From Malachius bipustulatus (lineage: Eukaryota > Arthropoda > Insecta > Coleoptera > Melyridae), in assembly GCA_910589415.1 (NCBI GenBank), contig OU342630.1, positions 84,998,186-85,062,185 of the forward strand: DNA of 64,000 nt, written 5' to 3'. Shown piece after piece: positions 1 through 64,000 of the stretch. The notes beneath the pieces were generated by a model. That model saw nothing but the letters and a program-made list of their open reading frames with translations, did no database searches and was not told the origin of the DNA. The translations under genes and the position numbers were made by a program. Every line of letters begins with the position of its first letter. Position 1 is the first letter of the stretch.

Positions 1-357
1 TTTATCAAAAACTGCACATTTTAAAAGGATTGACTGCAGTCATCCTTTAAGTCAGTTGTCAAACAAACTTGGTTAAGTTGTTTCACTTTTTCTCTACATT
101 TTATAACGCATTCTTATAAAGACTTGTGATGTAACTTTTTGATATTATCTTTCGATTGGGTAACCCATATAGGAAGGTCAAGTGCTTTTACAAAAGCACG
201 GAAACTTGCATCTTCAACTAGACTGAAGGATTGATGGTCCACATAAAATAGTTTCAATAACTGTACATCATTTTTTTTTGCGCTCACTGTCACTTTTTTC
301 GGAATTTAGGAAGTAAAAAAAAAATGTTCCCGCATTTGATGTAGAAGGTGAAGGATC
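1..357. other. No feature seen
   Basis: AT-rich sequence with short homopolymer runs. I see no open frame, repeat pair or RNA signature. Confidence 0.5.
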
Positions 358-359
358 TA

Positions 360-599
360 GGGCCAGTTGCACAAACGTTAATTAAAGATTTGTCAGATAA
401 TTACTGATTTTAAATTGCAAATTTTGAAAATATGGTGAATATTTTGAATGATATATAATTTTTTATCAGTAGTTAACTCTTCTAAAAGGGAGTATAATTT
501 ATTTCCAACAATATCAGAGCAACAGTTTGATAATACAGGGCATTTTAAAATCAGTAATTATCTGGCAGATCTGTAATTAACGTTTGTGCAACCGGACCC
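360..599. mobile_element. MITE with TA target duplication
   Basis: A 240-bp non-coding element. The left end starts GGGCCAGTTGCACAAACG and the right end, read in reverse, starts GGGTCCGGTTGCACAAACG. The match continues for about 55 bp, including GATAATTACTGATTTTAAA. TA flanks both sides (358-359 and 600-601), which is the target duplication of Tc1/mariner-type transposons. It has no coding capacity, so it would depend on a transposase elsewhere. Confidence 0.85.
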
Positions 600-904
600 T
601 ACTGTTTTTGTGTGTTTTTTTTAATTGTTGCTTTTTTTCCCGCACCTCTCAAACTTCAACCCCCTCATAAAGGCATCTACCCCTAGGAATTTTTTTTAGA
701 TATTATTATGGTCGTGTGACATGTCATTTGAATTTTTAAGGTATTTTAAGGGAAATTATTTCTGCTGAACTTAGAAGCTTTCTTTGCTCGTTGAAAGTAA
801 AGCAGAAGAAAATATTATCTTGCAAGGAGGGTCACATCGATATTAGAAAGGTCTGCCTGAGAAGATCCTTACTGCAAAGTTTTGCATCAATATTCGAAAA
901 ATCA

Positions 905-1010
905 AAAGTAACGATAGCGCGATGGTTTAGGTCGCTGACTGAAACCGTTGTGGTTCGAATCCCAGCTCGGCTTGGTTGTTTGTATTCGTTTATACTTCGA
1001 CTTGATTGAG
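905..1010 (+). repeat. tRNA-like SINE head (candidate)
   Basis: The sequence contains an A-box-like TAGCGCGATGG at 915-925 and a perfect B-box GGTTCGAATCC at 952-962. These are internal RNA polymerase III promoter elements. The spacing is shorter than in a real tRNA and no cloverleaf with matching arms is visible, so a decayed tRNA-derived SINE is more likely than a functional tRNA. The 600-904 stretch before it holds nothing I recognise. Confidence 0.4.
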
Positions 1011-1029
1011 ATAATCGATCCAAATTATT

Positions 1030-1720
1030 TTCTCACAATGCTTCACGCAATTGCTCCACAGTTGTGAAGAAACAGACTCTACTGCTTGGTACCACATTGC
1101 CAACACAGCTTCATCTGAAAATCCATTTCTCCCAATGTTTTGGTCATAATACCTTTTCCCTGCTGCCCATATTAGTTCAGTAGGGTTATAGTGACAGTGA
1201 TGGCAATCTCATCACCCGATGCCCATTGCTTGAATAATTATTTGGTGGACCCCATGAATCTCACGCCGTTTATTGTCTTTCGCAAGCTGTAGTAACTCTT
1301 TTTTAAAAGCTCCCTCTGGATATTCTATTTCATTGTTGTTTTGTTGACCAGCCATTGTTGTATTTCTTTCTTCCATGCTGTCGTGGGCTGCTTTTCAGTT
1401 AATAACGAACGATATCTTGCATCAAGCATAATTACCGACGGTTCTTCTAAAGATGGCAAAAATTGAGTCTTAACCACTTCTCGAACAACACACTCGTCAC
1501 GTTGTTGTGGTAATTATCTGTCTTCTTTTTTGAGCAAAACATAAGACTGGCATTTGAAATGAAACCATTCTTACCGCCTTCATGTAGTACCACATACCGT
1601 TTTCCTTCATTGCCATCTGTCTTCATACATGACTATTGAATCATCTTGCCACGAATGTTTATTGCTTCCTTTTGCAGAAATCCCGAGTTTCATCTAAAAA
1701 TACAAATGAACTTAAACTTA
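1030..1720 (-). pseudogene. IS630-like (Sailor/DD82E-like) transposase relic
   Basis: Conceptual translation of the minus strand, with several stops and frame changes, gives the landmarks of an IS630-Tc1-mariner DDE transposase. The first catalytic D is in VFLDET (codon 1692-1694), the second in PSVIMLDA (codon 1421-1423), and the E in YNPTELIWA (codon 1176-1178). The region between the second D and the E reads like TEKQPTTAWKKEIQQWL and is about 82 residues long. That is far longer than in ordinary mariners and matches the DD82E/Sailor group. The DNAPYH motif after the second D is damaged. The N-terminal helix-turn-helix part is missing. Dead copy. Confidence 0.7.
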
Positions 1721-1893
1721 TTTCTTGAATTAATTGGTTATACTGTCTTATCAATTTAACTCTTTTAAGAACAGTACTACAAAATAAATATGTAGTTACA
1801 AAAAATTGTACAAGAGTTTGAAAAATGTGAATATCAAAAAAGCTTTAATTATACTCGATCTATCGATACTATCGCTACTTATTATCCAATGAT

Positions 1894-2720
1894 CACAAAA
1901 TTGCTGTTGCAACTGCTCGCGAGCTTGTACACTGAAATGTGGAGGAGCACCATCTTGTTGGAACCAAAAAATTACACTCCTCTGATTTAGTGGTACAACT
2001 TCGTCAAGCAATTGATTAAGATGGTTTCTTACGTATGTTTCCCCATTTAAGTGACCATCAAAGGAAAATAGACCAACAATTCGATTGTTAATTATGCCCC
2101 CCCACACATTGAGTGATAATAGATTTTGGTTGTTCTGCTCTCGCATCCAGTGAGGGTTCTTCACTACCCAGTAAAGCATGTTGTGCCGGTTAACCAAAAC
2201 CAACCCATTACTCTTGAAACAGCTTTAGTCTGTAAACAACACGTTATCAAAGAAATTGGGGTCGACTATGATCATGTTTTGCGCCCACTGACAAAATGTG
2301 ACCCGATTTTCAAAATCTCTATCATAAAGTTGTCGGTGGAGTTCAATATGGTATGGATGAATATGATGCCGCTTCAAAATTCTTGACACACTTATCTTGC
2401 TAATATTAGTCTGAGCACTAATTTCTCTACAGCTCAAATTAGGATTAATTGCTATTAAATTCAGAACTTTCCCTTGGGCGAGTTCGTTCGTGGCATTATA
2501 ATTTTCAAACACTTCAAATCTTCTGACGAAAATGTCCCCTCTCGCGTAAGGATTGACATCATGAGGATTGACATAAGTTTCTTAAAATCTGCGTACTTGG
2601 ATGGTTTTTATTTGGAAATCTTTCCTCATAGGTCTCTGCAGCAAAAGTTACATTTCTTTTACATTCGCCATAGATGAGAAGCGTCTCCAGTTTTTCATCA
2701 AAAGAATATTGGAACTGCAT
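1894..2720 (-). pseudogene. Mariner-like transposase, 3'-truncated, copy A
   Basis: The minus-strand frame opens at 2720 (MQFQYSFDEK) with the insect transposase N-terminus YEERFPNKNHPS. The helix-turn-helix follows (LSCREISAQTNISKISVSRI), then the catalytic core. The first catalytic D is in VLFTD (codon 2228-2230). The next codon, glutamate in the family (FTDEATF), is a TAA stop at 2225-2227. The frame is otherwise intact beyond it, through NMLYWVVKNPHWMREQ and the second D in WFQQDGAPPH (codon 1952-1954). A frameshift lies near 2560. The core breaks off after about 1894, so the third catalytic residue is absent. TE relic. Confidence 0.8.
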
Positions 2721-2734
2721 TTTTAAAAGTATAT

Positions 2735-3066
2735 TTTCCGTTCCATCATGTTTTCCTGAGTCGTCGGTTTCTCAGCGTAAACACGTTGTTTAATAGCGTC
2801 TCATACAAAAATCAGGAGGTGTCAAATCTGGAGATCGAGCTGGCCAGTGGACATGCCCTCCCCTGCTGATCCAACGATCTCAAAATTGCTGCTTATACAC
2901 ACTGAAATGTGGAGGAGCACCATCTTGTTGGAACCAAATACTACACCTCTGATTTAGTGATACAACGTCGTCAAACAATTTGTTAAGATTTCTTGAAAAG
3001 CTTGTGTTTCCCCATTTAAGTGACCATCAAAGAAAAATAGACCAACAATTCGATTTTTGATTATTT
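2735..3066 (-). pseudogene. Mariner-like transposase, C-terminal fragment, copy B
   Basis: This is the C-terminal half of the same family as the neighbouring copy A. It overlaps copy A in content (sequence matching 1890-2090) and adds what copy A lacks. The minus strand gives RWISRGGHVHWPARSPDLTP followed by PDF, with the third catalytic D at codon 2811-2813, then a tail of about 25 residues ending near 2735. It is 5'-truncated. The two pieces lie head to tail, B's end almost touching A's start at 2720. This could be a recombined tandem pair rather than two independent insertions. Confidence 0.75.
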
Positions 3067-4180
3067 AAATAAAATTTAATTTGATTTATAAGAGACTTTT
3101 TTCTACAAGTATAAGACATACATACACGATGGGACATCCTGTATGTATATATGTATGTATACTACATGTAACTACTATGTAACTATGTACATGATAAAAA
3201 CCGCAATACACGAACAACCCTTTAATTATACACAATACTCGTGGATCGTGGATAATCGTGAGTCTTTTTGTAATCGATAGAAGTTATACAATAAAATGAT
3301 ATGTATATGTATTTCAAAATTACAAAATCAATAACACCGTGTGCTCCATTTATTCTTGATAACCTCAATCCTTTCGGAATTTATTTTTTATGATACCTAC
3401 GTAATTGACAAAGATTTACCATAAAAATTTACAATAGAAAAGTTAACAAACTATAGAAATTCACGAGTAAGTTGCTTTTACCAAGTCCAATTCAATCCAA
3501 TCCCTCAACTGTAAAGTAAAATGCTGGCAGATTTATTGACGAAGAATTGTCAGAAAATGGGTGTGAATTTGCATTTGAGTTAATTAAAAGTATCGTGTCG
3601 TGCATATCGAATATAAAGCAAACAAAATATATCTTAGAGCTTTGCTCGCGAAATGAAAAGGTCACACCTTCACCTTTCCTTTGTTTAGTTTATTATCTCG
3701 AGATCGAAAGACATGTTGCATGATGTCTGAAGTTCATCGACATGATTTAAGTAGTAAACATAAATACACGCCGAGCAGAGGGTTAATTCTTCACCATCCG
3801 ACATTAAAGAGGGTAATGTCAGTGACGTAGTAAAATAAGTAAAGGTAGACTACAATAATTAATGTAAAACGAATACTAATTTTTACATGCTTAGAAACTT
3901 CATGTGTTTTATTATTACAAAAAACACTGCGATCTATGTATATCTCACTTAATGGTTGGCTAAGTTCTGTAAAAAGTGTAAAAACTTCTCAATTTAACCA
4001 CCAACTTTAAAAACCAATCTTATTTTTTCCTCTCAGTCAATCTAAAAAATAAATATAATAACATATGAGCATTCCATAAAAAAAAACATGGGACACTCTG
4101 TATACTCCAAAATAATTTTAAATTATGGCCATTGTGATCCTGTACTTGAATTTGCAATTTTTTTTTTAAGTCCACAGAGA
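3067..4180. other. No gene seen
   Basis: AT-rich sequence with short simple repeats (tgtatgtatac near 3143-3180). No open frame of note and no inverted repeat that I could pair. Confidence 0.5.
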
Positions 4181-4700
4181 CCGCTTCGAATGAGCTGAGA
4201 CAGTCTGTCCCTAAAACTGACCTATATCCTTTGTTAAGGGGTGGTGGCTTTCGTAGCCACCTGATGATGGAATCTCGCTAGTCACTAGTCTCGTTTAAAA
4301 GAACACCAAGAACTTTAAAGAATTTAATTGATAATGTTGAACATGAACACAAAGAACACAAAGAACACAAAGATGAATAAGAAACGAAACTGCTTGGTGG
4401 GCGGCAGTCGTGGTAGTGCTTGACTTGAGTCCCGTCAGACTCTCACCCCTGCTGCCTGACATCCCTTGCTTGGCGATGTCGTGACGAACGACGTATCAGC
4501 ACAGCAAACAGCCACCTCCGGGGCTGCGGCAGAGGGCGGCGTTGGCAAAGTTAAGAAGGAGAAGAAAGTCAAGAATCCGGCTCTAATAATAATGTTACAA
4601 TGTCCCTTCTTCCTTGCTGCCCGGCATAACGTCTTTCCTGACAACGTGTCGCTGTGTTGCCACGTTGTCCAACAAAGCCACGCAGCAAGGTTGTCAATAA
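4181..4700. repeat. Unclassified higher-GC segment with short tandem repeat
   Basis: Base composition rises clearly at 4380-4690 against the AT-rich surroundings. At 4341-4375 there are three to four copies of the 9-mer AACACAAAG. The part at 4600-4690 is built from GTTGCCACGTTGTC-like words resembling the AATGTTGC-rich repeats at 17.6-18.4 kb and 47.8-48.4 kb. Frames on both strands look like chance. It abuts the 3' end of the Harbinger-like transposase. Confidence 0.35.
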
Positions 4701-4706
4701 TTAATC

Positions 4707-6209
4707 TCAACAAGGGGTACCTTGTTGTCTTATATATCTTATATAACTTTTCATTCTTTTAATTGCTCTTTCCACGTGAATTCTCGCCCTGGCTATACAT
4801 TCTGTCCGACGGATTTGTTCTGGCGTAAATTGTGGCGTTGATAAAAATGTGGTAACATTAATTGCAACCCCATCTGGAAGCAGGTCTTTTATCAAAAATT
4901 CTTTATCGGCGAGAACCAAATCTCCAGGTTCCATCTGTTGTAGCACCCCACAACTGGCAACTATACTTTTATCCGAAGTGGATCCAGAGTACAGGTCGCT
5001 GGCGTAAGTGATCACTCCATTTGGAGCAACTCCTACCAAAGTTTTCAGTGTGTTCTTATGTTTATAGGAACAATACCAAAGTATAAAAAAAATTTAAAAA
5101 TAATAATTGTAAATTCTACTTATTTAGTGATTAAAACTACATACAAAACCGCTGAAAAAACCTCGGTACAGTCCAAAATTATTCTTTGTAAATGTACTGC
5201 AACAATTTGGCAGGCAGGATTTGTTTTGGGAACGTTTGGGGATAGTGCTCATTAGTTTCAAAAACTGCACTTCATGAAGCAAATTAATAAATGTTACGGT
5301 AACATTTGTTACAGTAGCAGCAGCCACATTAAACCTGTAGACTAAATCAGCATGAGGAAAATTTTGCCGCGATTTCATTAGAACCATTCAGGTGCTGAGT
5401 TTCTGCACCTTCCATTTCAAGTAATAATTGATTTGAACATCTTTTACTAAAAATAAAAGACACTCAAAAATACCTCTAGTTGACAATCCCGTGTATTCCA
5501 GGATCAATTCGTCTTTTTCGCAAATATGAGCATAGGTGAAATGTATGCGTTTCGAATACTTTCATCTCTACGCTCTATTTCTAGCTTTTGTAGGAAATTT
5601 TTCTGCTTCCAGTACAGCTACAGAGCTTGTGGCTTGGACAGAAGGTACTGGTTTTCTTGTATACTGGCAGTGAATTCTGGTGTTCTGGCAGTACCCGAAT
5701 AATACAGCACATCTGCAGCGCTGAGGAAGGGTCTGCAATGCTAAAAAGAGAAACCTGATATTGAAATATCAAAATATAAATTGATTACAATCAAGTCAAG
5801 AACAAAACTATAAAAAATTGTAAAGAAATTACAGATTGTTGCCACTCAGCTTGTGCACCTGGTTTTCGTCTTTCTTTCTTTTCGGGTGTTAAATAATGCT
5901 CCTCAAATTTCTTTGCAACATTATGTTGCAAACAAGATCGCAGGTCCCTTAGCTTTATTTTCATCGCGGAAATGGCAACTACACATCTTGCACTGGGTAT
6001 TGGTTCGCCATCTCGCCTGAACATATTACAGAATATAATTATTGTTCAAGTAAAGTGTAAGTAGTTAATTTTTTCAAAGTAAGATTACATTACCTCAAGA
6101 GTCTCATCCATGTTCTTAGTGTTTTCGAATCTTTTGGAAATCGAAAAAAATTGCATCTATCCCTAACATTATTATGGTAACAGTCAGGAGCCCAACACGA
6201 TATTGCCAT
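4707..6209 (-). pseudogene. PIF/Harbinger-like transposase with THAP domain
   Basis: A minus-strand coding region in pieces. The THAP zinc-finger start is at 6209 (MAISCWAPDCYHNN) and runs to a plausible GT donor after 6094. The next exon starts at 6016 (RRDGEPIPSAR). It should continue into the CSCHF part of the C2CH finger, which lies one frame over, so a one-base frameshift sits near 5980. Then come a linker (AKKFEEHYLTPEKKERRK), a region at 5387-5270 typical of the family (NFPHADLVYRFNVAAATVT), and a DDE core. The first D is in IILDCTEVF near 5180, the second in DLVLADKEF (about 4908), and the E in ARIHVERAIKRM (about 4770). THAP fused to a DDE_4 nuclease is known from insect Harbinger-type elements. 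It ends within the segment at 4700. Decayed, not functional. Confidence 0.7.
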
Positions 6210-6419
6210 TATCAGAATAATCTGAAAGTCAATTCCAAACAAACAAACGTCGTTCACAGGTTTGACGTTTACAGGTTTGTCAGTTCTTCTGATGGAAGTT
6301 GTCTCGTCAAACATCAAAGCTCGTTTCTCATTATAGTAGAACTTCAAAAGTGCTGCAATGTGATGGCATTTTATACCTTTAGGACAACAACAACTATACT
6401 TTTCCCAATGAGATAACCA

Positions 6420-6985
6420 TCCTTCACCTTCAATTCAATCTTCAAAAAAAAAAGCAATTAACCCATTGCCACTACCTGCTGAATTTGCTAGCAGGATATT
6501 CTTACCTCAACGCTATATGTTTTGTTTTTCATGCTGGCGTGTACTGTTCCACGAATTATTTTCAGTTCCGCCTCGAACTCCATTCTCTCAGCATGGCCAG
6601 ATTCCACAGAAGTTTCACCTTTGGAAAATGCTTTGGTTTTTTCGTAAAACAAACTGAGGATGGTGGACATCTTTATTAAATGTTTTCCAGCCATATTACC
6701 TTTATTTTATTACTTGGATTCACCTACTTCACCGTCATTATAAACTTGGAATTTTACGGGCACACTCAAATCAAACCACTCAATCAATAAATAAATAGCG
6801 ACAGACGGACTCTATAAAGTAAATGAACTGCATAATTTTAACTAAACTAAAATATTCAGTATTCATTCACTAATGGCATCACTAATGACCTCATTGGCAT
6901 CACTAATGACTTCAGCAATGGCTTCACTAATCACTTCGATGTCAATGGCGATTGGTGACTGGCGGTGGCGGGAGAGAAAACATTA
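6420..6985. other. Unassigned region between two THAP-element pieces
   Basis: No motif recognised. Near 6870-6950 there is a short degenerate repeat of TCACTAATGACNTC-like words. Position suggests it is part of the flanking decayed element, which is inference only. Confidence 0.35.
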
Positions 6986-7420
6986 CTACCATAAGATTCT
7001 TTCGCAAATATGAGCGTAGGTGAAATGTATGCTTAAATTTCGAATAATTTCATCTCTACGCTCTATTTCTAACTTTTGTAGGAAATTTTCCGCTTCCAGT
7101 ACAGCTACAGAACTTGTGGCTTGGACAGAAGGTACTAGTTTGCTTGTACTGGCAGTGACTTCTGGTGTTCTGACAGTACCCGAATAATACAGCACCAGCA
7201 CATCTGCAGCTGAGGAAGGGCCTGCAATGCTGAAAAGAGAAACCTGATTTATAAATTGATTACAATCAAGTCAAGAACAAAACTATAAAAAATTGGAAGG
7301 AAATTATAGATTGCTTGCCACTCAAGCTGTGCACCTGATTTTCGTCTTTCTTTCTTTTCAGGTGTTAAATAATGCTCCTCAAATTTCTTTGCAACATTAA
7401 GTTGAAAGATCGCAGGTACT
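6986..7420 (-). pseudogene. Second partial copy of THAP-Harbinger exon
   Basis: This is a close, diverged copy of 5535-5930 in the same orientation. Both contain the coiled-coil-like segment (ENFLQKLEIERRDEIIRNLS), the low-complexity S/T stretch, and the conserved AKKFEEHYLTPEKKERRK linker. The nuclease and most of the THAP domain are missing. It is either a segmental duplication of the first copy or a second truncated insertion. Confidence 0.65.
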
Positions 7421-7579
7421 ATCAACGCTTTGGAATTAATAACATAATTAAAATAAGGCAGGTTTTTAAATTTTGAAAAATTCGCGTAAAACACAGTTCT
7501 TTCCACTTGTTAATAATAATAATTATTAACAACATGGATATAACAAAAAATTAATATAACCCAAAATAATTTAAAAAAT

Positions 7580-9037
7580 TTAATAATCGTGCCGAATCTT
7601 CTTCCCTTTCCTCTTCTCCACTGGACTCATCAGTACTGTTGAAATTATGAGAGGTCTCACATCGTCAATTATATGCTCGGCCTGAAATGCCTCCCGGATA
7701 ATTTCAGTAGTTTTTGAAATGCATTTCCTCCACATTTCTGGCGTGATAAATTGTAGGGCTAGGGCATCTTTCAAAGTTTGTAAGACTTGCTCTTTGTCGA
7801 TTCTTTTAGGACGATATTCGCCATAAAAATTTTTGCTATCCCTCATACCATTTCAATAGCGTTATACTGACAATGATAAGGGGGTAATCACAAAACCTTA
7901 TGACCGTTTTTTGTCGCTAAGGAATCGTCAACAATTTTTTTTCCTTACAGCTGAGATGAATTTTCGCTAAATCCAGCAATTCGGATTTCAATGCCATGAC
8001 AGGATACTGCATGTTTTTAGAATCGAGCCAATCTTTAATTTCTTGTTTCGTCCAACTTCCTGTTAGTGCTTTGTCGACAATTGTACTGTGGTATGGAGCG
8101 TTATCCAGGATAATTAAAGATGGCTCCTCCAAGCCTTTCAGGAGATTATCTTCGAACCACTTTTCAAACAACTCCGCGTTCATATTGTCGTGGTAATCGG
8201 CAGATTTATTCTTTGTTGCGAAAGCTAAATCTGCTCCCTGTACGAAGCCATTTTTCGTGCCAGCATGGAGGTCTTCCCAGGCTTATGATAGCTTTTCTCT
8301 GACTCGTCTTGCCATGACCGTTTCGATTCACCTGCAAAATTAAATTTTATAAAATAATTATTGACGACTATTATTTTAAGCAATTTGTATCTTTATTCGT
8401 TAGGTATATGAATAATTCAGATTACTATAAAGGTTTCCCGGTGGTAAACTTACCCTTGCTGAAAATCCAAGTTTCATCAAGAAAACCCAAATCTAACGGA
8501 AAATTGCTGTCCAAATTCTCAATAAAGGTCTTTAAAAACTTACGACACAATGTGACTACCTGGGATAGTCCACAGAGCGCTTTCCTGTTATCTGTTTTAC
8601 GATAGCGAAATCCCATTGACTTTAATAATTTCCACAAGGAAGTTTTTTTTTCATTTGGTATATCTGTCTTGTAACAACTTCTTCTAAAATGGTAGATAAG
8701 ACGGTATGAATCCTTCAACTGTACATAGGATAAATGCATTGCCTAATTTCAGTCTTCACTTGATCTGGAACTTCTACAGACTTGTTTTTTTCCGATTTCT
8801 AGTGCATTTCTTTGATAAATCATCCTTACTCGTGGAGCATACCCTTTGAACCATGCGCACAGAAACTTGTACACACTCAGCGATTCCTTTCGGCACAGCC
8901 AAAACACGTGTCACTGGAGCGCCAAACTCTTTTTCTCGAATAAAATAATCGATGGTGTTCAAGACGCACTGGCGACTTTCAGTGCCCAAAAATCTTCGAT
9001 TTTCCATTATGAAAGCACTTATTATAATAAACAACAC
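7580..9037 (-). pseudogene. IS630-like (Sailor/DD82E-like) transposase, nearly full length
   Basis: Minus strand. The likely start is the ATG at 9007 (MENRRFLGTESRQC), followed by a helix-turn-helix (GIAECVQVSVRMVQRVC). After a break come a second DNA-binding stretch (LWKLLKSMGFRYRKTDNRKA) and the first catalytic D in LGFLDETWIF (codon 8476-8478). The second D is in LIILDNAPYHS (codon 8103-8105). The E is in YHCQYNAIEM (codon 7852-7854), about 83 residues further on, the spacing of the DD82E/Sailor group. In-frame stops replace expected residues just before LPPYHCQYN and where the family has W after IEMV. The C-terminal part continues to about 7580. The ribozyme array begins 70 bp upstream of this gene's start. 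Inactive. Confidence 0.8.
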
Positions 9038-9093
9038 AATAAAACAAATCGCAAGTTGTAGGTTAACTTCGGTAATTTTAATGACTTTTTAAC

Positions 9094-9106
9094 ACTTTTA
9101 ATTATA
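9094..9106. repeat. Left 13-bp direct repeat flanking the ribozyme array
   Basis: ACTTTTAATTATA here is repeated exactly at 16238-16250, on the other side of the array. Three or four bases at each junction also occur in the array unit, so the true duplication may be about 10 bp. It looks like a target-site duplication of one insertion event. Confidence 0.6.
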
Positions 9107-12100
9107 AAAATAAATAAAAATAAAATAGCACGGTGGGTTCGGCTTTCGCCATAGGATGCAACCCCAGGCAGCTAAAACGCATGCCAACAACTGAGTGCAG
9201 TGCCTCCCGATGTGCGTAAAGGTAGGATAGGCCTACTTCCAAAGTTTAACAAAAAGATGAACGACATATCGTAAAACGATACGTCATTCATTGATTTCAT
9301 GCTGTGAGTCAGGGGTGGAAATTGTAGACACGTGTTTCGTCCTAATTGGGACTCTTCAGTACAATGTATCTTGCTAACACACAGCACAATTTAGTCACTT
9401 AATAGTGAGCAAAATGATAAAAATAAATAAAAATAAAATAGCACGGTGGGTTCGGCTTTCGCCATAGGATGCAACCCCAGGCAGCTAAAACGCATGCCAA
9501 CAACTGAGTGCAGTGCCTCCCGATGTGCGTAAAGGTAGGATAGGCCTACTTCCAAAGTTTAACAAAAAGATGAACGACATATCGTAAAACGATACGTCAT
9601 TCATTGATTTCATGCTGTGAGTCAGGGGTGGAAATTGTAGACACGTGTTTCGTCCTAATTGGGACTCTTCAGTACAATGTATCTTGCTAACACACAGCAC
9701 AATTTAGTCACTTAATAGTGAGCAAAATGATAAAAATAAATAAAAATAAAATAGCACGGTGGGTTCGGCTTTCGCCATAGGATGCAACCCCAGGCAGCTA
9801 AAACGCATGCCAACAACTGAGTGCAGTGCCTCCCGATGTGCGTAAAGGTAGGATAGGCCTACTTCCAAAGTTTAACAAAAAGATGAACGACATATCGTAA
9901 AACGATACGTCATTCATTGATTTCATGCTGTGAGTCAGGGGTGGAAATTGTAGACACGTGTTTCGTCCTAATTGGGACTCTTCAGTACAATGTATCTTGC
10001 TAACACACAGCACAATTTAGTCACTTAATAGTGAGCAAAATGATAAAAATAAATAAAAATAAAATAGCACGGTGGGTTCGGCTTTCGCCATAGGATGCAA
10101 CCCCAGGCAGCTAAAACGCATGCCAACAACTGAGTGCAGTGCCTCCCGATGTGCGTAAAGGTAGGATAGGCCTACTTCCAAAGTTTAACAAAAAGATGAA
10201 CGACATATCGTAAAACGATACGTCATTCATTGATTTCATGCTGTGAGTCAGGGGTGGAAATTGTAGACACGTGTTTCGTCCTAATTGGGACTCTTCAGTA
10301 CAATGTATCTTGCTAACACACAGCACAATTTAGTCACTTAATAGTGAGCAAAATGATAAAAATAAATAAAAATAAAATAGCACGGTGGGTTCGGCTTTCG
10401 CCATAGGATGCAACCCCAGGCAGCTAAAACGCATGCCAACAACTGAGTGCAGTGCCTCCCGATGTGCGTAAAGGTAGGATAGGCCTACTTCCAAAGTTTA
10501 ACAAAAAGATGAACGACATATCGTAAAACGATACGTCATTCATTGATTTCATGCTGTGAGTCAGGGGTGGAAATTGTAGACACGTGTTTCGTCCTAATTG
10601 GGACTCTTCAGTACAATGTATCTTGCTAACACACAGCACAATTTAGTCACTTAATAGTGAGCAAAATGATAAAAATAAATAAAAATAAAATAGCACGGTG
10701 GGTTCGGCTTTCGCCATAGGATGCAACCCCAGGCAGCTAAAACGCATGCCAACAACTGAGTGCAGTGCCTCCCGATGTGCGTAAAGGTAGGATAGGCCTA
10801 CTTCCAAAGTTTAACAAAAAGATGAACGACATATCGTAAAACGATACGTCATTCATTGATTTCATGCTGTGAGTCAGGGGTGGAAATTGTAGACACGTGT
10901 TTCGTCCTAATTGGGACTCTTCAGTACAATGTATCTTGCTAACACACAGCACAATTTAGTCACTTAATAGTGAGCAAAATGATAAAAATAAATAAAAATA
11001 AAATAGCACGGTGGGTTCGGCTTTCGCCATAGGATGCAACCCCAGGCAGCTAAAACGCATGCCAACAACTGAGTGCAGTGCCTCCCGATGTGCGTAAAGG
11101 TAGGATAGGCCTACTTCCAAAGTTTAACAAAAAGATGAACGACATATCGTAAAACGATACGTCATTCATTGATTTCATGCTGTGAGTCAGGGGTGGAAAT
11201 TGTAGACACGTGTTTCGTCCTAATTGGGACTCTTCAGTACAATGTATCTTGCTAACACACAGCACAATTTAGTCACTTAATAGTGAGCAAAATGATAAAA
11301 ATAAATAAAAATAAAATAGCACGGTGGGTTCGGCTTTCGCCATAGGATGCAACCCCAGGCAGCTAAAACGCATGCCAACAACTGAGTGCAGTGCCTCCCG
11401 ATGTGCGTAAAGGTAGGATAGGCCTACTTCCAAAGTTTAACAAAAAGATGAACGACATATCGTAAAACGATACGTCATTCATTGATTTCATGCTGTGAGT
11501 CAGGGGTGGAAATTGTAGACACGTGTTTCGTCCTAATTGGGACTCTTCAGTACAATGTATCTTGCTAACACACAGCACAATTTAGTCACTTAATAGTGAG
11601 CAAAATGATAAAAATAAATAAAAATAAAATAGCACGGTGGGTTCGGCTTTCGCCATAGGATGCAACCCCAGGCAGCTAAAACGCATGCCAACAACTGAGT
11701 GCAGTGCCTCCCGATGTGCGTAAAGGTAGGATAGGCCTACTTCCAAAGTTTAACAAAAAGATGAACGACATATCGTAAAACGATACGTCATTCATTGATT
11801 TCATGCTGTGAGTCAGGGGTGGAAATTGTAGACACGTGTTTCGTCCTAATTGGGACTCTTCAGTACAATGTATCTTGCTAACACACAGCACAATTTAGTC
11901 ACTTAATAGTGAGCAAAATGATAAAAATAAATAAAAATAAAATAGCACGGTGGGTTCGGCTTTCGCCATAGGATGCAACCCCAGGCAGCTAAAACGCATG
12001 CCAACAACTGAGTGCAGTGCCTCCCGATGTGCGTAAAGGTAGGATAGGCCTACTTCCAAAGTTTAACAAAAAGATGAACGACATATCGTAAAACGATACG

Positions 12101-12585
12101 TCATTCATTGATTTCATGCTGTGAGTCAGGGGTGGAAATTGTAGACACGTGTTTCGTCCTAATTGGGACTCTTCAGTACAATGTATCTTGCTAACACACA
12201 GCACAATTTAGTCACTTAATAGTGAGCAAAATGATAAAAATAAATAAAAATAAAATAGCACGGTGGGTTCGGCTTTCGCCATAGGATGCAACCCCAGGCA
12301 GCTAAAACGCATGCCAACAACTGAGTGCAGTGCCTCCCGATGTGCGTAAAGGTAGGATAGGCCTACTTCCAAAGTTTAACAAAAAGATGAACGACATATC
12401 GTAAAACGATACGTCATTCATTGATTTCATGCTGTGAGTCAGGGGTGGAAATTGTAGACACGTGTTTCGTCCTAATTGGGACTCTTCAGTACAATGTATC
12501 TTGCTAACACACAGCACAATTTAGTCACTTAATAGTGAGCAAAATGATAAAAATAAATAAAAATAAAATAGCACGGTGGGTTCGG
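9107..12585 (-). repeat. Left arm of 313-bp tandem array (11 units)
   Basis: Eleven head-to-tail copies of a 313-bp unit that look identical by eye, plus a partial copy ending at the centre. Each unit has an A/T-rich stretch (ATAAAAATAAATAAAAATA), a GC-richer body (AGCACGGTGGGTTCGG onward), an imperfect 35-nt palindrome and a minus-strand hammerhead ribozyme. Each unit also contains the same 71-codon minus-strand frame. I do not regard it as a gene, because it simply overlaps the ribozyme and palindrome. The arm is the mirror image of 12611-16237. Confidence 0.95.
9321..12495 (-). ncRNA. Eleven type I hammerhead ribozymes (minus strand)
   Basis: One ribozyme per unit, each 45 nt, at 9321-9365, then starting at 9634, 9947, 10260, 10573, 10886, 11199, 11512, 11825, 12138 and 12451. 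On the minus strand each reads AUUGUA, CUGAAGA, GUCC-CAAUUA-GGAC, GAAA, CACGUG, UC, UACAAU. In the first copy, cleavage would fall between 9327 and 9326. All invariant core positions of the hammerhead family are present. Transcription of this arm leftward would be cut into 313-nt RNAs with 2',3'-cyclic phosphate and 5'-OH ends. Confidence 0.9.
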
Positions 12586-12610
12586 TGGGTTTTTTATTTT
12601 TTTATTTTTT
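12586..12610. other. Centre of the large palindrome
   Basis: About 25 bp of unique T-rich sequence between the two arms. The left arm stops within the unit after GCACGGTGGGTTCGG, and the right arm resumes at ATTTATTTTTATCATTTTG. The spacer repeats GGTGGGTT once and then has three runs of T separated by A. The exact edges are uncertain by a few bases because the arms also contain T-rich words. Confidence 0.7.
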
Positions 12611-12674
12611 TATTTATTTTTATCATTTTGCTCACTATTAAGTGACTAAATTGTGCTGTGTGTTAGCAAGATAC

Positions 12675-15600
12675 ATTGTACTGAAGAGTCCCAATTAGGA
12701 CGAAACACGTGTCTACAATTTCCACCCCTGACTCACAGCATGAAATCAATGAATGACGTATCGTTTTACGATATGTCGTTCATCTTTTTGTTAAACTTTG
12801 GAAGTAGGCCTATCCTACCTTTACGCACATCGGGAGGCACTGCACTCAGTTGTTGGCATGCGTTTTAGCTGCCTGGGGTTGCATCCTATGGCGAAAGCCG
12901 AACCCACCGTGCTATTTTATTTTTATTTATTTTTATCATTTTGCTCACTATTAAGTGACTAAATTGTGCTGTGTGTTAGCAAGATACATTGTACTGAAGA
13001 GTCCCAATTAGGACGAAACACGTGTCTACAATTTCCACCCCTGACTCACAGCATGAAATCAATGAATGACGTATCGTTTTACGATATGTCGTTCATCTTT
13101 TTGTTAAACTTTGGAAGTAGGCCTATCCTACCTTTACGCACATCGGGAGGCACTGCACTCAGTTGTTGGCATGCGTTTTAGCTGCCTGGGGTTGCATCCT
13201 ATGGCGAAAGCCGAACCCACCGTGCTATTTTATTTTTATTTATTTTTATCATTTTGCTCACTATTAAGTGACTAAATTGTGCTGTGTGTTAGCAAGATAC
13301 ATTGTACTGAAGAGTCCCAATTAGGACGAAACACGTGTCTACAATTTCCACCCCTGACTCACAGCATGAAATCAATGAATGACGTATCGTTTTACGATAT
13401 GTCGTTCATCTTTTTGTTAAACTTTGGAAGTAGGCCTATCCTACCTTTACGCACATCGGGAGGCACTGCACTCAGTTGTTGGCATGCGTTTTAGCTGCCT
13501 GGGGTTGCATCCTATGGCGAAAGCCGAACCCACCGTGCTATTTTATTTTTATTTATTTTTATCATTTTGCTCACTATTAAGTGACTAAATTGTGCTGTGT
13601 GTTAGCAAGATACATTGTACTGAAGAGTCCCAATTAGGACGAAACACGTGTCTACAATTTCCACCCCTGACTCACAGCATGAAATCAATGAATGACGTAT
13701 CGTTTTACGATATGTCGTTCATCTTTTTGTTAAACTTTGGAAGTAGGCCTATCCTACCTTTACGCACATCGGGAGGCACTGCACTCAGTTGTTGGCATGC
13801 GTTTTAGCTGCCTGGGGTTGCATCCTATGGCGAAAGCCGAACCCACCGTGCTATTTTATTTTTATTTATTTTTATCATTTTGCTCACTATTAAGTGACTA
13901 AATTGTGCTGTGTGTTAGCAAGATACATTGTACTGAAGAGTCCCAATTAGGACGAAACACGTGTCTACAATTTCCACCCCTGACTCACAGCATGAAATCA
14001 ATGAATGACGTATCGTTTTACGATATGTCGTTCATCTTTTTGTTAAACTTTGGAAGTAGGCCTATCCTACCTTTACGCACATCGGGAGGCACTGCACTCA
14101 GTTGTTGGCATGCGTTTTAGCTGCCTGGGGTTGCATCCTATGGCGAAAGCCGAACCCACCGTGCTATTTTATTTTTATTTATTTTTATCATTTTGCTCAC
14201 TATTAAGTGACTAAATTGTGCTGTGTGTTAGCAAGATACATTGTACTGAAGAGTCCCAATTAGGACGAAACACGTGTCTACAATTTCCACCCCTGACTCA
14301 CAGCATGAAATCAATGAATGACGTATCGTTTTACGATATGTCGTTCATCTTTTTGTTAAACTTTGGAAGTAGGCCTATCCTACCTTTACGCACATCGGGA
14401 GGCACTGCACTCAGTTGTTGGCATGCGTTTTAGCTGCCTGGGGTTGCATCCTATGGCGAAAGCCGAACCCACCGTGCTATTTTATTTTTATTTATTTTTA
14501 TCATTTTGCTCACTATTAAGTGACTAAATTGTGCTGTGTGTTAGCAAGATACATTGTACTGAAGAGTCCCAATTAGGACGAAACACGTGTCTACAATTTC
14601 CACCCCTGACTCACAGCATGAAATCAATGAATGACGTATCGTTTTACGATATGTCGTTCATCTTTTTGTTAAACTTTGGAAGTAGGCCTATCCTACCTTT
14701 ACGCACATCGGGAGGCACTGCACTCAGTTGTTGGCATGCGTTTTAGCTGCCTGGGGTTGCATCCTATGGCGAAAGCCGAACCCACCGTGCTATTTTATTT
14801 TTATTTATTTTTATCATTTTGCTCACTATTAAGTGACTAAATTGTGCTGTGTGTTAGCAAGATACATTGTACTGAAGAGTCCCAATTAGGACGAAACACG
14901 TGTCTACAATTTCCACCCCTGACTCACAGCATGAAATCAATGAATGACGTATCGTTTTACGATATGTCGTTCATCTTTTTGTTAAACTTTGGAAGTAGGC
15001 CTATCCTACCTTTACGCACATCGGGAGGCACTGCACTCAGTTGTTGGCATGCGTTTTAGCTGCCTGGGGTTGCATCCTATGGCGAAAGCCGAACCCACCG
15101 TGCTATTTTATTTTTATTTATTTTTATCATTTTGCTCACTATTAAGTGACTAAATTGTGCTGTGTGTTAGCAAGATACATTGTACTGAAGAGTCCCAATT
15201 AGGACGAAACACGTGTCTACAATTTCCACCCCTGACTCACAGCATGAAATCAATGAATGACGTATCGTTTTACGATATGTCGTTCATCTTTTTGTTAAAC
15301 TTTGGAAGTAGGCCTATCCTACCTTTACGCACATCGGGAGGCACTGCACTCAGTTGTTGGCATGCGTTTTAGCTGCCTGGGGTTGCATCCTATGGCGAAA
15401 GCCGAACCCACCGTGCTATTTTATTTTTATTTATTTTTATCATTTTGCTCACTATTAAGTGACTAAATTGTGCTGTGTGTTAGCAAGATACATTGTACTG
15501 AAGAGTCCCAATTAGGACGAAACACGTGTCTACAATTTCCACCCCTGACTCACAGCATGAAATCAATGAATGACGTATCGTTTTACGATATGTCGTTCAT

Positions 15601-16162
15601 CTTTTTGTTAAACTTTGGAAGTAGGCCTATCCTACCTTTACGCACATCGGGAGGCACTGCACTCAGTTGTTGGCATGCGTTTTAGCTGCCTGGGGTTGCA
15701 TCCTATGGCGAAAGCCGAACCCACCGTGCTATTTTATTTTTATTTATTTTTATCATTTTGCTCACTATTAAGTGACTAAATTGTGCTGTGTGTTAGCAAG
15801 ATACATTGTACTGAAGAGTCCCAATTAGGACGAAACACGTGTCTACAATTTCCACCCCTGACTCACAGCATGAAATCAATGAATGACGTATCGTTTTACG
15901 ATATGTCGTTCATCTTTTTGTTAAACTTTGGAAGTAGGCCTATCCTACCTTTACGCACATCGGGAGGCACTGCACTCAGTTGTTGGCATGCGTTTTAGCT
16001 GCCTGGGGTTGCATCCTATGGCGAAAGCCGAACCCACCGTGCTATTTTATTTTTATTTATTTTTATCATTTTGCTCACTATTAAGTGACTAAATTGTGCT
16101 GTGTGTTAGCAAGATACATTGTACTGAAGAGTCCCAATTAGGACGAAACACGTGTCTACAAT
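12675..16162 (+). ncRNA. Twelve type I hammerhead ribozymes (plus strand)
   Basis: Copies start at 12675, 12988, 13301, 13614, 13927, 14240, 14553, 14866, 15179, 15492, 15805 and 16118, each 45 nt. In the first copy: stem I 5' strand 12675-12680, CUGAAGA 12681-12687, stem II GUCC 12688-12691 with GGAC 12698-12701, GAAA 12702-12705 (the last A pairs with U 12712), stem III CACGUG 12706-12711, C17 at 12713 with cleavage after it, stem I 3' strand 12714-12719. Stem III has no loop and is self-complementary. In known metazoan type I hammerheads of this kind, activity is best as a dimer, which a tandem transcript supplies. Confidence 0.92.
12749..12783. other. Imperfect 16-bp hairpin in every array unit (first plus-strand copy)
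   Basis: ATGAATGACGTATCGT and ACGATATGTCGTTCAT form a 16-bp stem with two mismatched positions and a TTT loop. It sits 30 nt after the ribozyme's 3' end and recurs in all 23 units with the 313-bp period. It could be a protein or RT binding structure, or an origin-like fold. No function can be read from the sequence. Confidence 0.7.
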
Positions 16163-16237
16163 TTCCACCCCTGACTCACAGCATGAAATCAATGAATGAC
16201 GTATCGTTTTACGATATGTCGTTCATCTTTTTGTTAA

Positions 16238-16250
16238 ACTTTTAATTATA
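16238..16250. repeat. Right 13-bp direct repeat flanking the ribozyme array
   Basis: Exact copy of ACTTTTAATTATA at 9094-9106. The first few bases also continue the truncated last unit. Confidence 0.6.
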
Positions 16251-16479
16251 TCCGGCTCAAAGGACCATTATGTGCGGTCTCCCTAAATCGACTTTTAGGT
16301 CACGCAACAAAATTATTAAATTTCAAAATATTTATTATATTAACAAAAAACAAATTGAACACGTGGTGAATAATAATAGAGAGTGGACGTGCGAAACGGC
16401 TGTTGGAACGTTGTTACCTTGACCACGGTCTTGAGCAGAAGATACGATATTTCGTAGGTATCCGCTGAAGCATGCTTCT

Positions 16480-16800
16480 TTTTTCTTTATTGCAAAAACT
16501 ATTGCAACTTCAGCATTGCTTTTAAGTTGTAGGTACCCATATTGATTGCAAAAGTTGGTGACGAATAACTATCTTTATCTGAATTGTATCCCGCACACTT
16601 TTTGGTGGCTTCTACTTAAATGTCATAAAATTTTGGTTGTAAAGCATCAAATAAATTTTTGATTGCTGGTTCGATTTTATTTATATCAATGACCAATCTG
16701 CCAAGCTCCCTCATTTTTCTGGAGACGACGTTAATCTGATGCTCTTCTCTATGTGTTTTTAGATATCTCGTAGCAAAGGCACAAATAAGGATAACCCCTT
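16480..16800 (-). pseudogene. Unidentified conserved-looking protein relic
   Basis: The minus strand from about 16800 has one frame that reads like real protein for about 95 codons with a single stop. It contains CAFATRYLKTHREEHQ, then KMRELGRLVIDINKIEPAIK, FDALQPKFYDI (stop) VEATKKCAGYNSD, and SPTFAINMGT. I associate this pattern with a TE-borne protein seen in several animals but cannot name the family. The flanking 16251-16480 shows nothing. Confidence 0.4.
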
Positions 16801-16809
16801 GGGCTCTTA

Positions 16810-17617
16810 CAGATTAAAAGAGTTGTAATGTTGTCAACCGAGCCAAGGGTCAAGATAACGGAAAGTTAGGGAAACTTTCTAGATTTCTTAAATAAGATAT
16901 TTCATTTGTAAGGAATGAAATGGTATCCAGTTTGAAAATAGATGAAATAGTGATACCATTTGATTTCAAAATATCAAAGGAAGAAAGGTTAATTATGCAG
17001 GTAATTCTTGACTCCTTATATTTGCATACCCTATCCCAGAACCGAGGGTGGCTACACAAACACAACGACGCTAATTAAATTCAAGGGTTCCAACCACATT
17101 TTATAGACGATAGGCCTAGGGTGGTTATTAGAATAGTTTGTTATTAACGGTATAAGGTCAATGCAGACCAATACTTTTTTCAAATATATTTTTTTTATTA
17201 CTGTCTAAATCTGTTTTGGAGGCATAGGGAAATGTTAAGCCAAATTGAACTTCCGTAAGTACATATTGGCTCTCCTGATTGCTTGAGAGAGAAATGTTAA
17301 ATGAATCAAATTTGTTAAGAAAGATTGAAAATCAATTCTGCTGATATTCTTTTACGCATTGACGTTCAATCTTGGGTATCGAACAAATATTATTAGTGTT
17401 CAATCAAAGCTTTCGTAAGCTATGACGAGAATGATGTCACAAATTGAAAACTCCTTGGCTTCTCGGAAATGTTTCAACAGACTTTAAAATCTAACTGTAT
17501 CAACAGCAGCAGCTTTTAAATTTAAATCTTAACAAATAACATAATTATTTCATGTTTCTTTCTAAAATATTTAGGGGGCAAATATTTACGCAAGTTAGAT
17601 TTTGCATCTACTAACTA
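16810..17617. other. No gene seen
   Basis: AT-rich, with no recognisable motif. A 71-codon minus-strand frame at 16850-17065 has no family features and is probably chance. Confidence 0.45.
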
Positions 17618-18375
17618 CCCACTGAGCAAGAATACGTTGCAGCAACATTCACTAAACGTTTCAATGTCAGCTTGCAATGTTGCATATAAGTTACAAATGG
17701 CCTCCCACAATGTTCCTGCAATGTTGAAACGGCCGTGCAGTAACATTGCTCTCGCAACATTGCAAAGCGTAACATTGCGAGAATGATAGAAAAGTAACGT
17801 TGCCTCAATTTTACAATCGAAATATTGCAGCAAGGTTACCAATGAATCTTATCTGCTATGTATGAAGTATAATGTTACAGGAACATTGTCAGTGATGATT
17901 GCTGAAATATAGCAATTATTATTTTGCAGAGAGGTTGCTGTTACAATCTCACAGGTACGTTTACGTCGTGTTTTAACTGAAACATTGCAAGGAGTTTTTT
18001 TATAAACCTTGTAGGGATATTGTTAATGTATTATTCCTGAAATGTTTGAATTGTACTATTGTTGGAAGGTTTTTTATAAACCTTGCCGGGATATTGTTAA
18101 TTTATTATTCCTGAAATGTTTGAATAGTGCTATTGCTGGAAGGTTTTTTTATAAACCTTGCCGGAACATTGTTAATGTATTATTCCTGAAATGTTTGAAT
18201 AGTGCTATTGCTGAAAGGTTTTTTTATAAACCTTGTCGGAATATTGTTTATGTATTATTCCTGAAACGATTGAATTTTATTATTGCAGGAATGTTTTTTG
18301 TTAAAGGTGATATTATTGTTATTGCATTGTTACTGAAATGTATGAAATATAATATTGCAGAAACTTTAATACCTA
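17618..18375. repeat. CCCACTGAGCAAG-ended repeat with internal 75-bp tandem copies
   Basis: The left end is TA followed by CCCACTGAGCAAG (17618-17630). The interior at 17640-17870 is crowded with GCAACATTG and AATGTTGC words. From about 17980 to 18290 there are four copies of a 74-75-bp unit (TTATTCCTGAAATGTTTGAA starts at 18031, 18105, 18180 and 18255). The opposite terminus is not clear. A matching inverted terminus occurs at 48380-48392. Probably a non-autonomous DNA transposon with expanded internal repeats. Confidence 0.6.
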
Positions 18376-18469
18376 CTCAAGAGATCGTATGACAGGAAAA
18401 AAAAGCTATGTCTTTAAAATATTTTATATTTGTCTAAAATAAACATATTTATAAGTTCAAATCACAAAA

Positions 18470-18757
18470 ATCAGAGCGCAAAAATGATAATAACTATAGT
18501 TATACGTACATAGTAAATATAATACATATTTATATCAGATAAAATAAACAAGTCGAAGTTATTTTTCAAGTTTTACTTTAAGACATAAAATTAATTCAAG
18601 AAAACCTACCTACACTTCGAATATAATAGCATTAATAAACGCGGCGCATAAAATATTCTTAAAGACTACAAAATTTAAATTTTATTATAATAGTCTTCTA
18701 TCTTAAAAAAAAGGTCTACAAAAAATTATTTTAAAAAACTATAGTGGAAGGTACATA
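18470..18757 (+). repeat. Diverged direct duplication, first copy
   Basis: This resembles 19980-20270 through words such as AAATGATA, ATAAAATTAATTC, GACTACAAAATT and AGGTCTACAAAAAA in the same order. The two copies flank the element at 18758-19917. The nature of the repeat is unknown. Confidence 0.5.
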
Positions 18758-19917
18758 ATTCGATGGTTCCACGACAAAACGTCACAAGCAACAAAAATTC
18801 GAAAATCACACTAATATTATGAATGTATAGAGGTGAAATTTCTCTGTAGGCTGATATGACTAGCACAAGATGCAAAAATCTCTAAAAGCTGTAATCTTAA
18901 TTGTAACATGCACAAACGCCACAACTGATTCGATCGCGCTTGCGTTGTTTGGCGTAAGCGACCATTTCACCATTTAACTTTATGGCGTCTGAAAAGTAGC
19001 ATCGTGCAGTATTTTGTGTGTAGAAATAACATTAAATTGATCAGCTTTTGTACATCTTTACAGTTATAATTTTATCTTTATTACTTGATACTATAGTAAA
19101 CATATTTTTCTTTACTGTAGATCGGATATTTTTACTAAAAAATCGCTGTTAAGGTTATTGGCGCTTGTGTCAATTCATTGAATCCAATTAACTTTCCACA
19201 CAAAAGCAAATTTCCATGTTATATTTACTATGATGAATTCACTTTATTGTATGTTTATTGTTTCTAAAAGTTTAAATTATTTTTCACTATTATAAATAGG
19301 CTTTCACATCTATATGTGCTTTTTAAAGCCAATTTTGTTATATAATCTGAATTAGTATTATTTTCTTGCAGATTTAAAAAATGGCGCTTATGCCATATTC
19401 TAGCAGAACACAAAAATATTCATTGAATATTTTTTTCTTGTTAATTTGTTATTTTGTTTATATTTTGATATTTTGTCTTTTCCAATAAAACAATATATTT
19501 TTTTTTCATTTTATTTTCGTTTCATAAACTATTGTTCGACAATAATAGCCTCGAAAATAACAAATGGCATATTCACCAATGACTTACAGTCCCTTCAAAA
19601 AGAAATGGCACAATAATGAGCGCAATTGACAATCGTAGAAAAGGTCATGACACAACTATCATTTCGGCACAAACGCCATTGAAAATATTTTTTTGACGCA
19701 AATGCCATACAGGTGGTTTTTAATTAAATAACATCCTTCATAGAATCTCAACACAGAACCGTTTACACAGTCAATTGTAATTAAAAGAATGTGCTCGTTT
19801 CAAGATACCACGGTTACACAAACTATTCTAATAATATCTGCAGAAAGTTTTTTGTTGTTTCTGAACAACTCTATAAATTGTGTTTGTGGGGTTTTGTCGT
19901 GTAACCATCGAATTGTT
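18758..19917. mobile_element. TIR element of about 1.16 kb with repeated internal motif
   Basis: The left end carries ATTCGATGGTTCCACGACAA. The right end, read in reverse, carries ATTCGATGGTTACACGACAA, both followed by AAC. No coding region is visible. Inside, a motif close to GGCACAAACGCCATT, or its reverse, recurs at about 18905, 18944, 19157, 19381, 19664 and 19697. Repeated subterminal motifs of this sort often bind a transposase. The superfamily is not recognised, and an exact target duplication is not evident. Confidence 0.55.
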
Positions 19918-19979
19918 AAAAATGTATTGTTCTAGTAAAAAATCTCAGCATACTCCACATGTACTTATTATATTAAAGG

Positions 19980-20270
19980 GTAGAGCGTGAAAATGATAGC
20001 TATATAGGTACTAAATATAATACAGTCGTACACATAGTTATCACATAAGGATAAGTTGGACAAAGTAATTTTTTAATTTTTTTTAATTAGAAAATTAATT
20101 CGAGAATATCTACTATTTGAACAACATTAACAAAAATAAAATGCAGCACTTTAAATATTCCTGACGACTACAAAATTAAATATCAGTCTTATCACTCTAA
20201 AAAATGAAAAACCAGAGTTAGGTCTACAAAAAAGTAAGTTTAAAAACTGTACAGGGTAAGGCGCGAGAAC
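19980..20270 (+). repeat. Diverged direct duplication, second copy
   Basis: Partner of 18470-18757. It ends just before an isolated TACAGGGTAAGGCG motif near 20258 that resembles the terminus of the TA|CAGGGT palindromic elements further right. Confidence 0.45.
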
Positions 20271-20565
20271 CTTAGGCCGTATATTGGGCTTATAATATAC
20301 CTATAAAAAATCTCCAATTGAATAAATGGGTGAAAATTATTTTTCCCTGTTGTAGCGAGTGTTGGCGTGCTGGAACCAGGCCATGACTGCTTTCTCGAAC
20401 TCTGCGTTAGTGAATGCTGGGTACTGGATTTCTACAGCATCTGTCAAACATAATATTATTAGAAACAATGCCACAATATTTTTAAGATTGATCCTGTTTT
20501 TGGATGGGGCAACTGTCTGTATTTGGTGGATGTATATGGCTGTATATGGTGACTCAGCTATTGTA

Positions 20566-23284
20566 CAGGGTGGGCCATTAAGCGAGGTAAGCGGCTGTAT
20601 CTCAGAAACTAATAGTCGTAGAGAGTTACGGTAAAAAAATTTATAGGTTAAGTGGGCAAGGGAAAATGCTGGAAATTATTTTCAAGTTTCCAAGATGGCT
20701 GCCAGAGGGCGTTTGCACCATCTTGAATTACATAAAGTTACGTTTCTTGTGATTTTCCCCAATGAATGTAACAAAAAAGTATTTGCGTTTTAATGTTAAC
20801 TTAAAGCCGAACATATTTTGTAAAAACAATTTTTCTCTATCTTTCGAAATAAAGTGGTGGGGGGTATTGGAATGTTGTTTTAAACAAATGCCTGTAACTT
20901 CGAAACGGCTTTAATGGATTTGGATAAATTTGGTATAATTAGAAAGAGCATTTCTTAAGCTTTTAGGTTTCTTGTGATAATGACAGTTGTGACCTACACG
21001 GCCGCCGATAGAGGGCGTTATTCGATGTTATAACCAAAATATTGGATTTTCTCAAAAAATTTAAATGCAATGATATGACTTTTTTTAGACTAGAAAATAG
21101 ACAAATGATCAACCAATACGCCTGCGCAAACCGCATCTTAATATCTTTCTCCTAACTCAAATTATTAAAAAAATACCAAACCAAGAAAATTCATATACCC
21201 CCATTTAAAAATGCATCGGTCGCTTTCGATAAGAAGGCAAGTAGTAGGCCATGGAAATAAAAGACAGACTCCTAACTAAAATATTGGCAAGTATAACTTC
21301 TGTCACACTCATCAGTCCACTATTATTGTTGATTGCATATAATTTGCGTACTTTTTAACCAAAATGCCTCTCACAAATAATGAATCCGTTGACATGATTG
21401 CGATTGATTTCGAGTGTTTTCTTCAAAATGCAGCTATAGCTGCAAGACAGTACGCGGCACGGTATCCAGATCACCTTTATTACGGGAGAAGAATTTATCC
21501 GCGCTTGGCACAGCGATTACGCGATACTGGAAGTTTTCGTTGTCCTAAACGTCGCAATGGAAGGACCGAAGAAAATATTATCAATGTCTTGGCTTACACA
21601 GAATTTTATAGACCTGTAGAAGCTAGAACATTTTCTCTAGACTTGGGAATAGCACGAACAACTTATTCCAAGTACCTTAGCACATACCCTCAAATACAAA
21701 TTCAGTGTTATTCTGGTTATATTATTTTTTAGTACTGATTATGTTGTTTTTTACTTTTATATTACATCCTTACCACATAGTCTTGCACCAGGCGCTAAAT
21801 GAACAAGATTTCGTTAATAGATTAAATTATTGTCAATGGATGCTAGGCATGCTTGAGGAAAACAGAAATTTCTTAAAGGAAATTCTCTGGACCGACGAGG
21901 CTACCTTTAATAGTGATGGTAGAGTAAACTTTCATAATATGCATTATTGGTCCGCTGAAAATCCGCGTTGGTTAAGAGAGAGAAGTGCAGCACCAGGGAC
22001 GCTGGAGCCTAAATGTGTGGTGCGGTATCATTGGGGACATAATTATTGGACCTTACTTTTTTGATTAAGATTTAATTGGTAACCGCTTCTTAGAGTTTTT
22101 GGTCAACGACTTGCCAATTTTGTTGGCAGATGTGCCACTCGAAACTAGGAGAACTATGCTCCTGCAATTAGATGATTGTCCGGCACATTTTCAATTAATG
22201 TCTGAAACCATATTTACGGGACCTTTCGAGAACGCTGGATAGGAAGGGCAAGCCTATTTCCTCCCGAAAGTCGGGCAAGATCTCCCGACTTGACATGTCT
22301 TGATGTTTACTTCTGCGGACGCTTAAAAGACTTTTTTTTCAAACTCCACCAACAACACAAATGGATATGGAAAACAGAATTCGAAATTCAATTCCTCAAC
22401 TATCAGCGGCAGAAGTCGAGGCTGCGGTTCTGTTGACTCAAGAAAGACTGGAACATGTATTGTGTGGAATATGACGGAAGCCAATTTGAACACAGAAGGC
22501 ATTAATCTTTTTTCAAAATGGGTCCTTTTTCAGGACCACAACTTTATTTAAAAGGAAAATCGTTACGAAAACGCGTGAGGAGTTTGTCTTTTGTTTCCAT
22601 GGCCTACTAATTGCCTTCTTATCGAAAGCGACCGATCATTTTTAAATGGGAATATATGAATTTTCTTGGTTTGGTATTTTTTTAATAATTTGAGTTAGGA
22701 GAAAGATATTAAGATGCGGTTTGCGCAGGCGTATTGGTTGATCATTTGTCTATTTTCTAGTCTAAAAAAAGTCATATCATTGCATTTAAATTTTTTGAGA
22801 AAATCCAATATTTTGGTTATAATATCGAATAACGCCCTCTATCGGCGGCCGTGTAGGTCACAACTGTCATTATCACAAGAAACCTAAAAGCTTAAGAAAT
22901 GCTCTTTCTAATTATACCAAATTTATCCAAATCCATTAAAGCCGTTTCGAAGTTACAGGCATTTGTTTAAAACAACATTCCAATACCCCCCACCACTTTA
23001 TTTCGAAAGATAGAGAAAAATTGTTTTTACAAAATATGTTCGGCTTTAAGTTAACATTAAAACGCAAATACTTTTTTGTTACATTCATTGGGGAAAATCA
23101 CAAGAAACGTAACTTTATGTAATTCAAGATGGTGCAAACGCCCTCTGGCAGCCATCTTGGAAACTTGAAAATTATTTCCAGCATTTTCCCTTGCCCACTT
23201 AACCTATAAAATTTTTTACCGTAACTCTCTACGATTATTAGCTTCTGAGATACAGCCGCTTACCTCGCTTAATGGCCCACCCTG
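20566..23284 (+). mobile_element. Mariner-like element with inverted repeats of about 0.7 kb
   Basis: A complete element of 2719 bp. It starts CAGGGTGGGCCATTAAG and ends with its reverse complement, flanked by TA at 20564-20565 and 23285-23286. The terminal inverted repeats are unusually long: 20566 to about 21274 pairs with about 22576 to 23284 with few differences. A single mutated transposase frame fills the space between. Compare typical mariner inverted repeats of about 30 bp. Confidence 0.9.
21364..22474 (+). pseudogene. Mariner-like transposase, frameshifted
   Basis: The start is at 21364 (MPLTNNESVD), with AARQYAARYPDHLYYGRRIY marking the N-terminal DNA-binding region, then RLRDTGSFRCPKRRNGRTEE. 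A frame break near 21690 leads to HPYHIVLHQALNEQDFVNRL. The first D is in LWTDEATFNSDG (codon 21894-21896), followed by MHYWSAENPRWLRE. The second D is in LQLDDCPAHF (about 22174), where family members have QDGAPAH. The third D is in SPDLTCLDVYF (codon 22302-22304). The tail ends at a TGA at 22472-22474. At least three frameshifts are needed, so it is inactive. Related to the relics at 1894-3066. Confidence 0.85.
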
Positions 23285-23419
23285 TACATGTAATAAAATT
23301 GTTTATAAAAAAGTTGTTTTTTATCTTTAAAATTAATATCTACATTTAAATAGGGACATCACTGCTACTTTGAAATTTTAAAATGGCGACGTACATTTTA
23401 ACTATATACAGGGTTATGC

Positions 23420-24070
23420 AAACGAGCTGCAAAATTTTGCCGCCATCTCGAATGGTGTCGGCCGTTTTGCGCTCTTACCTGAAATCGACCAGTTTGCGCT
23501 CTACCGACTCTGTAATAGAAATTTTAATTTGCCCATTTTACTTCGATCGACCTTTTTGCGCTCCGCGTACTTATGGATAATATTTTACCTGGAATAATAT
23601 CCTGTAATTTCCCTATAATCTGCCTCCATGTCCGGAATACTTGCTGATTTCAAATTATTGAAAATTTTTAAGTGAGTTGAAATTAGGTTATAATGGCTAA
23701 CACTTAGCAGATGACAGATAGAACGAATGCCATGAAATTGTTAGTTATCTTTCCTATCAATTTAACCAGTGGCACATATTTGTGTGTAATGTACGTGTAC
23801 TGTGACTGAAAATTTACAAATAAATAGGCAAAAAGCGATATAATTTCGGTGTGTCAAACATTAATTTAGTAACCCAGTCAGTAATACCAACTCACTTGAA
23901 AATTTTTCTATCATTTAAAATCACCCGGTATTATATTACAAGGGAGCGCAAATCGGCCGATCTAAGATAAATGGGTAAATGAAAATTTCTATTATTGAGC
24001 TCGTAGAGCGCCAACTGGTCGATCTCAGGTGAGGGCGCAAAACGGTCGAACGCAAATCGGCTGAATTCTC
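23420..24070. mobile_element. Foldback (palindromic) element
   Basis: The left arm at about 23457-23690 matches the reverse complement of about 23886-24060. Shared landmarks are the repeated GCGCAAA/TTTGCGC words, CGACCAGTTTGCGCTCTACC and TCAACTCACTTNAAAATTTT. The loop is around 23700-23880. No coding capacity. Confidence 0.65.
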
Positions 24071-24089
24071 TCGAATACGTCAAGACAAT

Positions 24090-24700
24090 CATGCAAGTAA
24101 TCTGTGACCGTTCCTGAAATATCCTGAAAAAACTGAAAAATCGAGATTTCTTATTTTTGTCATATCTTCTTTTACTACCTATTGGAAATTTATAAATAAT
24201 TTTTTGTAGGCTTGCATAAGCCATTAAGAGCTATCCATCTGACGTTTCAAAAATTTTCAAAGCCAACTAGATCTCAGAGTTTTCGCGTAGTCAACTTTTG
24301 TTTTTCTTATGGCCGCCATATTGTATTTTCATGGCATTCTGTATTAAAAAAATTAAGGAAACCAAAAATATATCACATTAAAAAAAAAAAAAATTCTAAA
24401 TTTTATTAAACTTTTATTATAAACTTTTGGTTTCCTTAGTTTTTTTAATACAGAATGCCATGAAAATACAATATGGCGGCTATCAGAAAAACAACAGTTG
24501 ACTATGAAAACTCTGGGATCTAGTTGGCTTTTAAAATCTTTTAAATGTCAGCTGGATTGCTCTTAACGGCTTATGTAAGCCTACAAAAAATTATTTATTA
24601 ATTTCCTAAGATAAAAAAGATATGGCAAAAATAAGAAATCTCGATTTTTATTTTTTTCGGGATTTTTCTTATATGTCTTGACGGATGCGTGATAGCCACA
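24090..24700. mobile_element. Foldback element, copy 1 of a pair
   Basis: A near-perfect inverted repeat. The left arm (about 24110-24370, including CCGCCATATTGTATTTTCAT) is mirrored at about 24420-24680 around an A/T-rich loop. A diverged copy of the same element lies at 26190-26900, 2.1 kb away. Confidence 0.7.
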
Positions 24701-24844
24701 AAATAGCGCAACTTTTGTCTAAATTAAGCAACCCCGTATCTATGGTTTAGGATATCCCAATACTGACACTTGAAATTTGCATAATAATAACTCTGTAGGT
24801 ATACCCTGCATAACCTTATAGGTAGGTATATACTTGATCGATTT

Positions 24845-25119
24845 GCTTGTCCACTAAGTGTTGTCCGGTGAGATGCCACACTGATCCTGACTATAAACGA
24901 TTTAATTTTTTATGTTTTAATTCGTACTAATTCTAATTATTATAATTGTACGAATCAAATCAATTATTGTATTATAATATTTATATTATAATAATAATAA
25001 ATATTATAATTATAATATAAATCAATTATTATAATTTTACGAATTAAAACATAAAAAATCAAATCGTTTATAGTCAGGATCAGTGTGGAAACTCACCGGA
25101 CAACACTCAGTGGACAAGC
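24845..25119. mobile_element. Palindromic MITE
   Basis: A 275-bp near-perfect palindrome. Both ends read GCTTGTCCACTNAGTGTTGT and continue CCGGTGAG and GATCCTGACTATAAACGATT. The centre is a TAATATT-rich loop. The target duplication is not certain. This MITE would fold into a single long hairpin. Confidence 0.75.
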
Positions 25120-25129
25120 CATATCTTTG

Positions 25130-26180
25130 CGTGTGTCCGAACTCGCTATGAGTGCTATGACAAACGAAAATATGTAGCTCACTCTTTTATTGCTAACGAA
25201 CAGATGCTTGTAGAACGTGAACGTATGTCTACTAAGGCTCAGATATCCGATGATGATAGATAAGTTTGTGAAATAAACAAAGATAGAACATGTGAACGTC
25301 AGCAGAGCTTGCTACCGCCTGAGAGCACTCGCAGTAGTCATAGCCGGTGTAGGTGACAGGCGGCCGAGAATATTTCAATCAATTAAGGTTAAATTTCTAG
25401 TAAATACGTAATTTTTAAGGCAGCAATTAAGGCACTACAGTGTAAAAAATGACGTACATTTGAATCACTGGTACCTAAGTAGTACCTTCCTTTACTTATG
25501 AAGCGGTCAACAATACATAAATGTACATATATTTAAATACTTTTGTTAATTGTTTAGTTATCAAATACCACGGATACTTAAAAACAACAATATCGGAAGC
25601 GCTACTGTCTTATTGAAGTGAAAATTCTGAATTGATTTGATTCATACCATTGTTGTGACGGCACGCAAAGATAAATCGAACAAACTAGAGGTACCTATAC
25701 CTACTCAATTCAAACTTCAAATTAAAAAATCATTCTTTTTGAATTATACATCACAAGCCATATATTAAAATGCAATAATATACCTACAAAGTGTTTGTTG
25801 GAAAAAGTAAATTTTTGTGTGTCATTATTCTTTTTCGGTACATCCTGTATAGTAAAAAATATTTTTACAGAATAGAGAACTTTTGACGCGAGTAACTTTT
25901 ATACAAACAATGTTGCTCCATTTACAACAGCCACCATCTACCAAAAATACAAACAGTTACCGCATCCTGTATAATAATGTTGAACTGTGATGGATAATCG
26001 CTCGACAATACAAAAGGTTAGGGCGGCACGTGAAGATCTATCAAAACCAAACCAAAAATATGTACCTACACGGTGACCATTTTTAACTGAACCACATCTC
26101 TTAATCGATAGAAGATGCAGAGTCGGTTAAATTAGAGAAAAGCTGCACAATTTTATACTTAAAGAATCTGTAATAAAATT
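25130..26180. other. No gene seen
   Basis: AT-rich, unique-looking sequence. An isolated CATCCTGTATAGTA near 25843 resembles a decayed transposon end. Nothing else recognised. Confidence 0.45.
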
Positions 26181-26189
26181 TAAGCTAAC

Positions 26190-26900
26190 TTCATGATTGT
26201 TCCTGAAATATGACGTAATATGCCAAAAACTTAAAAAATTGATATTTCTAATTTTAGCCACATCTCTTTTCAAATTGAAAACAAATAAATAATTTTTCGT
26301 AGGTTTGCGTAAGTCGTCATGAGCAATTCATGCGATAGGTGTTTCAAAAATTATCAAAGTCCACTAGATCTCAGGGTTGTTAATACTCAACTTTAGTTCT
26401 TTTTTTACGGGTACCCATATTGTTTTTCCATGTCATTCGGTAGATATACCTATCAGGTCATTTAAGGAAAATATATCACATGAAAATAACATTTTTTTAA
26501 ATGTTATTCTTCTTTTCTATGAAAAAATTACATTTCTTAAACGAATAACGTTATGTTGCGTGCCTTACGACATTTAAATTTAAATTTGCATTATTTCTAG
26601 AAAAAATACTATAATTTTCCAAACCTTAATTTTTTGAATGTCATGATTTTTTGGTTTTCATGGGTTTTTTAAGCCGAATAGCATGAAAAAACACAATGGC
26701 GGCCAGAACAAAAAAGTTGATTTAGTCGTTTTTGAATTCTTTTTAGCGAACTATCAAAAATGGATGGTGGATGACGACTTATGTATATGTAAACCTACAA
26801 AAAAATTAATTTACTTTCAGTAAAAAAAAAAAAATAAATAAAAATGCTAAAAAGCTAAAATAGGAAATGTCGTTTTAGTTTTTTTAATATATATTTCATT
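26190..26900. mobile_element. Foldback element, copy 2 of a pair
   Basis: Inverted arms at about 26200-26470 and 26640-26880 with shared words (GTAGGTTTGCGTAAGTCGTC, TCAAAAATTATCAAAGTCCA). It is a diverged relative of 24090-24700, as shown by the common order of TTCGTAGG, AAGTC, CTAGATCTCAG and the ATGGCGGCC/CCATATTG words. Arms have diverged more than in copy 1, so it is probably older. Confidence 0.6.
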
Positions 26901-27179
26901 AACGAGGGAAGTTTTCCTAGATTTTGTTTAAGATTCTTGGTAAGTACAAAATTGAGCAACTGTTCTCCAATTGAACCAACTTTGTATTTTCTATGAATTA
27001 ATATAGATCCCAATGATCCAAAAGATCCAAAATGAAGCAGTTAAATGTGTATGAAAATTAAGGGGGGAGGAGGTCAAAATTCCATAACAACACTATACCT
27101 AATATACGAGTGAACTATATTAGTAACTATTTTGAATCAAGTAAACCATGTGAAAGTTACAAAAAATTGTATTACCTAC

Positions 27180-29652
27180 CTCGAACAATCCTCATGACGG
27201 TTAAATCTTTCAACTTAAAATTGCCCTTCTTGCCATGCCAGGAGCAAAATTTTGCAGCATAATTTGTAAAAACACGTTCCAGAATTCGTGTAATACAATT
27301 TTGAGCACTGTTTCCTCCGACAAATCTTAGTTTGGATAACTAAAAACAAAATTGATCGAGGAATAAAAATACGTAACTATCATAATGCGAACAAAAATGA
27401 AAACCTCACTAAGCGGGCTTTGGAAAGAAAATCATGTCTAAAAGTGAATCTATGAGAACTGTTAACAATCAAAGTCTTTAATTTTACAGTTACAATCTGT
27501 GTCATGGACCATTTCCAAAGTCTTCCTAGATTGTTTTCATTCGCTCACGATAAAATATTGGATGATCATGAACTGATTTTTTTTAAGTTGTCAAAATAAA
27601 AATATATTGCATGGCTCAATTGTTTAGCTGGCGTTTTAATCAGTGATAGTGTTTTCGGCTGACTGCCCTAGTGCGCTCTTTTTTGCACTGAGTGCATAGA
27701 GTCGTATTCGTCTGCTAAAATCGGGTTGCACTATCACAAAATATTGTTTTCGGTTCAGTTTAGGGGCACCTGCTCTTTTGCATCCGGGCAAGTGCAACGA
27801 ACCTAGAAGAGTGGTGCAATTAAAACTGGAGTGGGTCCAGTGCATACAAAAAACGCCAGCCGAAAACACTATAAAATTTGATACGAAAAACAGTTAACTC
27901 CTATTTTATTGAGTGTCTTATATTTCCAACGCATCTGAAATTTTTAAACTTTAAATGAGTAGAACTTACAAGTTGTTTCTCGGCTTCTTTTTCTTGGAGA
28001 GTTAGTTCAATAGTCTCAATTGAATCAATGGATTCGATAGGTAGCTTCGGCAACAAATTGTCTTCTCTGGAGAAATCCAAGCCCCCTAGTTTGGATTCAA
28101 TTTGTCCCAAGCGATGATTAATCATTTCAAAGTTCATATTCATAATATTTTTTAATTCAATTATTAAAAACCGCAGACTTTCATCTATAAAAAATAAAAT
28201 TTTATCTACTGTTACTATAGGTAAATAAAATAAAATAAAAAATATGTAATAATACTACCTACCATTGCCGGATGTTGATGGTGCTGATTCAGCGATTTCA
28301 TCGACAATTTCAACTTCCGCATTTACTATGTCCGTTAAAACTTTTCGGGCTTCTTGCACTTCGTCTTCTAATTCCAAGATGCTATCCTCTTCTTCGTTGC
28401 CTTCTGGAATTACTCGCTCAATCTCATTGTCTTTTTGTAGGTCTAAAAAAAATTCATTACTCTTATTACTTACAGTTAAGATTGACATAACATTTTGAAG
28501 CAAATACATATAAGTAACAGAAGTTGTTATAATCTAATCGTTATTTTGTAATATTCGTACAAAGATCTTTACCTCTTGAAAAATGCGGAGGTGGGGAAAT
28601 GCTATCCTCATCGTAATCAGCGTAACGACTGTTTACTTTCCTTTTTCTTTTCAGTTTCACCAACTCTCCATCGCTTTCCGATGATGACTTATCAGCAAGT
28701 TTCTCCCTCCGATAAGCCTCTTGAAAAGTGGCTAAAAAGTAATAGGTTTTATTCCTCTGTAAGTGTTGTTGAGTTATTCAACTTATTCAAAATAAAAAAT
28801 GAAAAATTAAAACAAAGTTTTTTATTAATTTACACTTAGGTATTTATTTGTACGATTATACATAGAGATGTTCGGTAAGTCATCAGTAAACTTTTTAGTA
28901 TACGCTGTTGTCCCGTAAAATAAAGGAGTCCCGCAAAAATAGTTTAATTCTCTTACAAAAATAGACCGAGATATGAATAGATAAAGTTGAGAGCTCAACA
29001 TATTTAATATTAACAATTTTGACATTTTGTTTTTTCTTTTCTTATAATAGTACGGCCTCTGATAATTTTTACTCAAGAAAATTAAAATAACTTTCATTTC
29101 AAATAAACAAACCGTGTTTTTGAACGACATTTTTTCATTTACATATTTCCTAAGTAACAATTAATAAGAGGCCGTATTATTATAAGAAAACAAAAATTTC
29201 AAAATTGTTAATATTAAAAATGTTGAGTTTTCAATTTTACTTAATATTGGTCAATTTATAACAGAGAATTTTTTAACTATTTTTGTGAGAGTTCTTGACT
29301 TGATAGCCCCCAACAGCGTACTGAACAGTTCTATCCGTGACTTATCGAACATCTCTATAATACAACTAACTTAAGTGTAAATTAATAAACAACTTTATTT
29401 TCTGAAATGAAAGTCTCTGGAATATAAAGAATGTGAACGTAGCTGCAACATACCATATCTTCCTACCACTCTTAAGACAGGACACGTCTTCCAATCGGAT
29501 TCCGGTTTTGCTAGTTTCTTTATGAGAACTCCTTCATTTTTTTTATATTTAGGCCAAACAATTGTGTCTTCCTCATTCGACAACCATAACCCAGGAGCCG
29601 TTGAAACATATGTTGTACCGGAATATAGGAATTCCACAACGGAAAAAGGCGG
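27180..29652 (-). CDS. DUF4806-domain gene, five exons (partial)
   Basis: Five minus-strand exons join in frame with good splice sites: 29652-29454, 28731-28573, 28442-28263, 28184-27970 and 27339-27180. Acceptors are tttttag-like and donors GTATGT, GTAAAG, GTAGGT, GTAAGT and GTAGGT. Exon 1 starts PPFSVVEFLYSG and contains LWLSNEEDTIVWPKYKK and WKTCPVLRVVGRY, the usual N-terminal module of these proteins. Exon 2 is basic, with a KRKRKV nuclear-signal-like stretch. Exon 3 is very acidic (EGNEEEDSILELEDEVQE). Exons 4 and 5 hold the DUF4806 domain (IESKLGGLDF, NLLPKLPIES, then RILERVFTNYAAKFCSWHGK, KDLTVMRIVR). No lesion is seen in about 310 codons. The true start exon and a short last exon (phase 1 after 27180) are not located. 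Molecular function is unknown; the family is frequent in TE-rich insect genomes. It lies 1.6 kb downstream of the CACTA transposase on the same strand. Confidence 0.8.
27649..27870. mobile_element. MITE inside DUF4806 intron 4
   Basis: A 222-bp element. The ends read GTGTTTTCGGCTG and, in reverse, GTGTTTTCGGCTGGC, with TA on both sides (27647-27648 and 27871-27872). The interior has short inverted words such as TGCACT and AGTGCA. Located wholly within the intron between 27970 and 27339, so it does not disturb the coding exons. Confidence 0.8.
28821..29389. mobile_element. Foldback element inside DUF4806 intron 1
   Basis: An inverted repeat of about 570 bp. The ends share TTTATTAATTTACACTTA, followed by ATAGAGATGTTCGRTAAG. 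The arms at 28821-29090 and 29155-29389 pair around ACGGCCTCT/AGAGGCCGT. Non-coding. It sits between splice sites 29453 and 28732. Confidence 0.7.
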
Positions 29653-29659
29653 CTAAAAT

Positions 29660-30367
29660 ATAAAATAATTTTATCCATTATTGAAAGGCTAATTAGAATA
29701 GATTACCCACCTACATATTTTTTTGTGAGTGTGCATAGTCTTGAATGTGTCAGTGTGTAAGAGGTTAAGGAAAAAAATAATGTCGCAGGAAGTGTAATAA
29801 ATAGGAATAAGTAAGGAAACCAAGTGCGGGACCTAAGTTTTGCACAAAAAATTAAATTTGAAGTCATTAAAACGAATGTTTTTCAGCAAATTTATGTTTC
29901 ATTATTCAGGTAATATTTTACTCTTTCTAACTCTGTATTATTATATTTTTAGGTAGCCCTGTAGCGGGAATTTCACTCGAATTTTTGAATGGCAACAGCT
30001 TCAGACACACTCTTGCTTTTTACTTATAAAGTACCTATTCTACCTATGTACCTACATTTCAGTTACAGCGGTAGACTGAGAGTTATAAGCTTACTTTAGT
30101 TATCTGACCAAAACAAATGTTTGACGATTTTTGTTTTCTGAAAGATTTGTTATTTTATGTAAAGGATATTGGTTCCGAAATTATCGTGACCTTGCATGCA
30201 ATTACATATATCTAGACCCCGATTTAGAGGGAAGCCTACTACATGTATAACTGCCGCTTTCCCTATCACAAATCTTCGAAGGCACCCTGTTCTATAGATA
30301 GATATACTACACCGTGTCTCTTGAATTTCCGGTCATAGGGAATTCCCATGTTAAAATAAACTATTGT
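29660..30367. other. No gene seen; may hold missing DUF4806 start exon
   Basis: AT-rich. The tract upstream of the first recognised DUF4806 exon ends in a good acceptor at 29653-29654, so at least one further exon must lie to the right. I could not identify it here. No repeat pair seen. Confidence 0.4.
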
Positions 30368-30379
30368 AAATATTGGCTC

Positions 30380-30654
30380 GTGACTTCCGTGGCCTAGTGG
30401 TTCTCCGCTGGCTCACGAAGCCATAGATCGCGGGTTCGAAACTCACCTCGGCCCGCTTTACTTTTCAGATTCATTTTCGAATGTCTGTGAAAAGTAAAAT
30501 AAGCGATCGAACGTTTAAATGGCAAATATTATAATTTAAAGTGTGTGTGGCTAAAGAGTTCGTCTCAAAGCCAAATTACCAGAGTGGAGCGACTATGTCT
30601 TACCTACACAGTTAAGACCGATGCTCCCTCTTAATATTAAAAAAAAAAAAAAAA
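30380..30654 (+). mobile_element. tRNA-derived SINE with target duplications
   Basis: The tRNA-like head starts GTGACTTCCGTGGCCTAGTG (A-box region). The B-box-like GGTTCGAAACT follows, then a unique body and an A tail of about 18 bases. The 12-bp direct repeat AAATATTGGCTC flanks it exactly at 30368-30379 and 30655-30666. Structure and duplications show insertion by LINE-type reverse transcription. The promoter boxes look usable. Confidence 0.88.
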
Positions 30655-30942
30655 AAATATTGGCTCCGCTAATTATTTTACAGTAAAATGTCAAATGTAA
30701 AATTCTTGAGGAAAAAAGCTGCCTCTTATGCTACAATAATTGCATATACATTTGGTTCATACGTTTTCGGGAAAATCAGGTAAAAACTTTTCTTTCGTAG
30801 TTTTTCAAGGTTGCTTTGTTTTAGACAGATAATGCTAAAAATTATCAATTATTGTCAATAACTGATTGTTCAAAAGTAATTCATTCATCTTTAAAATTTC
30901 AAGTGGCAAAGTATTACTTAAAAAAAAAACTTGTTTATAGAA

Positions 30943-31140
30943 ATGAATTATTATTACACCATTGAAGAAAAAGTAAAATTTACTGAATGGCATTACTCTG
31001 GCAATTCACTTAGAAATATCAAAGATTTGTACCCGGTTAGTTATCAAAACCGGCAAATTCCAAGTACAGAAACAATTTTAAAAATTATCAATTTATTCAA
31101 ATCTACCGGTAACGTTAATAGGCCATGTAAGTGTCAGGAT
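30943..31140 (+). pseudogene. Transposase N-terminal helix-turn-helix fragment
   Basis: About 66 codons from the ATG at 30943 (MNYYYTIEEKVKFTEWHYSG) through a helix-turn-helix-like stretch to TILKIINLFKSTGNVNRP. This matches the layout of the N-terminal DNA-binding part of insect IS630/mariner-type transposases. It then runs into a TAT/ATT microsatellite (31170-31187), with no catalytic region following. A truncated relic. Confidence 0.5.
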
Positions 31141-31293
31141 ATTGAACCTCTGGGGCAAAATGACAGAGATTATTATTATTATTATTATCTGTCTTATTAT
31201 CTTATTAGCATTACCTATATATCTGTCAAAAGCAAACCAACTTTGAAAATACGAAAAACCATTAAGTTTATCTATCTATGTAAGATAATAATT

Positions 31294-33311
31294 TCAATGC
31301 GAGATCAAGGTTATGCATACATTGCCGTAAATGATACATTTTGAGATTACATCTGAAATCTGACAAAACTTAATCTCACTAGAAAGTTCAGATACTCTGC
31401 AAAAATTGAAAATTTTAGAATCACATGGTGCTGTAAAATAAGCTTCAATTTCCCCATATTGCTTATAAAGTAAATATATATTATTGCTTTCAACACATTG
31501 TATGATATCAACAACTTTTACAAAAATATTATTTTTTATAAGACAGTGGTTCAACTTCAAATTATTAACACCAAATGTAAAATGATTATATTTTACTTTT
31601 GCAAAGGATTTACAGAGTACGTTATTCAATAAGGGTTCGCGATAATTTTTCTTCATGTGAATCAATTGAGTGTGATTAGATTCACATTTTTGAAAATTAT
31701 ACTTCAATCGCTCATATGTACGATTTATAAATTGCTGTAGTGGCTTGTTACATGTTTTTAATACTAATTTGATGTCTTTCAAGAAATTTTCGAATTTAAA
31801 AGCACTAAAACTATGAAGAGGTCCAAATTTAAAAACGTCTTTTGCTAAATGTAATAAATTATGCACATTATATGTCACATACTCATGACCGTATATTGAC
31901 CCATATTTTCTGACAAAATATTCTAATAGATTATGCGCATATGTATTCATAGATCTACAGAGATTTGGAGTTGAGAGAATTTTAATAGCACAATGTAGGG
32001 ACAAAAAATGAATATACTGGCATTTGCTAATTCTATCTTTTAGGACAATTGGGCCAGTATACAATAAAAACTGTCTTAGTTCGGTGGCTTTCCAACGGTC
32101 GATTTCTCCAATTGGTCGTGGTAGTCTCGCAAAATCTCCAAAATACATAACTGACCTAAGTGATGCAAGAGATTCTGTTACTTTCTTTAAATCATCAGGA
32201 TTCATTCTAACATTTACATTACCACGTACCAAGAACAAAATTAGCCTCTTTACAACACCCAAGCAAACAACATGCATGTAGTCAAGAGGAACTTGCTCGA
32301 TTAAATCGAAATTCTTCAACTTCAAAATAGGAGTTTCAGCAGTGTGGTAATCTTCGTATGCCCCTGCTCTAAATTGCTGATTAGACCTTAAATTTGAGTG
32401 CAGTTCTGGAAAAGTCATTCGGCCATTTATGTAAGAGCCTTCTGCTGTACACTTTGTACACCCAAAGTAAGCATTATGTCCTTTAACACCCAACACAAAA
32501 GATTTCGCAGGCGCATCACAAATTATTTTGTCAAGTTTTACATAAATTACAACATCTCTATACATGAAACCATTTTTTTCTAAACAAAGATATTCTTTAA
32601 CGAATAATTTTAATAAAGCTCGACAATTAAGTGGCTTAGAGACGCCATGGAAAACACCTACCACAAAAACTTCGTTGTAATGATCTTCAGCAATGCTACA
32701 TAAAATGGGCCATAATTGGCTATTAGAACTTTTTGTCAGTGGTAAGCCATCAATATTAATATCAAGTTTTAAAATATTGTTTTTCTGCGGACAATAATTA
32801 TATTTTTCCAACATAGCCAACAAGCCTTCTCGCAAGCCAAAATGATAGTACAGCCCGCCATTGGAAAACCTAATGATATTATTTTTTCTTTCAATCTTTT
32901 TAAGAGTTCGACAATCATTTGGTAAATCTTTCAGTTCTTTGGAATTAAAATTTGGGTCCTTCAAGATTTTTAATAGGTCGTTAAAAACTTTATTTGATAC
33001 TCGCCCTTGAATAGCCCATTGAGTTAGTTTTTGTTTTAGAGTTATTTGTTTCCTTGGTATTAGGGGAGGAATTATTGGCCTTGATATGATATTATGAATC
33101 TGAATAGGTCTTGAAATTGAGGAAGTTGATTGTGTAGGAATTTCTGATGAGGTTGGTTTTAATTGATGGTCTGTTAATTCAGCACCACATTCGTCTATCT
33201 TTTTAGCCTTATTCTTCTGTATTTTTGATATTTCTCTCAACGCCCTGCGTTTTGCAATACTTCTTAAATATTTTGTTGTCATCGAACTCAGAGATTTTCG
33301 AAAACTATCCT
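31294..33311 (-). CDS. CACTA/EnSpm-type transposase (662 codons or more)
   Basis: An uninterrupted minus-strand frame from the ATG at 33282 to the stop at 31294-31296. The frame is open upstream to a good splice acceptor (ttttacag before GATAGTTTTCG at 33311), so earlier exons probably exist. By residue: basic N-terminus (1-30), S/T/P-rich linker (30-80), then the TNP2-like core. The core includes LDINIDGLPLTKSSNSQLWP (D178), ICDAPAKS (D256), the zinc-knuckle-like FGCTKCTAEG (275-282) and LDYMHVVCLGVVKRL (D334). A helical C-terminal region follows, with YNVHNLLHLAKDVFKFGPL. These are landmarks of CACTA transposases, which cut and rejoin element ends in the nucleus. No stop or frameshift is visible, unlike every other transposase here. 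That suggests recent arrival or selection (domestication). Confidence 0.8.
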
Positions 33312-34690
33312 GTAAAATATAATTATTGTGAAAGTTTCGTCAATTCCATAAAGGAGTTGTATGTTGTATCTTTACAGTTTAGGGATGCAATATTCGGCAA
33401 CTAAATATTTGGACATTTTGCTCGTAAATAATAATAGCTTGGATTGATCACAGTTAACAATGATAGTACAGTGTAAACAGATAACAGCTTAGTGTAAACA
33501 GGTAGGTAACTTATACCTACCTACCTGAAATTTTTAAAGCTGAATAGGAGAAACGTTCAAGCATTGACAGTAGGTATTTCCACTTTACTTACAGCATCAT
33601 GCTCTTGCATCTATATATTTAAGGAGTTTCTTTTTATCTTGAAAAATACTGATTTATTCCTACAAGGTGGTGCATTATCATCAATTGGATATTATTTTTT
33701 GGAATTATTTAGAGAAATTATGAAATAAAAAATTACTGTTTTTAAGTAGGTCCTTTCAATTTATAAAAAAAAAACGCTTATTCAATGGTTAGAGCAGGGG
33801 AAAGGTAGCGTAGTACGTAGTCATAGTGTCAGAGAAAAGGACAAAGTTCATATTATTGTCTATCTATTTCATGACAAGAGACAAACAATAATGTAAATAT
33901 AGGATGAGCTCATCAACCAGGTTCCAGGGTTGATACTAATGGGCTATAAATCACATTTCACATTTTGAATTTTGGACATTTCTTGTTCTTGAAATCTCAC
34001 GAATTTACATTATTTCTCTTGTTTTTTATTAAGCCAGGAAATTAATGAAATTATATAGAAATTGCTTACACTTTACCTACCTAGCACCCACTTGAAATTT
34101 AAATCACAGGATATCAAGTTTCAATATGAAACAGCCAATATGCAAGTCAATAAACATCTCCTAATAACATAACACTGAATTATCACCATTAGTAGTGCAT
34201 TTCCGAGAATTTATTGTTTTATTAGGACCTACGGTCTTGGAATTCCTAGAACATCCTTGATTGAAAGATGCATGTGGGAAACTTGTTATATGAACAAGTT
34301 GGACGGGCAGCCCTCAAATAAAATAAAGAAGTCACAGATGGGAGACCGCACTAGTGTGGACTCTCCAGGAATTTAATGGGGTATTCGGCAAAAATCGATA
34401 TTCGTTGCACCCCTACTTTACATAGTCACCTGTAATTTATTTATAAGAAATATTAATAAAATGGTGACTCTTCGGTCTTAACGGGAGTGCCATTCCCCGG
34501 ATGTCGATTGATAGAATGAATCAAAAATAGCTACAAAATTTATTCCCCCTGGCACTCCTACAAATATATGTTTATTACCTCTTTGAGTTGGGGGTGTAAA
34601 AACAATTTTTTGTAATAATTTTTATTAGTTGGCTAATTTTGATAATTTCAGATTAAATTTACTATTATTTGCGACAAAAAACTAGAAAAC
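33312..34690. other. No gene seen; candidate intron of the CACTA gene
   Basis: AT-rich, with short GTAGGTA-type words. If the exon at 37414-37431 joins the acceptor at 33312-33313, this is intronic. Confidence 0.4.
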
Positions 34691-35030
34691 CCACAGAAAT
34701 TATATAGAAACAATAATTATGAAATACATAATACATACCTAGTTATGAAAATGCTGTTTGCGTAATGACTAAAGAAAAAGTTGGAAGTAGACCAATGTGG
34801 GACATGAACCCACGACTTCCGATTGCCGGTCAAATATTAGTGTATTTCTTAATAAAAAATACATTATTGAGGACGACATCGCTTTACGAAAATTACCCAA
34901 AGTCATCAAATGTCCACCGATCCTGACCCCTAGATTACGATAAAGTGGTTTTCCAAAATTCACTTCCCCACGATATACAGGATGTCCCATAATATTTGGA
35001 CAATCTCCCGGATTTTGGTAACTTTCGTAT
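34690..35030 (-). repeat. SINE-like repeat, minus orientation
   Basis: The minus strand contains GTGGGTTCATGTCCCAC (34794-34812), a B-box-like core, then CTACTTCCAACTTTTTCTTT and CAAACAGCATTTTCATAACT. The last part recurs on the plus strand at 36575-36650. The stretch CCACCGATCCTGACCCC (34915-34931) recurs at 61381-61397. Three partial copies in the window indicate an interspersed family, probably tRNA-derived. Confidence 0.5.
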
Positions 35031-36560
35031 AAATATATATATATAAAAATAGCTATAACGTTTATTCCTACGAGACACCCCTGGAAAGATATTACTCCTA
35101 ATTTTGTCGTATGTGTGATAGTTGTCGGAGCTATTCAATATTTAAAAAATTGCAAATTTTGTATTTTTGATGCGTGCGAATTTTCGTGCACTTAAAGTTT
35201 TTGGCGCGCAGCCTCTAGAAAAAAATTTAATTTTTCTAAAACCAAACAATCTATGAAGAAAAATGAAAATGGTTTTTGAAGGGGACATAAAATACAACAT
35301 TATTTATTGCCATTTTCATCTATTATGAATAAGTTTTATTGTATAAAAAAATTATAATATAGTTCAATTGTCTGTTGGTTTTTGCTATTTTAAGTATTTG
35401 CAGGCCTATTAAAAATAATTTAAATCAATATAAAGTTATAGATGTATTATTTCTTAAGTCAAAGCACTACTTCAATGCTGAAAAATTTCAAAATAAAAAA
35501 ATTGCCCTTATATTATGGGACACCTGTATATTTATATATTTCTCCAAAATCACCAAATTTCGATTTTCAAAACGCTTTTGTTAGATTAGTGAACGAAATT
35601 TAGCACTCTTGTAAAACTTTCCTGATTCCCGCTCTTTGGATTTTCGATAAAAAATAATTCCAAAAGTCGCGTTACTTCTAAAGGCTGTCACTTCAAAATT
35701 ACATAAAAAAAACACATCCATGAGGCACCGGCTTCTGATGGCAGTTTTCTATCTAGGGGGTTCAAATTTTTGTTGGAGTAACATAATCAAGGAGTGGTCT
35801 GGCTTTGTATTTGAGAGCAATCGCGAGCCGAATCAAAATGATGGTCTTTGGAATTTTAGGGAAATTGGCTATTTTTTTAACCCCTGTATAAGCAAAACAT
35901 AAAAAAAAACTTCGAAACCAGATTAAAAAAATTGGAAGAAAATTATTTGAAATTTGAGTTAATAATAAAATTTGCATTATTATTATTATTCATAAGCCAG
36001 TTGCGTGGGTAGGAAAAGGAAAATTACTGAATTTCTATAACCGTTTATGAGCACATTTTTCAGGGAATTGAACTATACCAAAAAAAAAACTAACAGTAGA
36101 CAACTATACCAATAGCCTTGAACCATTAAAAAGTTCAAGAAGCAATTAAGAATAGTGGCGGAGATATTAAAAAAAATTTACATGATGTTTTTTCTCAACA
36201 ATTTCAAATTTTCGATTTTCAAAACTCCTTTGTAACTTTTTTCGAATTTAAAGGTAGTGTAAAAAATTGAAATTTTTTCATAAAATTAGCCAGTGGCGTG
36301 CATAGGAAAAGGAACAATTTTTTTTAATTTTGCCTTTTTTTTATTTTGTTAAATTTAAGAATCCATTTTATGGCAAGTTTTCAAACTAAATTAAATTTAT
36401 GGTATGAAAATTTATTAAATGAAATGAAATGTTCACAGTAAACCGCTACGCTAATATCACCTGACTGAAAAATTTCAGAAAGCCAATTTAAAAAGCGGTG
36501 AAAATATTCATAATTGAATCGTATAAAAATACACTATTTATGCGACTGATGTGCAAGAAG
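35031..36560. other. Unclassified repeat-rich region
   Basis: Several internal echoes: TTTCGATTTTCAAAAC at about 35560 and 36213, and CAGTKGCGTGSRTAGGAAAA at about 35999 and 36294. Probably nested remains of the palindromic elements common to the right. No coding frame recognised. Confidence 0.4.
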
Positions 36561-36665
36561 TTTTTTTTACGTGTAGGTTCGTGTTCCGCAATGGTCCACT
36601 TCCAATGTTTTCTTTAGTCATTTCACTCAAACAGCATTTTCATAACTATTATTTCATAAATATTA
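36561..36665 (+). repeat. SINE-like repeat, plus orientation (partial)
   Basis: Inverted, diverged copy of 34690-34812: GTTCGTGTTCCGCAATGGTC, CTTCCAATGTTTTCTTTAGT, CAAACAGCATTTTCATAACT. Confidence 0.5.
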
Positions 36666-36777
36666 TTTCTATTTAATTTGTATACTTCATAAGAACCAAA
36701 GAAGCCCAAGAAAATTTAATAATTGTGCATTATTTAAGTGGAAATAACTGGGGATACGTAGAAATAAATAGGTAGGT

Positions 36778-37320
36778 ACTCGGGTGAAGTTAAAGACGAA
36801 TAAGTTAGCGACGGGAATGGCTTAACACTTTGCTCGGATAAGATAATAATTTCACTACTTAATGTGTTTATATTTCTTGAATGACAATGGAATGCCACTT
36901 CTTGAAGTCATGTGAGATATTTGCACGCAAAAATAAAAAAATCTCCTCAACTTATATTCGGTAGAAAAATTAAAACGCCAGCGATACACGAAAGGCACTT
37001 AAGATGTAATTTTCGATTTTGGGCTATAAAAACTGCCTTTCGTGCGTCGCTGGAGTTTTAATTTTTCTTATAACGACGGAGAAAGATCTACCCTATCATG
37101 CCCTCCTGAAAACTCGCCTTGTCCGGGCCCAGAACGGCCACCATGAATTTTGTTCCTTCAGATTTCAAGCTTTAAAAATTATCTTGAACTAAAAGAACTA
37201 AATATAAGTTGCTAAGATTTTTTATTTTTGCGTGCAAATATCTCACATGACTTCAAGAAGTAAGATTTCATTTTCATTCAAGAAATATAAGCACATATTC
37301 GTCGTTAACTTTACCCGAGT
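36778..37320. mobile_element. MITE of about 543 bp with long inverted repeats
   Basis: The left end is ACTCGGGTGAAGTTAAAGAC and the right end in reverse is ACTCGGGTAAAGTTAACGAC. The arms go on through CATGTGAGATATTTGCACGC to a central hairpin (GCGAYRCACGAAAGGC). The loop includes a GC-rich piece near 37100-37145. If the first-exon proposal below is right, it sits in that intron. Confidence 0.75.
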
Positions 37321-37413
37321 GAAATAAAGTGGGTAAAATAGGTGTAAATAGAGGATGTTCGGTGTTATCAAATCAAATGTATACAAATTAAATTATTTGC
37401 TTGAATTACTTAC

Positions 37414-37431
37414 CTTATCGCTATCGCCCAT
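37414..37431 (-). CDS. Candidate six-codon first exon (MGDSDK)
   Basis: On the minus strand, ATG at 37431 is followed by five codons and a consensus donor (AAG|GTAAGT). The exon ends in phase 0. Both the CACTA acceptor at 33312-33313 and the DUF4806 acceptor at 29653-29654 accept phase 0, so it could begin either protein. The upstream stretch 37440-37560 is richer in G+C (GCGGCCGCGGC at about 37532) and could be a 5' UTR or promoter. Alternatively it is the first exon of an unrelated gene, or chance. Confidence 0.35.
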
Positions 37432-37439
37432 GTCTAGCT

Positions 37440-37860
37440 GTATATATAAAATCTGCTTAGAAATTTTTGGAAATGTTGCGCTTTCGCGTCGATCTTGATC
37501 TAGCACTTCGCACTTCTAGCAGAGAGCCGCGGCCGAGCAGGAACACTAATTATTATAAATACTAATAGTTTAAGTAATAAAACCTAGTCAAGGAGATATA
37601 AAATAAATAAAAGTAGTAGTAGATATCTATATGCAACTGCAAGAAGTAGCAACAAGAAAGAACTAAAAATTTCAAACTTGATCGTTGATCTGATGATACC
37701 TAACCCACACCCACGGATGAAGTGATGAACGATGAACCGAGTCGAAACGAAACCGCAAACCGAAACTCGAAAGCGGAAGTGGAGAGTGGAGCAAGTATTT
37801 CATATTATATATTGTGACCTACCCCTACCCTTTACTATCCTCTCCTGTCGTCTACTACAA
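37440..37860 (-). promoter_or_regulatory. Possible promoter/5' UTR region
   Basis: A locally GC-richer, repeat-free tract directly upstream of the candidate ATG at 37431, unlike the AT-rich surroundings. It contains CGCGTCGATC, GCCGCGGCCGAGC and several CGAAAC words at 37740-37780. No defined core-promoter element is convincing. Confidence 0.3.
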
Positions 37861-38995
37861 CAATGTTTATTGTTTATCTATGTTAAATAAAACAAATATG
37901 TCAATGCTGAGGCCATCAATTGTAGATTTGTTGCCCTATTAAGTATAATTAAATCCGAGCCGGTCTCCTTTGTTTCATTTTCCCATATGACAACGACAAC
38001 ATCTTGCAATAGAAGAGGCAAAAAGGCCCTTTCGAAGAAAGGTAATTTTCTAGTATATCTACGAGTATACCAGATAATTACTGTTTTCAAAATACCGCTA
38101 TAAATTATATAAAAATATGATTCTGATATTGTGGGAAACAAGTTTGAATGCGAAAAAGGCACTAAGTGCATGTCTTAATCTTTTCGCAATCAAAACGAGA
38201 GGTGAAAAAGTTTGCGACAGCAGCTAAAAATCATACGTAGGTATAGGTACCCATAGGTGACGGAAAATCGTACCTAATGAGAAATCGTACGAGGTGAAAA
38301 ATCGTAACACGACGACTCTGTCTCTCTCCCATTATATACTTCCTACTAAAGAGAGAAAGATTTAGAGAAAAAATATGTACGCTCCGCTGACACAGTCCAT
38401 TTTATTTTTTATGCAATCTTTTGTTCTCAACTTTTGTCCTCAGTCAATTTTCGTCCATGAATATCTTTTCTGAAGATTCTTATGAGAATCTTATGAGTCT
38501 AAATTTAATAAATTTAGCTTCAACATGAGGCTAAAATTTAAAAAATTTGTAGGCGAGTAAAAAAGTTGTCACTTCAAGAGCAAACAGTTGATTTTTTAGA
38601 TCACCCTGTAACTACATGTGTTAAACCCAAAATTCCAAAACACAAAAAAAATATTTGGAAAACTGAGAGATTTTGCAGGTTTTTTAGTTTAAAACCTATA
38701 AAGAGCAATATGAGGGAAATAGGGCAGCTGATGCAAAAAATCCAAATCATTTAGAAATATTGAAAGTTATCCCAAACCAATATCAGGAAAAATATTGGGG
38801 CGCGCCAGTTTCATTTTTGAGTAGAGTATCTTACGTTATTAAAAAAATCGTACTACGCGGCATGATGAAATGCACATTAAAAGTACCACTACAGTACTAT
38901 TTTAAGCAATTTTTCTGAAAATAATTCCTGGGGAGGACCCCCGGACCCCCCTTTCTTTAGGAAAACCCAGACCCCTCCGGAAGTTGTTCGCAAAG
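37861..38995. other. No gene seen
   Basis: AT-rich. At 38260-38315 the word GAAAATCGTAC or GAAATCGTAC occurs three times within 50 bp. A GC-rich patch of C/G runs at 38935-38975 (GGACCCCCGGACCCC). Confidence 0.4.
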
Positions 38996-39001
38996 TTGTT
39001 G

Positions 39002-39440
39002 ACAAGTGAAAATCGTCATTTTTCAAGTTCAAGGCCCTGTACATTGAAAACGGTTCTAGATAGAGAAAAACGGCTTACATGTCCCTATTTTAACTTTTCA
39101 TGTACTATCCAATGATGTAGATGAAATGTTTATACAGGGTGATAAAACATTTGAAAAAATCTGAGATTTCTCCACATTTAAAAAAATCAAAGAAAGTACA
39201 AATGTTTCTATACCATAGGATAGTCCATAAAAAGTTAAAATAGGGACATGTAAGCCGTTTTTCTCTATCTTGAACCGTTTTCCTTTTACAGGGCCTTGAA
39301 CTTGAAAAATTACGATTTTTTAAATGCTTGTAACTTCTAAACAAAAACGAATCGGACCCATGTTTATTAAAAAAAATATGTTTAAAATCAAGCAACCTAC
39401 CATCTGTCAAAGTTTGTCATAGAGCTTGTAGAACACCCTG
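39002..39440. mobile_element. Palindromic element, left end lost
   Basis: The arm 39002-39130 (TTCAAGTTCAAGGCCCTGTA, CGGCTTACATGTCCCTATTT) pairs with 39195-39335. The right arm extends to ACACCCTG at 39440, followed by TA, the same terminus as the TA|CAGGGT family. The matching left terminus is missing. Confidence 0.6.
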
Positions 39441-40165
39441 TATACCGTGTGTCCCCGGATAGGTGAAACGACTCTTATAAAGGACAAAAAATTTTCGATT
39501 TTAATTTTCATTTCTTGGGGTTCAGCCCTGCTTGGTTAAAGACTGATTTCTAACAAAATTTTAGTTTTCAAAAATGAAGCATGCATGTTTTCAATAAAAA
39601 TTTAGTTTTTGGTTGTTGGAAATTATAATAATCGTGGTCTATATTTTTTATAATATCCATATTATATCTCGCTTTAAATCCCGCAAATTTCCTGGCTCAT
39701 TATGTGTTATTGGAACTGCGAGAAATATATTGGACAGTTTACAAATGTTTTCGATTGTGGAATAAAAAAATACCTATATCCTGTTATTGAATAGGTAATA
39801 AGTATTATGTATGTAGTTAATATATTTGTGAGGAGTAATTTCATTTTTCAAAGATAGCAAATTATACGCGATCATACAAATAGGTATACTAATGCATTTC
39901 TAGTGTGTTTATTCTAGTAATCTAGTGTGTCTACGTGTCTAATCTAGTTTAAACTAAGGATGTTTGAACAGTTTATTTTCCTATTTAAAGGTTTCATTGT
40001 TCATTGCAGTCAACATATAATTGTACGGAGATTACTGATAACAACACTAATAACGAAATGCAGATGGTTTAATATATTGGGATGCTGGAATTTCATAGAA
40101 CTTGTCAATAAATAAAGAACAAGCCTGCCTGCTTCACTTCGCTTCATCGCATCGCTTCGCTTCGT
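39441..40165. other. No gene seen
   Basis: AT-rich. TCTAGTGTGT/TCTAGTGTGTCTACGTGTC makes a brief imperfect repeat at 39899-39945. CTTCGCTTCATCGCATCGCT-type words lie at 40136-40162. Confidence 0.4.
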
Positions 40166-41037
40166 AATATACAATAATACTTTTACAACTTTTTTTTTGT
40201 CAGTTTGACGACGGCGCCGATTTAAAGTGGCGCCGCGACGCTAACGACGCCATTTTTATTTTAATGGAAAGGTGGGTCGAAAAGGGGCTCAATCGAAAGG
40301 TGTTTTAAAACTGAATACAACCAAAGAAAAACTTTTGTGTTTTTTTTTTTAATTTTTCATGAAGCTATGGCTTTTTAATACTATATAACTTTTTTTTTTA
40401 AATTAATAAGTATATTTATTATTCTATTTATTTATTATTTATTTATTTAATGTCAACGGGGTGAACCTCTTTTGTTGCCTGCGGTAACGAAACGATTTAT
40501 TTCCATAAATAATGTCAGTTAAATTGAAATTGAAGAAAATTTTGCAAATATTTTTGGAAGTTTACGATGAGTAAATTAAATAATATGGATAATGATAATA
40601 ATTAAAATTCCCTAATAATTTGCATTTGGACATTAAGGTAATATTATATAATATGTAACTTTCAAAATATTTGCAAAATTTTCTTCAATTTCAATTTGAC
40701 TGACATTATGGAAATAAATCGTTTCGTTACCGCAGGAAACAAAAGGGGTTCACCCCGTTGACATTAAATAAACAAATAAATAAAAATAAATAAATAAAAT
40801 AATAAAAATACTTATTAATAAAGAAGAAATAGTTATAGTAATAAAAGGTCATAACTTCTTGAAAAATTAAAAAAACACAAAAATTTTTCTTTGGTTGTAC
40901 TCAGTTTTAAAAGACCTTTCGATTGAGCCCCTTTTCGACCCATCTTTCCATTTAATAAAAATGACGTTGTTAGCGTCGCGGCGCCACTTTAAATCGTCAA
41001 ACTGACAAAAAAAAGTAGTAAAAGTATTGTATATTAT
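40166..41037. mobile_element. Foldback element (about 0.87 kb)
   Basis: Inverted arms of about 420 bp. The ends are TAATATACAATAATACTTTT and, in reverse, TAATATACAATACTTTTACT. The arms share GTCAGTTTGACG, GGCGCCGCGACGCTAACGAC and GGTTGTAT/ATACAACC words. The centre is near 40600. It is non-coding and would form a very long hairpin. Confidence 0.75.
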
Positions 41038-41230
41038 ACGCAAATTTTTTTAAATTTTATTTCCAATGGTTCAGAAAATAAAAAGAAGGGGAGACTTTAT
41101 ACACGCACTGTATATAAAATGTCTATTTATCTTGAACTTGACTACATTCAACATTGTTTAGAAGAATACGCTGTAAATCAAGGTAAAACAAAAGATATCG
41201 CGTGAAAATGATTTTATAAGATCTTATATA

Positions 41231-42079
41231 CAGGGTAAGTCATTGATATGGGAAAGCTCGATTGCACCTACACCATTAAAGATATCGAAATGAACCAAAA
41301 AGTGCTGTAAATGGGAGGGTAAAGTGCAGTTTGTAAAATTATTTTCAGATACACAGGATGGCCCAATATCGCTGTACGCCATACAACTTTGTTATTTTAA
41401 ATAGGACACCCTCTATATTATTACATTTTCATATTGTTTGAGAAAAGTAAAAAAGAATGGTTTGTAAAGTTGAAGTTTGTAATGAGCAATTTATGAGTTA
41501 TAAACAAATGAAAATCGCGATTTTCCATTTTCAAAGCAGCTTATATTGAAAACGGCTCGAGATATGGAAAAACGGCTTACATGTTCCTATCTTAACTTTT
41601 CAAGCGGTATCCTATTGGATGGATGAAATTTTTATACAGAGTGGTAAAAAATTTGATTATTTTCATCACCCGGTATAAAAATTTCAGCTACATGATAGGA
41701 TACCAAATTAAAAATTAAGATAGGGACATGTAAACCGTTTTTCCATATCTCGAGCCGTTTTCAATATAAGCTGCTTTGAAAATGGAAAATCGCGATTTTC
41801 TTTTGTTTAAAACTCATAAATCGCTCATTACAAACTTCAACTTTACAAACCATTCTTTTTGACTTTTCTCAAGCAATATGCAAATGTAATAATATAGAGG
41901 GTGTCCTATTTAAAATAACAAAGTTGTATGGCGTACAGCGATATTGGGCCATCCTGTGTATCTGAAAATAATTTTACAAACTGCACTTTACCCTCCCATT
42001 TACAGCACTTTTTGGTTCATTTCGATATCTTTAATGGTGTAGGTGCAATCGAGCTTTCCCATATCAATGACTTACCCTG
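41231..42079. mobile_element. TA|CAGGGT palindromic element (849 bp)
   Basis: The ends CAGGGTAAGTCATTGATAT and the reverse are flanked by TA (41229-41230 and 42080-42081). The arms of about 400 bp are nearly identical (GAAAGCTCGATTGCACCTAC, GATGGCCCAATATCGCTGTA). The centre is near 41655. Presumably a derivative of a mariner-type element kept only as its inverted repeats. Confidence 0.85.
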
Positions 42080-42623
42080 TATAGCCACTATAAAAAAAAT
42101 CACTATAAATATTATTTGATTTAGTGCTAAGCGCCTATCTCATCAATGCAATTTTTCGATGAAAGAGGTTAAACATGGCTGTCGCTGTGCGTATGACCAG
42201 ACTCTGGGTTATCGAGGGACTCTAGGTATAGGTATGTGGGCCACTTATAGTCATGGACGCCAACGGCAGTAAATAGATAGAATATATTGCAAATCCTTAA
42301 ATAAACTATTATGCATAGGAGAACTAGATTTCTTTATTATTATATTCATTTTATTAAGTAAGTCTGCTGCTCTTGTAATAATACGTCATCCCATTAACAT
42401 GGAGAAATAGGTACCTACACTGTAATAATAAACATTTGTTTTGTTTTAATCTGGCAAACTCAATATTGTGTTTCCCTTAATTAAATCGTTTCTTTTCAAA
42501 CAAGTACTAGGCACTGGAAGCATTATAGTTCACTATAGGCCTAAATACCTTTGAAGCGTCAATAAAAACGGCGCCATGGTGTATTGATTGAGTGCGGCAA
42601 TAAAATTTTAAATTATTGTTATA

Positions 42624-43374
42624 CAGGGTGATTCAAAACTCAGTGCCAAGATTTTAAGGGCGTATTTACCAGCCAAAAATAAGAAAAAAATTTCATATAA
42701 TCGTATGTCCTAACCTGCTTCGTTTTCTAGATACAGGGTGTAAAATTTTGAAAAAAAATCGTTTTTTATCAATTACTCAAAAACATTTCAGCCGATTTAA
42801 ATGTCATCATAAGGGCCTTCCTTTGATGGGAATAACATAAATTTGTTAATTCCAGTGGCGTTTCAGGGGGCTACCTACTTGATACTTATGGGTAAAATTA
42901 TGGGACGCCACTGCTCTTTTGACAATTTATATTTGTTTTTAGATTAAGAGGTCAATAATGTAACTTTCTCGCCTCTTGAGCTTTACTCGTATTTAGATTT
43001 GTTTCCAAGAAAAAAATCAAAATCTGTGCCTGGCCCTAACAAAACAAGTAATAAATTCGCATCGATTATTGAGATTCATTTTGATTATCTAGTAGACTGA
43101 GACACCCTGAGACACCACTGGAATTAATAAATTCATGTTATTCCCATAAAGGGAAGGCCCCCTTATGATAACAAATAGGCCTACTAAATTTTATTTAAAT
43201 CGGCTGAAGGTTTTTGAGTAATTGATAAAAATCGATTTTTTTTCAAAATTTTACACCCTGTATCTAGAAAACGAAGCAAGTTAGGAGATCCGATTATATG
43301 AAAAAAAAAAACTTCTTATTTTTGGCTGGTAAATACGCCCTTAAAATCTTGGCACTGAGTTTTGAATCACCCTG
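42624..43374. mobile_element. TA|CAGGGT palindromic element (751 bp)
   Basis: Starts CAGGGTGATTCAAAACTCAG and ends with its reverse complement, with TA on both sides. Each arm also holds an internal ATACAGGGTGTAAAATTTTG, so it may be a nested pair. The interior contains CCAGTGGCGTTTCAGG. Confidence 0.85.
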
Positions 43375-43387
43375 TATATACCTACTA

Positions 43388-43832
43388 TATATTTTGAATC
43401 ATCCCAGGAAACTGAATACCCGAGAATATAATACATGCAGTATCCGGCGCCGACGTTATCTGCTGTCCCCCGGGTGAAATAAACGTAATTCTTACTTTCT
43501 GGGAAAGAAATTTGAAAAGAAAGGTCATCAAAGAATAGACCAATAAAATATTATTGCAGTCCTATTATATTAGGATAGCCCAATTGTTGAGTACATACTT
43601 TGAATCATTCCAGGAGACTGAATAATGTACCTGTTTCCAGGCCCCCGAAAATATAAATACAGTATAATGTATCTAAATATGGCGGCGACATTTCTATTGT
43701 CCCGTCCCACCGGGTGAAATAAATGTAATTCTTACTTTTATGGGAAAGCAATTTGAAAAGAAGGTCATCCAAGAATAGACCAATAAAGTATTATAGTCAT
43801 ATTATTTAGGATGGCCCAATTGTTGAGTACTA
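43388..43832 (+). repeat. Two-copy tandem duplication, period about 240 bp
   Basis: The sequence at 43388-43600 recurs at 43600-43832 in the same direction. CGGGTGAAATAAA starts at 43471 and 43711, and both copies carry TTTGAATCATYCCAGGARACTG and CCCAATTGTTGAGTA. Moderate divergence. Nature unknown. Confidence 0.65.
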
Positions 43833-44178
43833 TTGCTTTTCATAAGAATTTCTTTGAACGAAAGATAAACGGGTAATAAAGAGAGATTTTACTCGTAAAT
43901 TTTTAAACGCATGGTATACAGAGGCGATGTGCCAGGTTTTTTTCCGCAAAACTAATGATTTAAATAGAAATTTTAATTCGGAGTTCAAAGTTTCATTTGA
44001 AATTATCCCTATTATTTCAACTGCTCAACATTTTATCGTGAAATATTACAGGCAATGATTATTAATAATAATAGAAATATTATATTTTTTAAAGAAATAT
44101 TGACATGACGAAAAAACACATGATAAAATAATATGGTGTCCATAAAAAAAGTTTACTTACTGCAAAACTCTATGTATA

Positions 44179-44340
44179 TCAGTATGGAAATTGTGTATAG
44201 TAACTGACATTACAAAAAAAAAAAAAATTTCGGGGAAGCGGCAAGCAGAAGATTTTTTCTCACAACGCAAGTTTCTGCTTGCCGCTTCTCTAAAATTGCT
44301 TGTTTAGTAATGTCAGTTCTCTACACAATTTACATACTGA
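44179..44340. mobile_element. Short palindromic MITE
   Basis: TCAGTATGGAAATTGTGTA and AACTGACATTAC at the left mirror GTAATGTCAGTT and TACACAATTTACATACTGA at the right. The inner stem is GCGGCAAGCAGAA/TTCTGCTTGCCGC. About 160 bp in total. Confidence 0.7.
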
Positions 44341-44349
44341 TGCTAATCG

Positions 44350-45370
44350 TTTTTCAATATTTTTGAAATGTTAAACGGATATAGGTCACATGCATGATCA
44401 ATGAACTTGCCGAACTTTTGCCGAATTTTGTTTTTGCGTGAACACTACAGAATATTCACCGAATATTCATTTTTCATTTACAAAACGGAAAATACAGAGT
44501 GTATTTATATGAAGATGTCAACAATGTAAGTATAGACTCTGTAGAGGATTCCGATTTTTAAGATCCGTGTTGAGGGACTTTAAATTCGGCTATCGGAATC
44601 CCGGAATCGCAATAAAATATACGTTTTACTTACGATTTCTGAAAACCCCCAAAACTAAAATAATAAAATAATGAATCGCCAGAAATCTTTAAAAAAAATG
44701 TCACTATTGATCACAGGATTTCAGAACAATGCCTATTGACAATTTTATTAAAGTCCTGGATTATGAAGAATCCTAATAAACCTTCACTGACCTATGTTAG
44801 GTATTATAACCTGCTGTTCTGTTATGATAAAGGGAAATCCACAAAGGCATCAATTATTTTCGTTTATCTATAAATTTAAATAAATTTCTGAAATTGCCAA
44901 AATTATGAATATTATTAAATTTTTGTGACTTTAGTTTTAATACAATACAATATTGATACTGAAAGCAATACAGTGGTAAAGTATCTGCCTCCAGTCTATC
45001 AAATCTCTCTAACTTTGGGTGCGGAAATGAAATGAAGATTGAGGTTTGGGTAGTGGAAGAAGGATAGAATATTTCTCGTTCCTATTTTTTCACAGAAAGA
45101 TAATCAGCTGATGTGATAATGATGAACATGAACAACATACGTGCACCATGCAGCAGGGATCCAACCTTCAATGCTTGACAATGTAATGGGTCATAAATCT
45201 GTATATTCTGAATTTAACAGAGGCTGACTTTCCCATTCTTAATTGTTTCTATGGAATTATTAAATTGTAGGTAGGTACTTGAAATTTCAATGGCAACACA
45301 GTTGGATTGACAATATTTCATTGTATGAATATAAATAAATAATGAATTTTGCCAGTTAATAAAAAAATTA
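44350..45370. other. No gene seen
   Basis: AT-rich and unique-looking. No motif, inverted repeat or open frame of interest. Confidence 0.45.
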
Positions 45371-45378
45371 TGTATACA

Positions 45379-46150
45379 CAGGGTGTTAGTAAATAAGTGC
45401 GACAAACTTCAGGGCGGGTAATTCTGCATGAAAAAAATGACAGTTTTTTCTGTGAACGTATGTGCGCAAATGCTTCCTTCGTTTCCGAGATACAGGGTCG
45501 TGTTAAGGTTTCCTTGAAAACTGACGATTTATTTATTTGGTTTGAAACCGGTCGAGATATGCAAATTAAATTTGGTGGGTTATAAGAGAAAGTTATTGCG
45601 TATTTTTTGACATGCAATTAAGAATTTTATGTGCATCAGTGGCGCGCATATGGTAATAATCTCAATTTTCACAAAAAGAAAAATGGTACACGCCACTGAG
45701 ATTTTTCAAATTGAAAATCATTTTTGAATTTCTCGTTCAATTTGCAATCAAAAATTTCTCTTGCCATTTTTTCGTTTTCATGAAAAAAAAAGTTAATAAA
45801 ATTAATAAAATTAATAAAATAAAACGCGTTAAAATGTTTTATTTATTTTTTTTACATAAAAACGGTGGCCCAAGGCAAGAGATATATATTTCTTATTGCA
45901 AATTGAAAGAGGAATTAAAAAATGATTTTTTTATTTGAAAAATCTCAGTGGCGTACCATTTTTTTTTAAGAAAATTGAGATCATTACCCGTATGCGCGCC
46001 ACTGATGAACATAAAATTCTTAATTACATATCAAAAAATGCGCAATAACTTCCTTTTAAAACCCACCAAATTTAATTTGCATATCTCGACGGGTTTCAGA
46101 GCAAATAAATAAATCGTCAGTTTTCAAGGAAACCTTTTAACACCCAACTT
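45379..46150. mobile_element. TA|CAGGGT-type palindromic element, right end damaged
   Basis: Starts CAGGGTGTTAGTAAATAAG. The arms pair through AAACTGACGATTTATTTATT, GATATGCAAATTAAATTTGG and CAGTGGCGCGCATA, around a centre near 45830. The right arm lacks the last 100 bp or so. Fresh ACAGGGT words at 46170-46186 suggest rearrangement. Confidence 0.7.
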
Positions 46151-46339
46151 TAACACCACTATTTTTTATACAGGGTACAGGGTGTTATTTGACAAACTAA
46201 TTACAGAGCAATGAAAGAATATATCGATCAGGTGACTAAAGTAAAAATAGATAAGAACAAAAAAAACTGTCAATGCTTTGATCATTGACAGTTTTTTAAT
46301 AATTTTTTTTTAATAATAATAATAATTATTGTATATATA

Positions 46340-46615
46340 CAGGGTGTTCAGCTAAGGGTACGGAGCGGCCATATCTCGGGAACTGTTGGTCCTAGCCTCA
46401 AAATAAAAATTTTCCAAACATAAGTGACCAAGAAAAATTCATTGAAAATATTTTCAAGATGGTCGCACTTCCGTAAATACCAGAAGTCGACAGCTACTTT
46501 GTTATTTTACGGCGGATACCCACTATATTATAATTTTTTTAAATTCTCTGAAAAAATCGAAAGCAAGTGGTTCTAGATATGGCCGCTACGTACCCTTAGC
46601 TGATGAACACCCTGT
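46340..46615. mobile_element. TA|CAGGGT MITE (276 bp)
   Basis: Left end CAGGGTGTTCAGCTAAGGGT, right end in reverse CAGGGTGTTCATCAGCTAAG, flanked by TA (46338-46339 and 46616-46617). Short arms, with no coding content. Confidence 0.85.
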
Positions 46616-46645
46616 ATATGTGATTTAAACGCAAGTTTTCTATAG

Positions 46646-47555
46646 TTAAGTTGCACCCCTGAGAAGTTATAGGAGTTGAAAGTGGGGTTTCAAATTTCGA
46701 AAAAAATTAATGTCAGTTGTACCTGAACTTTAGAAAAACCAAATTTGGTACACGTTGTGAGTGTACAAAGAGCATTCATTGACAATAAGTAGAGTTAAAT
46801 TTTAGCATTTTCAAGGGTTGATAAGAGATGATGCACCCTTAAAATGTTACATAATTTAATTTTTAACCCGTTGACCGATTTGCGAAATTGTTACTTTATT
46901 TTAATGAGAATTTAATTCTAAAACTTTTATTTCTCTTAATATTTTCCAATAAAGTTTGTAATTTTCCACAAAAACCCAAAAAACTAAAAAAAATATATAG
47001 CAGCTATGTAACCTACCTAATAATCCAATCATCAAAAATTCAAAATTGTTTTTTATTCTCAAACATTTTCTCTTCTTATTTAATTTTTTTTTTGTCATTT
47101 TCAACTTTTTTCCTGATCGTCAACTTTGACATTCAATTTAAAAAACCAACTATTGAATTTTTGATGATATTAAATTGAGACCTATACACATAACCTAATT
47201 TTTTTGGTTTTTAGGATTTTTTTTTCGAAAAATACAAAGTTTTTTGGAAAATAATAAGAAAAATCAAAGTTTTAGAATTAAATTCTCCATGAGATAAAGT
47301 AACAATTTCTTAAATCAGCCAACGGGTTAAGAATTTTTTTTTACATTTTAAGGGTGAATTATTATCCCTTATCAACCCTTTAAAATGCTACAATTTAACT
47401 CTGCTTATTTCAAATTAATGCTCTTGGTACACTCACAACGTGTACCCAATTTGTTTTTTTTTTTAAGTTCAGGTTCAACTAAGATATTAATTTTATTTCG
47501 AAATTTGAAACCCCACTTTCAAACCCGATAACTTCTTAGGTGTGCAACTTAGTGC
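46646..47555. mobile_element. Foldback element (about 0.9 kb)
   Basis: The left arm GTTAAGTTGCACCCCTGAGA onward pairs with the right arm ending TAGGTGTGCAACTTAGTGC. Matching landmarks are GTGGGGTTTCAAATTTCG, TGGTACACGTTGTGAGTGTAC/GTACACTCACAACGTGTAC and AAGGGTTGATAAG. The centre is near 47090. Terminal motif unlike CAGGGT. Confidence 0.7.
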
Positions 47556-47819
47556 AGAGATAAGTTGAGTTAAATCATCATATTTTGGGTTCTCCTACAC
47601 GCTTCTGCTCTGTGTCGGTTCTTATACTAAACAGTCTGTATAATAATAATTTATTTAATTATTATATTATTAATAATAATTTCAATGTAATGTTGATTTA
47701 CAAAAGTTGCGGAAACGTTTTTTGTACAATATTTTACAGACCTGACAATTATTACAGCCCAGCAATGTTTGAATGGTACCTCACTTAAATGTTATAAGTG
47801 TAATGATGCCTGAACCAGT

Positions 47820-48392
47820 TTTCCAGTAATGTTGCTTTGTAAGCTTGCTGTTATGTTGGAACAACATTTACGTGAAATATTCAGCAGAACCAACAAAAAT
47901 CACATCCCCGCAATGTTATTATTGCAACGTTGTTTCAATATTTCAAATCTAAAGTTGCCTCAACCAACGTTATTCAAATATTGCTTAGTAAGCTTGCTGT
48001 TATGTTGCAACAACATATGTATACGTGAAATATTCAACAGAACTGACAAAAATCACATCCCCGCAACGTTATTATTGCAACGTTGTTTCAATATTCAAAA
48101 TCTAATGTTGCCTCAATCAACTTTATTCAAATATTGCTTTGTAAGCTTGCCGTTATGTTGCAACAACATTTACGTGAAATATTCAACAGAACCGACAAAA
48201 ATCACATTCCGGCAACGTTATTATGGCAAAGTTGTTTCAATATTCAAACTCTAATGTTGCCTCAATCAACGTTATTCAAATATTGCTTTGTAAGGTTCTA
48301 AAAACATTGCAGTAACTTATTTACACAACTTTCGACATAACTCAAAATTGTAATGTTCCTGTAACATTTTGTAATGTTCCTTGCTCAGTGGG
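47820..48392. repeat. AATGTTGC-rich 150-bp tandem repeats ending CTCAGTGGG
   Basis: About three units with AAGCTTGCYGTTATGTTG at 47841, 47990 and 48143, each containing CAACAACAT, ACGTGAAATATTCARCAGAA and AAAATCACATYCC. The right end is CTTGCTCAGTGGG followed by TA, the inverse of the left terminus at 17618. It looks like the same transposon family as 17618-18375. The left terminus is not found. A 141-codon frame across it only reflects the repeat. Confidence 0.6.
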
Positions 48393-48399
48393 TATGGAA

Positions 48400-48990
48400 T
48401 AGTATTTGTTACCTGCAATACCTAAGTGAAAAACTTACAGTAAAGATGGCACTAAAAATGTCATGCCTTCCAACATTTTACAGACTATGCATACATTTTT
48501 TCGGAGGGAAGTATTTGTAAATTAGTTCGTACACCCTTGCGTGCCCAAATGCCATCGATATGCATGCAACAAATTAAATATACCTACTAGGGAGAATGTA
48601 GGGCAATCACCTCGCTGCCATTGAACTCTTTTAGGTGCTGGTTTCCAACAATTCGATGCTATCGTCTGTGAATTTTGGCCCTTATCTGATTAAATTAGTT
48701 TGACGAATCTGACGAGAAATTTGACGAGCAAAGCTATTGACCCAAAATTATGCATCTAAAAATAATAAATTATAAAGACAATGAAACAGTTTATTTGAGA
48801 ATGTTTAGGTACAAAAAATAATTTCGTAAGCTGTCATTAACTAAAATCATCATTAACTACTACAAGACTGTTTATTTATACCTATGTAGGTAATAATATA
48901 TTAATGTGCAAGCTGTTCCTTTGTTTTGTTAATCGCGTCAACCCTTTCGGATTGACCAATTAATTATGTTAGGGTCTCTTATCTCGGCCA
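48400..48990. other. No gene seen
   Basis: AT-rich and unique-looking, leading into the 3' part of the hAT relic. Confidence 0.4.
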
Positions 48991-49507
48991 CGGTTCCAAG
49001 AATATTAAGCCCCTTGCTGTGATGTTTGACGGTTCAACCACCGAGTTTGGGATGGATGTAAAATTTTGTGAATTTTGATGTTACAAAATTTTTGGAATTG
49101 CTCAAGTTCCATTTGACGCTTTGGACTGGAGCTAAAATAATTATATACATCCCGCGTTACATCTTCAACAAACCGTGGCAACTTTTGACACGCATAAGAA
49201 CGCACAAATGAAAAGAAGGACATATACATTTCATGACAAATAAATGTGGTATGTCATTCTTTCATAGCCCCATTACAGAGTTATGTGCCCCCATCATTAC
49301 ATTGGCTCCATCCGAAGCAAATCCACTTAAATTATTTTTATATGGAATGTCGTATTTCAGGAAGGTTTCGACCATCTCAATATATAACGTTGAAGCATCA
49401 GCACCTCCCAACTTAATAAGGGAAAAAATGATCAACTGCTGTATCATTGTCATTGGCATATCTGACTATTAAACATTAATGTTGAATCGGGTTTTAACAT
49501 ATCGTCC

Positions 49508-49652
49508 TGACAGTTGTCAAGTCTGGAGCGCCCGAGAACCCAATTAAAGAGTTTCGACTCAGACAGCAACACACATCCAACCAGACTACCAAAAGCACGG
49601 ACGGCCGTTTCGGTCTCATTAGACCTCGTCAGCGTACTATATTGGAGATTAA
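49508..49652 (-). mobile_element. Short hammerhead-bearing insertion in hAT
   Basis: A segment of about 145 bp that interrupts the hAT reading frame between codons for LKH and RYV. It holds the ribozyme at 49595-49637 near its minus-strand 5' end, followed by unique sequence (GGTAGTCTGGTTGGATGTG, CTCGGGCGCTCC). It is probably a truncated ribozyme-bearing retroelement (retrozyme- or Penelope-type). Exact borders are uncertain, and no poly-A or target duplication is clear. Confidence 0.5.
49595..49637 (-). ncRNA. Type I hammerhead ribozyme, solitary
   Basis: Minus strand: stem I GUACG (49637-49633), CUGACGA (49632-49626), stem II GGUCU-AAUG-AGACC, GAAA (49611-49608), stem III CGGCCG (self-complementary), U601 and C600 with cleavage after C, then stem I CGUGC (49599-49595; four Watson-Crick pairs and one G-U). 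All invariant core bases are present. Sequence outside the core differs from the 313-bp array ribozyme, so it is a separate family. Both share the loopless six-base stem III. Confidence 0.85.
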
Positions 49653-49999
49653 TGTTTTAGATTGCTTAACTCAGTAGACTCATCCACAATCAGTGAGAAT
49701 TTTTTTCTTTTTAAGTTCTCGCAAATTACCTGCAGGTTTTCCGCTCCAATAACATTTTTCACAATGCAATTGGCCTTGGTTCTGCCGCATGCAAGTCCTT
49801 TAGCAATTGACGAATCGGTTACGCGGCGCTGGATGCAAAAGACGTAAGGGTTGGTTGTTTCAAAAGAACTTTAACTTTGTCTTTATAAGTCTGAGAATTG
49901 CTATGTTTTATTAGCGAATCTTTGCCACTTTTCACTCTATACTCAATACTTTTATTGCAACATTTACAGAGAATTTTCTGTAAAGGAATCCTCTAAAGG

Positions 50000-50660
50000 A
50001 TTCCAGAAGAGTCAGCTTATGAGTGACGGTGTTAATGTAGGGAAAACGATATCTGCACAGAATGGCGCTTTATTATTTAATTATCTCAATTTTTAATATA
50101 AATTTTAATTTTTATTCAAGTTTTATAAAACTTTGTACAAATTAATGTTGTTCTTTACAGGATCAGTCAAATGCGAGGTCAAATGCAAAACTAACAATGA
50201 CTAAATACAATTAATTTTGTCATTTTTTGCCTTACTGTAGCACTTTTACCTTGTAGTTCTAAATTTAATAATTTACTATGGTGGTAGGTACACTCTAACC
50301 TTTAGGTAGACATCAACAATTTTTTTTTATAATTTGAATTTAATGTCAATCTTCACCTACAAAATCTTGGGTAACAGGGTGCTTGGGTTTGAAAAGGTTT
50401 ATGTGTGCAGAAAAGTAATTTACAACTTGATTCTTAATTCTTAGTTTAAATTTTTTTTGCTGTCTAAAATATTTCTATCATTATTTTATCGAACTACGAA
50501 TTTGCTTTTCTACAAAACATAAAATTTTGTATACCACATCAGAAGCGTAAATCAGACCTCCTCGAGTAACAGAATTTTGGTGAATGATTTACAAGCTCCA
50601 GGAGAGGCAGTATAAGAATGATCGTGTGATATAATATAATATATATTATAATAATATAAT
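50000..50660. other. No gene seen
   Basis: AT-rich. A TATAATATA cluster lies at 50630-50665. No recognisable coding or repeat structure. Confidence 0.4.
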
Positions 50661-50678
50661 ATGTATTACTGCCTGATT

Positions 50679-51702
50679 TCAATGCAGTGAATTCATGTGG
50701 TGGTTAAGAGACCGAGCAACATATCCAGAAATATAAAAAACTACATTTTCTTGAAAATGTGTCGTAGCCGATAACGTGGACTCAGTTTTGCTTACTGTAC
50801 GGACTCGATTAAGGAGGTGGAGTTGAACAAATTGATGACCCTTCAAGCACAGAAGAGCAATTCTGTGCTTCAAGAGAAACTGCACTCGACAACTGCTAAT
50901 CGTCGACTTATGGTAGGAAGCATTGTCCATTACCACGACCGAATTTGGCTCGAAGCTTGGCACAATTTTTGAAAACCAGCTTTAGAATTTTTCCGCATCC
51001 ATTTCCTCATGGTAGTCACTAGTTTTCTTCGATTCGAAAAGTAGCAATCCGTTTTCCAAAAAACCCGAATCACTACCTATGTGAGTTATTATGAGCCTCC
51101 GCCCCTTGCCCGCTGGCGCTTTTAGTCCTGTGGAAAAACCTTCAAAAAAAGCTTGTCGACGGCTTGTTATTTCCAAATCTTGCCAAATTTTCGAAACAGT
51201 ATGACCTTGATTCAGCCAAGTTTCGTCTAAGAAATATATTTTCTTCCCTTCACGACGATACTCTCGAATTTTTTGTAAATAATTTCTCCGCCACAAAATT
51301 ATTTCTTCTCCTTCTATAAGAAGACTTTTTCTCTGCCTTCTCATATACCTTATGTTCATTTGTCTTAATGTCTGCAATAAGACAATAAGATATTTTCGGC
51401 ATTGCGTCATCCGAATTGATTTCGACAGCGATTGCTTTTAATGTTGGAATTTCATTTCGGAAAAAGAACGAATGAAATTTTCTCCGAACGGCGTATTTTG
51501 TGTCATCATCATGTTTCAATATTTGCAGGTATAATGACACTTTGGTTAAATCACTACACAAAGCAACTACATCGTTTACCAACATACTTTGATTCCGTTC
51601 ACGGAGTCCACAATACACGTTGTATACAATAGTTTTTTCTCCTGTAGATAACTTCGTACGACGACGTGTACTTTGGCTGCTCTCGCCTTCCATATTGCTC
51701 AC
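50679..51702 (-). pseudogene. IS630-like transposase relic (FLDETW type), chimeric 3' end
   Basis: From 51702 (MSNMEGESSQSTRRRTKLST) the minus strand gives an N-terminal helix-turn-helix-like region. A frame change follows, then NYLQKIREYRREGKKIYFLD and ETWLNQGHTVSKIW (first catalytic D) and LKAPAGKGRRLIITHIG. After a stop near 50990 comes SFEPNSVVVMDNASYHK (second D). The E is not reached. Near 50815 the sequence changes to KTESTLSATTHFQENVVFYI and SGYVARSL, which belongs to a different element. Related to the copies at 1030, 7580 and 61650 but distinct in sequence. Confidence 0.7.
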
Positions 51703-51822
51703 AACTTTAAATTTAAACAGTATTTCCCTTCGGCACTCAAAGAAGCTTGCTTCTTTCCCGTTTACACCACAGTGAGAACTGAGGAGTAAGATTCAGACAG
51801 GAAATCTGATGAGCGGTCACAG

Positions 51823-52011
51823 TCACTTCTTAGTTTTTTTTATTGATCTCCGCAAAATATTCTTCCGTAGTGTCGTAGCCGATAACGCGGACTCAGTTTG
51901 CGTATACTGTTCCCTTAATCTAAATAATAATTGTGTTATAATGTCATAACCATAGTTGACGTACCCTGTCTGGCGATTTCCGCACATTTCGAAGTGATGT
52001 CTTATCGACAT
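51823..52011 (-). pseudogene. Fragment similar to 50679-50815 (unidentified TE protein)
   Basis: Contains TQTESALSATTLRKNILRR. At DNA level, GTCGTAGCCGATAACGYGGA matches both 50761 and 51871. The same element is thus present on both sides of the IS630-like relic, as if the relic had inserted into it or as if both are tandem pieces. The family is not recognised, though SGYVARSL in the other piece recalls P-element-like proteins. Confidence 0.4.
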
Positions 52012-52167
52012 TTCGACTACAATAAGGGCACAAATTAAAGTTTTATCCTGGTTCCGTTACTCTTCCACCTTTTGTTTCACTGCCGCCAAGGATTCTTTGG
52101 TATATCCGGGAGAACCATCTACAGAAGATTACCACTTCTACAATGTACTTTGGGGAAGGCAATTATC

Positions 52168-52260
52168 AGGGCCGGGCCTAGCCTATTTGCTGCCTGCGTG
52201 CTGATACAAAATCGCCGCAAACCCCACCCCCCCCCCCCCCCCCCCCGTCTTGAATTTTAA
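52168..52260. repeat. Possible hAT terminus and poly-C tract
   Basis: CAGGGCCGGGCCTAGCC at 52168 is typical of hAT terminal inverted repeats and lies on the expected 3' side of the hAT fragment to the right. A C run of about 20 bases (52222-52246, broken by one A) follows. Length is likely unreliable in any assembly. The opposite terminus was not found. Confidence 0.4.
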
Positions 52261-52610
52261 ATGTTTCTAAAGAAAATAAAACTTGTAAAGAAATGTATAA
52301 TAAAAAATTATATAATGATACAAAGACAAAAATTAACAACAATATTGAAAACATTAATATAAATAAATAATATAACACAAAAGTAATGCTAATAACATAA
52401 AGCATTAAAAAAAAAACATTCGATAGAAGATTTTCGCCACCCCCAACGTCATGAAATTAAAATGTTTCTAAAGAAAAGGAAATTTCATACAAAAATGTAT
52501 AATAAAAAAAAGTAAAATGGTACAAAAACAAAAATAGCAACAATAAATGCTCAACAATATTGAAAAGATATGAATATAAATAATATATAACATAGCATTA
52601 CATAATGCTA
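52255..52610. repeat. Tandem duplication, two copies of about 150-200 bp
   Basis: AAATGTTTCTAAAGAAAA, AATGTATAATAAAAAA, CAAAGACAAAAAT/CAAAAACAAAAATAG and AATATTGAAAA occur in the same order at 52258-52400 and 52461-52600. AT-rich, non-coding, immediately 3' of the hAT fragment. Confidence 0.6.
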
Positions 52611-52619
52611 TGTTATGTA

Positions 52620-53770
52620 ATGCTATGATATTGTTAGCTAAAATAGATATGATCTCATTTTGTATTTTCTTGCCAAAATAATGAGGCATACGATTTTTAC
52701 ATACCTGTGATTTTTTTACATTTATGACATGATTGGAAATAACAGGGTCGAATTTTGCTAACATTTCTACAGCTTTTAGAAAATTTCCGTTATTAGCCAT
52801 GTAAATTTTTTCACTTGTACCTCTAAAAGCTAGACACTGTCCCGCTAAAAATTGTACAATTGATACTATTCGTTCAAGAATAGCCCGCCATCGCCTTCTT
52901 TCAGATTCAAAAATCCGCTGTTGTTCTTTATCAATTGTACAATTTTTATTGAGCCTAAGTTCAATCTCCAACCACTTTTTACAATTTTGAATGTGTTCTA
53001 CACTAATTTCATGGCGTGAAAGATTTGTGGCCAGGTGTCGCCAATCAGAAAATCCATTTTCGCTACACAATTATTGATGGCTTTGTTTATTGCTAAACAA
53101 GTTGCATGGGAAACAGAAAACTCCGTTGGATTTGATAGAGTTATACAACCCAATTCCGTTTAATTTTTTCTTCATTAGGTGAAGTTCTTAATATGTACTG
53201 CGAAGCTGAAAAGCTACGTCCACATTCATCCACTGGAAATTCCATTTTTCTGGAGTTACGGGACCTTTGAGTATGATTATTTCTAGAATCCTGTTGCTCA
53301 AAACGCACGGCCAAGTAGAAGGATCATCCAAGTTGATTTTCGATGTAACATCAACATTTTTATCTGCGTTTATATCTTCACTAGCACTGGAATTACCGTC
53401 ACTTTCAGAATCCGTATCACTCATGTCAGCTTCCTGATAAGAACCTCTGCTGGTCCCACTTCCACTGGCAATACCAATCATATTTTCATCTGCAATATAT
53501 TCTCTACCTGCAGCTCCCATTTGAGAGTCTCTACTAGAACTATCAATAATGGACATACCATGTGGTATTTGCACGAGATCACTTTCACCATCACCATGCT
53601 TTGTACTCTTTGTAGGTACAGGTTCTCTACTAGCAGTACTACAAACCTTTTTCGGGACAAACGTCTTTAAGAAACTTTTTAATCGAGCTTGTGGCTTTCT
53701 TCACGTTAGCTTCTTTCTCCAGTTTCCGCTTGCGATATGCAGCTCCTGACAGTTTTCTGATTCTAACAAA
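52620..53770 (-). pseudogene. hAT (ZMYM1/TTF-type) transposase, N-terminal half
   Basis: Minus strand. From about 53755 comes KLSGAAYRKRKLEKE, a frequent start of this family, then an acidic/serine-rich stretch (ADMSDTDSESDGNSSASEDI). A TTF-type zinc-finger region follows at 53330-53100 (DDPSTWP, then GRSFSASQYI, NWVV and FPCNL across a frameshift and a stop). The next frame, 53070-52600, reads GFSDWRHLATNLSRHEIS, then WRAILERIVSIVQFLAGQCL with AFRGTSEKI, and MPHYFGKKIQNEIISILANN. The catalytic core and dimerisation domain are absent. TE relic. Confidence 0.7.
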
Positions 53771-53842
53771 GGAGTAAGTAGTAAAACTAATAAACTTTGG
53801 AATACTACCTAACTGAAGAGCCCAGATTCAGTATTTGCATCT

Positions 53843-54282
53843 TCACATTCTGAAATCCTTGTACTCCGTGGCTGAATGGGGCGAAAAATTAACAATTGAA
53901 GGGATTTCATCCGATTTCAGTATGGTTCTTTCAAACTGATGGATGAAATCTTCCGGAAGGAAGTGCTTGCTGCAGAGGGTTGCAGATTTCAGATCTTTCG
54001 GATTTGGGAAACCTGTAAACAATTTAGTCATAGCTATTTACGTAAACTGTCGAGCGAAATAAATCTGTTCTCCCACGAATCCGTAGTACCTACGTGGAAA
54101 TCTTGGGGAAAAATAGGAAAGTTACACAAACTGTAACCATCGTACGATAAAAGAATTTGGACACAAACTTTCCACTGATAGGATGTAACTCCACTAATAA
54201 CTTTAAAAGTGGCAACTCTATTTGCTTCGCCATCTGAAAATAGGGGTATTAATTTTGGGACATTCGTGGGTACCTGGAACAA
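53843..54282 (-). pseudogene. THAP-domain fragment
   Basis: The 53843-54031 frame (minus) contains KSATLCSKHFLPEDF and ILKSDEIPSIV, the C-terminal half of a THAP zinc finger (C..HF, then the conserved proline-containing end). A possible intron (gtaaat...tttacag) separates it from an upstream piece, 54282-54034, with NFPIFPQDFHV. THAP domains bind DNA and occur in P-element- and Harbinger-derived genes. Too short to assign. Confidence 0.5.
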
Positions 54283-54299
54283 ACATTAATATTATTTTT

Positions 54300-54460
54300 T
54301 CAGCTCTACGTTTTTCTTCTAACGCCCGGAACCGAAAAATAATTCAATTGTATGATAACATTTTTTTACCACAAACTTTCCAATGATATAATAGAATATA
54401 CTCTACCGATAACGTTAAAAGCAGCAACTCTATATGCTCCGTCATCTGTGAACTAAAAGG
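54300..54460 (-). repeat. Diverged duplicate of 54120-54250
   Basis: CACAAACTTTCCAMTGATA, AATAACKTTAAAAGYRGCAACT and GCYCCGTCATCTG-like words match the upstream part of the neighbouring THAP fragment. It suggests a duplicated exon or tandem insertion. 54461-54930 has no recognised feature. Confidence 0.45.
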
Positions 54461-54933
54461 TGAAATAACTTAACAGAGGGTTGCTTATTGATTTCCCGGG
54501 TCATAAAAGTTAGCAGAAAGTAGTATACTGCTACACACAGGTGTGAGTAGGTTACTCTTACTCATGTCGAGTTCCAATGGAAACAGGAATACTCGGGACA
54601 AAATCTACAGTTTTAAACCTCTCTCATAGGCGGCGCCACATCACATTGAAGTTTACTCGGTCCTACTCCTACACCATCATTATTGAGCGCCTTTTTTGTG
54701 CGAATTGTAAATTAGGACCTCTCATAAAATTCTAATGGAGAGTTTTTTTGGTGACTCAACGGTATTAATAATTTAAACATTGGTCTAGAATTGAAAGCTT
54801 ATAGAGATTTAGTGCATGGCCACTAAATTAATGCATGCGCCTGTGCTTAATTTAATTTTAATTAATTTTATTTAAATTTATTATTTACCTAATTTAACTT
54901 TGATTTTTAAATCACGGTAATTCTGAAGTTATA

Positions 54934-55213
54934 CAGGGTGTTTGGTAACTGGATAGCTAAAATGAAATGTAATGTATAAAATCGTACTTTAAGCATAAAA
55001 GAGAGAATAGAGTTAGGAAATATTTCAAAAACTGTTGTTCTTATTTTATAAACTTATTTTATAATACTTTTATTGCGGCCTTAGTTTTATATTTCTTGAG
55101 ATATTTCCGAAACGAAGCCTGATCTTGAAAAACGTAATTCTCTCTTTTATATTATTAAAATACGATTTTATACATGACGTTCGATTTTGGCTGTCCAGTT
55201 ACCAAACACCCTG
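54934..55213. mobile_element. TA|CAGGGT MITE (280 bp)
   Basis: CAGGGTGTTTGGTAACTGGA at the left and its reverse complement at the right, flanked by TA. Inner matches include AAATCGTA and GAGAGAAT/ATTCTCTC. Non-coding. Confidence 0.85.
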
Positions 55214-55257
55214 TATTTTCTGGATATGCAATAATAACGTTAACAAAATTTCCGTTT

Positions 55258-56506
55258 TCATTTGGTAGATAGGTACGTACTGACTTGGACTGCATCTTTG
55301 CTATTTGGTTTCTGGAATTGATCCCCGAAATCTTCTCTGTGCATCCATCTTGTTTTGTATTTTGTTATATGTCTTGAAGTAATCCTAAGTCTGCACAGTA
55401 CGTTGTTCCAAATATTGAATGAAATACCACTTGTGCAGCTCCTTCTCCTGTAAAATCCTCCGCAGATGCTCATGGGGAATGATGTTGTTATGGGATTGTA
55501 CATGCACCATTGCTGCTCCCACTCCTGAGAAAGTGATCATGTTTATTATGCTGTCGTCCACTGTGAAGGTCCTTCCATTTGAGTGCCTTAGCAAGTATTC
55601 TATTCTCTTTCCTGCTGCATCCCTTGTTGAAAACTCTGGTTTTCCCCACCATATGAAAAGTGCTAGAAAGTTGAAGGGCAGAAATACTCGGTTTTGATTC
55701 CTTGCTGTAGTTATCTTGATAATCTGGCCCATTGTTTTCACTATTTCTCTTGTTTCAGCTGAACTTCTTCCTTGAATTAAATTCAGGATGTCATCTATGA
55801 ATGGAACATGAGCAAAAGCTCTTTGCCGCTGCTTTCCATTTAGCTGCATACAGTGATGGGGATATAGGTCAGAAGAATTGTCATCGGTCCCAGTGATTGT
55901 GCCATCGAAGATTTCTTTTCTGGTGGGAACGTGCACCCTTCTAGCAAGTTGTGGAAAGATCCATCTAAACCATAATAATTCTCCACTGAGAATTGTGTTG
56001 TGCGGTCATTGGCTTTCGTTACAGTCATGTTGGAATGTCAAATCATCAGCTCCTTCAACCTATGATTGAATCTACACATGAAATCCAAGTAGGGGCCTGC
56101 AGTTCCATACCATTTGTTATTCTCTCTGTGTCCAAATACTTTGTACTCCAAATTAAATCTTGCAGCAGCCTCTTGCAGTATTTTTGCGACATCATCCAGG
56201 TTTGTTGTATAGTTGTTCCCACCTATAGTTACTGTGAAGCCGTTTTGCCTTTCTTTCGTTTCTAGCTCCCTGTACTTGTTTTGCGCATTTTGTCGTAGAA
56301 TGTTGTGAACGGAGAATACAATGTTCCCAATCTGCGCGCCCACACTTAGGTTGTAGATGTGTAACTCAAGTTTCATAAGCTGATGAATCCCAAGGAAAGA
56401 AGCGGTGATGAACTTGAGGACATTGACTTCTGGTCACCATCTAAAGCATATCTCGCTCTTTAGCTGAAGGGATCTCAACTGTAGGGTCGTAAGGGTTCAC
56501 ATTCAT
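55258..56506 (-). pseudogene. Unidentified decayed coding region of about 400 codons
   Basis: Minus strand. The ATG at 56506 (MNVNPYDPTVEIPS) is followed by a stop. A long frame then runs from 56376 (LHIYNLSVGAQIGNIVFSVH) to 56038, where a single TGA (56038-56040) interrupts it. The same frame continues past 56028 (NDRTTQFSVENYYG). A frameshift near 55930 leads into 55936-55385 (PTRKEIFDGTITGT, ARNQNRVFLPFNFLALFIWW). A last shift gives the tail to 55258. Composition is protein-like over the whole length, with no enzyme motif. I cannot name the family. A virus-derived structural gene is one possibility, unproven. Confidence 0.5.
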
Positions 56507-56509
56507 ATT

Positions 56510-57240
56510 TTATGGAGGGGTTTTGTTTGCTTGTGTAGCATCCATGACGGAAGATGGTGTAGAAGTTCTTGAAGACCCGGCTTGTTCGGTCACTTCAACT
56601 AACTTTTTATTTTATTTTTTAAACAAAGGGTAATTCAAGCCCTTAACACAGTTTAGATAATATAATAGAGTCGGTTATTACTTTAAGAATCTCCTAGATA
56701 ATCGTTGTTTTTCTTATTTATAGTTTTTCTTGTAACTATGGAAATTCAATTGTTATCTTCTTAAAGGTAATCAATCCATACACGCAAGCTTGAGCTTTTT
56801 AATGAAAAGATTTAATTTTGCTATTATTTTTCCAATTATCAATTTTTTTTTTATGGTGAAATGGCGAAGAAAAAAAAATACAAGAAACAATCCAAAATTA
56901 ATATTTAATCAGATTCGAACATGAACAAATTATAATCACAACAACAATTTCCATCTGCCACCCTCTAAGAAATTAATGGTTCTTAATTTATTAAAGCATT
57001 TTTTTAAAGTGGGTAAAATATGCCTGTTTTGTTTTTGGTCATTGGGTTGTTTGGTATCACTGCCCCTTGTGACTGGATTCCTCTCATTTTGGACAATTTG
57101 AACAATTTCAGAGTTAATAACTGATCATATCAATTTTTTTTCTCTAAATTAGATTGCGATTAGCTGATTTCATCATATAATTTGAAAGCTATTCAGTTGT
57201 TTCTTATAACTCAAAAATTGTTTAAATTATTCAAGAAAGA
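56510..57240. other. No gene seen
   Basis: Immediately right of the unidentified gene, the minus strand at 56620-56510 reads like a short S/T-rich peptide (TEQAGSSRTSTPSSVMDATQ) that may belong to it. The rest is AT-rich without features. Confidence 0.4.
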
Positions 57241-57248
57241 TACACATA

Positions 57249-58127
57249 CAGTGTGACCCATTTGTTCTTGAAACACCCTGTAGAATCTTAATTTATGGTG
57301 CGATTTTGAAAAAATTTCTTTTAAACCATAGAGCTTGATAAACTATATTTTGGGAGCAAAAAGCGTCTCATTCCTACAAAATCCAAGGCCTACTAGATCA
57401 GTGTTTACTTGTAAAATCTCAAAAATTCATATTAGCGATTTTTTTAGAAAAAAACTGGGCACGCCACGGGATTCACCAGCCCTCAAAACGGCACTGTACT
57501 AAATTTTATTGAAAATGTCAGAGTAAAAAAATCTTGTAGTTATTTTAGAAATCCATAATTTTTATACTCCAAATTTTCATAAATTAATTTGAAAAAGGTC
57601 AAAAGCTATCATAAGTAAAAATTAAAATTAAAAAAAGCAAAAAAAAGTAAAAAAAAAATAAAAAAAAATTAAAAAATAAAAAAAAATAAAAAAAATAAAA
57701 TAAATAAAAAATTATAATTAAAAAATTAAAGTACCTACATTATCACCAACTAGACGTACAATTTCTATTTTGTCTCTCTTGACCTTTTCGAATAAATTAA
57801 TGAAAATGAGTTCTATTATGAATTTCTAAAATAACTGCAAGATCCTTATTACTCTGACATTTCCAATAAAATTTACTACAGTACCGTTTTGAGGGCTGGA
57901 GAATCCAGTAGCGTGCACAGTTTTTTTCTAAAAAAATCGCTAATATGAATTTTTGAGATTTTACAAGTAAAAACTGATCTAGTAGGCCTTGGATTTTGTA
58001 GGAATGAGACGCTTTTTGCTCCCAAAATATAGTTTATCAAGCTCTATGATTTAAGAGAAATTTCTTTAAAATCGCACCATAAATTAAGATTCTACAGGGT
58101 GTTTCAAGAACAAATGGGTCACACTGT
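57249..58127. mobile_element. TA-flanked palindromic element (879 bp)
   Basis: Starts CAGTGTGACCCATTTGTTCT and ends with its reverse complement, with TA at 57247-57248 and 58128-58129. ACACCCTGTAGAATCTTAAT sits 30 bp inside each end. The centre (57630-57725) is almost pure A with T. Both arms carry a GTAGCGTGCACAG/GGCACGCCACGG-like word. Confidence 0.85.
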
Positions 58128-58136
58128 ATATTTTAT

Positions 58137-60460
58137 GTGCATTTAGATTTGAAATTTCATTCAAAAATTAGCAAGCGAAAAAGTTGCTTATCTTGTAGAT
58201 ATCTCTTCATTTTTCTAAATTTATTTTGTTTTTGTTTTTCTTTACGATATTCATGTTGTTTGTTTGTTTCAGGTAGGCACCTTACGTGGCAACTGAGCCG
58301 AGTGATCTTTATTTATGATGGAATACTACACAAGGTAATTTCTGCATGCGATCTAAAAGATAGCTTTGAGCAATTTATTTCTCGATATGACAAGACTTAA
58401 AATTTTCCTTGGTGATAACCTATACCTCAATTCACTCTACGCATCGCTCTTCGTACAATGTTTTTTTTATTCCTGGGACAAGTCATTTTATATACCGTAT
58501 AGGTTTTTATGCTCATAATTCATAAACGGTTTTTTCAAGTCAATTACGTAATCAATCGTCTCCATCTCATTCACACCCATTTATTTAATTATTTAGAGCT
58601 ATTATCGGACTCTCAAAAGCTTTGAGAATCCGGGCAAAAAAAATTTCATTTTTTAGATGTAAAATGAAGGTTGAGGTTCCTTTCATGTTATTTTAAAAAT
58701 TTATACAGGGCGTTTCATTGACCGACACAACATGTAGACATTTCAATGTTCCCTAGTATGTGTCAGAAAGAAATGATCAATAACAAATTATTGATTCCTT
58801 ATTGATTTAAGATTGAAAAGCTGCTTCTGTTGCTGCAATTACATTTCAAATCTGAACTATTTTCGGATAAATCGGGAAAAAGTTTGCAATATATGACGTA
58901 ATTTTAATTGCTTTCTTACTTACGTCGCTTTGGATTATTTGGATAAGTCAAGGCAATACTGAACATAATAATAATAATAATAATAATAATAATTAATTGG
59001 CAAGAAAATCATACAAATAAAATTTTAAAGAGTTCGAAATTTCAAACGCTTTAGGACAATAACAATAATTAATCACAATTAATTAATGGAATACAATAAA
59101 CAAATACCATACTTAAGTGATCCAGGGAGATAAAAACAAGTCAAGCCAACTAACATTTCCTCTAATGTCCCTCAACATATGCCTATTATTGTCTAACTAA
59201 ATCTACCAACTAGGTACTATCAGTTTGTTATCTACCAACCTATTTGATCAAATTGCATATACAATCTGATCTTCTGACTGCTAAGCAGATTCGTCAACCC
59301 TCAGAGTTCGATACATATATCAAAATATCAAGGCTCGAGTCAAAGTAGCTATTAATTGATGATTTAAGCTATTAATTAGCGACTACATGACGTCACTCGT
59401 TTTTCTTCCTCTAACGATGCTTGTGTAGATATAGATTGTGTAATAATGCCGTAGGAAATTCAATCATAAAATATGTGTCATATTGTCCCAGAAATTGCTT
59501 TGTGAAATACTTTTCACTCGTACGTGCTAATTTGATACTTTTCAGTAACTTTTCATTCTTGATTGTGAACAAGAAATATCAATATATAAGAAATATCAAT
59601 AGGTATACAAGATATTATAAACACAAATAAATCAACATAGATTAATTGTTTGGAAAAGCAGTACATTAAGATAAGGATAATAGTCTTTTTTCTACTAATT
59701 GAAGGTTTCAAACATTACTAATTCCTACATTAGCGGTATCTGTTTTAATTATTAGCAGTAGTAGGTATGTACATAAGTTATTAGCAAATCATGTAAAAAG
59801 GTACTTATTCACTCACAGAAAGTTAGGTCTCATAATAACTTGTATTGATGGTTGACATTTTCCTGAGTTAATATAAAGGCTGGCGGACTTTTCATTGTCT
59901 AGTTTATATTTTCTGAAATATGAAACATATGGAATACACTTGTTAAAATTTAAAAAATTCTCAAACGGATGCGATCCACACAATGGCGTGCACACCTTCT
60001 TTCCGAGGCCGACCTGTTTCAAGGTATAATAAGTACCCTACTTAGTTTCTTTTTAGTGTAACACCCTGTATTTCCTTTCAGATTACAATTTAAAATAATT
60101 TCTTCTTTAAAGTGATGGATCACAAGTTTCTTATCAAAAGTGTTCACACTTTAAAAAAATTGTCCTAACACAAATATACAGGGTGTCCCATCGTATAGAA
60201 TTCTCGCGAAGTGTAGGTACACTTTATAATTTATTAAATTCATTTAATGCTGTATAACCTGGTCTAGTCAGCATGTTTGTAGCATTAAGCGTAAGCCGCG
60301 AAAAGTTAATCAAGCAAAAAAAATCTGTTTTTTATATCAATAAACTGTAGGTAATCATAATTATTAGAAATCCGCCTGTGAGATTAGAAATGGAAGCTTT
60401 TGCTAATAGACTGCTTTCCCAAACAATCAATGTACGTTTATATAGCTGTTAGGGAAACAA
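58137..60460. other. No gene seen
   Basis: AT-rich. A TAA/AAT microsatellite of about 9 units lies at 58967-58994. Isolated TACAGGG or CCCTGTA words near 58706, 60065 and 60178 look like solo ends of the palindromic family. Open frames of 60-90 codons on either strand lack family features. Confidence 0.45.
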
Positions 60461-60461
60461 G

Positions 60462-61200
60462 TTAATGATGTGAATCATCATGCCTCAAAAGTCGCATTTC
60501 GGTTTCGTGTACAATTCGAAACACTTCGCCTTTTATTTCACCTTGGACGGGCAGTGGGAAGGTTTTGACGGTCTGCGCCATGTTCAAAAAAAAATCTGTC
60601 AATGTGTCTGGCACTTTCTCCGCTTTCTCTTTCTTCTCCGAAGCTTTCCGCTTCTTCTCCTCCATATATTCCTTGAGCAGGTGCGGTAGTGTTTCCGAGG
60701 GATTTGTTTTATTGATTTATTGCCACTGCTCAAGGAACTTCGCTTGGTCTTCTTTCTTGGTATAGTTGGAGAAGCTGACGTCGAAGCCGTGGGTGGTGAT
60801 AGGGATGTTCCGGAGGGGCTTGAAGTGTCTAACCGAAGTTCGAAAACTGGACTGTCAGACTCTGGTTCAGTCTGAATAACTGACTCATCAATGGCAAATT
60901 CAGAGTTGTCGTCTTCACGGTCCATTTGACGGTCCTGGCAATCAATTTGGGTCCCTTCATCGTCCTCTACTGTGACATTTGAATGCTGCCTCAAATGAAA
61001 AATACACATTATTGCTTGTGAGTACAGAAGTATTACGATATAATATACTTACTGTCGACCTCTCGTATGCGGCAGAAGAAAGGACAAATCGTCCCAGAAC
61101 CGCCACTTTCTAATGGCCGTCGCCGCCTGGCGCATCTCTGGAACCCATCCCTCAAGTTCTTCCACTTGTTTTTGCAAGTGTCACCTGTATTTAGAAGAAG
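60462..61200 (-). CDS. MADF-BESS protein (partial, frameshifted)
   Basis: Minus strand. An exon at about 61195-61053 begins DTCKNKWKNLRDGF and, one frame over, IRKWRFWDDLSFLLPHTRGR, the second half of a MADF domain (Myb-like DNA binding). A GT donor follows. The next exon starts after TTGAGGCAG near 60988 in the matching phase (HSNVTVEDDEG). It has acidic and S/T/P-rich linkers and a basic tract. A second frameshift near 60690 leads to EYMEEKKRKA and the BESS motif (DTLTDFFLNMAQTVKTFPLP) before the stop at 60462. MADF-BESS proteins are insect transcription regulators or Harbinger-associated DNA-binding proteins. The N-terminal MADF half is not found. Two frame changes suggest a relic, though one could be an unrecognised intron. 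Confidence 0.65.
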
Positions 61201-61380
61201 TATAGTGTAATATTACTTCTAATTAGACTACATACAACGCATCCAAAACATGTGTAATTGAACTGAGCTCATTATACCGAATAATCACTAACTCGCGCAC
61301 TCGGAGCATGCTGTGATTGACTTGACTTGTGTTTAACGCAGTGCTTTAAGATCTTTTCCCCCAAGATATCACCATTTTTG

Positions 61381-61440
61381 TCCACCGATCCTGACCCCCA
61401 AATCACGATAAAGTAGTTTTCCAAAATTCACCTGCCCACG
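61381..61440. repeat. Fragment of the SINE-like family of 34.9 kb
   Basis: CCACCGATCCTGACCCC and TTTTCCAAAATTCACCTGCC match 34915-34970 closely, followed by CACGATATTACAGG. Confidence 0.5.
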
Positions 61441-61649
61441 ATATTACAGGGTTATAACTATTTAACCCTGAACTGGTATCGTGGGGTGTTTTGACACCCC
61501 AGGGTCTACATTTTTGTAAAAATGAAGTGGTTCAATTTATTTATTTGTTTTGTTGCTAGCAATGCTATATTTTTTATAGTTATAGTACCTAAAGTGATCC
61601 ACTATTAACAGGTGCTTGTAAAGTGAAAAATTTCAAAACCGTTCAAACT

Positions 61650-62668
61650 TCTCTGCACATGTTTGAAGAGATTCTTTTGTTGTTTTTTCCATTGTAATGG
61701 AAACAAAATTACATGCTCGCAGTACGTTTTCCAGTTTTCAACTGTCACTGCGGAAAATTATTGCTCTGCTAAACGTTTGACGTCATCCAATTTGAATGAA
61801 ACGTTCTTCTTTGCCACGCTGTTTTTAACCAGAGCCCAAATTATCTATAGGATTTAAATCTGGGTAATATGGAGGTAGCCTCAGTGCAATATGCCCATGT
61901 TGCAAGAGATTATCAAACTTATAAATTATGTGCTGTTTTTTATGTGCTGTTTGGCGGCCAACCAGTCTACCGCATCACTTTTTCTTGAATTGCTTGTCGG
62001 TGTTTTATCAATCTGTATATTGTGATACGGAGCATTGTCTGTGATAATTACAGAACGTGGAGGTAAATTTGGAATTAACTCCATAATTCCGGGGGTTCAT
62101 ATCATCGTGATAATCCTACAATTTTGACCAGGATTTGGATATCAAGAGACAATTAGATATGAACCCAATTTCTCCTCCCGCGTGTGCAATGATGAGGCGA
62201 TTTCCTTTCGAAATATTTTCTTCAAGCTAGGTACTTGCTGTTACTATCTGACCAACTCTTGGACATTACATGACCAGCGTGAATGTATGACTCGTCTAAA
62301 AATACGATTGGTCTACCTGCACTTCGATAATATTTTACTTTATTAAGATAGTTCAGTCTAAGTGCGCGGATGTCGGTTTTTTTTCTATTAGCAGCTGCCG
62401 ATTGTCTATAGTTTTTTCCACGTGAATCTTGTACTTTTAACAACTTTTTGTTTGTGGTTTTTATATTGTAGGTTATTCGGGGCGTAGATGTGCTCCTCGA
62501 AGATCCTTGAGTTAATTGTTGTATTGATGGCTGTGTTGGCTGTGTCTCTGGGGTTACTTGGTCCACGTCCATTGCTGGGTGATAAATAATTTTATACAAT
62601 CTAAACAATATAATAAATGCCGCAATAATTCTTATCTTATTGAAAATCAAAACTATATATTCAAACAA
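61650..62668 (-). pseudogene. IS630-like transposase relic (FLDESY type)
   Basis: Minus strand. A Q/S/T-rich leader (62580-62480) is followed by RALRLNYLNKVKYYRSAGRP and IVFLDESYIHAGHVMSKSW (first catalytic D). After a frame change comes GNRLIIAHAGGEIGFISN, then PPRSVIITDNAPYHN (second D, codon 62037-62039). The stretch RLPPYYPDLNPID follows (third acidic position near 61843-61845, where the family has E). The 3' tail to about 61650 shows LDDVKRLAEQ in another frame. Several frameshifts: inactive. Fourth member in this window of the IS630-like group with FLDE and DNAPYH motifs. Confidence 0.7.
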
Positions 62669-62749
62669 ACAAAAATTATGTTAACAGAAACGTAACAGAA
62701 CGTAACATAACATAAAAATGTCATTATTTATTTCAATTTAGTTACGTAA

Positions 62750-64000
62750 CTACTGCTGAATGAGACCTTTATAAGAATTAAGAAATAAAATTTTCTTTAC
62801 TTTTTGGGACGACAGTCGATTCCTTCTTTCTGATAGAAGCTGTCCAGATTTAGAAAACAATCGTTCGCAAGGAACCGATGTTGCTGTTCTATTTCTAAAA
62901 ATCTCTGTTAGATACGGAAAATTGTATCCATTGTTCTTCCACCATTCCAAGGGATCGTCCGATCTAGAAATTGGAGGTTCTTCCAAATACCTCCGGACTT
63001 CGATTATTGCCCTTGATTGCGTCGTTCCAATTGGCTGAGAAGTCTTTTTTTTTCGAATAGCCCCATAATTCTTCCTCTGCTGGTTCTGATTTTATTGACC
63101 CTGGCTCGTCTGTCCGTTCCGCCACTACCTCACTGCCGCTGTTTTTCAATATAATTATATAATTATAATTATATTAACGGTTTTTTTACCTTCTTCAGTG
63201 TTGGGTCTTTTGCAAATCCCAATCCTTTGGTTTTACTGCCAAAGAATTTACTGCCTTCAAGATCCGATAACCCTGTAGTAATCCCTTCCAATAAGGAATC
63301 TACTTATACCAACTTACTAACTGGTGAAAAATCCGTTCGGCTAAATTTTTCATAGACATTCCTAATGCCACCTATTAAAATTATCACCGCGGATGTAAAA
63401 TTATCACCGAGGATGCCGTCAGGTAATTCTCGCCGCTCACAAATTTCGTTAGTGATTCCATCGGTTTTAATATTTTCACCAATTCTTGAAGGCAGTCCCA
63501 CTCCTCGACACAAATTATTGGGAAGTCTTTTGTCAAAAGTGCAATTGGTTGTTCTTATTGGCTCTTCTAATTCAATAAATCGCTCTAACATGTAATAAGT
63601 TGAATTACAACGCATACTGACATCTTGATGTTTTTTTTTTTATTACCGTTTGCTAAGCGTGTTTGCTGTTCCATTAGTTTTGACATCGCAGACGCGTTTC
63701 TTTTGAAGTGAGACACAATAAGAATCACGTCTGGGTGCTTTAAGGAATCTTGCACTATCAGGTTGATAGTATGCTCACAAAACAACCAAAATGTTTTAAA
63801 TTGAGTTCACCTCGAACAGCTTTTTTATGTTGGCTGCATTATCAGACACTGCTAACCATTTTTTTTCCAAATTCCACTCATCGCTGATTTTTTTCATTTC
63901 TTGCGCCAGATTAATGCTCGTGTGGCTATCATTAAAACTATTGCAGCCTAACAAAATACTCTGCAATTTATAATGGGCGTCTACAAAATGCGCTGTCACT
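62750..64000 (-). pseudogene. hAT transposase (ZBED-like), runs off window end
   Basis: Minus strand, entering at the right edge. It reads TAHFVDAHYKLQSILLG, then LAVSDNAANIKKLF (second catalytic D, codon 63841-63843), HTINLIVQDSLKHP, a frameshift at a T11-13 homopolymer near 63630, RCNSTYYMLERFIELEEPIR, further shifts, and a spacer. The C-terminal dimerisation region is complete at 62986-62750: DDPLEWWKNNGYNFPYL, TSVPCERLFSKSGQLLSERR and KVKKILFLN. The N-terminal BED finger and first catalytic D lie outside the window. At least three frame changes, so probably inactive. Confidence 0.8.

What the first reader, a model, noticed from the sequence alone, without database searches (positions are those of the whole stretch)
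9107..16237. Tandem array of 23 perfect hammerhead ribozymes (retrozyme-like satellite)
Seen: every 313-bp unit contains CUGANGA, a GUCC/GGAC stem II, GAAA, a self-complementary CACGUG stem III, UC at the cleavage site and a perfect 6-bp stem I. Known: type I hammerheads with very short stem III occur in animal retrozymes, Penelope-like elements and some satellites, where dimeric transcripts self-cleave and can be ligated into circles. Inferred: transcripts from this array would resolve to 313-nt linear or circular RNAs. This particular family may be undescribed.
Basis: partly seen in the sequence, partly recalled or inferred. Interest (0 to 1): 0.92.

Follow-up and report, generated by a model that had tools for sequence, protein, structure and literature searches.

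The report
Mirror-image retrozyme insertion, 23 ribozymes
What is very likely an arthropod genome carries two back-to-back runs of an identical 313-base repeat holding 23 predicted self-cutting RNAs, and the short repeat at both edges suggests that one mobile element likely inserted by copying a small RNA circle round and round from both broken DNA ends.

Summary
The ribozymes are there: 23 full-length Rfam Hammerhead_1 matches, 53.5 bits each, every 313 bp. It is not one tandem run: 11 lie on the minus strand and 12 on the plus strand, in two head-to-head arms (9104-12585, 12607-16242) without a base difference in 7,118 bp, meeting at a 21-bp filler. A direct repeat, ACTTTTAATTATA, bounds the structure (13 bp at most, 5 bp beyond doubt). 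It therefore reads as one recent insertion rather than a satellite grown by unequal exchange. The geometry fits a staggered break whose two 3' ends each primed reverse transcription of a circular (or multimeric) RNA; both starts show microhomology (3 and 5 nt; joint chance about 1e-4), and neither arm could have templated the other if the assembled unit count is right. It meets the retrozyme criteria that sequence can test. The family looks like a new member; the mirror-image layout is the unexpected part and resembles Penelope-like and L1 twin-primed insertions. Cleavage, circles, helper enzyme, host species and read support are untested. Against: stem III is weak, and no helper gene was found in the window.

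The parts
9094..9106 (.). Left copy of the 13-bp direct repeat ACTTTTAATTATA (likely target site duplication); its last 3 bases (ATA) also fit the array
   Evidence: Sequence; longest common run of the two edges is 13; array agreement begins at 9104
9104..12585 (-). Left arm: 11.1 units of 313 bp, RNA sense on the minus strand; antisense (cDNA) strand would begin at the left flank, phase 220-223
   Evidence: No mismatch to the unit; TRF; phases
9321..12495 (-). 11 type I hammerhead ribozymes, 45 nt each, every 313 bp: 9321-9365, 9634-9678, 9947-9991, 10260-10304, 10573-10617, 10886-10930, 11199-11243, 11512-11556, 11825-11869, 12138-12182, 12451-12495
   Evidence: Rfam Hammerhead_1, 53.5 bits each
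12586..12606 (.). Centre: 21-bp filler joining the two arms head to head, looks array-derived: a 9-bp backward slip (CGGTGGGTT twice) and T-rich slippage
   Evidence: TRF 8-bp T-rich repeat 12590-12619
12607..16242 (+). Right arm: 11.6 units of 313 bp, RNA sense on the plus strand; antisense strand would begin at the right flank, phase 81-86
   Evidence: No mismatch to the unit; TRF; phases
12675..16162 (+). 12 type I hammerhead ribozymes, 45 nt each, every 313 bp: 12675-12719, 12988-13032, 13301-13345, 13614-13658, 13927-13971, 14240-14284, 14553-14597, 14866-14910, 15179-15223, 15492-15536, 15805-15849, 16118-16162; predicted cleavage 12713/12714 and every 313 bp after it
   Evidence: Rfam Hammerhead_1, 53.5 bits each; cleavage position from the motif
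12654..12740 (+). One ribozyme with its outer stem I (12 pairs), 8 x 8 internal loop, inner stem I (6 pairs), stem II (4 pairs) and weak stem III (2 pairs)
16238..16250 (.). Right copy of ACTTTTAATTATA; its first 5 bases (ACTTT) also fit the array
   Evidence: Sequence

Best explanation
This is a retrozyme-type element that likely inserted in a single event, when both 3' ends of a staggered chromosome break would have primed reverse transcription around a 313-nt RNA circle predicted to be made by its own hammerhead ribozymes. Steps: (a) a copy elsewhere would be transcribed and cut by its hammerheads into 313-nt monomers [predicted from the motif]; (b) monomers would be closed into circles, probably by a host RNA ligase [inferred from published retrozymes]; (c) a staggered cut in AT-rich DNA would leave 3' overhangs of 5 to 13 nt [inferred from the direct repeat]; (d) the top-strand 3' end would anneal near phase 220 of the RNA and the bottom-strand 3' end near phase 81 (phase 1 = first base after the cleavage site), and a reverse transcriptase supplied by another element would run about 11 laps from each side [inferred from geometry, microhomology and identity]; (e) the two cDNAs would be joined head to head [the junction with its 21-bp filler is seen, the process is inferred]. 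Seen directly: 23 motifs, inverted arms, identity of units, direct repeat, filler.
For: 23 Rfam matches. No difference in 7,118 bp of arms, so an upper 95% bound of 4.2e-4 changes per site. 13-bp direct repeat at the edges: shared runs of 13 or more occur in 2 of 19,957 random and 8 of 19,925 AT-matched pairs of 33-base stretches of the window. Head-to-head topology: antisense strand begins at the flank on both sides. Microhomology of 3 and 5 nt at the two starts: at least that in 3.75e-5 (all sites) and 1.2e-4 (AT-rich sites) of 400,000 draws each. The units run through the cleavage site without loss, so the template was circular or an uncleaved multimer. The starts lie in or at the edge of the two longest unpaired stretches of the predicted circle (71-85 and 200-226). 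The right arm (3,636) is longer than the left (3,482), and the left arm up to the shared motif (3,479) is longer than the usable right template (3,342), against copying of one arm from the other. Circle fold -82.0 kcal/mol, 0 of 200 shuffles as low, z -3.9. A Penelope-like enzyme cuts and extends both strands of AT-rich targets (PMC11167929, main text).
Against: Stem III is weak: pair probabilities 0.011 and 0.013, hammerhead fold -20.9 against MFE -23.0 with a mispaired core; the core alone is -3.9 with stem III and -4.7 without. Only 5 bp (TAATT) are duplicated beyond doubt; the other 8 also fit the array. The unpaired-stretch match is modest: 5%, 9%, 7% and 20% of the 313 phases are as unpaired as 220, 223, 81 and 86. 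The Penelope-like enzyme studied started at places not homologous to the cut DNA, did not need ribozyme cleavage and used unprocessed RNA mostly (PMC11167929). No reverse transcriptase or GIY-YIG domain in 64 reading frames of 85 aa or more outside the array. No transcript, read or second copy was seen; blastn of the unit against the rest of the window gave only short matches, nearly all in its A/T-rich tract. The length argument fails if units were lost or gained in assembly.
Confidence: 0.62

Rival explanations
1. Snap-back: one target end primed a single cDNA around the circle; its free end folded back and copied itself, giving the mirror image, and the far end was joined to the other flank by repair.
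For: Head-to-head inverted Penelope copies with palindromic junctions are interpreted as self-priming in PMC3846280 (passages). Slippage at the centre.
Against: Neither arm is long enough to template the other: right 3,636 against left 3,482; left 3,479 against 3,342 usable; holds only if the unit count is right. Both edges show microhomology.
Confidence: 0.13
2. Two-ended priming, but on a linear multimeric transcript that escaped ribozyme cleavage, not on a circle.
For: Weak stem III; a Penelope-like enzyme used unprocessed RNA mostly, in vitro (PMC11167929).
Against: Needs a transcript with about 12 uncut ribozymes, copied twice, from a source array without variation between units.
Confidence: 0.13
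3. Ordinary satellite DNA, or a reinserted extrachromosomal DNA circle, that happens to carry a hammerhead; unequal exchange made the copies and a later inversion flipped half of them.
For: Hammerhead satellites are known in cave crickets, newts and schistosomes (PMC2837043, passages; PMC7229834).
Against: No unit differs; the repeat at both edges; orientation changes once, at a filler, with outward sense on both sides; a simple inversion would not place microhomology at both outer edges.
Confidence: 0.07
4. Assembly artefact: the mirror image or the identity of units was made by the assembler or by chimeric reads.
Against: The flanks differ, share the 13-bp repeat, and the arms end at different phases, 220 and 81; a fold-back artefact would mirror one arm.
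Confidence: 0.05

Closest known systems
Metazoan non-LTR retrozymes (Cervera and de la Pena 2020, PMC7229834)
   Same: Non-coding tandem repeats of 170-400 nt with type I hammerheads, GC below 45-50%, target duplications longer than 4 bp where present; invertebrate stem III of two pairs and a tetraloop.
   Different: Two inverted arms without variation between units; the paper's main text does not use the words inverted, orientation, opposite or head-to. Circular RNA is shown there, untested here.
Endonuclease-bearing Penelope-like elements (PMC3846280 passages; PMC11167929 main text)
   Same: Head-to-head inverted copies, 8-10 bp target duplications, AT-rich targets, extension of both strands in vitro.
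   Different: No reverse transcriptase or endonuclease gene here; RT start is described there as not homologous to the cut DNA, whereas 3 and 5 nt of microhomology are seen here.
LINE-1 twin priming (recalled; no paper on it opened)
   Same: Two primers at one staggered break, outward sense on both sides, target duplication.
   Different: Neither arm ends in a poly(A) tail; the template would be a small circle, not a long mRNA.
Hammerhead satellite pDo500 of cave crickets (PMC2837043, passages)
   Same: Insect tandem repeat with a hammerhead.
   Different: No inversion or transposition is mentioned there (terms searched: 0 hits for inverted and transpos); here one bounded insertion.

Membership tests
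Type I hammerhead ribozyme (RF00163) | Covariance-model match above gathering score, full core | tested here: met
   23 matches, 53.5 bits against 34, model 1-45 of 45
Type I hammerhead ribozyme (RF00163) | Stable stem III in the single motif | tested here: inconclusive
   2 pairs, probability about 0.01 in the computed ensemble; 8-nt palindrome could pair between motifs, -10.3 kcal/mol; published invertebrate motifs are similar
Type I hammerhead ribozyme (RF00163) | Self-cleavage | not testable with these tools
   Needs in vitro transcription
Metazoan non-LTR retrozyme | Tandem unit of about 170-400 bp with one type I hammerhead per unit | tested here: met
   313 bp, one motif per unit
Metazoan non-LTR retrozyme | GC below 45-50%, no long open frame | tested here: met
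   41.2%; longest stop-to-stop frame 72 codons sense, 38 antisense
Metazoan non-LTR retrozyme | Target duplication longer than 4 bp, when present | tested here: met
   13 bp at most, 5 bp beyond doubt
Metazoan non-LTR retrozyme | No LTR, primer binding site or polypurine tract | not tested
   Units follow each other head to tail up to the edges, so no separate terminal repeats are seen; no search for PBS or PPT was made
Metazoan non-LTR retrozyme | Highly self-paired circular RNA expressed in tissue | not testable with these tools
   Only the fold was computed: -82.0 kcal/mol, z -3.9; no RNA data
Penelope-like element | Reverse transcriptase with or without GIY-YIG endonuclease | tested here: not met
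   Unit has no such frame; none in 64 frames of 85 aa or more elsewhere in the window. It may still be moved by one
Penelope-like element | Head-to-head inverted copies with target duplication | tested here: met
Classical satellite DNA | Head-to-tail array with monomer variation and no target duplication | tested here: not met
   Inverted, no variation, direct repeat at edges

The most novel reading that the evidence does not exclude
A nearly fresh genomic footprint of two-ended rolling-circle retrotransposition: both ends of one staggered break primed on a 313-nt ribozyme-born RNA circle, and the enzyme ran about eleven laps from each side. If so, animal retrozymes can integrate as mirror-image concatemers and appear as instant satellites, which ties their life cycle to the two-strand chemistry of Penelope-like elements.
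Probability: 0.55. Interest if true: 0.75.

Novelty: new variant of a known kind. Interest (0 to 1): 0.57.

Why it matters
How animal retrozymes integrate, and which enzyme moves them, is left open in the paper that defined them: it names LINEs or Penelope-like elements as candidates and proposes copying of circles (PMC7229834). Here both edges, both start points and the joining point can be read in a copy without mutations, which gives exact predictions: staggered 3' overhangs, two start phases in unpaired RNA, a head-to-head join. It would also show how a homogeneous satellite can arise in one event.

Tried and rejected
Snap-back copying: disfavoured on arm lengths, given the assembled unit count. 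Simple satellite growth: disfavoured on identity, inversion and direct repeat. Helper enzyme in the window: none among 64 frames of 85 aa or more outside the array; shorter frames were not scanned. Relatives elsewhere: exact 26-base core in viral contigs, 0; core with free positions in viral contigs, 0 and prokaryote genomes, 0; a two-unit query in phages, no match; the 72-codon frame in the protein collection, no candidate. The pattern (prokaryote genomes, 0) was badly written: its loop is one base too long and would not match the window itself, so says nothing. None of these is an animal DNA library, so the blanks say little. Promoter: no A box, B box or TATA by simple patterns in the unit, either strand. 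MIR8562-like match at 12466-12704 (97.3 bits, cut-off 211): it spans the palindrome's centre and is taken as the palindrome, not a microRNA.

Literature searches. In their listings I saw no account of inverted retrozyme arrays, but one search listed 20 of 1,981 papers, one search was swamped by unrelated papers, subscription papers and supplementary files were not seen, and PMC11722881, which holds both 'retrozyme' and 'inverted', was not opened. Seen: PMC7229834 main text parts 1-4 of 6 and a term search; PMC11167929 outline and main text section; passages only of PMC3846280, PMC7761336, PMC2837043, PMC4918200, PMC8490949.
Full report
What is there. At gathering scores the Rfam scan of the window lists 23 matches, all Hammerhead_1, each over the full model at 53.5 bits and E 4e-11. 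They come every 313 bp: eleven on the minus strand (9321-9365 to 12451-12495) and twelve on the plus strand (12675-12719 to 16118-16162). TRF gives the same two arrays, 9100-12585 and 12607-16242. Compared base by base, 9104-12585 and 12607-16242 (3,482 + 3,636 = 7,118 bp) agree with one unit without exception. The unit has 41.2% GC; its longest stop-to-stop frame is 72 codons, for which the protein collection offered no candidate.

The ribozyme. Core, stem II (GUCC/GGAC, loop CAAUUA) and inner stem I (AUUGUA/UACAAU) align to the Rfam consensus. Beyond inner stem I come an 8 x 8 internal loop and an outer stem of 12 pairs. Stem III is weak: two pairs and the palindromic tetraloop ACGU, with computed pair probabilities of 0.011 and 0.013; the hammerhead fold is -20.9 kcal/mol against an MFE of -23.0 in which the core is mispaired. 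The 45-nt core is -3.9 with stem III and -4.7 without it; the 8-nt palindrome ACACGUGU paired between two motifs gives -10.3 kcal/mol. PMC7229834 describes two pairs and a tetraloop as similar to invertebrate hammerheads, and dimeric action for weak amphibian ones. Cleavage, alone or as dimers, is thus plausible and untested. The circle of 313 nt folds to -82.0 kcal/mol, and none of 200 dinucleotide shuffles is as low (mean -64.8, z -3.9).

The edges. ACTTTTAATTATA stands at 9094-9106 and again at 16238-16250. Random pairs of 33-base stretches of the rest of the window share a run of 13 or more in 2 of 19,957 cases, AT-matched pairs in 8 of 19,925. The last three bases of the left copy and the first five of the right copy also fit the array, so 5 bp (TAATT) are duplicated beyond doubt and 13 bp at most. 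With 13 bp, the 3' ends of the two target strands match the template by 3 and 5 nt where the antisense strand starts; random sites and phases give at least that in 3.75e-5 of 400,000 draws, AT-rich sites in 1.2e-4 of 400,000. With 5 bp, the same 8 matches would have to be chance. The insertion lies about 90-100 bp upstream of an ATG at 9007 (minus strand) in a frame at 8777-9088; it belongs to a region that looks to me like a decayed DDE-type transposase (recalled motifs; the frame 7917-8282 has no Pfam match at 0.001). Joining the flanks does not restore a frame on the minus strand (three frames looked at).

Geometry. In both arms the RNA sense points outward; the 5' ends meet at the centre, and the antisense strand begins at the flank on either side. 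Two 3' overhangs that each primed reverse transcription would give this. The left start would be at phase 220-223, the right at 81-86 (phase 1 = first base after the cleavage site). The two longest unpaired stretches of the predicted circle are 200-226 and 71-85; 5%, 9%, 7% and 20% of all 313 phases are as unpaired as 220, 223, 81 and 86. This is suggestive only, since AT-rich priming favours unpaired A/U stretches anyway. The centre has 21 bp of filler, with CGGTGGGTT twice in tandem and T-rich slippage. Copying of one arm from the other is disfavoured: the right arm (3,636) exceeds the left (3,482), and the left arm up to the shared motif (3,479) exceeds the usable right template (3,342). 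This depends on the assembled unit count.

Mechanism. The most economical reading is one recent insertion made by two-ended target-primed reverse transcription of a circular RNA. The units run through the cleavage site without loss, so the template was circular or an uncleaved multimer; identity of all units favours a circle. The helper is unknown. PMC7229834 proposes copying of circles by LINE or Penelope-like enzymes. PMC11167929 shows a Penelope-like enzyme cutting and extending both strands of an AT-rich target; against my reading, that enzyme starts at places not homologous to the cut DNA, does not need ribozyme cleavage and uses unprocessed RNA mostly. PMC3846280 describes head-to-head Penelope copies with 8-10 bp duplications and prefers self-priming (passages). 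PMC4918200 mentions 15-bp duplications around Nematostella hammerhead repeats (passages). LINE-1 twin priming has the same topology (recalled).

Host and limits. The 681-aa frame at 31294-33339 has 2,084 homologues at E up to 0.001 among 7,973 scored candidates; of the 120 listed, those with an organism name are arthropods (beetles, ants, a planthopper, ticks), at most 50% identical. The window is very likely from an arthropod, probably an insect; the species is unknown. In the window, the 64 frames of 85 aa or more outside the array match 15 Pfam families at E up to 0.01, among them several transposase domains, and no reverse transcriptase or GIY-YIG domain. Against the rest of the window, blastn of the unit gives only short matches of at most 30 bases, nearly all in the A/T-rich tract.

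Judgement. The retrozyme criteria tested from sequence are met; RNA features are untested and PBS/PPT were not searched. The mirror-image, duplication-bounded, mutation-free layout is a variant that I did not see described for retrozymes in the listings or in the main text of PMC7229834; those searches cover open-licence papers only.

Noticed in passing
window 31294-33339, minus strand: 681-aa open frame without Pfam match whose named relatives are arthropod proteins, several called transposase domain-containing.
   Followed up: partly
window 7917-9088, minus strand: Broken frames that look like a decayed DDE-type transposase; the retrozyme sits just upstream of its likely start.
   Followed up: partly
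window 4707-5093, minus strand: DDE_Tnp_4 fragment, E 1.3e-29.
   Followed up: no
window 5516-5931 and 7000-7407: Blocks of 33-93 nt repeated about 1.48 kb apart at 90-97% identity.
   Followed up: no
window 17994-18299 and 47828-48294: Tandem repeats of about 75 bp (4.1 copies) and 149 bp (3.1 copies), unlike the retrozyme in being imperfect.
   Followed up: no
window 360-418 and 540-598: 59-nt inverted repeat, 90% complementary, 121 nt apart.
   Followed up: no
window 24853-25111 (+), 36964-37067 (+), 46335-46619 (-): Sub-threshold matches to microRNA families MIR7533 (70.8 of 230 bits), MIR9563 (34.7 of 90) and MIR8562 (31.4 of 211); perhaps inverted-repeat elements.
   Followed up: no
window 49577-49650, minus strand: Weak Hammerhead_HH9 match, 22.8 bits against 52, E 0.37; probably chance.
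   Followed up: no
window 55385-56433, minus strand: Two adjacent frames of 206 and 131 aa; the first has no Pfam match at 0.001, the second was scanned only in the pooled. Origin not determined.
   Followed up: no
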